Source: Morinoia aosen (taxonomy: Eukaryota > Arthropoda > Malacostraca > Amphipoda > Talitridae). Taken from it: 64,000 bases of DNA. The stretch lies in the NCBI GenBank assembly GCA_030386875.1, contig CM059562.1:70492201-70556200 (forward strand). The letters run 5' to 3'. Within the stretch, counting starts at the first letter, position 1, and each line of letters opens with the position of its first letter. Shown in pieces: positions 1 to 64,000 of this stretch. A model generated the notes under the pieces. It made no database searches. It had not been told where the DNA came from and saw nothing but the letters and a program-made list of their open reading frames with translations. A program made the translations under genes and the position numbers.

Positions 1-944
1 TTGCTACAGATGAGCTTAGTAAATTCTTTCCTAAAGATTGGCTATTAAACGATAGCAATTCCTTTTATCAGTCGGTCGACGAGAATGTTAATAATGACAA
101 TGTTTATTACAGTTGCAAAATTAAGTCGTATGATATTTTAGTTTCTTTCGTTAATATCTCAAAACCACCGAGTTAAACGATCGCGTCAGATTGATTTGGC
201 ATTGATGATACGTAGGATGCTGTGAAATTCTCACTCTACAAACAAATAGGGCACGATTTTGATCTTGACAGCTGATCTGAAGAACAGCTGCAGGCTGTAA
301 AAGAGTGCCACTGTTAACAGCATCACAGCTGCTAATTGCTGTTCTTCTGAAAAATTATACTGTGTTTTTCGCGGCGAGAAGTTTGGTGCAAGGTTTCTTC
401 AAAGAATATTTATATAAGAAATAAAACCGTACTTTTTTTTGAAGTAGTGTTCCTATAGGGAGAACAAATCAAAAATCATAAAAAGTAATTTTAAGGAATC
501 ATAGTTTAAAAAATTATTCACGGTTTGGTGTTCGAGAAAATGAAAATACTATTGGAAAACGAAGGAGATGAAATTATTTGTTCGGAACATAGAAGATTTT
601 CGTTAAACTCAAACTATACCCACATTTTACCTCCTCAGTAGTATGCAATTAGGAAATCGTTAACACAACCAATTAGGTTTTGGCATGAAAATTTTATCAT
701 GCCGCAAATATTGCTGGGTCTCTAAGAAAATGATCGTGGAATTACCGTTATAAAACCGTCGTCTTCGGTCGCTTCAACGTGATGCAAGCAATAAACTTTG
801 TCAGCAACAAGCTCGAGAACCATTCGCTCTACTTTAGCCCACGAAAAAGACTTCATTACCGTTTGAAAAAAGTGAACGAGCTGCAACGAAGAGGATGCGA
901 CGGCTTTCTGCACTCTCGTACATCTGCGCTCGCTGTGACGGGCA

Positions 945-1065
945 TTTATACGTCGTATTTTACTTTTTGTTCGACTTCGCACGTTTGTCGGCCTTTAATT
1001 TGAGCTTCTCGGCAGTCGCTCTTCCTTTCCGCGGCAAAAAATGTGATTTCAATAAAAAATTGAGT
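945..1065 (-). other. Possible C-terminal exon fragment, unknown
   Basis: A minus-strand frame reads LPRKGRATAEKLKLKADKRA and a few more basic residues, then TAA near 952. It is highly charged and unlike random AT-rich translation. A second minus frame (722-982) is also open. No family was recognised, and splice sites are not convincing. Confidence 0.15.
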
Positions 1066-1994
1066 GCGATATGCGACGCAACTGAAAAACCCACGACGTG
1101 ACTTTCAGACCTCGAGAGGAAATGTCTCTCAAATGCATCTCCGTGACCGAACTCTGGCGCTCTTGAAGCTACGACTTCATTGGGTTCTTGTATTTCTTGC
1201 TCAATATGCGACTAGTCCTTATAAAATGCGTATGCCAAAGTTTTGTAGATTATCATACGGATTTTGTGGAAGCATGGAGTGTGTAAATTTCAAATTTCAG
1301 TCTATCCCATTCGAAATAAACGTTTTGATTCAAATTGTTCAAGATTCTGCTCTTTAAATTCGAGTTATCTGTGATGAAAATTACCGAAGCACCATGATGA
1401 TTGTCGATTGTTCTTGGAAGAAATAAGTTTGTTTTGTCAAAAGCTTGATTTTCTTCAATTCGAACGAATTTAAGTCAAAGACGAGGAACTGACCTGCGTG
1501 ACGTACGTACTATTCGCTCCAACAGCCTCGATGAACGAATTTCTCATTATCGCTATTGGTATCAGCAATGATCTCATTTTCATGCTCACTGAGCATAACT
1601 TTTTTCTATACACTCAATAATAATCCAAAACCAATCACTTATAAAAAGAGCACTGACTTGCTCATTCAATTCAAACCTAAGCCCAAGCTCAATAACTCAC
1701 ATAATTTTAAAAATGACGGAACTATCGCCTCTCACGTAATTCATCACGGAAAGTAATCAGAGGGGCACACCTGACTAGTGGCAGAAGCTCATTTACTCGC
1801 GTAAACTAGCTTTTTGCTGGCCGTGTTGGTGTTTAATTACTCACCTTAAAGCCATCCATCAGGGAGGCGAGAAGTCGGAGGCGCAGCTCTGAATATGAAG
1901 CCCAAGACAGAGGCCGGGCTTTGTGGTACTCGGGCGCTGTGTGTGTTCTACTCGACTGGCTGCCGCTACTTGTTTCAACATCGCCCTTTATCTA

Positions 1995-2293
1995 CTCGCA
2001 TAATGCTGCCATTGCCATTAATCTGCTCGCATGGTACTGCCATTGCCATTAATCTGCTTGCATAATACTACCATTGCCATTTATCTGTTAGCATAATACT
2101 GTTATTGTTATTACCATTAATCTATTGGCATAATACTGCCATTACCTTTAATCTGCTTGCATAATACTACCATTGCCATTAGTCTGCTTGCATAATACTG
2201 CCATTGCCAATAATCTGCTTGCATAATACTGCCATTTATATTAATCAGTTTGCATAATACTGCCATTGTCATTAATCTATTTGCATAATACTG
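1995..2293. repeat. Tandem repeat, unit about 31 bp
   Basis: About nine to ten degenerate copies of a unit containing CATAATACTGCCATTGCCAT followed by TAATCTGCTTG. Copies differ by substitutions and small insertions. Confidence 0.9.
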
Positions 2294-2308
2294 TGAGGTC
2301 ATTCTTGA

Positions 2309-2440
2309 GCAATGAGGGTGATCACTAAGTGATCATTTTAAAAGTACTTCGTGTGTTCATGGCATAGATTGTTGGCAATAAGCGTGATCACTAAGTTAAC
2401 ATTTGAAAAGTAGGCCGTTTGCTCGTGGTATAGAATATCG
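2309..2440. repeat. Two-copy tandem duplication, unit about 66 bp
   Basis: The motif GTGATCACTAAG begins two related units at 2309 and 2375. Each is followed by a diverged AAAAGTA...ATGGCATAGA-like segment. Confidence 0.7.
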
Positions 2441-4271
2441 CCTGAAGTGTTATTTTACTCGCATACTTCATATGGTATCACGTTGCTTGGCCAGCCACCT
2501 TATTTCATTTTAAATTCAAAAATTTTGAATTGATCTTATAGCATACCACAGCGAAATAAGGTATAATGAATCAAATTTAAAGTCACGCGTTATTAGGTCA
2601 ATGATATTCGCAGTCAATTCAGTAACATACCAAAATACAACAGCTAGCGTTTGCATTAGTTATATGCTGCAATGGTTCTAACGTTATATATCTTAGCATC
2701 CTTTGCTTGCTACCACATTGTTTGAATCAGATTTAAGGTAAGACAAACAGAAAGTCAGTTGTAGAGTCTATTTTTAGCAGGTCTAGATCGAGAGGCAGCT
2801 GGTGTTATCCCATATTTCTTTTCATTTATACGCACAGTGTCTGCCTACTTATTTTGTTTAAAAGTGACTTTTAGTTTCTCGAGAATGATAAATTGATTGC
2901 ATCAAAAAATTCGCTTGCGGCGGAACAACTCCGATGGGAAAAATTTTCAACCTCCACTATTTTCTCACGACAGATAACGGTGTCAATGAAGCATTTATGA
3001 TAAATTCAATAGTAGTAGATTATGATAGAACTGTTCATCTCCATATTTAATTTTAACACAGATTATTTTGTCGCAACGCAATTATTTTTGCACATGATCG
3101 TTTCAAGTTATAATTAAAAGTTTTCGGGGAATAAAATAGCAGAGTTAAGACACTGGAATCCAAAACCGAAGCCGTATTTTTCACCGTTATAGAGTGCTTA
3201 AGAACACCCTCAATGCATGCATATACAGTAGTCTTCAATATGTATTACGATGAAATATTGCCCTGTAGTTGCTGTGCTGCCAGACGCTTATGAAAATTAT
3301 AAGATCACAAGTCTCAAAACATCCAATTCATAATCGTAATTGTTTTAGATTTGGGGTTTCCAGGCACCTACGGACACGCACATCCGCAAAAGAAGGCGGG
3401 CATATTTTACTGACGGTCCTTCAGTCGCCTACCGGATCATGCCCTAACAATGCTTTCATATTCAAGACACAACTTATCGCAAAAAATCTCTTGCCTCCAG
3501 ATGATATCGATAATCTTTTTGTAGCAGTTTCCTGTGTTTTAAAAAACAGATATGTTTATATGATGCTTGAATGGTGCGTGTTGTTTGCGATTTGCGTCAA
3601 AAATGATGAAGATTTTCTTCTTCTCTTGTACTCTTTGTCGTATCCTCTTGTTCGCTGTAAAATGTAATTCCTTTACATCTGTTTAATATTCTGCCATAAT
3701 TTTTTGCTTATCGTCGTTCAATATTCAGCATCCCTTTTCTTTTTATGCCTCATCAAAATATTATTTTCATTGAAAGCCAATGGAATTCATTAATTCTTCT
3801 TATATTGTCTTAAACATTTAATATTGTTCTTGCTAGATGTGCTAAACGGCAGACAGAAAATTAGCCTCAATTTATCTCAATTTTCATGCGTCTAATTACT
3901 GTTGATTCAATAGCTTGCGATAAAATTCTTATCAAAATCGATATCTGCGTCTTTAAATAATAGCTTATTAATTTTTTTGGTCAGTATCACGTCGACTGAA
4001 ATTAAAATATTGCCACTATGAACAGTTCACTCGCTTGCATATTTAATGATAGTTGTGCTTGGGAACATAAATGTACACTGAAGTTGAATGAAGAATCAAT
4101 TTTAGCTATTTTTTCGAGTCAATTCTGATTTCTATTTTACTCAGCAAACCCATGATAAATTCACTGCCTGGTCGGTGTTCAGAAGCAAACATTCTTGAGG
4201 TTATGGCCGTAACGGAGGTTCAGGTGGGCATCATAACTTGTCAACCGCGAGTCATAAAGCAGGGCGTGAGG

Positions 4272-4477
4272 CAGTGTTGCCAGATTAGCCTTTATTCAGG
4301 CCAAAATTATCAGATTTGGCCTTATTTCTTTCGAATTGAGTGAGCCATAAGGACCGCTCAGAATCTGGCAACCGGGCATGGTGGCCAGATGTGACGTGGT
4401 ATTTAAAGCCTAATATTAAGTGAAAAAAGACAGAATTTGAGAATTTTAGTCTGCAAAAGACTGATCTGGCAACTCAA
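4272..4477. mobile_element. Possible hAT-type MITE
   Basis: The left end reads CAGTGTTGCCAGATTAG. The right end contains CTGATCTGGCAACTCAA, whose complement shares TTGCCAGAT with the left end. Two further TCTGGCAAC/GGCCAGAT copies lie inside. Flanks GCGTGAGG and GTGTGAGC resemble a diverged 8-bp target duplication. The CAGTG start and 8-bp duplication are hAT features. The right end is degraded, so the family is tentative. Confidence 0.4.
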
Positions 4478-4489
4478 GTGTGAGCCGAC

Positions 4490-4665
4490 GTGTCTCTTGC
4501 GCCACTGCCTTGCGCTTTGGTTCCACGGCTCTCCTTTGCTGCTGGTGCTGCTGTTGGTGCTGCTACTGGTGGTGGTGATGTTTGGCTGTAGATGGTACTG
4601 ATGCTGTAGTTGCAGCTGCTACTGCTACTGCTGATGCTGATGCTACTGCTGTTACTGCTGTCATC
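4490..4665. repeat. Imperfect trinucleotide repeat (CTG/GCT-like)
   Basis: Runs of CTG, GCT, GGT and GAT triplets. The minus-strand frame through it is Ser- and Ala/Pro-rich, as expected from triplets alone. Confidence 0.75.
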
Positions 4666-5703
4666 AGGATCTAGGATTGATATTTTGAGCATCGCAAAAG
4701 GGGCTGACTTTGACGCAATTAAGGAGGGATTGATAGAGGGACGTATTTTATAAAGATTTATGATGATGCGCGAAGAATGTAAGTGAAGAATTTTGACTGC
4801 CACGTTGAAAGTCGTCTTTAGCGTTGTCACATCGTTGAAAATTGCCAATGAATCCTGTAAGAATAATTACTTCACAAGAATTCCTTAAATGAGAAATAAT
4901 TTCCTGCTCTACCGTAGTTAAAGAAGGATAACATGTATGCTGCTATGTACTTGACAAAGTGCAACATCAAATACATCCGTGAGTGAGCAGGTTACCATTG
5001 ATGAGGGATAACGTGTGATTTATTCATAGAGTATGCGAATTTAATCCTTGTCATTTTTAAAACATGGTTCTAGACGAATAAGAACGTAAAGTAAAGTGCA
5101 AACACATGATCGTCGATATACGAGGTGCAATTCCTCAGCCTGCTATACTTATCAACTAGTGTACAATGACGCGATTTAATACTTTCCTTGAATAAATTTT
5201 AAAAATATGAATGACAATCAAATGTATACATCAATCCTAATAGCACAAAAGATAAAAATGCTTTTGTACAGGTGAAACTCGTATCGCATAAACAGTCCTT
5301 AAGCCTCCTTATGATCACGACAGATAGACGGAAGAAGCGGACACCAAACAAATATATGTATAAATAAATGAACACCAAGGATATCATTACGTATTAGAAT
5401 TATGACTTTGTGACCAGGGAGACGCAAAAAATTTACAAATTATTCGGCTCTTTTGTTGAAATCCAGTTTCCAAATGCCCAAGGACCAAGTTTAATTTAGT
5501 TTTCTTCATTTCTTATCCGGAGTTTATTTTCTGGTGAATTCCAGCCGAATGTTTTCGTATCATTCATTTCTGTTTTCTTTTCATCAACTCATTTATAAAA
5601 CATCATACTTGGCGTTGGTGATTGCGTTAGGTTCATTGCAACGCGTTCGGAAAATGAACTTGATAACCATTTGAGTGAAATTATTGGCATCATGGGCATG
5701 TAC

Positions 5704-6012
5704 ATGTTCTCATTTTATGCTAAGTATATGAAAGCACGAATGAGATCATGTCAGTGATACTCATTATATCGTTCTTTGCCATGCAAAGGGGCGTACAATA
5801 ACACTTTTTAAGCAGAAAAGGCAAACAGTTGTCAATCTCTCACAATCCTGACAAATTTAAATGTTCTCATTTTATACTAAGTATATGAAATCACGAATGT
5901 GATCATATCAAAAATACTCATTATATCGTACTTTGTCATGCGAAGTGGCGTAGAAAAGCACTTTTTAAGCAGAAAAGGCAAGCGGTTGTCTGTCCCTCAC
6001 AACCCTGCCAAA
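5704..6012. repeat. Tandem duplication of a ~157-bp unit
   Basis: Unit one (5704-5860) and unit two (5861-6012) both start with ATGTTCTCATTTTAT. They share ACTCATTATATCGT and ACTTTTTAAGCAGAAAAGGC at matching offsets. The copies differ at roughly 15% of sites by eye. Confidence 0.88.
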
Positions 6013-6165
6013 CGGTGTACAGACCTGATAGTCCTGCAGCACGCAACTGCCAACACGAATTTTCACGTCGCTATTTCACGGCACGGCTTGTGCACCAGTT
6101 TGCCTAATGGGCATCTGTGTTCGGATTTTACTTGACGCTACAACGGGCACATTAGCAGGCTTCTT

Positions 6166-6196
6166 GGGTTACTTTTCGTGGGGAGGAAAGTAACCC
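6166..6196. repeat. Perfect 10-bp hairpin
   Basis: GGGTTACTTT at 6166 and AAAGTAACCC at 6187 are exact complements around an 11-nt loop. Confidence 0.7.
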
Positions 6197-6721
6197 TAGC
6201 CCAAAATTCTGAATTATTAACAGAAAGCGCCTGGTAGTAATTACTGAAATTTACCGAGCTTGAAAATTATATGCTGTGCGATTTAAACGTAATCGAGAAT
6301 ATAAGATCTATTTCGTGCCATGAAGCGATGAAAATTTTTTGTTTGCAATTTCCTAAATTTGAAAAGTATTGGCTTGCTCGTCACATGCTTCATGATTTCC
6401 ATTTTGTTAATTAATGTATGAATACCATAGTTTTTATGCAAAGAAAAATATTTTTAATAGCAAAGACCCTCTTTTAAGTACAAAGTTTGAACTTTCAAAC
6501 GGTAAAAAATCAAAGCTTATAATATTTAATTTAATACTATACCCATATATGTACCAATGTGGGGTATTTTGCTACACTTCCATGACCAAAAAATATTTTG
6601 CCTTTCGTATTAAGCAGCAAGTAAGCGCTTCATTTAGTTGAAAAATGTTGAAAAAATCCACCACGATGATGTGATCAAGTTGCCGAGAAGGAGTGTGTTT
6701 GTCAGCCGGCGCGGGCTTTAT

Positions 6722-6798
6722 CTCAGCACCAGCAGCGCAGTGGCAGCGCAGTAGCAGCGCCTCAGCAGTGCAGTAGCAGCGCCTCAACAGCGCAGAAC
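6722..6798. repeat. Short GC-rich tandem repeat (GCAGTAGCAGCGCCTCA-like)
   Basis: Repeated AGCAGCGC, GCAGTAGCAGCGCCTCA and related words make a small degenerate array. Confidence 0.7.
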
Positions 6799-7320
6799 TG
6801 CCGTCGTTGCCAGGCCACCCCTTGACCTGCTAATTAATTTACGGCCGTCTTCTGGCTTCGAGGGAAACCTCACAACTGCGTGGGAAAGTTTCCCTCAACT
6901 TCGCGCATGCCAACGCACTTTCTTCTCCACAGGAGACATTACTCACATAGCTTGGTCTTCAGACCAAATTTTTTTAACAAACGGCGAATTTTGAACTCGG
7001 GTGAAAATTTTTTGTGAGGATTTTTTCTGTCTAGATTTACGTCTGCTCGGTCGTTGCTACATGTTTGATGACTGCAGTAATAAACATTAACTGCATCTGT
7101 CCGTAGCATAAGCTTATGTTTCGAAGCTTCAATGTAGCGTACCTGCTCTAATTGCGTTTGATTTACACGCACAACTGTGTTCTCAAGTGCTTTCGCGAAA
7201 GTTCTCATATTTGGATCACAAAATTCACGACTGATTTCAGTAAGCTTCTTTTTTGTTTTCCAACTAATTAAATTCTAAAAATAGACATTTCGATATAATT
7301 TCATGAGGAAACATTCAACC

Positions 7321-7544
7321 CACAAACAAATTAGTTTACCAAACCAAAATAACCAAAAATTTTGCCTGATATATAACTTTTCCAACTAGGGAAACAACAT
7401 GAAATAATCAAAAACATTTATTTGCTTATAATTTCTCGTGAAAATACTTTTTCAGTCTTACAAACAAATAAATTTCAAACATAGAATCAAGAACAACAAA
7501 AAATTTAGCCTGATATAAAACGTTTCCAGCCAGGGAAACAACAT
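7321..7544. repeat. Direct duplication of an ~85-bp segment
   Basis: Segments 7321-7400 and 7460-7544 share ACAAACAAAT, GCCTGATAT and AGGGAAACAACAT in order, with an offset of about 144 bp. About 60 bp of unrelated sequence separates them. Confidence 0.8.
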
Positions 7545-8769
7545 CGCACAAATAATGCACAGCGATTTATCGAGATCAAATAACAATAGAGAAGTGATGA
7601 GGGCGGACGATGTAGGTTCGGTAGCTTCGAGGTGGCACAGCACAGAGCCTCATTGAGAGCAGCGGGAGCGGTGCGGCGTACAGCAGCTCTGTACACGCAA
7701 TTGGTCAGCCGTGGGTGCCCACAGACTTCCTTCTCTCCCAGTCCTAGCTGCGGCAACATAAACGTTCGTCAATGGCTCACTGTTGAAGTAAAACGATTAC
7801 TTTCAATATTATCTAATTTATTCCTCGTTTATGACCGCCCGACAACTTTTGCATCTGTCTGATCTTCTGTTCTTTGATTGGAATTTCCGACACCAGCACC
7901 AGCATTCCGGACCCAGCTGTGTGGTGTAGTGCTTCGCTGGTACTCCAATGAAAAATTATAGTATTTTATATTTTATATTTTGAATTTTGTAATGAAAACA
8001 TGCTAGTTGTTATTGCATAAAATTTATTGCGTTCAATGGCGTTTCAACTATGTAGGTGAAGTACAATATTTTTCCGAATTTTCATTGAATTTCTGCGAAT
8101 TTCAAGGAAATATCACTAAATTTTCTGCCAGCTTCTTGCTGCCATAGCTATGCTACTTTTATATTTCCTTTATTATTTTTTTCAAGTAAAAAACTATATA
8201 GCGTTCTAAAGAAAGTACTCTATTGCTACTAAGAAGTTACCTTACTTCATAAACTCAATGAGAAAATGCTTGATAATATCTTCGACGATAATTCTGGACT
8301 ATTACTGAGACATTTTTCCCGCATGCACGGACGTCAATTTCTGTTATTCTGCACGCACGGAAACCGAACAGCCTGCACGATAGCTCACATCCATGAATGG
8401 TTCACTTACGCAATGGTACGCAGGAGGTGACGCGTGCAGGAAGCAGGAGCAGGATGCCGTCACAGATAACTAAGTTCGAGGAGTGATTGTGTTACTTAAA
8501 GAAAGAATTTAGCATTTAGGACACGGAGACTCTGTTTAATTCTGTTTATTTGGTGCCGAAAGTTGATCCAAAATGCTTGCTTGTATTTTTTTTACTGCGT
8601 CTCTACAAAGATATGATATGTTATCGTGATATTTTCCGCTTTTATTGAAAGGGAATTTCTTGCGAGTTTTTTTCGAAAAAAAACATCGTTATTCTTGAAT
8701 TGATTTCATTTGATCCGAAAATTAACTCAGCACTGAACACAAGGAGTTCGATGATCAGCAGGAGTCTTG

Positions 8770-9145
8770 CTTGAGATTATATTGAGTTCATTATATTGAG
8801 GCTTTAATTCTATATTGAGACTCTTATATTATATCGTATGTTGAGTTTGCTCTTATATTGGGGTTCTTATATTATATTGAGTTTGCTCTTATATTGAGGC
8901 TCTTATATTATATTGAGTTTGCTCTTATATTGAGGCACTTATATTGTATTGAGTTTGCTCTTATATTGAGGCTCTTATATTATATTGAGTTTGCTCTTAT
9001 ATTGAGGCTCTTATATTATATTGAGTTTGCTCTTATATTGAGGCTCTTATATTATATTGAGTTTGCTCTAATATTGAGGCTCTTTTATTATATTGAGTTG
9101 GCTCTTATATTGAAGCTCTTACATGCATTATATTGAGTTGGATAT
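8770..9145. repeat. Minisatellite, unit 36 bp
   Basis: The unit is built from GAGTTTGCTCTTATATTGAG followed by GCTCTTATATTATATT. About eight clear copies run from roughly 8842 to 9118 with degraded ends. A further one to two copies reappear at 9636-9695 beyond a foldback element. Because 36 is a multiple of three, the array has an open + frame with a 12-residue repeat. Confidence 0.95.
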
Positions 9146-9149
9146 ACAT

Positions 9150-9635
9150 AAGTGGTTTCCTTTCTGCAAATTCGAATTATAAATTAAAGTGCCAAGATAT
9201 GCGTCTTAAATTTCATTATTTATTTCGAAAAGTCAATTAATCAAAATTTCTGGAACGTTTCGACCTCCAGGGTCATTATCAATCTGAAAGTAAGTAGAAA
9301 AAACTAATCAAATGTCAAATTTACATCAATCATGGAAGAAGAAAGAAAAAAAAACATTTGATAGGAAAAAGATGAAAAATGTTCAGTATTGAAATTACGT
9401 AAAATTACATTCGCAATTTTAATGCTGAATATTTTTCATTCTTTTCCTTTCATATGTTAGTTTTTTTGCTTACTTCTCCCATGATTGATGCAAATTTGAC
9501 GTTTGAATAGTTTTTTATACATGTTTTCAGGTTGATAATGACCCTGGAGGTCGAGATGTTACAGAAATTTTTATTTATTGACTTTCCTGAACAAATAATG
9601 AGATTTAGAACGTGTTTCTTGGTACTTTTATATAT
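9150..9635. mobile_element. Foldback (long inverted repeat) element inside the 36-bp minisatellite
   Basis: The two halves, about 9165-9400 and 9420-9635, are imperfect reverse complements over some 200 bp. Clear pairs include GACCTCCAGGGTCATTATCA (9262-9281) with TGATAATGACCCTGGAGGTC (9533-9552), TCAATCATGG with CCATGATTGA, and GATGAAAAATGTTCAG with CTGAATATTTTTCATTC. The centre is near 9410. It encodes no protein. Minisatellite units on both sides show that it was inserted into the array. Confidence 0.85.
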
Positions 9636-9695
9636 TATATTGAGTTGACTCTTATATTGAGGCTCAAATGTTGTATTGATTTGGCTTCTATACTG
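9636..9695. repeat. Detached copies of the 36-bp minisatellite
   Basis: ATTATATTGAGTTGACTCTT and ATATTGAGGCTC match the array that ends near 9145. The intervening sequence is the foldback element. Confidence 0.85.
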
Positions 9696-11153
9696 CAACC
9701 TGTTCTGGGACAGTCTTTGGAGTAATTCATTGATTTTTTCCATTTTCCTTCATGACTTTCCTAACTCTCAGTTTTTCTAGGGCTATTTCATACGTTCTCA
9801 CTATCAGACGATGAGAGGTAGCCGGTGGCAGAAGCTTGCTTTTCGGGTGGCCGGATATGCAAAAGATAAAAGACGCGATATGCCTTTGGTCTCTGCTGCG
9901 GAAACTTGTGTAGGTTTCGATACGAGCTCCCTTGGACACCTAATTGTTTCGCTGACCTTTAACCATTTATCTTCTTGAGGTTGGCTTGCTTTGACCCGGT
10001 CGGTTTTCTGCGTCACTGCACTTTCTGTCGCCATGGTTATCGAAATTTTTCTCTCCGCCACTGAAGAGTATACGAATATAAACATATTTTTTTTTTGGTA
10101 AATTATGGGGGGTTTCTTTTTTACAAGTTACCGAAACATTGAATGTGATGACGGAAGAAAAAAAAATTATAAAGCGTTTAATTTGAACGTATTGTGCCTA
10201 GGTTCCGCTTCAACGAAGATTCAGGAAGATGGGAAAAAGTCGAGCCCGCAACCTCACCTTGGTCACGGAGTTAGATCGGCCCTCTAGCTAAATTCGTATT
10301 GGTATTCAGCAATAAGCGTTTCTGTTCGAACAATTTCGCCTGCGCGTCATTAGGAATTTATCTGCGTGTGTTAAGATGAGATGTTTGTTCGACAATGTCA
10401 GAATAGTGATATTCATGAGAAAAGTTGTGGTATAAAGACCATAGAGCAATCAAGTATGAATTCATTGCAATTATTAATTCCGGAAGTAAGATAGTGTAAG
10501 CGAAGGATGTCGAGCATTCAACCTCATATCACTTGTTCAATCTGAGAACGAAGTCTGAGTTTAATTTTGTACAATTTAACGAGATTTCTACCAATAATCC
10601 CGTACTTACCAGTGATGTGCATTGATTTCCGATCATTTGTCAGAATCCAACGGGAATTTTTAGCAATAGCTCGAGCATTTTGGGAATTCAACCCTTGCAT
10701 TTTAATGTACGAGAAAATCCTTTACTGCTCATTTTAATGCGAAGTTTGCCTTTGCGCTGTAATTGTTTATTTCGACGGGTTCTGAGGGTTCACGTTTTGA
10801 TACACATTCTTCTTGATGTTCTGCAAACACACCATCGACCAATAGTCTTTCAGTTGGATTTAGATTTTCTTCAATGCTTGTAAAAATTCATTTGCAAATA
10901 AAATCTCTTGATATTTCACATTTTCATGAGACCAGTCAATGTTCTTATACGCAAATTCCATTACATAACTTACATAACATCTAATAAAGCTGTTGGCCCG
11001 CCATTTAATATTTTGACTAAGCTTTGTTCCCCGCATAGTTTTACAATGAATGTTCACTCAACAGCAGAAGTAAAGCGGAGAAATCTCGGTCCCATGTTAC
11101 TTCAATGATGGCTGATGTTCTTGGAGCTCACATTAGTTTTCTGGTCTCTGCAG

Positions 11154-11441
11154 GTGTGGTTTCAGAACGCGCGGGCCAAGTGGCGGAGACAAGAGAGCAA
11201 CAGAGACCCCAAAGCGCTGCAAGGGTCGGCAGGTGATGGAGGGGTCGAGGCGGCAGCGATGACGTCTGACTCTCAGGGGGCCATTTCTGACGGCGGAGGC
11301 CCGGGAGGCCCTGGGTCAGATTATGGCCCCTCGACGCCCATGTCGAACAGCGGGGCCCAGGCCATGAGTCCCGGTGACGACGAGGAGTCCCAGCAAAGCT
11401 GCGATCAGAACTCAGGCTCCGGCCTGGAAAGCATCTTCTGA
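11154..11441 (+). CDS. Homeobox gene, recognition-helix exon (LIM-homeobox apterous/Lhx2/9-like)
   Basis: This is an internal piece of a homeodomain transcription factor, which would bind DNA in the nucleus. A good acceptor (pyrimidine-rich tract ending CTCTGCAG) places the exon start at 11154 in phase 0. The first codons read VWFQNARAKWRR, which is homeodomain helix 3 from residue 47, with the invariant W48, F49 and N51 and a Q50 that usually favours TAATTA/TAATTG sites. An intron between residues 46 and 47 is common in homeobox genes. A52 with RAKWRR is typical of apterous/Lhx2/9 proteins; paired-class proteins normally have R52. However, the usual Asn after WRR is missing and the text runs WRRQESN, so the family is not certain. 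About 80 further residues are Gly/Ser/Asp-rich, with an acidic DDEESQQ patch, ending GLESIF at a TGA. Residues 1-46 of the homeodomain and any LIM domains must lie upstream of this window. Confidence 0.88.
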   Translation: MWFQNARAKWRRQESNRDPKALQGSAGDGGVEAAAMTSDSQGAISDGGGPGGPGSDYGPSTPMSNSGAQAMSPGDDEESQQSCDQNSGSGLESIF

Positions 11442-11479
11442 CGCCAGCTTAACAGGCCTCGAAGAGCCGATGATAAAAA
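11442..11479 (+). other. Sequence between the TGA and the splice donor: 3'UTR or readthrough coding
   Basis: After the TGA the same frame stays open for 12 codons (RQLNRPRRADDK), then two bases join the first base of the next exon to make a Lys codon. The stop is followed by C, the most permissive context for eukaryotic readthrough. The stop is 38 nt upstream of the exon junction, inside the 50-55 nt limit of the classical nonsense-mediated decay rule. The +1 frame is also open here (SSDASLTGLEEPMIK), but it would reach the donor in the wrong phase for the next exon. Confidence 0.55.
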
Positions 11480-11751
11480 GTGAGTCATTGTGATCGTGAC
11501 TTCCGCTCGTAACAAATACAAAATTATTCAGTAGATAATTATTTTTTCAACTATAACGCAAGATAGGATATTATTTTACCACGATTTTTTATTGTATTAT
11601 TTTTCACATGGTTTTGAGATACTGAGATTGACAGATTTAGCTTGGGTAGTTTTCATGGTTTCATCTTGTTTACTCTTAAACGATTTCTGGAAAATGTACT
11701 AAACGTACAGTATATCGAACATAGTGAAAACGATTCATATGTTCCTCCCAG
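11480..11751 (+). other. Intron between the two homeobox-gene exons
   Basis: The donor AAA|GTGAGT at 11477-11485 has a perfect GTGAGT, and the acceptor is TTCCTCCCAG ending at 11751. The intron is 272 nt, AT-rich, with stops in all + frames near its 5' half. The exon from 11154 to 11479 is 326 nt, giving phase 2, which matches the downstream open frame. Confidence 0.8.
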
Positions 11752-12394
11752 GCCGGGTTCTCGAGGTCTGGGCAAGAGTGCCGACACTGACGATGGTGAC
11801 GACTGTGGCGACGAGACCATCGGGGAGGACACCTACGAAGAGTTCAGCTACGACGAGGACGAAACTAAAGAGGGCATCGTCCAGAAAGTTACATCAGAGA
11901 CTGGATGTTCAGTGGCGAGTGGAGTTGCGGAGAAAATCATTCCCAAAAAAGACTCCCAGAAAAGTGAACCCAAGTCCAGTAAAATGAAACTTGAGTGTAT
12001 ACCAGAAGTTAGTGATGTGAAAATAAAGAAGGAACGGGAGGAGAAAAGCGATAATTTGACTAATTTAGAGCCATGTAAAAATGAGCCCAGTTTCATGAAC
12101 CTGCCGAGCGTTTCGGCTATGACCCTCTCAAGCCCATCCCCAAGGACTGCTGGCTTGGAAACAAATTCCGCAGGAAATCTTTCGTCTCTTAGTCGTCTTA
12201 CCACTTTTGCCTCTTCGTCTTTCAATACATCTCAAGGAACTCACCCATTTCCCTATTCACCCTCGTCTGGGGGGACCATGACTACTTCCTTTCAACCAGG
12301 CAGTGGATTTCACCCTCAGGGCTTCGGCCCGTCACCCAACATGATACCCATCCCACCCAATGTTTACAACCCAGCATGGAGGGAACATATGTGA
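11752..12394 (+). CDS. C-terminal exon of the same homeobox gene (acidic and Ser/Pro-rich tail)
   Basis: A long open frame follows a good acceptor (TTCCTCCCAG at 11742-11751). The exon opens with one base of a split codon, so it needs a phase-2 donor; the donor at 11480 supplies that phase. It encodes 213 residues after the split codon. First comes an acidic stretch (DTDDGDD, then EDTYEEFSYDEDE). Next is a Lys/Glu-rich middle containing IKKE, which fits the SUMO-acceptor consensus. The last part is Ser/Pro/Phe/Gly-rich and ends PPNVYNPAWREHM at a TGA. The composition is like a transcription-factor regulatory tail; I recognise no domain. No ATG-led gene start is evident. The 11642 start sometimes assigned to this frame is a TTG lying in the intron. 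Translation depends on reading past the upstream TGA, on an unseen isoform, or on correcting an indel. Confidence 0.8.
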
Positions 12395-13099
12395 ACCGTG
12401 TGAGGTGGGGTGTGTCTACTGAATACGGTTTAGTGATACACGTGGTGGTCTCTGTGTTTTGTGATGAGAGTGAATGAAAACGTCTTTATTTATTGAACTG
12501 AATGGCAAAACCTGAACTTAATTCTGGAAGGTTTTCGTTTTGCTTAAAAAACTAGGAGGTGTAGATACACTAAAATTATATTTGTAATAATTAATGAATA
12601 TATCAGCTAATTTCTTCAAAACAAGCCGTTTCTAACAAGTGCATTTGCTTCAGATAAAACGCAAAAACTTTACGTGTACGTAAGAAAAAAGAGCGACTTG
12701 GAATTGACTACATTACGCGAAGAAAACAACCCAGCTCCATCCTTTCTTACGCTTCTCTTTTTGTTAAGAAATTTGGAGAAAAATGAGCGTTTCTAACAAA
12801 AAGTCGTGAATAAGAATTATCAAGAAAGCTTTAAAACCTGTGAATGGGGAAGAAAACACGAAAATACCGAGTTTTGTGAATATTTCTTGTGTTTTCATAA
12901 GCATGATGACGTTCAATGCGTATCTCCTACCCATTTTAACTGTGCAGATGTGAAGTGTCATGTTCACGGTGATCGTACAATACGTTAATGTCACGCATAT
13001 GTTCGTAGCAGCGAAAAAGAATATACTCATGCTCAGATCACTGCTGAGACGTACTCGCATGTTGCTCTTATGTTAATGTATATACGCTTTTAAAATGTG

Positions 13100-13105
13100 A
13101 ATAAA
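13100..13105 (+). terminator. Polyadenylation signal AATAAA (proximal)
   Basis: A canonical AATAAA lies about 700 bp after the stop at 12394, followed by TG/GT-rich sequence. Confidence 0.45.
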
Positions 13106-13226
13106 GGATACATGTGCAGTCTTCATACGATTATAAGACGATTTGTAGAGTTTGTACCTAATGTTCTCCTTAAAGTCCTGTACTTTTATATGTCACGTGT
13201 TTTCCCTCATGTGTTATATCCTCTGA

Positions 13227-13232
13227 AATAAA
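13227..13232 (+). terminator. Polyadenylation signal AATAAA (distal)
   Basis: This is a second canonical hexamer about 830 bp after the stop. Either signal could end the transcript. Confidence 0.45.
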
Positions 13233-13641
13233 TTAAAAAGTGCCGACGTTTCTATGTGCTTAAGGTGAAATAAAAATTTAAGCGACGTTTAATTTTCGCC
13301 CACTCATTGCTTTTGAATGGGTTGGGCTTCAGTTGAGAAGTGCTATCACTTTTAGGAGCCTGATAACCGAGTAACGCGACCCAGTCTGTAGCACAGCTTC
13401 TGCATGAGGCAGCTAAAATTGTACGTCTAGCGACGGAAAAGTAAGAAAAGGCAAGTTTATCAACAGAAATATGACACGGGACATGACCTATTTCGTCTTC
13501 GGAAACTTTTATTACTATATATATACCACCTATTGAGCTGCACAGGAGCCTGATGCTGAAGTGTTGAACAGGCATGGGCCGAATTTTGATATCAAATAAA
13601 TTACGTCTTCTCAATCGACGTCGTTGCGGTGAGCGCTGCAG

Positions 13642-13745
13642 ACCAGTTTAACTTTTTCGCCGGGGCATCTGTGGTCTTAGCCGTCCATGTACAGCCTTCC
13701 TCACAGGGTGACTAAAATTTTAGGTGAAACTGCGATAAAGTTAGC
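13642..13745. mobile_element. Degraded relative of the 108-bp MITE at 16460
   Basis: CCAGTTTAACTTTTTCGCCG at 13643 closely matches the MITE's first 25 bases. It continues with a similar TGGTCTTAGCCG block. The right terminal repeat is barely recognisable. Confidence 0.55.
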
Positions 13746-16389
13746 TTGTAAGAACGTTCCGTAATTGTATACTGTTGGAAGATTTTTCGCCACCAACGAA
13801 TGGTTTTGACTACCTTAAGTTATTTGTGAGATTATTAAAAAGATGCAATTTCCCCACATTGAAATTCATTGAAACTGATCGCTTATCCCATACTGAAGCG
13901 TAGAGAAAATGTTTCTATTTTGATCGAAAGTAAACACGGCTTTTACGATTTTTTTTTACATTCACATTATACACTTAGGAAATCATACACAAACGTCACA
14001 TTGCCCTGGGAAATATGTCTGCTATTCAGAGAGTTATAGTATTCTTTATTTTCCATGATCTTGTTACTATGGCCTTGAAGCAGAGGAGCCAATAAACACA
14101 AGAATAACCGCAAAAATAATTGGATGCGTTAATTAGGGAGTTCTGAATGAATTACTTCATTGGTACTTGAGAACACGTTGCTTTGATTTGTCTCTCTTGT
14201 GCTAAGGAGGCTGGCGCCCCCCAGAGGATACTGCTGGGCTACTTTAGCTGTAGATTGGCCTTCAGGACTTCTGTTTTTCGTACCCACTTTGTTTCTTTAA
14301 GTTTTTCTGCCTTCTTCGGTATCTCATGTTTGTCCTCTCTTCTTTTTCCTACTTAACATGCTGTTTCTATGCGTAGAGTATCCTGTGAAGATACGCACCA
14401 TGTGCATTGATTTTTAGTTTTTTATAGACAATTCTGAATGGTACCTTCCCTTCACTGTCTCAAGGTCGTCTTTGTTGTGGCTAAGAAGTCTGAAACTGAA
14501 AAATACAGAGTATATTATTTGAAAACTAACGGCATTCGAAAAAGGTTTTCGTGTCACTATAGTGTATCTACCTTCATTTGTTCAGCTTTATTTTTCGCTA
14601 TGATGACGTTCAGCATTGCATCCATTGGGCACCTCTATAGCGTAAAACACTCGCAGCAATGGAGTAATGACATGGTAAATTTTTGTGATTTTCTGTTTTC
14701 TTCCTCAAATGTTATCTGAACCGTTTTCTCTTCAGTTTTTGTGGTCCGTTTGAATGAAGATGTACGGGAATTGCGTGTGTTGTCACAATAACAGTGAGCG
14801 TACAGCTCCTAAATACTCATTTTATGACTTATAATTTGATGACATATAGGTCAAGAAGGCGAAAAACTTAATCGAAAAATGTAACCTGGATGAAACTGTT
14901 CCTTGTTTTGGAGGCCTCTAATTTTTTGTTTTGGAGGCGTCCAAATATTTCTAATTTGCAACTTGATCATGTTCTTGTGCGTCTGTGTGGAGAGTCGGTC
15001 ATCTCGAAGCAATGGCTAGCGTTGACGATTCAATTTTCAGTTAATGAGGAATTTGAGAACGGCTTTTAAGAAATGGAATTAAGTTTGCTTATAAAAGTTA
15101 CCAAACTGATTGAGAAACAGCAAATAGTTATGGGAAAAAAATATTCCAAATTATCCTTAAATATCACTGAATCTTGGGCTGTTTCTAAATGCAAAAATCC
15201 CGCGGCGTTTTTTGTGGTTATACTAAAGTCATTCATAATAATACTTTATTGAGGAATGAATCTAACGGAGAGCACAATTTTGTGGGTACAAATAAAATCA
15301 CATTTTGCACATCCGATGTTACTTTACTGCTTGTTTGTTACAGGAATGTTGTTAACGCACTAACTCGACTGTTTTTTGCCTCTCCTCTCATTTGTGCGGA
15401 AAATTATTCTGTTAAAAATACAATTAATCGTTTTGGTGAATTGTTATTAATTTTCTTCGAAGTCCATCTACTTTCGATCAACCACACGACACAGCAAAGT
15501 TTATTCAACTTTCCCGTACTTCTTAGTGGAAATAATGTGACTAAGATAAAATATGACTCTTTAAAGTCACAACTGTTGTCAGGTAAATTTTCATTGATTT
15601 CTTGTGTCAACGAACTCGCTTTATATTCGAAAAAATGAGCTGCCAAACCCTTTATTGAACCTTCGATTCATTTGATATGTGTATCGCTAATTTCAATTGG
15701 AGTTGACGGAGGTTCAACAAACGTTACGCTAAAACTACAGGTTGCATTCCTCCGTCTACAACGGGGGCACAGTTCCATAATCATTTCAAGACAAAATTTA
15801 GGCATGACTCTGAAACTACAGTATACTTAGTTGGCTTAAAAATAATCAATACGTGTCATCATTGAATGCTTCACTTCAACGTTTTGATAATTAATGCTGA
15901 AATTCAAAATGTTGTGATACTGTACGAAATATATAATATGTCGAGGTACCAACAAGGCTAAACATCAGCTTCTTTCCGGTTTCTACGTACACGATACCTG
16001 AAAATAACTTCTTACTTCGTTTAACCTTTTAATTTTTCAACGAAATATTTCTTAAGGAGTCTGATCACGCACACGCAGAAGCAGCTATGATTAATAATGT
16101 GACTTCTTTGTAAGAGTCTAAAAATCCAATTTTATATTATTTATGTCTTCCTTTTGTACATACAGCGATTGTCTCAATTTTATGTATGAAACGTCCGTAC
16201 GTTGGTTTTTTGAAGCCAATCAAACTATTGTTATATGCTGTTGTTTTATGAGTAAGTGTTAAGAACATGACTCATCACTTCTGTTGTTTCATTTAAGATG
16301 ATACCTTCCTTCTGCCGCGTGCATCTTCCCGACACGTTATTTCAGAACATTCAAAAAGAAAAGAAATATTGGTGAATGAGCAGGGCGCT
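13746..16389. other. AT-rich noncoding stretch
   Basis: No recognisable gene. A 149-codon open frame at 15189-15638 has random-looking composition. Short inverted words GACGGAGG and CCTCCGTC lie at about 15703 and 15750. Confidence 0.5.
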
Positions 16390-16837
16390 TGTATAGTACA
16401 TACAACGTTTTGACTACCTTGTTATTAAGACAAGATTTGACACTAGCTCTACTTAAATACCCAGTTTAACTTTTTCACCGCCTGCATGCATGGTTTTCGC
16501 CGCCCAAGTAATTAAATTTCTAAGGCGGTGAAAAACATGAATGCTCCGACAAAAAGGTTTGACTGGGTATTCAAGAACAACCGAAAAAGAACCGGATTTC
16601 TACACTTGTTCGTAAGTTCCACGGTTTCCACGTTTGACACTTGTTTGAACATTCAAGAAGACCGACTATGAACCTGATTTGTACGATAGGTAATAATTCC
16701 CACTATATCGACGCTTGATACTTAACAGTTTTGGAAACCGGGTTCTTAGTCAGTCGTTCTTGAAGATTTAAACACAGCTAGTGATACTTTATGTCTTAAT
16801 AACTAGCAGGCCATTATGTTGTACGCAGTACGACCAC
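16390..16837. mobile_element. Foldback element interrupted by a MITE
   Basis: The left arm is 16390-16459 plus 16570-16632; the right arm is about 16700-16837. GTTATTAAGACA (16421) pairs with TGTCTTAATAAC (16792). CACTAGCT (16441) pairs with AGCTAGTG (16776). TTCAAGAAC (16570) pairs with the GTTCTTGAAG region (16756). No coding capacity was seen. Confidence 0.75.
16460..16567. mobile_element. 108-bp MITE with TA target duplication (Tc1/mariner-type)
   Basis: The ends are CCCAGTTTAACTTTTT and AAAAAGGTTTGACTGGG, with inner complementary parts TTTTTCACCGCC and GGCGGTGAAAAA. A TA dinucleotide flanks each end (16458-16459 and 16568-16569). The opposite arm of the surrounding foldback lacks this block, so the insertion boundaries are visible. 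Family assignment is by TA duplication and size only. Confidence 0.8.
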
Positions 16838-18731
16838 ACTGGTCATATTAGAGGGTAAGTTATTCCCTTCTGTTCTCTTAGTATGTCTCGGAGCACCGTC
16901 CCCGTTGGTCGAAAGTTGAACAGGGAAATTCCTCGTTTTTCACTCACGACGAAGATTTGCCCTTAACCCTAAACTTGTAGACTGGCAAGCGCACAAGGCA
17001 GCAGCTGAAGTTCAGACAAGTCAGACTCACGTTGCCTGGGCCGCATGGTTTTTTCTCGTTTGAGTGGACTGTTGGGCTTTGTTCTTCCGGAGATCGATTG
17101 CTGAACACAGACCAAACTGTGAGGAAGTGTCCACCAGTTACGGGGAAATGGATCACGTATCTGTTATTGGGATTGTCGAACCACGTGTCCCTGTGGGAAG
17201 ACTGATGACGATGTACGGTCGGGGATGAAACGTCTTCTCATATCGAGGGGAAATGTATTGCTGTGCCTGCTCGGGGTCTGGGCAGCGTCACGCGTGATAG
17301 AGACAAATGTTGCGGGCCATGTTATTGGTCGGTGTCGGTGCCATCAATCGGCCGTACACGACCCAGCTCAACCTACCTGATAACTGCTGCATCTTAACGT
17401 CATAATTAGATCCCATATTGCCCTAATTGTCGTCATTCTCTGTTGAACTCACGACAGGCGATAATTTATTTAAAATGAAGCTAGAACAGATAATGTGAAA
17501 ATTATAGAAAACGATGTTAGCTATGATAAATCCTAATATTTGTTATGGCCATGGACTGACTGATAAAGTCATAAAAAGAATGCGTAGAATTTAAATGAGT
17601 CTAATGACCGTAGATTTATATACGTAGTCGCGCAGGGAAAGCTGATGGTTGTTTAATTACAATGAAGGGATGCATTTTCCTACGTCTAACACTTTGCACT
17701 CTATAGAGAGCAGCAAAAAAAAGGATAAGATGTCGATTGATAAATTTTCTGCTTTGTATTTGCAACTTAAGAACAGTTTTAGTTTACAGCGAAGCTGGAC
17801 ACAAATTCATGCACGCTAATGGTATTACTTGAATTTAAGGATTTATTTTAAAACTCGATGATTGAAAAAACTTAGGTTTGAAAATCAGTGCTGTGTTTTA
17901 ATAATTTGTGCGTCAAAATAGAACGGTCATCCGAGTCTATGAGCGTACGCTTCTGATAGCATTCTAGGACACTGGAAAAGCCTCCAAATGAGCGCAAAAT
18001 GACGAGGTCGAAAGAATTGAAAAAGAGAAATTATTTTTCGGTAAAAAACTGAGGCCCGTTAGAACACGTGATTTCACAAAGAAAATTAGAAAAGAAGATT
18101 AGAAAGTAGGCAAAATTCATCAAAATCTCTTTCTTCATGGAAATTTGCTAAGGAAAATTATAACGAATCATTATGAACCAACCAGTAAAATTTATAACGA
18201 AGCTGACAACAAATTAAATATTTAATTCAATCCGAAGACTTAAAAAACTGGTGATACATGAATTAGGATAGTAAATCAGAACAAATGAAAGTCAGAACAG
18301 ATGATGTTGAAAGAACTTACTCGTAATAAACTATTAATTGTATTTAATGACTAAGGCAAATTTAAGGTAGGAATATTTGTGAGGGTAGAGAAAACCTAAT
18401 CTGAGACAGTCGTTTCCTCCATCGTGGATCCTAGCTATAAGAATACGCTGGCCCACGACTTTGGAATAGTAAGTAGTAGTAGTAGTAGTGAAAAGGTTAC
18501 TAGCGCTTCGACAACATAGGACATATCGCACCGAATTCACAGTAGAAATGAAAAGAAAGAAAAACATTTCATTTACAATAAAGTACAAACGTGAAATGTC
18601 GATACATTGGTTTTTAAAACACCTTAACATTAACATCCTTAACTGATTGTAACACATTGGTATTGTACTACCCGTGTAGAATGTTGAAACATCCGAGTAG
18701 AATGTTGAAACAGTAGCGACTTTGGAGCAGA
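16838..18731. other. Noncoding stretch
   Basis: Nothing recognised. 16900-17400 is less AT-rich than its surroundings. Confidence 0.5.
18473..18490. repeat. Short (AGT)n microsatellite
   Basis: Consecutive AGT triplets. Confidence 0.85.
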
Positions 18732-19451
18732 GCTCTTGGTCTCTCAAGTCTCATATATAAGTCTGATGCTCTCACACAGGCAGCAGTAGGCACGACAGAC
18801 ACGGCTCTTGGTCTCTCAAGTCTTATATTTGAGTCTGATGCTCTCATACAGGCAGCAGTAGGCACGACAGACACGGCTCTTGGTCTCTCAAGTCTTATAT
18901 TTGAGTCTGATGCTCTCATACAGGCAGCAGTAGGCACGACAGACACGGCTCTTGGTCTTTCAAGTCTTATATTTGAGTCTGATGCTCTCACACAGGCAGC
19001 AGTAGGCACGACAGACACGGCTCTTGGTCTTTCAAGTCTTATATTTGAGTCTGATGCTCTCACACAGGCAGCAGTAGGCACGACAGACACGGCTCTTGGT
19101 CTCTCAAGTCTTATATTTGAGTCTGATGCTCTCATACAGGCAGCAGTAGGCACGACAGACACGGCTCTTGGTCTTTCAAGTCTTATATTTGAGTCTGATG
19201 CTCTCACACAGGCAGCAGTAGGCACGACAGACACGGCTCTTGGTCTCTCAAGTCTTATATTTGAGTCTGATGCTCTCACACAGGCAGCAGTAGGCACGAC
19301 AGACACGGCTCTTGGTCTTTCAAGTCTTATATTTGAGTCTGATGCTCTCACACAGGCAGCAGTAGGCACGACAGACACGGCTCTTGGTCTCTCAAGTCTT
19401 ATATTTGAGTCTGATGCTCTCATACAGGCAGCAGCAGGCACGGTAGACTCT
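18732..19451. repeat. Minisatellite, 72-bp unit, ten copies
   Basis: Ten head-to-tail copies, each starting GCTCTTGGTCT and ending CGACAGACACG. Copies are nearly identical and differ mainly at two positions (CTCTCA/CTTTCA and CATACAGG/CACACAGG). The unit is a multiple of three, so the minus strand has an open frame with a 24-residue repeat. That frame has no other coding evidence. Confidence 0.97.
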
Positions 19452-20099
19452 GTATTTCCCTTTCCAACGGAATAGCAAGGCCACAGTTGCGTTTCACGTT
19501 TTCATAGTTGATATAGAAGACAGGCTCTTCATGTTAGCTATGCGAGTTGAAGGTTGAGTTCTTATAGCGTGCGGTTGACCTATCCTACAACTTCGTTCTT
19601 GGGCAGCCAAGTAGCATTCATGCATGGGACACCATAGATCCGAATTTGTTATTTCGCACTACGTCATTCAACGTTCCTCATTGCCCAACAGTATCAGCTG
19701 CAATTGAAACGAAATAGCTAATAGTTTTGCGTTCATTTTAATATTGTTATTGCTATAGTTTGGTTATTATAAAATACTTTTAGCCCCGCGTTGAGCCTCG
19801 CACAAGCATCGGAACCAAGCTGGCTGGAAAAAAGTAAGATGCTGTAGCCTACAAAGCTCCAGAATTTCAAATTATATTACTTATCCTCAACATCAAGAGA
19901 AAGTACATTCAATTTAATGTTTTCTAGCATTAATTAAGTTACTGTAATGTAAGTAGGCTGATTTAAACACGATTAAGAACGTGACTAGGACCCGCGGAAA
20001 ACTCAAGCAAAAATGCGACACCTAATTACGATGAGTTACACATAATTTATTTTGTATTTCTATAATATAAATTATATAATATTAATTTCTATAACAAAT

Positions 20100-20460
20100 T
20101 TACCGTGCCTTGGCAGGCCTACCCGATACCTGCACAGAAATGTGAGTACCGCTGAGGCCGGCGAGTCTGTACGCGCACGATCGATACCTTGCGGCGAGGA
20201 AAGAAACTCAGGTGTTTACACGCGCCGCCCGGCTACTGTAAACACACGTGTAAGTGTGCTTGTGCAGGTTTGTTTACAATTGTGTTTACTGAGGATATTT
20301 GGAGAGCTTGTGCACGGAGCCGCCTGGCAGACACAGTCTGGTAAATTATGAGTGTTAAGGTTACATTTTGGGGACAAGGTGTCTCTCGCGCCACGCAAAT
20401 GTCCCGACAGCGGTAGTCTGATAGGGAAGATCCGTCGTGTAGTTGTCATGCGGTAGTTAA
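20100..20460. promoter_or_regulatory. CpG-rich island with four forkhead-like motifs
   Basis: The stretch is more GC- and CpG-rich than its AT-rich flanks. It has TGTTTAC at 20213, 20271 and 20283 and its complement GTAAACA at 20238. TGTTTAC is the forkhead-protein core site. A regulatory role is inferred from clustering only. A 99-codon open frame also crosses it but is not recognisable. Confidence 0.25.
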
Positions 20461-21084
20461 TGTTGTAATTCTCAAGTTGGCGATGTTGTTTTGGTGTATA
20501 ATTAAAAATTTTACGGATATTTCGAAAAGTAGATGGCTATAAAGTGTAATTGAAAGACAATTTGAAATTTTCCTTTTTCACTAATTTGATATTTGAAAAA
20601 TTAATCTTCTTGTTAGCGCTATATTATATCTAAATTTATTTTAATAACTCTTGAAATTTTTTCCGTAAACTCATCATCGAGAAAACGTAATTATTTTATG
20701 TGTAATTGAACTATATTATACAGCTCGTTTGCATTGCCTTAATCATTTGGTCAATACATAACCGTGCTCTTAAATTACGCCTTAAATACTACTTTCCTTT
20801 CACAAGCGACCGACTTGCGCTTCATATAGTAATGCATTTGCATTTTTACCATCAAAGCGTAAATCCATGCAAAAAGTCGGGCAAAATTATGCGAACTGTA
20901 ACTTTTCTCGCGGGTTCCCTACTTGTGCCTTGCTTTCCGGTAAATCTAGTGAGGATATGATTTTTTTGAGTTTAATTTTATTCTCGTTGAGTTTCACCAT
21001 AGTAAGTCGAAGACAACTTTTGTGTTCAAATTTTAGAAAAGAGAACTTCCTGTACACGTAAACACACTTTTATTTCTGAGCGTT

Positions 21085-23230
21085 GCATGGAGCTGTGTGA
21101 GTACATGGAGCTGTGTGAGTACATGGAGCTATGTGAGTACATGGAGCTGTGTGAGTACATGGAGCTGTGTGAGTACATGGAGCTGTGTGAGTACATGGAG
21201 CTGTGTGAGTACATGGAGCTGTGTGGAGTACATGGAGCTGTGTGAGTACATGGAGCTGTGTGAGTACATGGAGCTGTGAGAGTACATGGAGCTGTGTGAG
21301 TACATGGAGCTGTGTGAGTACATGGAGCTGTGTGAGTACATGGAGCTGTGTGAGTACATGGAGCTGTGTGAGTACATGGAGCTGTGTGAGTACATGGAGC
21401 TGTGTGAGTACATGGAGCTGTGTGAGTACATGGAGCTGTGTGAGTACATGGAGCTGTGTGAGTACATGGAGCTGTGCGAGTATATGGAGCTGTGTGAGTA
21501 CATGGAGCTGTGTGAGTACATGGAGCTGTGTGAGTACATGGAGCTGTGTGAGTACATGGAGTTGTGTGAGTACATGGAGCTGTGTGAGTACATGGAGCTG
21601 TGTGAGTACATGGAGCTGTGTGAGTACATGGAGCTGTGTGAGTACATGGAGCTGTGTGAGTATACGGAGCTGTGTGAGGGCTGTGTGAGTATATGGAGCT
21701 GTGTGAGTATATTGAGCTGTGTAAGTACATGGAGCTGTGTGAGTACATGGAGCTGTGTGAGTATATGGAGCTGTGTGAGTACATGGAGCTGTGAGAGTAC
21801 ATGGAGCTGTGTGAGTACATGGAGCTGTGTGAGTACATGGAGCTGTGTGGAGTACATGGAGCTGTGTGAGTACATGGAGCTGTGTGAGTACATGGAGCTG
21901 TGTGGAGTACATGGAGCTGTGTGAGTACATGGAGCTGTGTGAGTACATGGAGCTGTGAGAGTACATGGAGCTGTGTGAGTACATGGAGCTGTGTGAGTAC
22001 ATGGAGCTGTGTGAGTACATGGAGCTGTGTGAGTACATGGAGCTGTGTGAGTACATGGAGCTGTGTGAGTACATGGAGCTGTGTGAGTACATGGAGCTGT
22101 GTGAGTACATGGAGCTGTGTGAGTACATGGAGCTGTGCGAGTATATGGAGCTGTGTGAGTACATGGAGCTATGTGAGTACATGGAGCTATGTGAGTACAT
22201 GGAGCTGCGTGAGTACATGGAGTTGTGTGAGTACATGGAGCTGTGTGAGTACATGGAGCTGTGTGAGTACATGGAGCTGTGTGAGTACATGGAGCTGTGT
22301 GAGTACACGGAGCTGTGTGAGTATATGGAGCTGTGTGAGGGCTGTGTGAGTATATGGAGCTGTGTGAGTATATTGAGCTGTGTAAGTACATGGAGCTGTG
22401 TGAGTACATGGAGCTGTGTGAGTATATGGAGCTGTGTGAGTACATGGAGCAGCGTGAGTACATGGAGCTGTGTGAGTACATGGAGCTCTGTGAGTACATG
22501 GAGCTCTGTAAGTACATGGAGCTGTATGAGTACATGGAGCTGTATGAGTACATGTAGCTCTGTGAGTACATGGAGCTGTGTGAGTACATGAAGCTGTGTA
22601 AGTACATGGAGCTGTGTGAGTACATGGAGCTGTGTGAGTACATGGAGCTGTGTGAGTACATGGAGCAGTGTGAGTACATGGAGCTGTTTGAGTACATGGA
22701 GCTGTGTGAGTACATGGAGCTGTGTGAGTACATGGAGCTGTGTGAGTACATGGAGCAGTGTGAGTACATGGAGCTGTGTGAGTACATGGAGCTGTGTGAG
22801 TACATGGAGCTGTGTGAGTACATGGAGCTGTGTGAGTACATGGAGCTGTGTGAGTACATGGAGCTGTGTGAGTACATGGAGCTGTGTGAGTACATGGAGC
22901 TGTGTGAGTACATGGAGCTGTGTGAGTACATGGAGCTGTGTGAGTACATGGAGCTGTGCGAGTACATGGAGCAGTGTGAGTACATGGAGCTGTGTGAGTA
23001 CATGGAGCTGTGTGAGTACATGGAGCTGTGTGAGTACATGGAGCAGTGTGAGTACATGGAGCTGTGTGAGTACATGGAGCTGTGTGAGTACATGGAGCAG
23101 TGTGAGTACATGGAGCTGTGTGAGTACATGGAGCTGTGTGAGTACATGGAGCTGTGTGAGTACATGGAGCAGTGTAAGTACATGGAGCTGTGTGAGTACA
23201 TGGAGCTGTGTGAGTGCACGAAGCTGTGTA
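21085..23230. repeat. Large minisatellite, 18-bp unit, about 119 copies
   Basis: About 2.15 kb of the unit GGAGCTGTGTGAGTACAT. Variants such as GTATATGG, GTGTGGAGTAC, GTGAGAGTAC, GAGCAG and GAGGGCTGTGTGAG mark sub-blocks. A block of about 660 bp occurs twice, around 21230-21760 and 21900-22430. Because 18 is a multiple of three, all long open frames here on both strands are products of the repeat. The array begins and ends abruptly, with a diverged last unit near 23215. Confidence 0.98.
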
Positions 23231-26200
23231 GGCAGCACCTGAAGGGAATTTACGAGTTCGAGGTGCAAGTCAGTAAATTGCTCTCGCACATTTTGAGTTC
23301 ACTAAACGGTTCTATAATGAATTTTCTACAGATTTCATGCAGAGACACGATACACAAATAAATAAATGTATCATTATTCAATATGTCGACACTGGAAGTA
23401 TTTGGCTTCTCACTTCTCAAAATACTCACAACTCGTAAAATGCAGCTGTTAAGATATTACTTCCCACAGGTGGTCTACAGTTTCTTATCTATCTATATGT
23501 CATGTAAAGGTATTATTGTATAGAGTGTCCGACGATAGCTGCGTACCAAAGTTATCGCTTAATTCGATAAAAAGACAAGCAATATAATATATTTATTATA
23601 TATTACACAAATTTAATAGGATAACGAGGTAAAATTGATGTTTGGGTGCGAAATCAACGGAAAGGAAAAAAGCCGCTAAAGATTTGTGGAGCTAAAGATG
23701 CATTCATGTTTCACGCAAGAATCGTCATCTGAACGTGTTCTGCGTGTCAGAGAACTGGAGATAATGTTCTCATGAAAATATCTGCAAGATTTATGGGCAT
23801 TGATGGAGCTGTACATGCACTTTTATACTATGTATCTGAATTTTTTTTGTACTTAAAGATTTATAATGGTTGGTAAAATTTCCAAAAGAGTTATAGTCAC
23901 TGATGAAGCTTTACACTTGGTATCTGAAAATTTTCTGGACGTTAAGATCGTTAAATGATCACAAGAATGTTTAAAATCTACTCGGTGAAAACTGTTTTTT
24001 TTTATAAATTGAAAGTAATATTTATATTCCTTTAAATTTCACGTGTAAAAACGAAACGACGTTACGTGTCATACCCACTAAACTGGATACTAAGACAACG
24101 TTGTGAGGCTTTAATTTAGCGATGACACCACGTGGCACATGTCCAACTGAAAGGTCTAACATTTTGATAAGGCCTCGTTAAATTTTCTCTTTTCATCGTT
24201 AAATTTGAGAATTTTAGCTGAATGAAGGCCGAACTGACAATCCTATCTTCAATCGTGCTGTAATTTGCCTATTTTTTCTATCAGATGTAAAATATCAAAT
24301 TTTAGGAAAGATAGTCTTTCGGCATGATTTACAATAATATGTACACTCCTCATGAAGAGTGTTCAAGTCTGAAGGGTCACTAACATTATTCTGATATGTT
24401 TCTGCATAATGAAGACACGAAGAAAGAAAGAAAAAGAGTGACCCACGGACTGGTACTAGCAGTTTTGAGCGGCTCATGAGAGCATTTCAAATGAGCATTG
24501 TTATTAGCGTTCTGATTTGCAGTGCACATGCTCTCGCAGCACCCACCCTCTCCCTGCAGGCAGCCTCGTTTTATAAAAGATACCCTGTATAGAATTCTCG
24601 TTAGTTAAATAACAGCGGCCGAATATTTCCAGTGGAATCTCTCACTAATTTTAACAAATTAGCCGTCGCTGCGATGTTTGCGACCGCTAATGATGCAGCA
24701 TCCTGCGCCGCGATTTGAGGCAAAATTCTTCATAAAAATAGAGCACAATATTAACATGCTTGTTATGCCAGTCAGCTGCGCTCAGTAGTCGCTCGAGCAC
24801 AAAACATTTCATTTGTTGAGGCCTCGTTACTGCCGTAATCATTCTGCCGGCATGCGCTCAAACTCTCATTGTCGGCAAAAGTATTGAAAATTGATCGAGT
24901 TCATCATTAAAAATTTCCGGAAAGTTGTTATGCCTTATAAACTCAGAAAGGCATATTCTGCAAACGGCTTTTTGATGCAGTGCGATGCGCACATGGCAGT
25001 GAGTTGCAACGATCATTAATAAAAATCATTAGTTTCAATTGGGAACATATTCTGGCGAGCTTTCGCTGACAAATAATAACAAAGTATTCGTATTCTCACG
25101 AAAACTTTGACAGAACATTACATATTCTGAACGTTGATCCTCATCATTGATCACACCTACAATACTTTCACTAGTCGGAGCTGAAATATCTATTATTTCA
25201 ATATGGTCTCAGAGGGAATAATATTTTATTTCCTGAGGCGTGGCGAAGGGCTGCGTAACAAATCTAGCACGCACCGATAAAATTTGCGTTATTCGATAAA
25301 ATTCTACGGTAAAATCTGCATTCAAGATTCATTGTCGTTAACAACTGAAAGATTTAACCTTAATGCAAAGCTCCTTGAATTTTACACACCATTCTCTAAG
25401 AACCAAACATAGGGCTCTGTTCTGGAGAGCATAATGACATGAAAACTGAGCAAATCTTCGCGCACCCTTTGAAAATCACCCTCCTGAAGCCACCTGCTTC
25501 CAGGCCCGTGCGAGCCACCTGGGCCAGAGAGTCGGTGCCAGCTGGCAGTAATGCAATAACTGCTGCTTACTCGACTCCCGCTCGGAGACGGGCAGTCGTT
25601 CAAAACGATCAATGCGACGCGTTTGTCCGAGCCACGTGCGCTGCAAATTACTGAGGAGCGGTCTTAAGTCTTCAGTTCTCGTTGAGGATTGCACAGGCAT
25701 TGAGGTGTGCGTCGATAAGCTTTTCGTTGTAGTGAGTTAATTATACATGAATGAAGTCTGAAATTTATTTCAAGAGTGTTTTATGTTTTCTTATATTGTT
25801 GAATATACGAAACTGACGTCGTCAGGTGCGTCAACGTTTGCTCTGAAGTTTTACTCAAGTTTTAGGGCTGGAGCCCACAATGATTAATCTAGATTTTTCA
25901 ATAATGAATTTTTCAAGCTCAATGAGGTAAAAAAATACTAATTTTAAGTGAGTGAGCTGCAAATTTAGCACTTACAGCCCTGACACCTCAAATAGAATTA
26001 TTTTCGTATGCGAACTCTCTGAGATCGTGCATGTGACACACTAAATTGCGTCCAAAAAAGACTCTTCGCAAAAAAATTCCAAACTCCCTGAAATTCGACG
26101 AACAGATTGCTCACGGCACGGTACGTTCACTCTGCGTTAAGCTTCCGAATGCCCCGGAAAAGTGAGCCAATTGATCTCGCATTACAGAGGAGGTCCTCGG

Positions 26201-29200
26201 TTGTACCTGCACAAGTTCACCCGCGTCAGAATCACCTCAGGTGCGTCTCCCACGTGCGATTGTCGCCCTCCCTGCAGGTCTGTGAGCTCACTAATCTGCC
26301 CATCAGGTGCTCAGGTTACGTTCTGTGCACCTGGCCGTTGCTGGAGGGAACTTCGTTGTTACTGAACGTATTATTTCCGCTTCGTTACTTCACTATTACT
26401 GACGATTTGGTTGGAGGGAGTTTGGAGTAATTCCTTTAACAGAGTTTAACGTTTTGAAAAACTAAGATTTGAGGCAGATGAGTTTTGAAATTCGTTTGTT
26501 GTAAATTTTCATGTTTTTAAATTAAAATTTGATAGTTTCATTACGTCACCTTCGAGTTTGGAGTCCACTCATGGGTCATCACTGAATAATAGTTAATTGT
26601 TTCTAAGTGCTGATACACATATGACTGAAATAACTCTCGATATTCATGCAGCGCTTGAGGGATGGAAGAGTACTTTAGTACACAATTTTTTTGAATACTG
26701 CTTGTTAACTCAAAGAGAACCTCTGTGTTATTTGGTTCTCACTCATGCAACTCGAATCGGAAATCCTGTCAGGATGACGGGGATAAGCATCTACTTGGAA
26801 ACACATTTGGTATTGCTGGTTAAGATTTACTTGAATTTGCAAAATTTATCCTCCGTACATCGAGTCCTTTATGTCTGCCACATATCAATTCGAATTACAC
26901 TCTAATAGGGCGAAAATATTACCGTACATGTTATTTCACAGCGATACATTATGCGATGCAGATACTCTTTAATCGAACAAACGAAATCGGACTACATTGC
27001 GGCAAGGGGCAGTTTGGATCGTGGTTTCATGAGAGACATCCAGATTGAAAGGCGAAAATCGGATTAAAAATAACTTTGCAAACGAACTGCATGGAATGTA
27101 TATCGTTGCTATTTGTTCGAATTCATTAAAAACCTAAAGGGCGATTTATTCCTTCAGGAATGAAAACCTCTTCAACCGATATGTCGTATGTTATTATATC
27201 GAGAACTGTTAAATTTGTCATATTTTTTCCAAAAAAACCTCCTCGAGGCTACATTTAATCATTTCTACCTCAGAAATTGAATGAAGTTTATTTATTACCG
27301 CTTCTAAGAGTTAAATAAGTGACAGCCAGGTGTAGCAGCGATGTTTGTTCTGTCGAGACTTCAGCTGTGAAACATTTTCAATAAAACGCATGCGATAGAA
27401 GCACTGTATCCAGACTGCATCTTACATCTTCGTAGCTTGGAAAAATCACACGAGACTTTAAGAAACTTTAGTCGAACACGTGCTGGTAAGGTCACTGCAT
27501 TATTGTTATCGGAGATGAATTCTACCGGGTCTCTTCACAGTTCCCTTTACCACGTCTTACTGATGCTGAGAATGACCTTTACGATTGAAACGTTCGTTTA
27601 TATTGCAGACCCTGATTGCCAACGGCAATAAAAATGTAAATTTTGAAGCGGCCTTTTTTTGCTCCCGTGTTTTTAACTCAATTTTACAAAATAGTAAGGC
27701 ATTAAAACTGGAAGATGAGTTCTTTTATAATGGCCGAGTGCTTCGATTAAAATGTGTGTTTGTTGCAAAAAGCATATTTACGAGCTAATTTTAGTCGGGG
27801 TAAGGAATTTTAAGAGCAAATTATAGATTAAGTATAATATAAGTTATAAGAGTGTTTCAATAAATCACAACTAAGGGTGATCAATGGAAATTAGGTGCAA
27901 TTTCATAAAATGCTCTGCAATTTATTAAACAGTCTTCAGTATCGTTATTATCCAGTTCATTCTCCACTTCAGAAGAACTATTTCTTAAATCTATGATGGT
28001 TCAATGAAAAATATAAGAAGCAAAATTTCACTAAATATATAAAAAATATAGGTGACTCAGGTTTATCTCAAAGGAAGAAAATCGAATGAAATGCACCCTA
28101 TGATTGCATTTAATGGTAAAATTTTCATTGCTAATTGCATTTATAGAATAAACCGATTAATTTATTTTGCGCAACCGAAACCCAACCCTAGAACATTATA
28201 ATGACGTTCAGATATCACTCGAATGTAAAAAGGAAACTGAGAACTCTCAAGCCTGTGAGGTCTTCTAGTACAGAGTGTGTTGAAGTTTTACAATCAAAGG
28301 TGCAGTCAATGTCGCCAGCAAAGCCTGAGACCAGCTTTCGAAACGTGGCGTTAGTGAGCTCCAGAGCGTCTTTGCATTTTCCTTCGTATAAAGCAGGCGA
28401 CAGCCTTAGCCTCGCGAACCCTGTTAAGAGAGCATTCAAGCGATTATTTTTATTAAGTGAGCTTGATTAGCGAGGTAGTCTTTATTATGAAATTGTAAAG
28501 CTGTCAAGTAGAGAGGACTCGCAGGAGACTAATGATAGTTGCTCATTAGATTTTCATTGAATTGCGGCGACGTGGTCCCTCCCACACGTCAACATCGTGG
28601 TCCTGTAGTGGCGGTCGTCGCCGCCTCCCATGAAATATGGAGCGTTTTCATTTGCCGAGAATTGAGAGCGACGAATTGCTCTATTGTCCTGCAACTGCGG
28701 CACGGAGGGCTATTTTTTGTGCACTTTTAGCGGCTCTTGGTTAATGAGAGTCGTTATCGAGTGCGGTCAAGGAGCGAGCGACAGGCCGGCGGTTGACGCC
28801 TTTTCAGGGTGGAGGTGACCGCCATTCTAGTTCTTGGCTTGTGCTCGCCATACGAAGGAAAACCAACATTGGAAACTGAGTTAACACTCATTAGATTGAT
28901 AAAAATGTGTACAGTACAATGAACGTTTAATATTTGTAAAAATTTGATCACATGTGTCTTCGTATTTCAGTGATGTAATTCTACGATTGTTAATTGAATT
29001 CGTAATTTATTCGTATATTTAAGAATTGTATTATTTCCGATTTTGCAAAGAATTTGATCTCATCAATCAGAAATTTTACGAGGTGATTATTTTATAAAAT
29101 GCTTCGGTGTTCTTTAAGAACAATAACTTTCAATTCTTAATGATTACGTAATTCCAGGCATAAAAAGCAGTGAGAAGAAGCGAATACAGCGAATGCGTAA

Positions 29201-29822
29201 GAGAAAACGATCATAACCTTGGGACTGGATAAGTCGTCTTGGTTGCGGAATACACATATTGTATTGAAACATACAGCTCCAAGTAGGACAAAGGCTTATT
29301 CGATTATCAATAAATCGTAACTAAATGCTGTTAATTTAATTCTTAGTTATCTAGCATTTAAAACCGGCTGTTTTTTCATAATATGCACCTAAGTAAATAT
29401 TTATTTGTGAGGTTGTTTTGCAAGAAAAGACCAGCGAAACGTAAGTTTTGCAAGAAATTGCACTAAATTTCCATTTCAGAATATGCTTGTATAAATAACA
29501 CGAATGTTTTTATTCATTTATTGTCTTATTTTTCTACTCGAGACGTAAACATGTTGAAAACAATGGAGAAATGTCCTTATTATTTCATTGAGCAATAACA
29601 TTTATGGAATTCTTTGGTTTCAGCCATACAAATAAGGTACTTGCAATTGTTTGCAGTATGTTTGTTGTTCAGATTCAGTGACAGTTAAAACCCTTATGAA
29701 ATTAAGAAAATCATGTTATGTTTAGAAGCTCATCTCGCCATCAGCTTAAACCTCGGATGGTTTGTCAATTAGTACTTCTCGTATGGAACTTTTGTTTTAG
29801 GATGTCTTATATTAAGAAATTT
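23231..29822. other. Long noncoding stretch
   Basis: No gene recognised. 24520-24860, 25480-25700, 26110-26350 and 28540-28860 are less AT-rich. At 28529-28549, CTAATGA and TCATTAG face each other across 7 bp, like paired homeodomain half-sites. Confidence 0.45.
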
Positions 29823-29826
29823 TTAA

Positions 29827-30047
29827 CACTTTGACTGCTACTACTAAACATTAACTTCAACACCAAACTCAAATTTAAAGTCAATTATAGTAAACTATAT
29901 TGAAAATACCAAGCATGAACTAGATCGTGCCTTCATTTAGCTTTGATTAAATATTTATGAAAGCTGAATTCACGCCTACTGGTCGATCAATAGCATTATG
30001 AAAATTACCTACGTGTACCTCCGGTGGCGCACGTCGCAGTCAAAGTG
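29827..30047. mobile_element. 221-bp piggyBac-type MITE
   Basis: Perfect 12-bp terminal inverted repeats CACTTTGACTGC and GCAGTCAAAGTG are each flanked by TTAA (29823-29826 and 30048-30051). TTAA duplication is the piggyBac superfamily hallmark. The interior has no transposase. Confidence 0.8.
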
Positions 30048-32176
30048 TTAAAAAATTGCATGTATCTCATGTGACAACTTGGAAAATAAACGTTTTCTTT
30101 CTTTCTTCTTCTTAATTGTACGGAGAATTCAGGCCTCAGCACAACAAGCAAGCGAATGGAGCAGTTTACTGATTATCATTTATTAATTCAATGTAAATTT
30201 TTCATTTAGACACACCAATGGGAAGTCGAATACAATTATTTTTCTTTCTTCTACCGTAAAAAACTACGAGGAAATATTTTCACAATTTTAATATTACTGA
30301 CTGCACGCAAAACAGCACAGAATGGCGCCGACGGATCACGGAGGAGCCGCGTGAACTATTATAATGGATGTCTAGAACAAAACATAACTGGCAAAGTTCT
30401 CACTCAAAGCTATACGAGTATTAAAACGTATTACCTATGAAAAAACCGAGTAATTTCGTTGAAAAAATATAGTCTAGTGCAGCTCTTACCAGCAGCATAA
30501 TCATCACGAATACAGGTCTGAAATAAGCAGATTGAAATGCAACAGGTTCGACGGCTACGGATTAAGATACTCGAAAAAGTTTTACCCCCACAATATCAAG
30601 GTTCTTTGAATAATTTTCCTATTGTCTCTAAACATCATCCCATTCATTATTTGGTACTCAAGGCAGTACCCACGCTAAAATGTCATAGATGCTATTTTCA
30701 AAATTCAATTTACAAACAATGTACATGGAAGAGCTGAGTCCTCAATCGGAAAAGAAAAGAATTTATAAATAATTAGCTAAATGATCGGCTTTTATTAATT
30801 CCATGGAAATGTAACGACGTGAAAAATATGCCGAAATTTTTATCAATTAATCAAGTACACACACGGTGAAGCAAACATTGCTTTGATATTTTAGATGTTA
30901 TGAGCGAATTTTAGTGAGAAATACACTCAATTCGAATGTAGGCAAATAGCATTTTCAGCGAAACATACCTCACGTTCCAAGCTCACCTGACTCAATATAC
31001 TTGAGCAGGAGCTCATCACGATATTATAGTCCCTTCGTTAGGCACAACGATCATGTTTCTTTAGAACGAAAACTGAAAGGTGGGACCGTCGACAGGTCTC
31101 CATAACTTATTTTTTCCCCGATGTTTATTTTGAACTTGCGTTTGTTGGATCGAATTCCTTTCATTGACGCAAGTGGGCCTTTGTGCGATACTTGATAGTG
31201 AGAATAACTAATAGTGTCCCGAAGAAAACCCCAACAAAGAGTTCTTCATTAAAGTGGGTATCTCTTTGTCGTAAAAAATGTTACTCGGCCCCAGAGTTTT
31301 GTTGTGTTTTGGAGTGTCATGCGACCTTTTGTGGGCCGACGACTGGCGTCCATTACAGAGACGCGCTGCCTCCTCGTGCTTACTTCTGCTGAAATTCCTT
31401 CAGACCAAATTATTAAGGATAAGCAACTGGCTCCTCTGTCTTCTTATGCATCTAGTTTGTTTCCGCAAGTTTCAGGACGTGAAAGTACTGTGTCAGTAAT
31501 TTCAGAGTTGAAGTTTTTGCTTCACTCACTGTAGATTTCTTTGGTTTAGAAGCTGTAATGTCCGAGCAAAAATAAGAATTTTTCTGAGTATGTTTTCGTA
31601 AAAGAAACGTAATTTCAGAGCAATATTTTAATTTTTTCATTACCCTTGGTTTGCAAGCGCTCAAAATCCATGAAAGATTGTATGAATCGCTACGAGCTGA
31701 TAACGAATAATGCACATTCTATTATTTTTTAAACGTCATATCTGTAGTGCTTAGATGCATGTAAATGATTCATGCAAAGCCTTCATAAGTTCCACTCAGA
31801 GGCATTTAGTATTCCTTGCCCTATAGTATTGTGGACGCCATTTCCAAAAGAACTAGCTGCAATTATGCTTTATATTTATTTACTTTCTTCCTGTATATAC
31901 AATACCACGAAAATTTCGACTTCACATATTCTTTTGACTGTCTTATGTCGGAAGAAATACAGTGGGAAATATCGTTTACAATGTTTTCAATGAATAACTT
32001 TCATTGAGCACTCGATTTTGACCTAGTTCCAATATGCTGTACATCTGCAACGTGGAAAGGAAATGCTAGCTAGTTAACTTTTGTGAAAATCAGATGACTT
32101 TAGCCTTATTTTATTCTTATTTAGCGATACTTATAAAGTTCACTGCGGTCTTGCATCCGTTGTATTGTCCATTAGC

Positions 32177-32192
32177 AAAAAAAAAAAAAAAA
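32177..32192. repeat. A16 homopolymer
   Basis: Sixteen A residues, possibly the tail of an old retroposed copy, but nothing recognisable lies upstream. Confidence 0.7.
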
Positions 32193-33499
32193 TAAAGAGC
32201 ATGTGAGGCCGAAAAGAAAAGTTACCTCATCTCTACAGCTTGTCTGAACGCTACACCAAAGTAAACCATGCCAAAATTTGTGATGAATGAACAGAACCTA
32301 AGACGTTATAACGTTACTTCTGGATGCTTATCACTCACTTCCTTGGCAATGATAGCCTGGAACAGATGTTAGCAAGACGCAATGTTCGGCGCAACCCTAG
32401 CGCCTCTCAGCCCCTGATTGATGCGCATCGAAAGGTCGACTCATCAAAGCTTCATCGCAGCCAGCACGGCGACGGCTACAATGATGGATACCAGCTGCTA
32501 ATGGTGCTGCGCAACAACGGCAAATCTGATGTTGCACAATAGGCACAATGAATCTACTCCGCTCTAGGTAGCGTCATGGTAGCAGTCGTGCTCTATGATC
32601 ACTGTTATGGACGAGGCGCTGTCACCTAGTGAAGAGAGAGTGCTTCTGCCTCCTGGAAGAAGGCAGTTACCTTCGAACGTGAACGGAATGGATTCTTGAC
32701 TCTTGACGGTAACATTATCGTGAGCGAGCGCTAGGTTTTTATCAGGTCTTGCAGATCGTTAGGTTATGAAAATGAATTTCTGTCTGTCTCATACCACGTC
32801 ATGATGGAGACGAAATGTTCGCATAACGTTCGTTACAAATTGAGTTGCTCTTAAATGACTGGTCTAAAATTACACATCGGTAAAAGGTTTGAGCTGCCTC
32901 GGTACTCATATTCTTCACATTGGTAAAAACTTATATCTCTAAACATGCATGGAAAATGCAGTAAAACTATACGAGTGTAGAGCGGATGCTTTCATTCGCA
33001 GAAATTTTTTCACGAAGTAATCGTGTTACACTGTGTCAATCGTTGCTAAATAATAACAAATAGTAGCATTTATAGAGAGTTTAATCTCGTATAATGACAA
33101 AAGCCAAAATTAACAGTTTTACAGGTTTGTTCACGATGAAAATAGCCATACACTCTCTCGTACAGCATGCACAAGTTAATGGTGCCGAAAAAAATTCTCA
33201 CTCTTCCACTGTAAGCGAACTTAATTTTCTGAAATTTTAAGCCCATTGTTGTTCGTGTTGTTGAAAAAATAATTTCGTTGAGGCTCTCCATATATTTTTA
33301 GTGGGAACCTATATTTTAGAAAATTAAGAGAGTCGAGGTGGCAGCATTCAAACGAGATCGCCCTCGAGACTTCCTGTAAGCAAAGTTCTCCCTTGAGCTG
33401 TCACAAAGAGCGTCAAAGCAAAAACCTCAGAAGGACCCTCGAAGACAGATTATAAGTTCGAAAAAGGCCGTGTGGAGCGACTCGTAGAGCTCAATGCGG

Positions 33500-33592
33500 G
33501 ATGAGTAATCCTCTCGGCTTACTCTTGACACTTTTGAAAAGGCCAAACCAAGTCGAAGAAGGCACCACGGGGATTAGCGCATGTAATCCTGC
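33500..33592. promoter_or_regulatory. Cluster of three TAATCC motifs
   Basis: TAATCC at 33506 and 33584 and GGATTA at 33571. The last two face each other across 7 bp. TAATCC is the core site of K50 homeodomains (Otx/Bicoid/Goosecoid type). The surrounding 33340-33760 is less AT-rich than its neighbours. Function is inferred only. Confidence 0.2.
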
Positions 33593-36500
33593 AAGCGTAC
33601 GACGCACGAATTTACAAGCAAGACTTGACGCTAACTTGTCAGTGCGCGCATCCCTGCGGCAGACGAGCCGTCGCTGACGGTCTGTTTGAATCGAGCGATG
33701 CGACTTTGCTGGCCGCAGAAAAGTCTTAAACTTTCTGCTTTGTGATTAAAGGATGCATAAAATCGGCTCAAAATGAGCGCTCAGGTGTGAGGGAGGCGTG
33801 ACTAAAGAAAGTTACGAAGGGAAAAGAAGCAGGACGAGGAGAAGAATCTGCTCAACCGTTACGTAACGGGCAACAAAAAAAAGTTTTTACGCTTTTCTGA
33901 AAACGGTTTTATATATATTTCATTTCTTTTAGCAGAGGTATGGAAGGTAAACGGAAGTCACAGTAACTGTGCCGTGATCTGCGGCGTTATCAACATATTA
34001 AATTTATACTAATTCCTAAATACAAACAGATCATCTAATTTGCTAAGTGGGTATCGAAAAAATGAAACGATAATGCACAGATAGAACGAACCTGATGAAA
34101 TGACGTATGCTATTCTATTGGAAATAGTTTCAAGCGAGAAAATGACGAAGTTTTTTCGTTCTATTAGCAAGATACCTAGAGGTGGATCAACGTTGCAGCT
34201 GCCCGGGCACCATGTCCGCGTTTCACCATGTGAGAGCTAAGAATATAATTGAAGATTTCATCGGAGTCTTAGATGTACTGTAGAGTGGATCATCAAGACA
34301 ATAACGTGCTGACGACCATCACCGAGAGATAAACCCCTCGGTAATAACAGAAATAATCCAAACGATTTGACAAAATATCTTTTCGCCCCACGGTAATACC
34401 TTTTACGCGTTCACCAGATATGTTTATCAGAACACGTGTTTTCCACGAAAAGTCCGCCAGAATTTTGCGTATTCTACTTTTCTTTCCAGCGAATCTATCC
34501 TTGTCGGTGCACATCAACAAAACACCATCGGTGTCTGGGTGCCAAAATTACAGAGGAGATTGCAGCTCGTCTGTACTTAGAGGCACTTCACCAACAGCTG
34601 CTAAAGTGTGTAAAATGATTTCGAGGAGTCGTAGGTACGAATTATACTGACAATTTTTGAGAAATAAAACTTCTTTCAATTTCACTTGATAGATAACGAA
34701 ACTAGAATGACGTATTTAGCTTTGATAAACGCGAAAAATTTACGGAAATTAATATTGTTTAGTATTTTATGCATGAACTACTTTGGTTGTGTCCAAACTC
34801 AAAAAGTGAAAATGAAGATAAAATCAAGGAACTATCATGTTTCTTATTTAAGGGGTGATTAAATAATACTATGTCCAAGGCTTTCCCTTAATGACGTGTG
34901 TGGGTACGAGCAGGTGACTGAGCTGATGGTGTTATAATAAAATACATTTATCTAAGTTTTCAAGTACAGAGGTGAGTGTTTATAAATGCTGGACCAGTAT
35001 ATTTGTGTGACGATAAAATATTCGAAAAAATTAAGAATATAGGGAGAAATTATGATACTGATCATAACATTATCTTAGAATGTATCAATTTATCATAGTT
35101 GCATAACTTGTGCTTTCTCATCAAAATGTTCAAATAATAAGTTTGAAAATAATCAGGATCAAGGCTTTTTTAAAGAAGGTGAAAGCTGAAGCTTTTCAAT
35201 GATTTCTATCGAGCTAATTTCGTACATAGAGGTCTCATTGAATCTGAGATCTCAAAGTGTAAAATTAGCGGGTGCAATGTATGAAATCAGGGCGCACTAC
35301 CACTCTGATCAATTAATTGTCGACAATACATGCATAAGATATATTGCAATTCGGTATTCCTCTGTGGTGCGATTACCCGTTCCCACAAGACGTCTCAAAT
35401 TTTTCGTCTTGCTTTTGTTTCCATGTAGAGTAAAACGATACGTTGTGACCATACTGAATTTTTGCGCATGAATACTGATCATTTGTGATCAAATTACTTC
35501 AGTGGAGAGCATGTCAGCCACACGCAAAATATGCTGGAAATGGCCACTGGAATCGCTCTTTACTGAAAAAACAGCAATATATTCTGGTATGAAATTAGTT
35601 TATGATTTGTGCGCACAATCTGACGGAGTAGCGCATCACATGATCGTCATTATGGCCGTGCAGAAACACGGACGTTGTCTTCTGGCATTTTTCTCTATGA
35701 AACAAAACAGGTCCGAAAATAAAAACATATATTTTCAACCGCACAGTTTCAAAACGTTTATCGGCTTTTGATTAGTCCGTACTGCTGTGACCGACACCCA
35801 ATGGGGATTGAATAGAACACAATTATTTATTCATCCCTGTTCGGCATCTCCAAGGAATGGACATTTGGAAGTTAGTCTGAGATATACTCCTACCTTTAAT
35901 TTATTCAGCGATGACGGCCAAAGCCTCGAGGAAATTGGTGCTGTCAAGCGCGCCTGGGCTTTCTTAACAATTTATTTAGGTCTCCGGAACGGTGCAAGGC
36001 CTCATGTTTATCAGGCCAATTTTATGCAGCATTATACAGAGCCCATGTTGTCCGCCGCTGGAGCATTAATGCGGAATAAGGAGTGTTTCTATTGTCTCTT
36101 GAGAATACAATGTCACATTAGCAATTGTAATTGATCTTGCAGTTTATTAGGTCATTACTTCAAGACAGCAAACACTTGTAGCCGATGTACCTATCGCTAC
36201 AAGGTGGTACTGATGTTCGTATACGAGCTTGCTCGTTCTTGTACTGTTTTCCCGCCAATGTAAAGTCAATTACTCGAGAAACATAAATCGGACTTCTAAA
36301 CGTTCGCCTCATCGAGCTTTCCTGGTCGGCCCTGCAGAGTTTAATTTTCTCAGTCATTGGAAAATCAAAAGAGCCAATTCTATTTCTGTTGTCGGGTGAC
36401 AGTACGAGGCTTGGACCTAGCGCGCGATATCTCTGGGATAGCAACGCAAATCGCGTGAGTAGTGACTCGAAAAATTAGGTAAATGGATAGATTTTAGTTA

Positions 36501-39076
36501 GTGAGTTTAAATAATGGGCGTGATCAGGATCTTGGCGATTGCTGAATGGCATGTTTAATATTTACAGTGAATATTAATATTCAATAATGTGTAATTTATT
36601 AAACTAATTGAGAACAACGTTTACGTATTCAATCGACGATGATGTGACACAATTTTTATGATAATAGGAAAAATGTTTCAAATGTCCAGTGCACGTAATT
36701 TTGATCAAATAAAAACAAGGATGATTATAAATAATTAGTGCCACATTTATAATGACTGATAAATCAGAAATATTTTGAACATTTCATTCCGCAGCTGCCG
36801 AACGAGAGAGAGTCTCTGCTTAATTAGGGATTAGGTTCAAAACTACAGCTAATTCTAAATTTGATCATCTGAAGTTTTTAAACCATACGCGCCCTGGACT
36901 GTGGCGTTCATACGAAAGCAGGTGTAAGCACTGCAGCACTCACGAGCTTATAACGCTGATTTTAAATAAAATAGTAAAAACAAGAACTTTTAGGTTTATC
37001 ATGGCGTATTGAAATTCTCTTAAACTAAAAAAATGTTTCGAATATGTTGGAGATTCTCAATTTCTATAAAAATAGAAAGAGCAAATGACGAATTAAGTAT
37101 TAATAAAAATGAATTTTCTAAGAACTGAATTTCAAAATATTGATCAGAAAGATGACATAGTTTACACATAAACTTTGATGTGCTTAAATCCAACGTATAT
37201 TAGGAGAGAGAGATAACAGAATATGATTTCCAGAAGGTTTATCTTTCCAGTAAACGACTTTAAAATAGGGTGATAAGTATGCCTCAAGTTGTAGAATGGT
37301 ATTTTCAAATCAGCTAGCAGTATAAAACTCTAATTTTCCCAGTGCAGACTTGTGAACACTGCTTTTGGGAGTATTAAAGTGATAGTTTTATGCACTTTGA
37401 ATTTGCACCATAAATAAAATGCGATTTGATTTTAATTTACACCTCATTCATCCACGAATATGATACTTCACTTGATTTTACTATCATGTACGTTAATGCG
37501 TGCAGAATGAATTGTCATTTCAAGTACACAAGTCAAATTTCTCAAAGAATGCCATTAGCTACAGTTAATAAACATAGTTTATCACATTTTATGACTAAGT
37601 ACATATAGGCTCGACCACGCGATCGTTCAGCATTCATGTTAGTGAGCTTACTGTCAGAATTTTCCGGACATTCTCCCTGCTACACATTCTCATTTGAAAG
37701 TGTGAATTGTTTAATGATTTATATGATGACTATCAATTTGACTCATAATTTCCTTTCCGCTTTAGTATCGTTGTTTTATTTCTAAGATCGACCTGATTTA
37801 AATGAAATTCATTCAGTCATTCCCTTGCGATACGTGTAGGGTTCTCACGGATTTGTACAGTTAAGTTATATATCTATTATGTTTTTCACATACAATTTTT
37901 GATTTTACGAATATTCGTTTATTGTTATTAATTCGTCTTATATTCTTTTTGTGTTCGTACCGATTGAAAAATTGTAGTAATAATACTCTATGATACACCC
38001 GTGAGTTGCTGTTTTCGTTGCTTCATTTACAAGAAAATATTTGCAAGTAGTCAAACTTTTCCGTACGAAGGAATTTAAACCCTGATGATACGGTTAAAGA
38101 ATATCAGAAATACATTAATTTTGAATCAATTGATTTTGTTTTGATACAACTGCATTCCGTTATGCTGCTGAATAACAAAAAAAAATTTACATTAAATTTT
38201 GCTAGGCAATATTGTCGGCTGTGATTGGTAAAAAAAATAGTTATAAGAGTGTCAAATATTTTCAAAGCAGATGTGGTAAACGGGACTCATAGTTTCGTTA
38301 CAAATTATCATGAACGCTATTCGAGAACACGAAAAGCTATAAATAGTTTCAAGAAAAATTTTATTTCAGTTCTTAGCAACGGCAACAGCCGTCTAATAAA
38401 TGTCTCTATTACGAAATAAACGGTATAATTTAGAATATTGCTGTGCTATTATTAAGTTTTGTCAGCTTTTTTCTTTAAAAAATGTCCAGTCAGTCAACAG
38501 TTAAGTTCGAGTTAATTTAAGGCAAAGTTTCCACTTAATTCTTTGGATTTGCATTTTAAAAGTCAAGATCCTGGAGTTCTCCGGTAACAAGATAATGTGG
38601 AGTCTGGAGCATGGGTGCGGCCACATTTCACTGTATGATGTGCGCTAAACTTTGCTGCGGCTTCTACGCCTTCCTTTCTTCAGAGGGGCTATCACGGAAG
38701 TGCCGCTGTATTTACCTAATTTATTCAAAAGATATCAAAACTGCTCATTTAAAATTGAGCAACTCAGAAGCTGTTAGCAGTCGCATGTTTTGATGAATTA
38801 ACTCAATTTTTTTCTTGTAGGTGATTAGATAGTGAGAGTGTTTCTCTAAGTTGAAGAGCAACTTAAATGACTAAAACAGCTGTATGGATTTTGAACAGCT
38901 TCCTACGAAGTTGACGTCGACGGGTAGAGCGATAGAATCAGCTGCCGGCAATATAGCTAATTTTTACCATGCCCTTCGGAAATGCATCGATAAATCTGGA
39001 GCACAAAGCCGGGCAAATAAGCTGTCAAGCATGTAGAGCTGCAGCTGTGCGGTGACCGCCACTGCAGCAGGGCTCC

Positions 39077-39207
39077 TATAAATCATTCGAGCGCTAACAA
39101 ACTCAGCCTCACAGCGACCGACTTTCAATGCACCCGTACCCTGCTAGGATTGTGAATCTTCTCCTTCAACTCAATAATTGTCCTACAGTGGACTGTTGCT
39201 CTGAATT
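39077..39207 (+). promoter_or_regulatory. Candidate TATA promoter with short first exon
   Basis: CTATAAAT at 39076 lies about 28 bp before an initiator-like CTCAGC. An ATG follows at 39130 and opens a 27-codon frame. A donor-like T|GTAAGG falls at the end of that frame, near 39208. The layout resembles an arthropod TATA gene with a tiny first exon, but no second exon could be identified. Confidence 0.22.
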
Positions 39208-42200
39208 GTAAGGTCTTTCGATGACGGCTGAGGACATTCGTCAGCCAGGCGAATGTTGCTCGGTGTTGTAGTTTTTCTCTGTGCGAGCTGCAACTATACA
39301 TATTGGAGGCTCACCCATCGATTGTGATTATATTACTTTCTTTTTCCCCGATAGTTTGGCACCTTATGAAAAAATAGAGCAAACAGTGCTTTTTACATGT
39401 TACACATATCTTTCGTCGTTTGAATGCCTTAACTTGAAAATTTTCGGTCATGGCTTACTACAGCATTTTAAATTACCAAGTAGTAATTTTCCTAATATTG
39501 GTTTTCACTATAAAAGATTTCAGACATTCAATTCAGATTTTTAATGGATAAATGAAGAGATTTTAATAAATACTGTGCTATTTCTGTTAACAAAATAAAA
39601 TATTCCAACAGGAAACTTTCACAAATCGAAGTCATTCGTATTTTCTCTTTTCCTACTAATTTAAAATAAGCAGCTACAAAGATTAGTCAACTAAAAGCTT
39701 ATGTACAATGATGTATAGTTCATTTCCATCGAGGAAGTTATTAGTGACTTTCAAACAAGATATAAAATATTTTTTTTGTGAAAATTTGCCAAATATTGAG
39801 CATTAAATATTGACAAACAGAGTTGAGAATTTGAGGTATAACAACTCTCTTTCGTTTTTATCACACTTGAGTTCTTAAATATTCTCCCTTGCGCGCCCAA
39901 CAATTTGCTTAAAACACGCATCTTCGAATTTCGATTCCAAAAATGTGTTTCTATGTTTCACCGATGCTCAGGAGATTTACTATAGTACACAGCTTGTAAT
40001 CATGAGAGCATCAAAGCAAGTTTTTTCTACTTCAAATGTTCCTCAAATATCACTCTATTTTGGTAAACTGAATTAAATGAAAGCGTGACTTCCATAGTCG
40101 GACCCTTTTCAAACCCCGAATTCTTGCTTTCGATCCATATCAGAGCCACTTTACGACGAGATCTACCCTAACCCATGTGAGGCTGATAGGTTTAAACGTC
40201 CCCGAAGGAAGGGTTCGAACAGCGGGCTCGACAGTGTCAACAGCCTTCATCACTGGGTTTGTTTACTTTGTTTACACGGTGAAAGAAGTAACCCTCTATT
40301 TCGAGGGCCCATTTTTAAGGGTGGGCCTGCAGCCGATAACCCTTCTACCCGCACAAAAGTCAAGGGTTAATTTGAAAAGGTTTGTGCCTGTCACCAGACT
40401 CAACTCAGATTCTGACGATGCTAGAGATCGTTATGTTATGGATGCGTTAAAATAACCATTCTGCGAACAGTGCCTAGTAGAAATGATGCTCATTTTGCCT
40501 AGAAGCAATGATTTATTGGTTTGTTAGCGTAGCGGCACTAACTTGAAGATAATCCTTAGGCTATCACTTTCGCTCGGTATGATCCTATGCTTACCATTCT
40601 CCTCAGGTTATGCAATCTGACCTGATGGTGATGTTGAATAATGCGTGGACGTTTAGGTTATGGCTTACGCAGAGGTTAATGCCCAATTGCAAACATAAAA
40701 TCTTGGAAGCTTTGAAAGGGAGTTCAATTCTATATGAGCTCTGAATAATTTTTAATTTTCAATGCAAGAGCAAAGTAATAGGCGCTATACAGAAGCATTT
40801 GACGATGATAAAGCCGCCTGAATTCATAGATGGTAACCTTCTTGAAAAAATTATTATTTTCCGAGCAAACATAATCCCATCCAAAGGAAAAGAAAACGCT
40901 TCACCGCGATAATCACGAGAGCTTCCGACCGCTGCATGCATATAATCGGAAATGTTGGATTTTTCGTGAATGCAAAAACCTGGATCCGGTAACTTTCCCA
41001 AGCGTGAATTGCCTAGGAATTTCTTTTCTTTGTTAACTTTAGAGAACTGACACAAAACGTGGCTGGGCGTTACATTGAGAGGGCCTGGACACCCGCAGCG
41101 CGCCTGCGCAGTAACAGGAGACGCGTTCGCTGGAACCTGCGCGGGGACGACGGTCTCTTGGAGCCGCCAGACTGCATGGGAACATTGAAAATAAAAATTT
41201 CGTTCTGACAGACTCACAAAATTCAGGCATAGTTAAAGCCATGCGGTGAGATGCTAGACTGCATTGCGCTTGATACAATTTTCAGAAGTGGGATTTTTCT
41301 AAAAAAATATTTAAAGGTTTACTCAATTTCAAAGTGACTGATGTCATAGTGAAATTTATTAAAAAGAGGTTGTCATTTGAGAATTTTATTCTGAAATACA
41401 TTAAACCATGAAACAATTGCCACAAGCTAAAATTTACGTAAGTTATTTGGCGAAAGCACATGCATGATACAACCTCGAGAAATGTAGAACAGGGTTGGCT
41501 TCAGGAAAACTTCCGTTTAGCAAGTTACTCTGGAATTTTGAAAAGAGTTATCGCAGAAATTAATAGGGCGATAAAATTCAGGTGATGTTACATTAAGCGA
41601 TTAAATATAACGTTCATTAATAGAAGGAATATATTGTTCATCCAATGACAATTGTTAACCCAAAGTAACATGTTTTTAAGTGCGATTGATTTGAGCTCGT
41701 GTACTTTTATTCACTTCAACTTTGTGAACATAGCATCTGGAGTCATTGAAATGAAGGTTCAAAAAAATAAACTTATACTGCGTAAATTTTGTTGTCGTTG
41801 AGAGCTTAAGATTACCGAACGAAGAATGATCTTCTGCTTCTGAAATTTTATTTAGTCACACACATTAGTTTTTGCTTCGTATGCTGCATCACTTGATGTC
41901 GGAATTAATTCATCTCCGAGCTCAGTCGTATGAAAAGTTATTGGTATTTCGCGAAAGAAACTTAGAACGCCCAAAAGAGCATTGATAGAAAAATATCGTA
42001 GAAATACTTCTATGAAACTAATCTGCTGGAGCAAAGCCTAGAACATCACACAGTCCGCTTATGAAGAGCAGGACAACTACGAGCAGGACTAGTATTACAT
42101 GCTTTCCGTTCGGCCAGAAGCTCAGTCAGTGATCATACAATATTTGAATGACTAAGTTTGCACTTGAAAATCTCATGAAATACATGGGCCTTCGTACATT

Positions 42201-42829
42201 CTCCAAAGAGACAATTAATAATTTTTTCGTGGGGTTTAATCTAAACAATCATAAACCTCACAAGAACATTTTTCCTACGCAATTTATATCCAACAGGAAT
42301 CTGGATGCAGGATCTAGTAGGTTCTAATTTCTATGGAGTCGGATGACGGTGTCTGAAGGTAACTTATATTTCTGAGCTATATTTCAAGTTAGTACCGCTT
42401 TTATGAATCTTTACGCACTCGATGCCGATGAACTACCAATTTTATTCTTTCGTGTTCTTTTTATGTACCAAAAACATAGAAATAGTTCATTTTGTTTATG
42501 GTTGAGAATGTTCCAGAAACAAAGCGTTTTTTCAGGATATATGGCTTACGAGGGGTTTTATATCTCCCTCGGAGCTCTCCTCTTTGTCGCAGGTGCGATC
42601 TCGCTACTGAGCTCGCAAGACTCAGCGGCTGCGCAGCGATGCGCCAGCTGAGATAAGATTCCAAACCTTCGATGTGACAAAGTCAACAGCCCGACACAAA
42701 CAAGTCCGTAATTGTGTACAAACACACTCCACTCCAGACGCGGCAGCTCGCGCCGTTCCAGCCTCGCGCCCCGCACCCGAGCCCGAAGAGTTCCTGTTCT
42801 GCGTCCTGCTTTGTGAGCCTGTATAATAT

Positions 42830-42945
42830 TTGAATACTGATTTGTGAAATTGATTTTGTTCTGAAAATTGTGCCCCGTATTTTTTCAACAGTGATCTATG
42901 AAATTGAAATATTTGTGAAAATTGGGAAATGTATTTTTCTATGCA
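42830..42945. repeat. Diverged two-copy repeat, unit about 51-54 bp
   Basis: Two diverged copies share GAATACTGATTTGTGAAATTG-like and ATCTATGAAATTGAAATATT-like blocks. Their minus-strand translations are QFSEQNQFHKSVFK and QFSQIFQFHRSLLK. Confidence 0.5.
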
Positions 42946-44989
42946 GAATGAAGTCCTCAGTAATGATATGTAAACAAATGATTCGGTTGCGGTATGTTCT
43001 GTTACCGCTGACTTCAAGGAATAGGCAATGAATTTATATCAATTCATGCTTCGCATGTCGTACAGTAGCTCATGAACTGTTTTTTTTACTAGCCAGTCGT
43101 TAGGGGTTTGAAGAGATCTCTCGTGTGGCTGAGGACATGATAGAGTGAGTGAAGTAGAGCTGAGCTCGCGAATGATGATCTTGAAAAAAGTGATTCTCAT
43201 TTTGCTCAGATATTTAGAGACAAGTAAAAAAGATTCAAAGTTGGTCTATTACTAGTGGTATAGTTTCTAAAGGTCTCCCAGAATTTTAAACTTGTTAGTA
43301 GTGGAGGCCCATTTAAGGGAACTTCATTATTATATACGAATTATTTCTGCTTTGTTGACGAGCAGAAATACGAAAGCAATTTGTCAAGCGTGGGTTGGCT
43401 ACCAGGTTCGGAAGAATTTACCAAATGTTTATTTGTTGGTACGAAAACTAAGAAAAATTCTATGCGAGCTGCCATAAATGTTAATATGCTCACATTGCCG
43501 GAAAAAATAATTAACCCAAGCAGCGTTTAGTATCAAAACTATCCTACTCTTTTGAGAGTTTTCCCGTATCCCGTTCCTCACGTACGATGTTGTCATTGAC
43601 CTTGTTTCACATGTACCCGCCATAGTTCAGCTCGAATCCGCTCTCGTGTCTACCTCCGGAGCCATGACGAGAGTGTGTGTTCTCTAAAACTGAAACGCGA
43701 CGTCTTTGTCTGCCTCGCTATGCACATAAATCGATCAGCCGCCATGGGTTGACAAGCATCGCACTCATGACAAATGGCGCTCGACACTCTCTGTGTTTTG
43801 GGCGAAGCCTTTGTTGATTCTCTTGACGCTCAGATTGTCCCTGGATTTGACTGATTACTACTGGTGATTGCACATGCCTGGACTCTGTGAACACTTGACG
43901 ATCGAAAGGTATCGATTGTTGCCAGTTGTCGCACTTCATAGTGTACTTATTAGTGTTTACGCGGCGGACAGTGTTTACATTCTCATGAGATCACGAACAT
44001 AAATGATTTTGAAGATTTTCCAGGAGCACAACGTTGTTAAAATGGAAAGATAAACGTCCGTAGATTCCATTTAATACTTGTCTTCACATATTGATGCTAA
44101 GAGACTATACGGAAGAACTATTATCTTTTGAATCGGGAAACATCTAATGTGCTGTCATCTTTCTTAAAGAAATTATAGGTACTATTTCACTATGTACTTT
44201 GTAAACGATGTAATTAAGTAATATCTTAGGCATAGAATGGTGGCTGTCGAAGGCGTTTGGGCTCGGTCACGTGATGTGGATCCGAATCCAACTATTACAA
44301 TGGTAGTGTTCAACAATTTATAATTCTCAGACTGATATTGAATTGACCCGAAGTAGCGTTTTAACCTCAGCGTAATCGTTGTGTAATCGTTGGAGGTCGA
44401 AGTCAAGGTTGCTTCTAGAAAAGATTATCTGAATTCTCATTAGATTTTAGATTATGTATGTCGATGCGCAATAAGATTCTTGCCTTTGAATTATGAATCT
44501 GCTCATCAAGCGTCGTCCAGTTAGAGTTACGAAATATTCATGCGTTTGGAAATTATTGTTAACAGAAAATTTCATTATGACAGCAATTTTACATGCTAAC
44601 ACTGATGTTAATGATCAGTCTTAAAAATTACAAAAGATGCACTTAGATGAAAGCCACTGTCGTAAATTTATTTTATGTTTTTGCGTTTTAAAATGATAAC
44701 TGAAAATGTTATTTAATTAGAATCATTGAACCAAAGCTTTGTGTACAAACTCGGGAAAAGGAAAAAAATCATACATTTATTCTGACATCCGGCCGTGCCA
44801 AAGATTTTGTCCCTTCCTCAGTCTTTAAATCGCACATGTCTGTATCATCAAGGCATTTCTGTGCCATTTGATCTGGAGCAGTTACTGATAAAGGGATATT
44901 GAAACTGGCATCAAGCGGCCTCCTCTTCATTTTCAGTGTATTAATTAATTGCAAGCTGGTAAAGTTTGAACGCAGTGATAAAAGAATTT

Positions 44990-45017
44990 TACATACAGAA
45001 TATGTGTTCTGTATGTA
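44990..45017. repeat. Perfect 11-bp palindrome with 6-nt loop
   Basis: TACATACAGAA (44990-45000) and TTCTGTATGTA (45007-45017) are exact complements around TATGTG. Confidence 0.75.
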
Positions 45018-48000
45018 CTCGTATTTGTTCTATTGTGTTCTAAGATGCAAGCAAAATATCATAACATTACGACACTGAGGATATTGCAATTTTCAAATTG
45101 TGATAGGATATTCTTCTCTAGCTCACATTCACGGGACTGATTTCAAACACGGTGGAATGGACCATAAGACGCAATACGCAAGCAAAATCCTACCCGATTT
45201 CAAGAACGGAGTTATCTCACAACGTGCGAAACCCGTACATGAAACATGTCTCCCACCTTCCAGCGTAAATCGGTCATCATCCAAGTATGAAACGAAATAA
45301 AAACATGGACCCTGTAACATACGAATTATCTAATACAGCAGGAGGCTTGAGGTCGGCGGTCAGGTGAGCGAAGTGTGCAGGTAGAGCACGGACCCCCAAG
45401 GAGGCGCCTGCCTGCCTCGTGCCCGCCGCATCACGGCTTGCAGGACGGTGCGCTCCCCCACACGCCGTCGTCACTCAACTCTACATATACAGTACCGCAG
45501 GCCGGATTTTCAAACACTTCACGCAATTTTACAGTCTATTTAAATGTTGAAATAAAAGGAGAATTATAAGCTCAACTGATTTAAAGTGAACTTTGATGAA
45601 TTCATGTGAAAAGTTGTTCTTCTACGACGACGTAAATTGTCCGAAAATTCGATCCTCTGTTGGATGCGTTGAGATAGTGCTGTGGTAATAGAGAGTGTGG
45701 CAGGAAATAAATGCATCAGAATGCTGGCGCTGTCAGCAATGGGTAGATTTTTCATTTAGGTCAGTAAGGAAAATGAGAATGATGCGACGACAGAGCAAAA
45801 ACAATGTAGGCATTCCAAGGTCGTATTATTATGCAAGGTTGTTGAGGCAATATCATGAAAAAGATTCCAAACGAAAAACCCTGTTTCAGTGCGTCATGCT
45901 TCTCTTTTGCTGTGTGACGGAGCGGAGTTTCGATGTACAACCATACCAAGTGAGTCAATTACGCAAATAAGTTTAAATTATAGGGTTGTCCGATATTAAG
46001 AATGTGTATGTTATTTTTTTGGCTAACAGCGATTAGATGAAATAACCCATACTTAGATTTCTTTGAAAAACGATCATTTTCAAATGTACGACATTGAAGA
46101 AATGCGGTTAGGTGGAAGAATGCGCGGTTCATTCGGTCCCCAAAATCATCACCCGAAAGAGAAAACAGTGATATTTCGATAGATGAAAGTTACAAAGCAA
46201 GAAATGCCATCATAATTTAGAGCTCGTCTCAGGCAGCTATGAACCTGATAATTTCACACTTGAATTTTTTTGCCTTTTTTGCTTACTTTTACGTTTTTTA
46301 TTCAGAAGTAATGTGTGTGTTAGACCTGGTGAGACGGGTGATGGGGTTCGAGATTTCATAACCTCTTAAAAATGCGGTGAAAGAACGCCTTCAAGTCTGA
46401 TGCTTCTATGCAGCTTTCAGTCTAACCTGCGAACTGGTGACGACACAAAACTATTACGTGGATTTGAGGTTAGTATTATAACCCATGTATCGGAATTTTA
46501 ATACTCTGTCAAAACAGCGTTTTTTCATCGAAACTTCGTATGTGTCAAATTACTCTCTAATTAATACAAATGAAAAAATTAAAAAAAATTGGGCTATTCT
46601 CTTTTATTAAGTTTGAGCTCTGTTTTTGTCTCGAAGATGCCCATTTACTCCCTTCGAAAATTCCTTCGACTAGGTTTTATTATTTGAGCAGAGAAAAATA
46701 GATCACACCTTTTGAAAACGTGTGACCAGGAAGAGATTTAAAGAGCAATTCGGCCCTACATAAATAAGTTAACAAATAAACAATTCCCACCAGAGTGTTT
46801 CCACCTGATTCGCGCTCCACGGCGCCGCGCCGTAGAGCGGCCGAGCCTCGGCCCCCTGGTGGGTGTCAATTTCAAAAACCTACAATCGCGGCGGGATGCG
46901 ATCTTCCAACATCCACTCATTTCCAGATGACACTCGGGATAGACGCGCCGCTCGAACGGCACCGACCTCGCGATTTGCGGATTTCCTCCTAACAGTTTCG
47001 AGGGTTTTTACTGTTCGCATGGTGAAATCAAGTTTCTGCGGTAGTGAAAGGTGAATTTTATTTTTTTAGTGATATAAATAGTTTATTTACCTTTAAGACT
47101 CTTTTTCTGATTTAAACTACGCGTTTTAGAAAATGCCTTTTTTTGGGACTTAATTAATAAAGCGAATGTGATTTCGAAAACGTCATTCATATTATTACTT
47201 TGAAGTATGGTAGTTAAATAATTTTTATAGCTTCTATCAGCAATAGCATAGTTTAAAATTCAGGGAGTTTTTATTTTAAAGGGCCTCGTACTGCAAACAA
47301 TTTGAGCAAAATTCAGTTCACGATCTCAACGACCGCTGAATGCAACATAATCCCGTTTGTACGTCAAAAATTTACACGACATGGGCGACTTTGCAGGTGC
47401 AAAACTGACGTGAATTCATTGGCGTCCGTTAATTTATAAATATAGGCCGAAGTTATAGAAGCTCACTTACCAGTCTTAGCTCCTGTACTTGCATACGCTT
47501 ATAGAATAATTCATGTCTTTCACTGAGCAAATGACTAGAACTCTTATTATCAGCGCACACTGAGCGCGTAAAGCTATGCTTCCGTCTCGGGCTAGCTGGA
47601 AAAGACCTTTATCGCACTAATGCCTAACCTCAGTTGTGTGTTCGCCGTCCTTTGCAGTGTATTTTCAATTTACAGTATAGATATACTTGTTCAGTGGTCA
47701 CTACCGTAAAAAGAATTGTACTCGAGTTTTTTCTCACATCGGAGTTAGTTCTTCACTTAATATAGGATAGACCAGCGTGATATTTTTCAATGAAGATTGA
47801 ATAATACACAGAAACTGATAAGGATATTTCATGTTTCACTACAAAACAGATTGAAAATGAATGATGATCATTTTGCTGAAAAGTGCATTTGGAGGTCGTA
47901 ATGGTGAGCTTTGTGGTATACATTTTAAGACATAAACATGTAAGTTCAATTCAATATTTTTTTTAGGTTATGGTGGATTATCTTATTAAACCATCAAGAA

Positions 48001-48422
48001 GTGATTCAACATGGGCAATGTATACCAACGATAATTATTTTCTGAGCAGAAGCGGTTAGCTTCGCACTAGAAATTTTATTTTTTTGGACATGTGACGTAA
48101 TTTGATTTTTGATTCATTTGGGGTTCGTAGTGGATAAAACATTTACTATCAATTTTGAATAATTTGCGTCGGCTAAATACATTCATGTATAAGCGAACAT
48201 TTTAAGCCTACAACAATTAACACTCTATTTATGTACATGTTGAAACGAAGGAAGAACTGTGTTTAAGTTCCAAAAAATTTACAGTCCTTGTATTCGAAAC
48301 AACCAGGTTGACTTCATACTTCTGTTCAAAAGAAATATAGAAATGTTCATATTCTAAGGATAATGATTTCTCGGGCAATTTTACCTCCTAAAATCCCAGC
48401 AACTTTGGAAAATACGGAAAAT

Positions 48423-48478
48423 ACTCATGATCTTAACGATTTTTCCTTATTGCCCTTTTGTATATTTATATATATTTA

Positions 48479-48511
<33 letters not shown>

Positions 48512-48670
48512 TGTAAAATATTCACATAAATGTATGTATGTTTGAATATTTATCTACTACATAATAAGTGAACATTTATTTTATATTTCACTTAAAGAAG
48601 GCGGGACTTAAAGAAGGCACTCATGATCTTAACGATTTTTCCTTATTGCCCTTTTGTATATTTATATGTA

Positions 48671-48734
<64 letters not shown>

Positions 48735-48886
48735 TTGTAAAATATTCACATAAATGTATGTATGTTTGAATATTTATCAACTACATAATAAGTGAACATT
48801 TATTTTATATTTCACTTAAAGAAGGCGGGACTTAAAGAAGGCACTCATGATCTTAACGATTTTTCCTTATTGCCCTTTTGTATATT

Positions 48887-48976
<90 letters not shown>

Positions 48977-49068
48977 AAAATATTCACATAAATGTATGTA
49001 TGTTTGAATATTTATCTACTACAGAATAAGTGAACATTTATTTTATATTTCACTTAAAGAAGGCGGGA
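48423..49068. repeat. Triplicated ~196-226 bp unit, each with an internal (TA)n tract
   Basis: Units start at 48423, 48619 and 48843, each with ACTCATGATCTTAACG. Each then has a (TA)n tract with interspersed TG/CA steps. They continue with TATTGTAAAATATTCACATA, GTATGTATGTTTGAATATTT and ACTTAAAGAAGGCGGGA. Unit length differs mainly through the TA tract. Confidence 0.95.
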
Positions 49069-50439
49069 GAATCGTGCTCTTCACATCCGAGACTCAGTCC
49101 ATCCGCTGATCAATTTTTTGATCACGAAGACCAGATCCAAAGATCACCATCTATTGACCTGGAATATTTAATCTTTTTCCTGAACCGTAGAGTAATTATC
49201 ACGAAGTGAGTGAGGCTTCATACACGAACTCTTGGTTGTGAGTGTCGTGCCATACCGTGTCCTACATCGAATACCAGCTCTCGACGCTCATAAACCTCTC
49301 GACACCATTCCACAAACTGAAAATATCCTCTCGGTTATCTACATTGGCGACTTCTTCCGAGCCGTCGTAATAACTATATTAAACTGGCGAAGAGACTGCA
49401 GCGCTTAAGAGTTTGAGACAAGCAAACTATCCCATTCTTTGGGGCTAAGCAAACGGACATGATGGGGTGCGCTGTTAACAGTACTAAGCGACTGCTCGAC
49501 ACGACCAACTTTCGCTCCGACTCGGAGTTTATGACGCGCGGAATTGGATGTGCGGCCTTAGCAAGATTCTGCTTGTCCGACCAGCGTGGCAGTGAATTCT
49601 GAACTGCCTTACAAGCGCAGATGAAGCCAAGTTTCCATAGAAAGTGCTGCTTTCAGCCCTGCACCAGCAGTAACTTGGTTTATTTAGCGAAAAGTTAGCT
49701 TGCTACGCAAGCTTGAGCCCGGTGCTGGGCCGTGTTCTTCGCTATGTTAAATTGGTAGTCTTGGTTTTGAGTGAGCATCTGTGGTGAGGACGATATGTGT
49801 TCTCGTTGCATTTTGAATTAGGAGTAGTTTTTAATTGAAGAAATTTGAGCTTCTTCAAGGTTCTAGATATGTTCTCAACTGACGTAGTAGATACTTAAAA
49901 GTCATCATTGAAAAATATTTGAAATTTTATCTTACGCTTAAAATTCTAATTTTATTACGAACAGCTGTTATGAATCTATGGTTTAAGTTCCACGTCCTAA
50001 AAACTTGGACAAATGTTGTTCATTGGGATTAAGCCTGTACAATTATGTGACAAATTAGTGTCTACAAGAATCTTGGGAAATTTGTATTTCTAACAAAATT
50101 TATAAATTTTTCCATCTAACCATTTAAAAGTACAAGCTTATGTTTAAAACTTGCATCATTACATTTCCAGAAAGACGTAAAATTTGGGAACAATGAATAT
50201 TTCCTTCACAGGAAGCAAGTCACCTGATAACCAAAAAGGATCTGTACAATGACATGTCGACATGATTTTAGAGAATTTTTACTTCCCACACTGCAGTTGA
50301 AAGGCATATATAGAAAGAAAAAAGAGCGACCAAAAACGTACAAAATATAAGCAATCTGGCTTATCTAAAACTGTTCAACCAAGCTTATCGAGTTGCAGCA
50401 TTTATGCCGGCAAACTTATAAAGTGGTTATCAAAACGGT
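49069..50439. other. Noncoding stretch
   Basis: Nothing recognised. 49070-49760 is less AT-rich than 49760-50439. Confidence 0.5.
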
Positions 50440-50690
50440 GCACGCAGCACTCATAGATATTGGAGGGCGAATGGAATGGTTGGAATAAAAGTGAGCGCAA
50501 TATTGAGTAAAAGCAGGGCATGTGCAATGGTTGGAATAACGGTGAGCGCACTATTAATAAACATGTGCAATTGTTGGAATATTGGTGTACGCACTATTAA
50601 TAAATAGGAGAGCATGTGCACTGGTTGGAATAACGGTGAGCGCACCATTAATAAATAGGAAGGCAGATGCAGTGGTCGGAATAATTGAAA
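50440..50690. repeat. Minisatellite, unit 51 bp, about five copies
   Basis: TGGTTGGAATAA-like starts occur at 50477, 50528, 50571, 50622 and 50673. Spacing is 51 bp except for one copy that is 8 bp shorter. GTGAGCGCACTATTAATAAA is the most conserved block. Confidence 0.9.
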
Positions 50691-51835
50691 CGTGTGTACA
50701 GCGTAAAGTGCTGTTTTATTTCGATGTTTCCTGATGTTCTTCGGATAAATCCTGAATTATCATCAAAGACGAGTTGTGTTATGCAAAAATTTGAATTTGC
50801 CTTCGGTTGTCAAAAGTTGTCAGTGTATACATATATAAGAGCCTTATCCATTAGGTTGCTACAGTGATGAAAGTAGAATGAAAATTTCAAATTTCTAAGT
50901 AGATGCAACTCAAAAGGTACCACTTCTGATTCTACGATAATTTTACGTGGTTACTTAAGTTTTTTTTTTTGAAAATTGCACGCCTATATGTAGTAGAGGT
51001 AACTGGTAAATGTAACTAAAAACTAATTCGTGATGCTGTCTTTGCGCACTTGGAATTTTAAATATTGAAAAATGTCAAAAATTTACGTAGTTAGTCAAAC
51101 TTTAGGTGTTTTATGTTCTTTTCTCAACGCTATGTCAGACGACATGGTTTTCAATACGACACTCCCTCGGATATATTTATACACATGCATGAGCATTGTT
51201 TTTGATAAAATAAACCTTTATTTCAAGGGAACGTGTGATATTTTCGATTCGATGTGCTTATTACCAGTTCGCAATGAAACTTACTTCTATTTACTCTGCT
51301 TTTGAGACCTCTCCTGATCTAAGCAAGTTCAGCCATTTAAGGTGAGCCTCGATGCCGATTTGATTTTAATAATTGATTTGCCATGCTCATTATTATGAGA
51401 AACGTGTGATCTGAAGAGGGTTATTGTGGTCGAGCAAGAGACGTGATTCGGGAGGAATCATACGCAGCTGTTGAATGTTATTTCATTGTAATCGCTTTCA
51501 TGTTTCAATACAATAGATGAAATAGTTACGATTGAAGTTGGTCGCACGTTTTGCACAATCAAAGCAACAGTACTCCTTCAACATCTGATAGCGTGAGTGA
51601 TGTCTCCTGTAACATCAGTTGGATATGATCACTAACCTCAAACTTTACTAACCCTACGGTAGGTAAATTTTTACCGTTTTTCGCGGTAACATTCACCGAC
51701 TGTGTTTGAATCTCACCTGTGATTTCCCTGCTTGCTGTAACGAGCGTTTCTGTAATTTGATCTCGGGCTTTCGGAATTTGCTTAATGTTAAATATATTTT
51801 TAGGAGTGAAGGTGCTTCATATTTAAACGTAGAGG

Positions 51836-51956
51836 ATGAGCCCGTGCCCTGCGGGGGGCGGTGTTGCAAGGCAGCGCAGGGCAGGCGCCGTGAGGGGCCC
51901 AGAGGGGGGCGCTCGGCATCCGTGTAGTGGCCGCGTGCCGCTTGGGGGGTGGGTGG
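51836..51956. other. GC-rich segment next to the minisatellites
   Basis: Strongly G-rich on the + strand (GGGGGGCGG, GAGGGGCCCAGAGGGGGG). No gene was recognised. Open frames on both strands run on into the repeats. Confidence 0.5.
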
Positions 51957-52080
51957 CGCCCGGCACACCGGCACACTGCTGGGGCACACCGGCACACTGC
52001 TGGGGCACACCGGCACACTGCTGGGGCACACCGACACACTGCTGGGGCGCACCGGCACACTGCTGGGCACACTGTTGGGG
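51957..52080. repeat. GC-rich minisatellite, 21-bp unit
   Basis: Five to six copies of ACACCGGCACACTGCTGGGG plus C, with the last copies shortened. Confidence 0.93.
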
Positions 52081-52129
52081 CACACTGCTCAAATACACTG
52101 CTTGAACACAACTCCCCGGACACCTTGCC

Positions 52130-52342
52130 CAGACACACTGCCAGGGCGCGCTGCCTGGACCCACAGTCCGGACATAACTGCCCAGACACACTGCCAGGGC
52201 GCACTGCCTGGACACACTGTCCGGACATAACTGCCCAGACACACTGCCAGGGCGCACTGCCTGGACACACTGTCCGGACATAACTGCCCAGACACACTGG
52301 CAGGGCACACTGCCTGGACCCACTGTCCCGACACACAGCTGG
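52130..52342. repeat. GC-rich minisatellite, 53-bp unit, four copies
   Basis: Units start at 52130, 52183, 52236 and 52289, each with CAGACACACTG followed by CCAGGGCGC and GTCCGGACATAACTG. Internal CACACTG words suggest it shares origin with the 21-bp array just upstream. Confidence 0.95.
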
Positions 52343-55187
52343 GGTTGCGAGTCGCTACGTGAGACGACCTCTGCTGTGTTGCTTGTGCCGGTCGCGACGT
52401 GTTTGCGACATTCTCAGTACTAGCGAAATATTTTGTGCCCAGCTGTGTTGGACTATATTTTTACGTTGCTGTAAATGTCTGGTACAGAAAAGTTGATGAA
52501 AACCTGCCCAAATGCCGAGCCTGCAGATACTCAGAGATTTATTGGGTTGTTTCAATGGTCCCGCTGTTAGCAGTGCCACGTGAAATATCTTATCATTGTG
52601 ATGGGGATCAAACAAATTTCGCTTCCTATTTGCCAAATTTAGCTTTAACAAAATATATGTTGTTGTATGTAGCTGTTAACCTCCATTACTTTGAGCACGC
52701 TCCTAATAATTACTAATGTACACCAGCCACACTCAGGCACACACACACACAATCAACAAATCTGCTTTTTGCTCAGTAGGATGGTCGAATACAATACATC
52801 CTGAAACGCATGAGGTTGTGCACCATGAGTACTGGTAAAATGTGACGTATGTGTCTAGCACTCTCAAGAAATAAGGGTAACGCGCAACATTGATGGGATA
52901 TTAGAAGGTGGAGGACTCAAGAAAGAACATTATTTTGAGAGTTTGAAGAAGTGAGGGATGAGTTATTTTTATTAAGTTGATCACTAATTCATTTTGAAGC
53001 AACATGAATATGATTTCAGTGGGTATATGGTATTTTTTTCATGATAATCTTGATATCCGAATTGAGTCCTATGGATTCCACTCATAGCATTGCATGGATT
53101 ACCATACAAGTGATTTTTTTACATTTTATTAGCGTTCTACTGCGAGAAAACATCATTAGGAATGCTCAGAATAAGGAGATCGGACACATTTTCGATTGGC
53201 AGATGAGTTCGTCTTTAAATACAGCAAAACGAAGCTGAAATTAAATCATAATCCCTCTCCAAATTCAGGTAGGATATGGATATTCCGCGATGTTTCGGCA
53301 GCTAAAATTTCAGAATTCCAGAAAACTAACTAATTATCAGAAGTGGCAGACAATTGGAATCATTCTTCTCATTTGAATTTCACTACCTAAGTTACAGTTC
53401 ATACAGTTTAAATTATAGTCCTCTGCAATTAAGGGAACAAGCACAGTAAATTCATAAACTTAGATGTATAAATAAAGCTTTTCTAGAGTCGACCTTGTAA
53501 TTCTGGCGATCCATAGGTTCGCAATAATTATTGCATTTCACTAACTTCGTACACATTCCCTCAGCCAAACAATAATGCACTCGCTGTAAAAGTTCACTCA
53601 AGGTTTTGTAAGTGCGCTCTACAAAGCGCATTGTATCAAAACTTCATTGTTGTGAGGGGCCGCACAATTGATAGAGTTTTTACAGCGCTCGGGCGACCCA
53701 CTTTTGCCTCACAGGTCTCATTGTCGCCCAATTCAATTTGTTTAGAGTGCCTTTGTGGAGGACAAGTTTTAGGGAGCAAATGAACCGGCAATGAAAAGTA
53801 AGCAAGACTGGAACCTGAAAATATTTCTGTTGCACAAAAAATGCGGCAAAAAACGTTCCCCAAACCAGGGAGAAACTGGAGACATCAAAACAATGTTTGC
53901 AGGTTGACAGATCAAACGATGAATTTAGGGCTAACTTCAAGTAAATGATTCTCGTAGGTTTCGGATTAGAACACTCCTTCGGTCGTACTCTATTGAAATG
54001 CCGGAATCAACCCAAAGGAATTATTTAAGTCGCTAAAACACAGGGCTTAGAGAACTCTGGAGGTGATTGTTATGAAGCGCCTTGCAATAAGCACGCGGAC
54101 TGTTTGTAGAGTATTACCTTTGATGAGAATTTTTTTTAGGGCCTGAATTGACGCTCGCTCGGAAGGCATCTTTTTCATTGAGGGAAACTCGTAAGAAACG
54201 CGTTTATCAAGATGATGTTATGAACACGATATGAGATTTTTCTCCCGTTCTTAGTTATTGTCGTTGGTGCGGAGTTGTTTATCTCATCCGATTGACCGGC
54301 CTGAAGAAGTGATTTTTTAACTGCGAGCGTTTTTTAAAAAAAACGACATAGGACTCAGCAGATTGGCAGAAGCAGAAGTAGCGATTAATTATGTCCACTT
54401 TTAATATTCCATGACCGCTGAAAATTCTAAAAGAACAGGATTTCTACAAATTTAATTCATTGAAATCAGTCTACTGAAACAGGACATGTTCGACGCATCT
54501 GCGTGCTCTCGAGCTTAGTGTTCACGTATATAAACTCCATATAACTTTTCGAGTACCTACAGTTAGGAGCGCGTTTCTTCCCGGAACTGAAGCATGCATT
54601 ATTAGCAATGAACACCTCCGATTTAGAGGTGGGAGAGAGTATAATATTCAAGCATGTCAAACGCTTCAAATTCCAAAGACTAACGCTAGTAATTAAATAT
54701 TTAAAGCAGATATCCAGTGACAGATGATTCTCTCATCAGACGGTAGTCCTGATTTCAATATTCTTCCTACTAATCGGGTGGCAAAAAATTGAAAAAAATC
54801 CTATTATTTCCTTCAGAATTTGCTGTATGGGCGGCAGTCATCGAGAAAAATCTCAAGCAGCATAATGCTCCTATAGGACAAATTTCGGGTCCTTCTGATG
54901 AATTAAAATTATTTATAAAATTCAGTTTAAATAATGCTAATCACATGTTTTAAGATATCAGACAGTTCATACCAACACTCGGAAATTTTAAATGTTGAAT
55001 ATTGCATGGTAATTTACTAATTTACCAAACCTATGCTTAAGATTATGCATAGTTACCGAAAAAACTGTTCAAATAAGCGTACGTGTAAAATTTTTGTTCC
55101 CTCCAATCCCACATCGGAGCGTGCACTCATTTAGTTGGACGGTGACGTGAGGCCATAGGTCAGTGAACAGCGGCTGACTAAACTGTA
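52343..55187. other. Noncoding stretch
   Basis: No gene recognised. A short CA run lies at 52737-52751. Confidence 0.5.
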
Positions 55188-55372
55188 TGTCCCACAAAAA
55201 CCAGTACCGAGTATTTATTTTCTCGTATCAGTAATACCATCGTAAGAATACCATAAGCATTTAATTTCTAGCAAAATTATCTTCACAATTAACTTATTGG
55301 AAAGGTATTACTGATTGTGATGGTATTAGTGATACGGGAAAATAAATACAAGGTTTGGGTTTTTGTGGGACA
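55188..55372. mobile_element. 185-bp MITE with TA target duplication
   Basis: The terminal inverted repeats are about 55 bp: TGTCCCACAAAAACC at the left and GGTTTTTGTGGGACA-like sequence at the right. The inner pair GTATTTATTTTC and GAAAATAAATAC and the pair AGTAATACCATC and GATGGTATTAGT also match. TA flanks both ends (55186-55187 and 55373-55374). Confidence 0.85.
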
Positions 55373-58300
55373 TACTGTATTTCGTCGAGGTGCAAAACTT
55401 TATCCAGCTTTTCTTCTCGCCCTATATAGCGAACTGGAGGGATACCATGGCAGGTGTAAACAGGTCATCACCTGTTCAAATTTGTTACCTGACTCCAGAG
55501 AAAAAAAGTTTGCACTGCATCTTGAAATTTTCTGAGCCACTCAAAAAACTTTCCGAAGTTTTCTATATTGTTAAAATATTAGCGTTTTTACTCCATCGTA
55601 AAAAAATAACCTATTCGTAAGAACTTTTGGACATCGCTTTGCTCAAAATGGGGTTTTGAAGTGTGATAATTAATGCAGAATAAAGAATGCTACAGCTAAA
55701 CAAAGACTGCACGTGAAAAAGAAAGTGGTAATTTTACTTTCGAAGTTTAAGGAGTAAAAGTATAGCTGAGCGCTACGCGATAATTTGTGGCAATGTTGCA
55801 ACTGTTGATTGATTTTGGTTAACACATTGAGGTGATTTTCCATTCATGATATTAGTCCATGTATGAAAATAGCAGTTTATGGACTCGCAAGAGGCGTGAA
55901 TTTTATAAAAATGCTCTTGAATCACCGTGAATGTTAGGTAAAAATAGATTGTTTTTTGCTAGTCGTTATAAATAGAAGCGTGTTGGTTCAAGTGTTTCCT
56001 CCAGTAGCGCCTCTCTCTCCAAGTCACAACTGCAGTCAATGAGGGCGCCGTTTGAAGCTGCTGTTTGTTTTATCACATTTTACCTAGATAGTAGAATTTC
56101 AAGCTAAAGATTAAAAACACAAATTTATCCCTTGAAATTTGATTCAATATGATATTTAATATCCATTACACGGAATGTTACACATTTTGAGTAAATTCTT
56201 ATTATGAGAAAACACTTTTGCCCAAACAAACTGTCAATTACTAATTTTCGCACATTAATTCGCAAATATTTGATCTCAAGCATAAGAGTGAAGCCGGTAA
56301 GTGTGGCACAAGGGCAGTGTGTTATAAACAGCAGCTGTAAATGAGCCTTGTTGAATGTGTTTTTATTTATTGTCGCAAGCGACGACCGAGCTGTGCAATG
56401 TATGATAATATCAGTGAGAAGTATTGCGATATGAATTCTGACAACACGGTGCAGCGGCTACGTACATGTGCTCAAGTCAGTACCTCAATGCAGACTCGAC
56501 CCCAAGTTACCCTATGAAATTATACACATCTCAAGCACTGTCCTCGACAGGACAACGTTCAATGCTCCTTCTTCAGTGAAGTACAAATTTTTTAAATACT
56601 TTCCTTCAACATTGCCGTTTGAATCATTCGATTAATCTAATTGAAAACGGTATCCGAAGCTGAACTTTTGAAAAATGGTTTCAATGTCAACATAATTTTT
56701 TAGTTTTTTTGTCTCGTCACTTCGATTGTGAAATGATCAGTACGGGCTTTGGCGTATCAAGACGCTGCTCAATCATGAAGCATAAATTTCAAGGATGTTG
56801 ATTTGATTTTCCTGTCAGGGAAGAATATTGGTTTTGTCAGTAGCCTGTACGCTGTTCAGTCGTTCACTGGAGGAAACTGCAATCATCAGGACGTAAAAAA
56901 CTTGAATGGTATTGATCTACAGTTCCTCATTTGTACGATACAATATTTTTAATTTTACGACATGAAGTTACCACATATATGTTCTGATCTGACTAAAGTG
57001 CTGCAAATCCCTTCTTCTGGAAAAAATTCCTCGATGTCGTGACGCCTCGTCTTATCAACTATGATACTTCCAATATTAAAACGGCGAACGAAAAAAACTC
57101 ACCCACGTTAGGCTATCCAACAAATATCACCAGTCAATCAAAGATCCACGATTCAACATGACGAGTCGACATATACGAACGCGTGTTCTGAGCAAAATTC
57201 CCATCGAGGGTCCAAACATTTTTATAGACCCATACACATGTTCGACCCTCTTAAATCTTCAACTAAATTCCAGCAAATAACTCGCCAAATATTAGCATTG
57301 CATCGATACCAAACTTCTGTGTTGAATTTCTATTTTAGCAATATTTGACTTACAATCTTTGAGGGCATTTCTTGAAGAACGCCAATGTTTACCGAACTTT
57401 TTCCAGTCCTGAAATAAAATTTTTATTTTATCGTGTTTTTCACTTTTTCTGTTTTTTAAAGTTTTGAGATGAAATTTGATCCGCTTCTGCCAACTAATCC
57501 TACAGTGCTCTGATTTTTGTTAGATTTTTCTTAGATTCAAAATTCAAATGCTCGACTTTCGACGAACCAAACATAAGCTTAATATGTTTGGTAGTAACTG
57601 TATCAGAAAATATCGTTCATGGGGTCAATTAGAGGATAAAATTTGAATATTCATTTTTTACGAGTTTATTTCTTAGCGTCAGTATGACCGTCGTACGTGC
57701 ATGCGTTCTGTATGTTACTGAGAATTCTGAAACTCGTACTGGAGCTCAGTACTGGTCATCAACATTTTGAACACATCTTAATATAAAAAGTAACCCAGCG
57801 TTGCTTCAATAATTATTAGTTATTTTTTTATGAAGCATTTATTTCTAAAGTATTTGGGGATGAATATAACATCGGCATTTTTTACCTCCAGACTATACTG
57901 AATGCTAGAGTTTAAGTTGAAAGCCAAACTGAATGAAAATCATCGTACAAATAACATCCAAAATTGAGGTAACCGCGGCGGCGAGGGAACAGGGAGACCT
58001 CTTCAGGAACGTAGCCATTGCTCTCAGGTGCTGCTACACCTCAGGTAAAGGGGAAATGTCATGGCACGTTGTGATTTATTTGTAAAAAACTAGGAAAAAA
58101 TATTATAAGGGTAACTCAATAAGACGTTAGTGGATAAATTCCATGACGCAAAATTTATTCAGCAAACCGGATTTTTTCTTAGACCATGTAAAATTTTATT
58201 TGTCATTTATTCTGTAGCCTCAAAATAAGCCTTTGTGGTCGTTGAGTTTGTATTAAGCCCAAAACTTTCAGTTAACACTTACAGTAATGAAATTTTATTT

Positions 58301-58434
58301 TTGAAAACGTTGACCTTTTTCCAATCGAACGTACATATGTTTCCCTAGTCCTACACACATCTACATGTATAGTCTTCCCACCCGCTTTATCGTATCCCAG
58401 CCATCATGTTCTTTTGATGCGAATTCCACCCTAG
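55373..58434. other. Noncoding stretch
   Basis: AT-rich; no gene or repeat recognised. Confidence 0.5.
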
Positions 58435-58674
58435 CGTGCATATCTGCCCTCTGCCATCTGGTGATCTCTGGCCGTGTACTCTTAGCAGTGAAGTCACGCA
58501 TGTAATCCTCACTGCAGGCACCGACCAAATCCCCGCAGGCTACGCGCAATACCGGCACACGGCGCGCGTAATCCCGCATGAGCAACGCAAACCTGTGGAT
58601 CAGTTACCGCAAAAAGAGCTTACGCCTCTTCAAGAGAGAGAGCGGAGCGTGTTGCCCGCCTATCAAAACAAAAG
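58435..58674 (+). other. Possible exon of unknown gene
   Basis: An open frame (MHICPLPSGDLWP... to ...LPAYQNKR) sits in a less AT-rich block. It runs to a strong donor AAAAG|GTAAGA at 58675. An acceptor-like CCACCCTAG precedes 58434. I do not recognise the product. The minus strand is also open across much of it (58361-58585), so this may be chance. Confidence 0.2.
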
Positions 58675-59159
58675 GTAAGAGTCATAAGCTTACCAAATGC
58701 GGTTAAGGGTATCCGTGATACGCGTGGGACGCACTCCTAACAAAAGACTAGCACGAAAGTGTAGTGGCTTCTGCGTGTGACCTTCGTGAGAGAAGGAGAG
58801 ATTACCGTGAGGGTTGGTCCTCGTTTTTAATACCTGCGGTAGATCTGGCCTTTCGGTGAGGGTGAAATCTAATAAGACTCGTAATGATCCCGCAAACTAT
58901 TTCGAGAGGCTGTAGGGAGTGATGATACGGGATTCCTCTCTCAAACCAGCTATGTTATGCGTACTTCACCAAATGGTAATTGAATTATCGAGATATCATG
59001 CTGTGGAATTTTTAGTCCTTCAGTCTGGTTGAAATTTTTCTTTTCTTTATACCGTTGAAAAAAGTAACTTATTTGAAAACACTGTAAGAAAAGCTGAAAT
59101 AGGTTTACTAAAATGAGAGTGATATAAAATTCTCTTTTGTTTTGCAGATTAGCATTTTA

Positions 59160-59890
59160 AATAGCCTTTGATAGACTCGATATATTCACTAATACTAACA
59201 ACAAACCTTACTAAAAAAAGTTTGCAAAGTTTTGACATCGACGGGCACAATAACTTCTCGAATCCCATTTTTTTGCTTGTGCTTAGAAGGTGCAGTACGG
59301 AATACTTTCTTTCGCAAAATACCAGAAAAAGAAGTTCATGGGACACAAATCAGGTGACGTAGCTGACCAAGGAGAATTTCACATGTGTGAAATTAGCCGT
59401 TGAGGAAATCGGGCCTTCAACCAGCCCTTGGTTTCAGGTGCAGTATGGGCTGTAGCTCCATCTTGCTAAAACAATTCATCAAGATACGCTTAATTAGGCA
59501 AAATTATCCAGATAGGTTTGCGAAGTCCCCGGGTCCGTCGATGTCAATACTTAGCAGAATGTTTTAGCAAATTTTGTTGCTCTTATTAATGAATCTATAA
59601 GTTTTGGTGGGGGCCATTTCGAAAGTTAAATAGAGAATAAAATGGATTATTTGGTTCTTTTCATTAAACTCTGTTTCATCCTTCCAGAAGTTTTATTGAA
59701 AAACTACAGTGTTGTTGTATTGGCTACTTTTTAATCTAGATAAAACTGCATGATTTCTATAAACAGAAACTTTCAGAAGCGAATCTGAGGGAATTTTCAT
59801 ATGATGACTATATTTTATGGACGGATGTCTTAAAATGGGCATTTCATTCTTAAGCAAAAATTATTACTAATCGAGTCAGAACACAAAAAA
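59160..59890 (-). pseudogene. Dead Tc1/mariner-superfamily transposase (DDE)
   Basis: On the minus strand, QDGATAHTAPETKGW (about 59430-59470) matches the second catalytic Asp block of mariner/IS630-type transposases. In the same frame, SPDLCPMNFFFW (about 59325-59365) matches the SPDLTPxDFFLW third-acid block. A TAG replaces the usual Gln before QDGA, and a TGA lies between the two blocks. The expected third acid is Asn. A frameshift follows, after which IREVIVPVDVKTLQTFF matches the family C-terminus. There are 41 residues between the Asp and the aligned Asn, which suggests a DD41D-type element. The N-terminal side beyond about 59700 is only weakly recognisable. It is a relic with no intact reading frame. 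Confidence 0.8.
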
Positions 59891-62104
59891 TTCGAAGTAT
59901 GCACTTAGGACGTGGAATTTTGTATTATTTTATTTTATTTCAACTCTCAAGCAAGTAAACACGAAAATACAACGCAAATTCTTTCCCTTAAGAAGTCTCG
60001 AGTACAGAAAAGCATCGTGAGAAGTGATCTCAAATAGGTCAATAAAATAATCGGTAGCCAATGGTGTTACAGCTCACCAGGGGAAATTAAAGCCTGGCCG
60101 TCACACGCACGCGCGGCGTAATGGTTGACCATCGATACTTCTGTACGATTTGCACTGAGCAAGGAATGCATGTTTTATCCATGTCTCCACACCAGGCTCG
60201 TCCCATGGGCCCCTTGGTATTGTGAGCGACTTTTTACGACAGTCCTGGCTGCTGTGGCGCGGTGCGACGAGGGCTGTGAGAACTGCCCGCCACATTGTGC
60301 TTCAGCATTCCTAGCAAACATCATGCGCTCTCAGTATATTAAATGATTATCGATGTGAGGCGTTCTTACAGGAGTCTATGAGTGTGGGTAAATAATATTG
60401 TGGAGGTCTGTGATATCAGAGTTCGCACTTAGACTTGAGGGAAATATTAAAATTTGTCTCATTTTACTTCAAGCATTTACGTATGTTGAAGCATACGATA
60501 GATGAAAATCGATTTGGAAAGAGGCGCTGGAAACTTCATTTTAAATTGCACTCTCATGAGTCATTTAATAATACGTTGAAATTGCTGAAGAAATTTTCAC
60601 GTTAACTTCACTCAGACTTCATTTACTCAAAACGAAACGGTATGAAAATTAAAAAAAAAATTGAGGTTGGCCTACGGCTGGTTAAGCAGGGCTCAGTATA
60701 CATGTTATTCACATCTACACAGTTCGAAATTCTCTTATTAAATCTCAAAAGTCAGTCTCACACAGAAGAGATACACATTTTCTATTAAAGATGTTCACTT
60801 TTGCTCATTAATGTTTTTAAAATATCATTCAAGTTGAGGGAGACCAAGGGGCTGGCAGCTCGTGACCCGGTATCTCTTCATGTGATACCAAATGTTGGGC
60901 AAAGCTCAGATTTTGAAATGAGTTCTTTTTCGGGCCGGTGAGGATCACTGATCTGTCCATATAAGAACTTCCAAAATTTGTTTACTAAAATTCTACTTGA
61001 TTAAATATCATATCATTTTCCATTATAAGATGCACTGAGATGATTCATTGAACACTTTCCAGCTAAATACACACTAGAATAATTCATTGAACATTTCCCA
61101 ATTTTGTCTACACTGAAATATTAAACTTGATATTTTTTAACAATGAATCCGCTTGAGATTTAATGGATGGTTTTTCAATCTATGATGCACTGAGACAGTT
61201 CGCTGAGAACATTATGGAAATGACTACACTGATATCAGTGTACTGAAATCGATCACGTGTTTAGTTGTGGCTTATGAATTTTAGAAGACACTTTCAGTTT
61301 GAAATAGTAGTTGCCTCTTTTCTATTGAAGCTAAACATTCTACTTTCTAATTGCTAATAAACCTAAATTTTAAATACTTTACAGAAAGAAACTATAAGTC
61401 TCCATATTAAAGCTGAAAAATTTATTAAGGAAGGAACATTACTAGCACCGACGTATTACGTATAAAAATGAACTTTCTCAAAATTGTCTGCATCGTTCTC
61501 ATTGACATCGTTCTCATTCATGGCATCTTTTGAACCGCAACAACTGGAATGAAATAGGTATGGGGCAATATATGAGAAATACGTAGATGCCACTGTTTAA
61601 ATTTTTCATTATTCTCACATTCAAAGAAAAAATATAAAGGATGAATGCCAAAAGTTGAATGAATAATTTTTGCTGCTTTAAGTTTAAATCAATTCTCTTT
61701 CTCATCACGCTGAGCAATTTGAGAAATTTGAATCCTCCACGAGTAGTTGAGTTTAGAACACACATAAAACGGGATGAAATATCGGGTAACTCGACGGAAA
61801 AAATCTATTCAGACATAGGCTCTTGAACGCTAATTTCTTCTCCAGAACATATTGTCGTTATTTGGACAACAATCAACTAATGGCCAGTCAATAAGAAATG
61901 TTTCTACGCCATCATATTTTGAAAAAATTCGCCCTACAAGCATCGCATGAAACCCAAACCGGAACACTGCTGCTGGTGCCCGGCCCTCACGTCGCGCCAG
62001 TGAGCTGGCACGCGGCCCTACAGAGCGAGCTTCTGCGCACCCTCAGTCGATTCAAAGGGCGGAACAAAAGTCATCCGATGTGGACGAGATAAGATACGGT
62101 CGCT
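59891..62104. other. Noncoding stretch
   Basis: No gene recognised. ACTGAGATGATTCATTGAAC-like words recur loosely at 61033-61110. A GC-richer open frame (62 codons, 61901-62090) is unrecognised. Confidence 0.45.
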
Positions 62105-62253
62105 GTGCAGTACCTCCTGCTTCATCACCTGTGCAGTACCTATCCTTCATCACCGATACTGCACCAATATATTATACACACGATGCTGTAACCAGTGGAG
62201 TACCTACTTCATCACCGATACGGTACCAATATTTCACACAGACGATGCAGCAG
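62105..62253. repeat. Degenerate tandem repeat, unit about 60-65 bp
   Basis: CAGTACCT/GAGTACCT followed by CTTCATCACC recurs at 62108, 62134 and 62198. The two longer copies share ACCGATAC and ACCAATAT and end with ACGATGC. Confidence 0.75.
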
Positions 62254-64000
62254 TCCTTGTCAGAAAATTTTCAACAGCCGCCAAAATCAACCTCATTTTT
62301 CAAGTAAACATTCCTTGTTTCAGTGGGGAATTGCAGTCATAACATTGTGATGTCAGGTGTGTGCTTATTGTGTCAGTAAGTCAACGTGCACAAGATAAAG
62401 GACGAGAATTTTGTATGATTATTTTATCAAAATCGTTTTAGTAGGTGATGGTGAAATTTCATCCTTCACATATATTCTATCAAAACCAACAATTTCACAA
62501 AGTTTCAACACACCGTTATCTCATTTTGTTAAACTGCGTGCAAAATTCCTTCGTTAACATTCTCGAACCAGCTACAACTGATTATATAATATTTTGGCAG
62601 GTGAAACTGAGTCGCCGACTATCGCAAAAAAAAATTTGCAGACTCTTTTAAAATTACTTGAGAGGTCCTGGGAAAAATTGTTTTTTTGCGAACTGACGAA
62701 GGTTCCACGTCATATCAAGAAAGTTACGAAAGCATATAGTAGTAAGTATTGCCTTGCATGTCTATAATCGTATATAACCCGAATTTAAAATTCTTCAGAG
62801 TTGAGCTTATATTTTCGTTGATTCAATGGCAATTACGCTGCTGACTGAAGGAAAGAAAAATTTACCCTAATGAAGCCATAGGAAATTGTCAAGTTGTTAA
62901 GCGTATTTCTTCAACAGAACAGCCCGCACATGGTCCTCAGCGAGTTCATTTCAACAGCAATGAAATCCTTTTTTTTAAGGCGAGAGATTAATTACAATTG
63001 GCGATCACTGATAACTAAGCATTAATCGCAATTGAAAATTAATGCAAATTAAAGGCCAGAAGTACAAGACGAAGGGTTAATTCGCTCAAGCAATAGAGGA
63101 GTTGATAAAGACCTGCATGAATTGCAAATCCCAACAGCTTAATTTGATAAACAGTGTTTTGAGAAATGTAAATAAAATATCAGTTCGTAAATTACGGTAC
63201 AGGAATAATTTACAGAACTAGTTGGCGCATGCTTAATATAAGTCTGCTGTTCCTAGCGCTGGCTTCCAAATAAATTTGGGATCCTAAGTCGTGTGATAAA
63301 CACATGTTATTACAACATTTTTTCCATCATCCTTAATTCGTTGCAAAGCTTGGGGAGGCGTTTTGATGCTTTAAATTTAGTTTCGCATCTAATTCGGTTC
63401 ACTAGACAACACTTCAGGCGTCACAAGAATGTGAAAACTTTCAAACGTAAATGAAATTTTCTACATCTTAACAAAACGAATTTTTGATGTGCGTATCCGT
63501 TTAGTTACGTACTGAAAAACACATGTAGACAATGCAAGCATAAACATGATACTTTCAACACTTAATGATTCTAGATCATTGTTATTTTTACGCCTTGTTA
63601 CAGTGAATATAACTGATAACAGTGCTTCAAACTATACAGGGCTTACTCCGAGAATTGCACTCAGGAAAGGTATACATCTATCATCACCACGGAGTACTTT
63701 TATCTATCATATAATACTAAAAAACATCACATGCATTATTCTCCTACATCAAAAGAAATCAACGCAAAAGAAAAATTATTCAATGAAACGTTACGGGTGC
63801 TTGAAAAACGCATGAAAACATGCAACTATCTGTAAATACACACGCTATCGTTACCCTCGTTTGTTTATAGGAGCGCTTTATTGCTGCCCTCAGGCGATGC
63901 AGAGAGCCTTGAGTTCCCTCTCGCTTACCCTCGCGCGAATCATATCCCTTTTGGCGCAGCGGCGCAGCATTGTGCTCGTGTGCAGGCACCCAGGCACGCC
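62254..64000. other. Noncoding stretch to the window end
   Basis: AT-rich with short open frames only. The last ~120 bp are GC-richer. Confidence 0.5.

Follow-up and report, generated by a model that had tools for sequence, protein, structure and literature searches.

Candidate stop codon readthrough in an apterous/Lhx2/9-class gene of Morinoia aosen, with a possible RNA stimulator assembled by splicing

Gene structure at the locus

The window analysed here is the whole stretch of 64,000 nucleotides (C7:70492201-70556200) taken from the 1.99-Gb genome of the amphipod Morinoia aosen. The gene whose 3' end lies in the window is, judged by its sequence, of the apterous/Lhx2/9 LIM-homeobox class and one member of a tandem pair. 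More specifically, it has two LIM domains and an Lhx2/9-like homeodomain, the joined homeodomain finding its best PDB match in that of Lhx9 (E 8.2e-29), and it resembles apterous/Lhx2/9 factors both in its two LIM exons and in the splitting of the homeodomain before VWFQNARAKWRR, a segment that corresponds to homeodomain profile positions 46-57. A second LIM-homeobox set, the paralog, is found on the same strand between 71 and 105 kb 3' of the window exon, and the window gene is therefore taken as one of a tandem apterous pair. The label apterous B is provisional for the window gene; apterous A and B are told apart by diagnostic homeodomain residues (PMC8861169).

The exon that completes the homeodomain (acceptor ...TCTGCAG/GTG, score 6.84) reads VWFQNARAKWRR...GLESIF and then meets a TGA, after which the frame stays open up to a donor AAA/GTGAGT at 11480 (score 5.0); the acceptor of the next exon, TTCCTCCCAG/G at 11752 (score 6.4), requires phase 2. 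The earlier note had described here a 326-nt exon of phase 2 holding TGA-C at 11439, 12 further codons and a GTGAGT donor, with an upstream boundary of phase 0 and a downstream 213-codon frame in need of phase 2. All of these elements were found where it had placed them, the first part of the homeodomain ending at phase 0 and the 11752 acceptor fitting exactly. Under the 50-nt rule a stop codon close to the last junction escapes junction-dependent decay, and the short form, whose stop lies 38 nt 5' of the junction, would thus be spared such decay.

Table 1. Features of the apterous-class gene and its paralog. Positions refer to the window unless another coordinate is given; in the hairpin rows the U of UGA is +1.
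Feature	Position	Strand	Remarks
LIM exons	C7:70469173 and 70478976	same as window exon	upstream of window exon
Homeodomain part 1	C7:70488685-70488822	same as window exon	upstream; ends ...SKRVLQ at phase 0
Homeodomain part 2	exon at 11154		begins VWFQNARAKWRR
Exon	11154..11479	+	homeodomain end, short-form C-terminus, TGA and 12 further codons; length 326 nt; entered in phase 0, left in phase 2
TGA stop, next base C (UGA-C)	11439..11441	+	38 nt left to exon end
12 sense codons RQLNRPRRADDK between TGA and donor	11442..11477	+	+3.4 bits, weak coding evidence
Hairpin 5' arm	11453..11468	+	+15 to +30
272-nt intron GTGAGT...TTCCTCCCAG	11480..11751	+	splits second ORF; separates hairpin arms before splicing
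Extension exon	11752..12394	+	213 codons and stop TGA 12392-12394; C-terminal end NMIPIPPNVYNPAWREHM
Hairpin 3' arm	11756..11770	+	+46 to +60 in spliced mRNA
Candidate poly(A) signal	13100..13105	+	first AATAAA/ATTAAA 3' of extension stop
Paralog LIM exons	70574098 and 70594303	same as window exon	
Paralog homeodomain exons	70608009 and L014:4359		

Several repeated or self-complementary stretches accompany the gene. The intron 5' of the exon at 11154 holds a large inverted repeat (window 9176-9638; 178-nt arms, 83%, 107-nt spacer) that looks like a foldback element. Further downstream there are 72-bp repeat units at 18732-19442 and a minisatellite at 21086-23229, with about 120 copies of an 18-bp unit and long open frames on both strands. 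The acceptor region of the extension exon (11736-11759) has a complement in the final codons of that exon (12368-12391; 83% across 24 nt, -30.3 kcal/mol) and a second strong pairing partner near 12256; of 150 random stretches, 1 had an equally strong partner in the next 1 kb. Such pairing could mask the acceptor in the pre-mRNA.

Coding potential of the extension

Coding signal was scored with a codon model trained on 14 homeobox-containing open frames (14 of 15 regions, 7054 codons, the first 20 codons of each omitted). One region, L022, was excluded from training because tandem repeats adjoin its frame, and another, L029, was excluded from the control stops. An in-frame stop cost 6 bits in a first scoring and nothing in a second.

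The extension scores as coding in the frame that continues from the homeodomain, in line with the earlier note, to which this frame looked truly coding. Frame 0 reached 41.8 bits, the best of six frames, or 0.196 bits per codon, as against a span of 0.16-0.43 for the 14 training frames (scores that are not leave-one-out). The other five frames, each with 6 to 13 stops, gave 22.7, 13.1, 10.2, 4.5 and -14.1 bits, a range that belongs to the scoring in which stops cost nothing. Of 20000 shuffles of the extension exon, 6 kept some forward frame open for 211 codons or more. Noncoding windows of extension length averaged -0.23 per codon (SD 0.11), and the three that scored as high as the extension or higher, among 2708, all lie in a tandem-repeat region at about 51.7-52.5 kb. 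When segments were ranked within 11000-13000 of the window, the pre-TGA exon came first with 46.4 bits and the extension second with 45.5; the best in three other scanned stretches of the window, among the top four of each on the + strand, scored 33.9 and lies in a tandem repeat. The model also reacts to GC content, so that, with stops unpenalised, one minus-strand frame of the GC-rich pre-TGA exon matched the true frame (44.6 against 43.0).

The stretch between the TGA and the donor carries a coding signal that is weak and not clearly frame-specific. Its 3.4 bits compare with 4.4 for the +2 frame when the 3 stops of that frame count as zero, and 49% of noncoding 12-codon stretches were open, 4.7% of the open ones scoring at least 3.4 bits.

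The first part of the extension is acidic and aromatic in composition and the second Ser/Pro-rich. No Pfam family was found in it at E up to 1, and no relatives were confirmed in the viral contigs or genome contigs searched. A non-exhaustive genome search with the extension returned one match; because the genome search missed the homologous exon of the paralog, a single copy is to be read as no near-identical copy, and a near-identical second copy of the exon pair was likewise not found in the assembly by a search that was not exhaustive. Folded alone and without an alignment, the extension received a mean AlphaFold pLDDT of 46.3, with no helix of 4 and no strand of 3 residues, a result consistent with a tail that is probably disordered.

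RNA structure downstream of the stop codon

A strong hairpin, which the earlier note had not seen, nor its assembly by splicing, follows the UGA in the spliced mRNA after an 11-nt spacer. It has 15 bp, one bulged base and a 15-nt loop that contains the exon junction, and the first 60 nt 3' of the stop fold at a dG of -25.8 kcal/mol. This stability was equalled by 7 of 2000 dinucleotide shuffles and by 13 of 3000 synonymous permutations, and a helix of 15 bp or more turned up in 8 of 4000 shuffles, all p-values being post hoc since the hairpin was found after three folds. Among 273 coding windows of the training frames at 50-65% GC, two had a helix of at least 15 bp and three an energy as low. 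Along the spliced mRNA, 3 of 341 windows had a lower z than the hairpin, and some windows of the homeobox exon have lower energy.

The two arms of the hairpin lie in different exons, so that the structure would form only after splicing. The mean pair probability was 0.93 in the spliced RNA (five flank sizes, lowest pair 0.53) versus 0.026 in the unspliced RNA. It is this anatomy of hairpin and intron that leads to the proposal of a stimulator assembled by splicing.

Other homeobox genes in the genome

An open frame over the 50 codons beyond the stop was present at one of 13 homeobox frame ends, some of which may not be true gene ends. This exception is a POU-homeobox gene (L023, G000:C9:24759500-24763500, minus strand) with Pou and homeodomain profiles, which we take to be drifter/vvl-like; its TGA-T is followed by an 88-codon frame scoring 16.8 bits, the other frames giving values between -5.6 and 3.7. 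Readthrough of this drifter-like gene in the same species is possible on its sequence, and the tail hints that the species may use readthrough.

For the apterous paralog, examined as a contiguous frame, the frame closes 13 codons after its stop, and this counts against readthrough in the window gene. The top coding segments downstream of the paralog score 26.1 bits or less and, at a distance of about 7.6-14.4 kb, have no established connection with it. In another homeobox gene, a Hox exon that is presumably Ubx-like (L035, G000:C10:22151000-22153000), the frame runs past the homeodomain with NEQEKVAQSQKMMQQQQQ and without a poly-alanine stretch. Insect Ubx has a poly-alanine stretch after the homeodomain, and its absence here would suit a crustacean.

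Comparison with known readthrough systems

The arrangement of a TGA-C with a proximal 3' hairpin is an already published one for readthrough sites, and alphavirus-type readthrough likewise joins UGA-C to a downstream RNA structure. The likeness to the latter is one of architecture only, the alphavirus case being viral and unspliced.

In PMC5100048, TGA, a next-base C and RNA structures within 100 nt 3' are reported as enriched at readthrough stops, such structures occurring in 9% of readthrough candidates but in less than 1% of other transcripts. The same study infers that readthrough is abundant in insects and crustacea. FlyBase lists 328 readthrough genes according to PMC4528330. In headcase (hdc) of Drosophila, readthrough is reportedly triggered by RNA structure lying 3' of the stop (PMC5100048, PMC4528330); hdc and the present apterous gene share a 3' RNA structure and differ in gene family.

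A close parallel is Drosophila dfr, where readthrough is stimulated by a stem-loop spanning +9 to +59; what counts is how stable this stem-loop is and how far it lies from the stop, not its sequence, and the stop and bases +4 to +9 are also required (PMC13170385). Both dfr and the present gene encode a homeodomain-class transcription factor with a long C-terminal extension that is disordered (here, probably so), and the stem-loop spans are +9 to +59 and +15 to +60 respectively. On the other hand, dfr ends in UAG and lacks introns, whereas the present gene has UGA-C and an intron that interrupts its second ORF as well as its hairpin; moreover, the 15-nt loop of the apterous hairpin lies beyond the 3-10 nt loop filter applied in PMC13170385. 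In the literature searched by titles and abstract openings, no readthrough of apterous or Lhx9 is reported, and the readthrough and stem-loop literature searched by titles and abstract openings reports no stimulator split across an exon-exon junction.

Measured against what is described for readthrough genes, the window gene has an in-frame ORF directly after the stop whose coding signal is strong for 213 codons and weak for 12, the leaky UGA-C context, and a proximal 3' RNA structure, a feature that is frequent and optional. Counting against readthrough is the interruption of the second ORF by an exon break after only 12 weakly coding codons; such a break leads PMC5100048 to suspect alternative splicing, except where the segment ahead of it is coding.

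Proposed mechanism and alternative explanations

Programmed stop codon readthrough, adding a tail that is probably disordered and aided by a stimulator assembled by splicing, is in our judgement the probable explanation of the locus and the best one. The gene family, the frame, the coding signal, the hairpin and, among the sites and exons scored, the lack of strong splice alternatives were shown by computation; we infer that ribosomes would read through at some rate, that the tail would have a function and that splicing may be required. Most ribosomes would stop at the UGA-C after ...GLESIF and release a short factor of LIM1-LIM2-homeodomain structure. A fraction would decode the UGA with a near-cognate tRNA and continue through the 12 codons, the junction and the 213 codons, giving a long form with 226 additional residues plus one inserted at the UGA. 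The hairpin 11 nt 3' of the UGA is the likely stimulator. The proposed role of the tail, which is acidic with aromatics at first and Ser/Pro-rich later, is in transactivation or interaction. The earlier note had likewise proposed readthrough yielding a short and a long form, a proposal that gains support, at the level of sequence, from the coding frame and the hairpin, and against which the searches for alternative splicing, a near-identical second copy, SECIS and an editing duplex turned up nothing strong. A stricter version, in which one intron splits the hairpin and the extension frame so that readthrough would be confined to transcripts from which it has been removed, is offered tentatively, our confidence falling somewhat short of even.

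The main rivals are a nonsense allele or assembly error in an ordinary long protein, and an unseen splice form. The former, which we regard as unlikely, supposes that the species or its clade makes an ordinary long Apterous and that the TGA at 11439 is peculiar to one genome. It predicts all of the coding features, TGACG is one CpG transition away from CGACG, and the assembly yielded a single copy of the exon pair, leaving no second allele to compare; it leaves unaccounted for, however, a strong hairpin at the position of a stimulator and the C after the stop. A weak further argument against it is that vertebrate LHX2/9 C-termini are similarly hydrophobic and end in ...LF, as the short form does in kind. 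Readthrough stops are, moreover, common in insects and crustacea in the account of PMC5100048.

The second of these rivals, to which we also assign a low probability, is a splice form that joins 11752 in frame and omits the TGA by using a weak or non-canonical donor within 11154-11438 or another exon. The sites were scored with hand-typed matrices of approximate metazoan frequencies, not fitted to the analysed genome, and on these the sole strong phase-2 donor is 11480 and the sole strong acceptor 11752, the other acceptors in 11300-11751 scoring -0.26 or lower. The earlier note was correct that the GT sites at 11233 and 11374 are of phase 1, the former being the strongest before the TGA (3.5), but it left unmentioned that 8 of the 12 GT sites there are of phase 2. 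These eight would serve the splice form, though all score -0.9 or lower, the best being 11315 at -0.9. Two phase-2 GC sites with A at +3, at 11219 and 11393, could also serve it; both lack G before the junction and were listed unscored.

A scan for bypass exons of phase 0 in and phase 2 out, restricted to the intron between the homeodomain exons and to splice sites scoring above 1, gave three candidates, and three control scans gave 1, 6 and 8 with top totals of -0.5, 11.9 and 15.2. The top candidate, 11039-11232 (acceptor score 1.1, donor score 3.5, 5.4 bits of coding signal, total 10.0), feeds the extension in frame, yet it runs through the homeobox exon in the wrong frame and loses the recognition helix, and its total falls within the controls; it was rejected, as were the other two, whose coding scores are negative. 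No second WFQN-type exon was found in that intron. On the sequence, a strong splice site or exon that avoids the TGA appears to be absent among those scored.

It is very improbable that the extension exon is 3' UTR belonging to the short form, or an independent ORF begun at an internal ATG: six in-frame ATGs are available (the first at 11984), against which stand 213 stop-free codons and a score of 21.7 bits for the 77 codons that precede the first ATG. That score, which none of the other five frames equals although a minus-strand frame with 2 stops comes near it at 17.5, argues mildly against internal initiation. Equally hard to credit is a long form made by A-to-I editing of UGA to UGG or by selenocysteine insertion, either of which would use the identical frame, since the strongest duplex that the stop region can form, with a partner at 13321 (-24.2 kcal/mol), surpasses the first ten control minima (-23.4 to -21.0) but is equalled or exceeded by 9 of 28 control blocks, and 11000-14500 gave no Rfam match of any kind, SECIS included, at E up to 1.

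Significance

On its sequence the gene looks like a fresh instance of an established type of recoding. Apterous acts as a selector in wing patterning and in the specification of dorsal identity, and if programmed readthrough does take place, a second form of this limb- and wing-patterning protein, bearing an activation-type tail, would add a layer of control to a selector gene. A readthrough stimulator built by splicing would join two regulatory steps, and if readthrough is indeed licensed by removal of the intron, the relative amounts of the short and long Apterous forms would depend on splicing and translation together.
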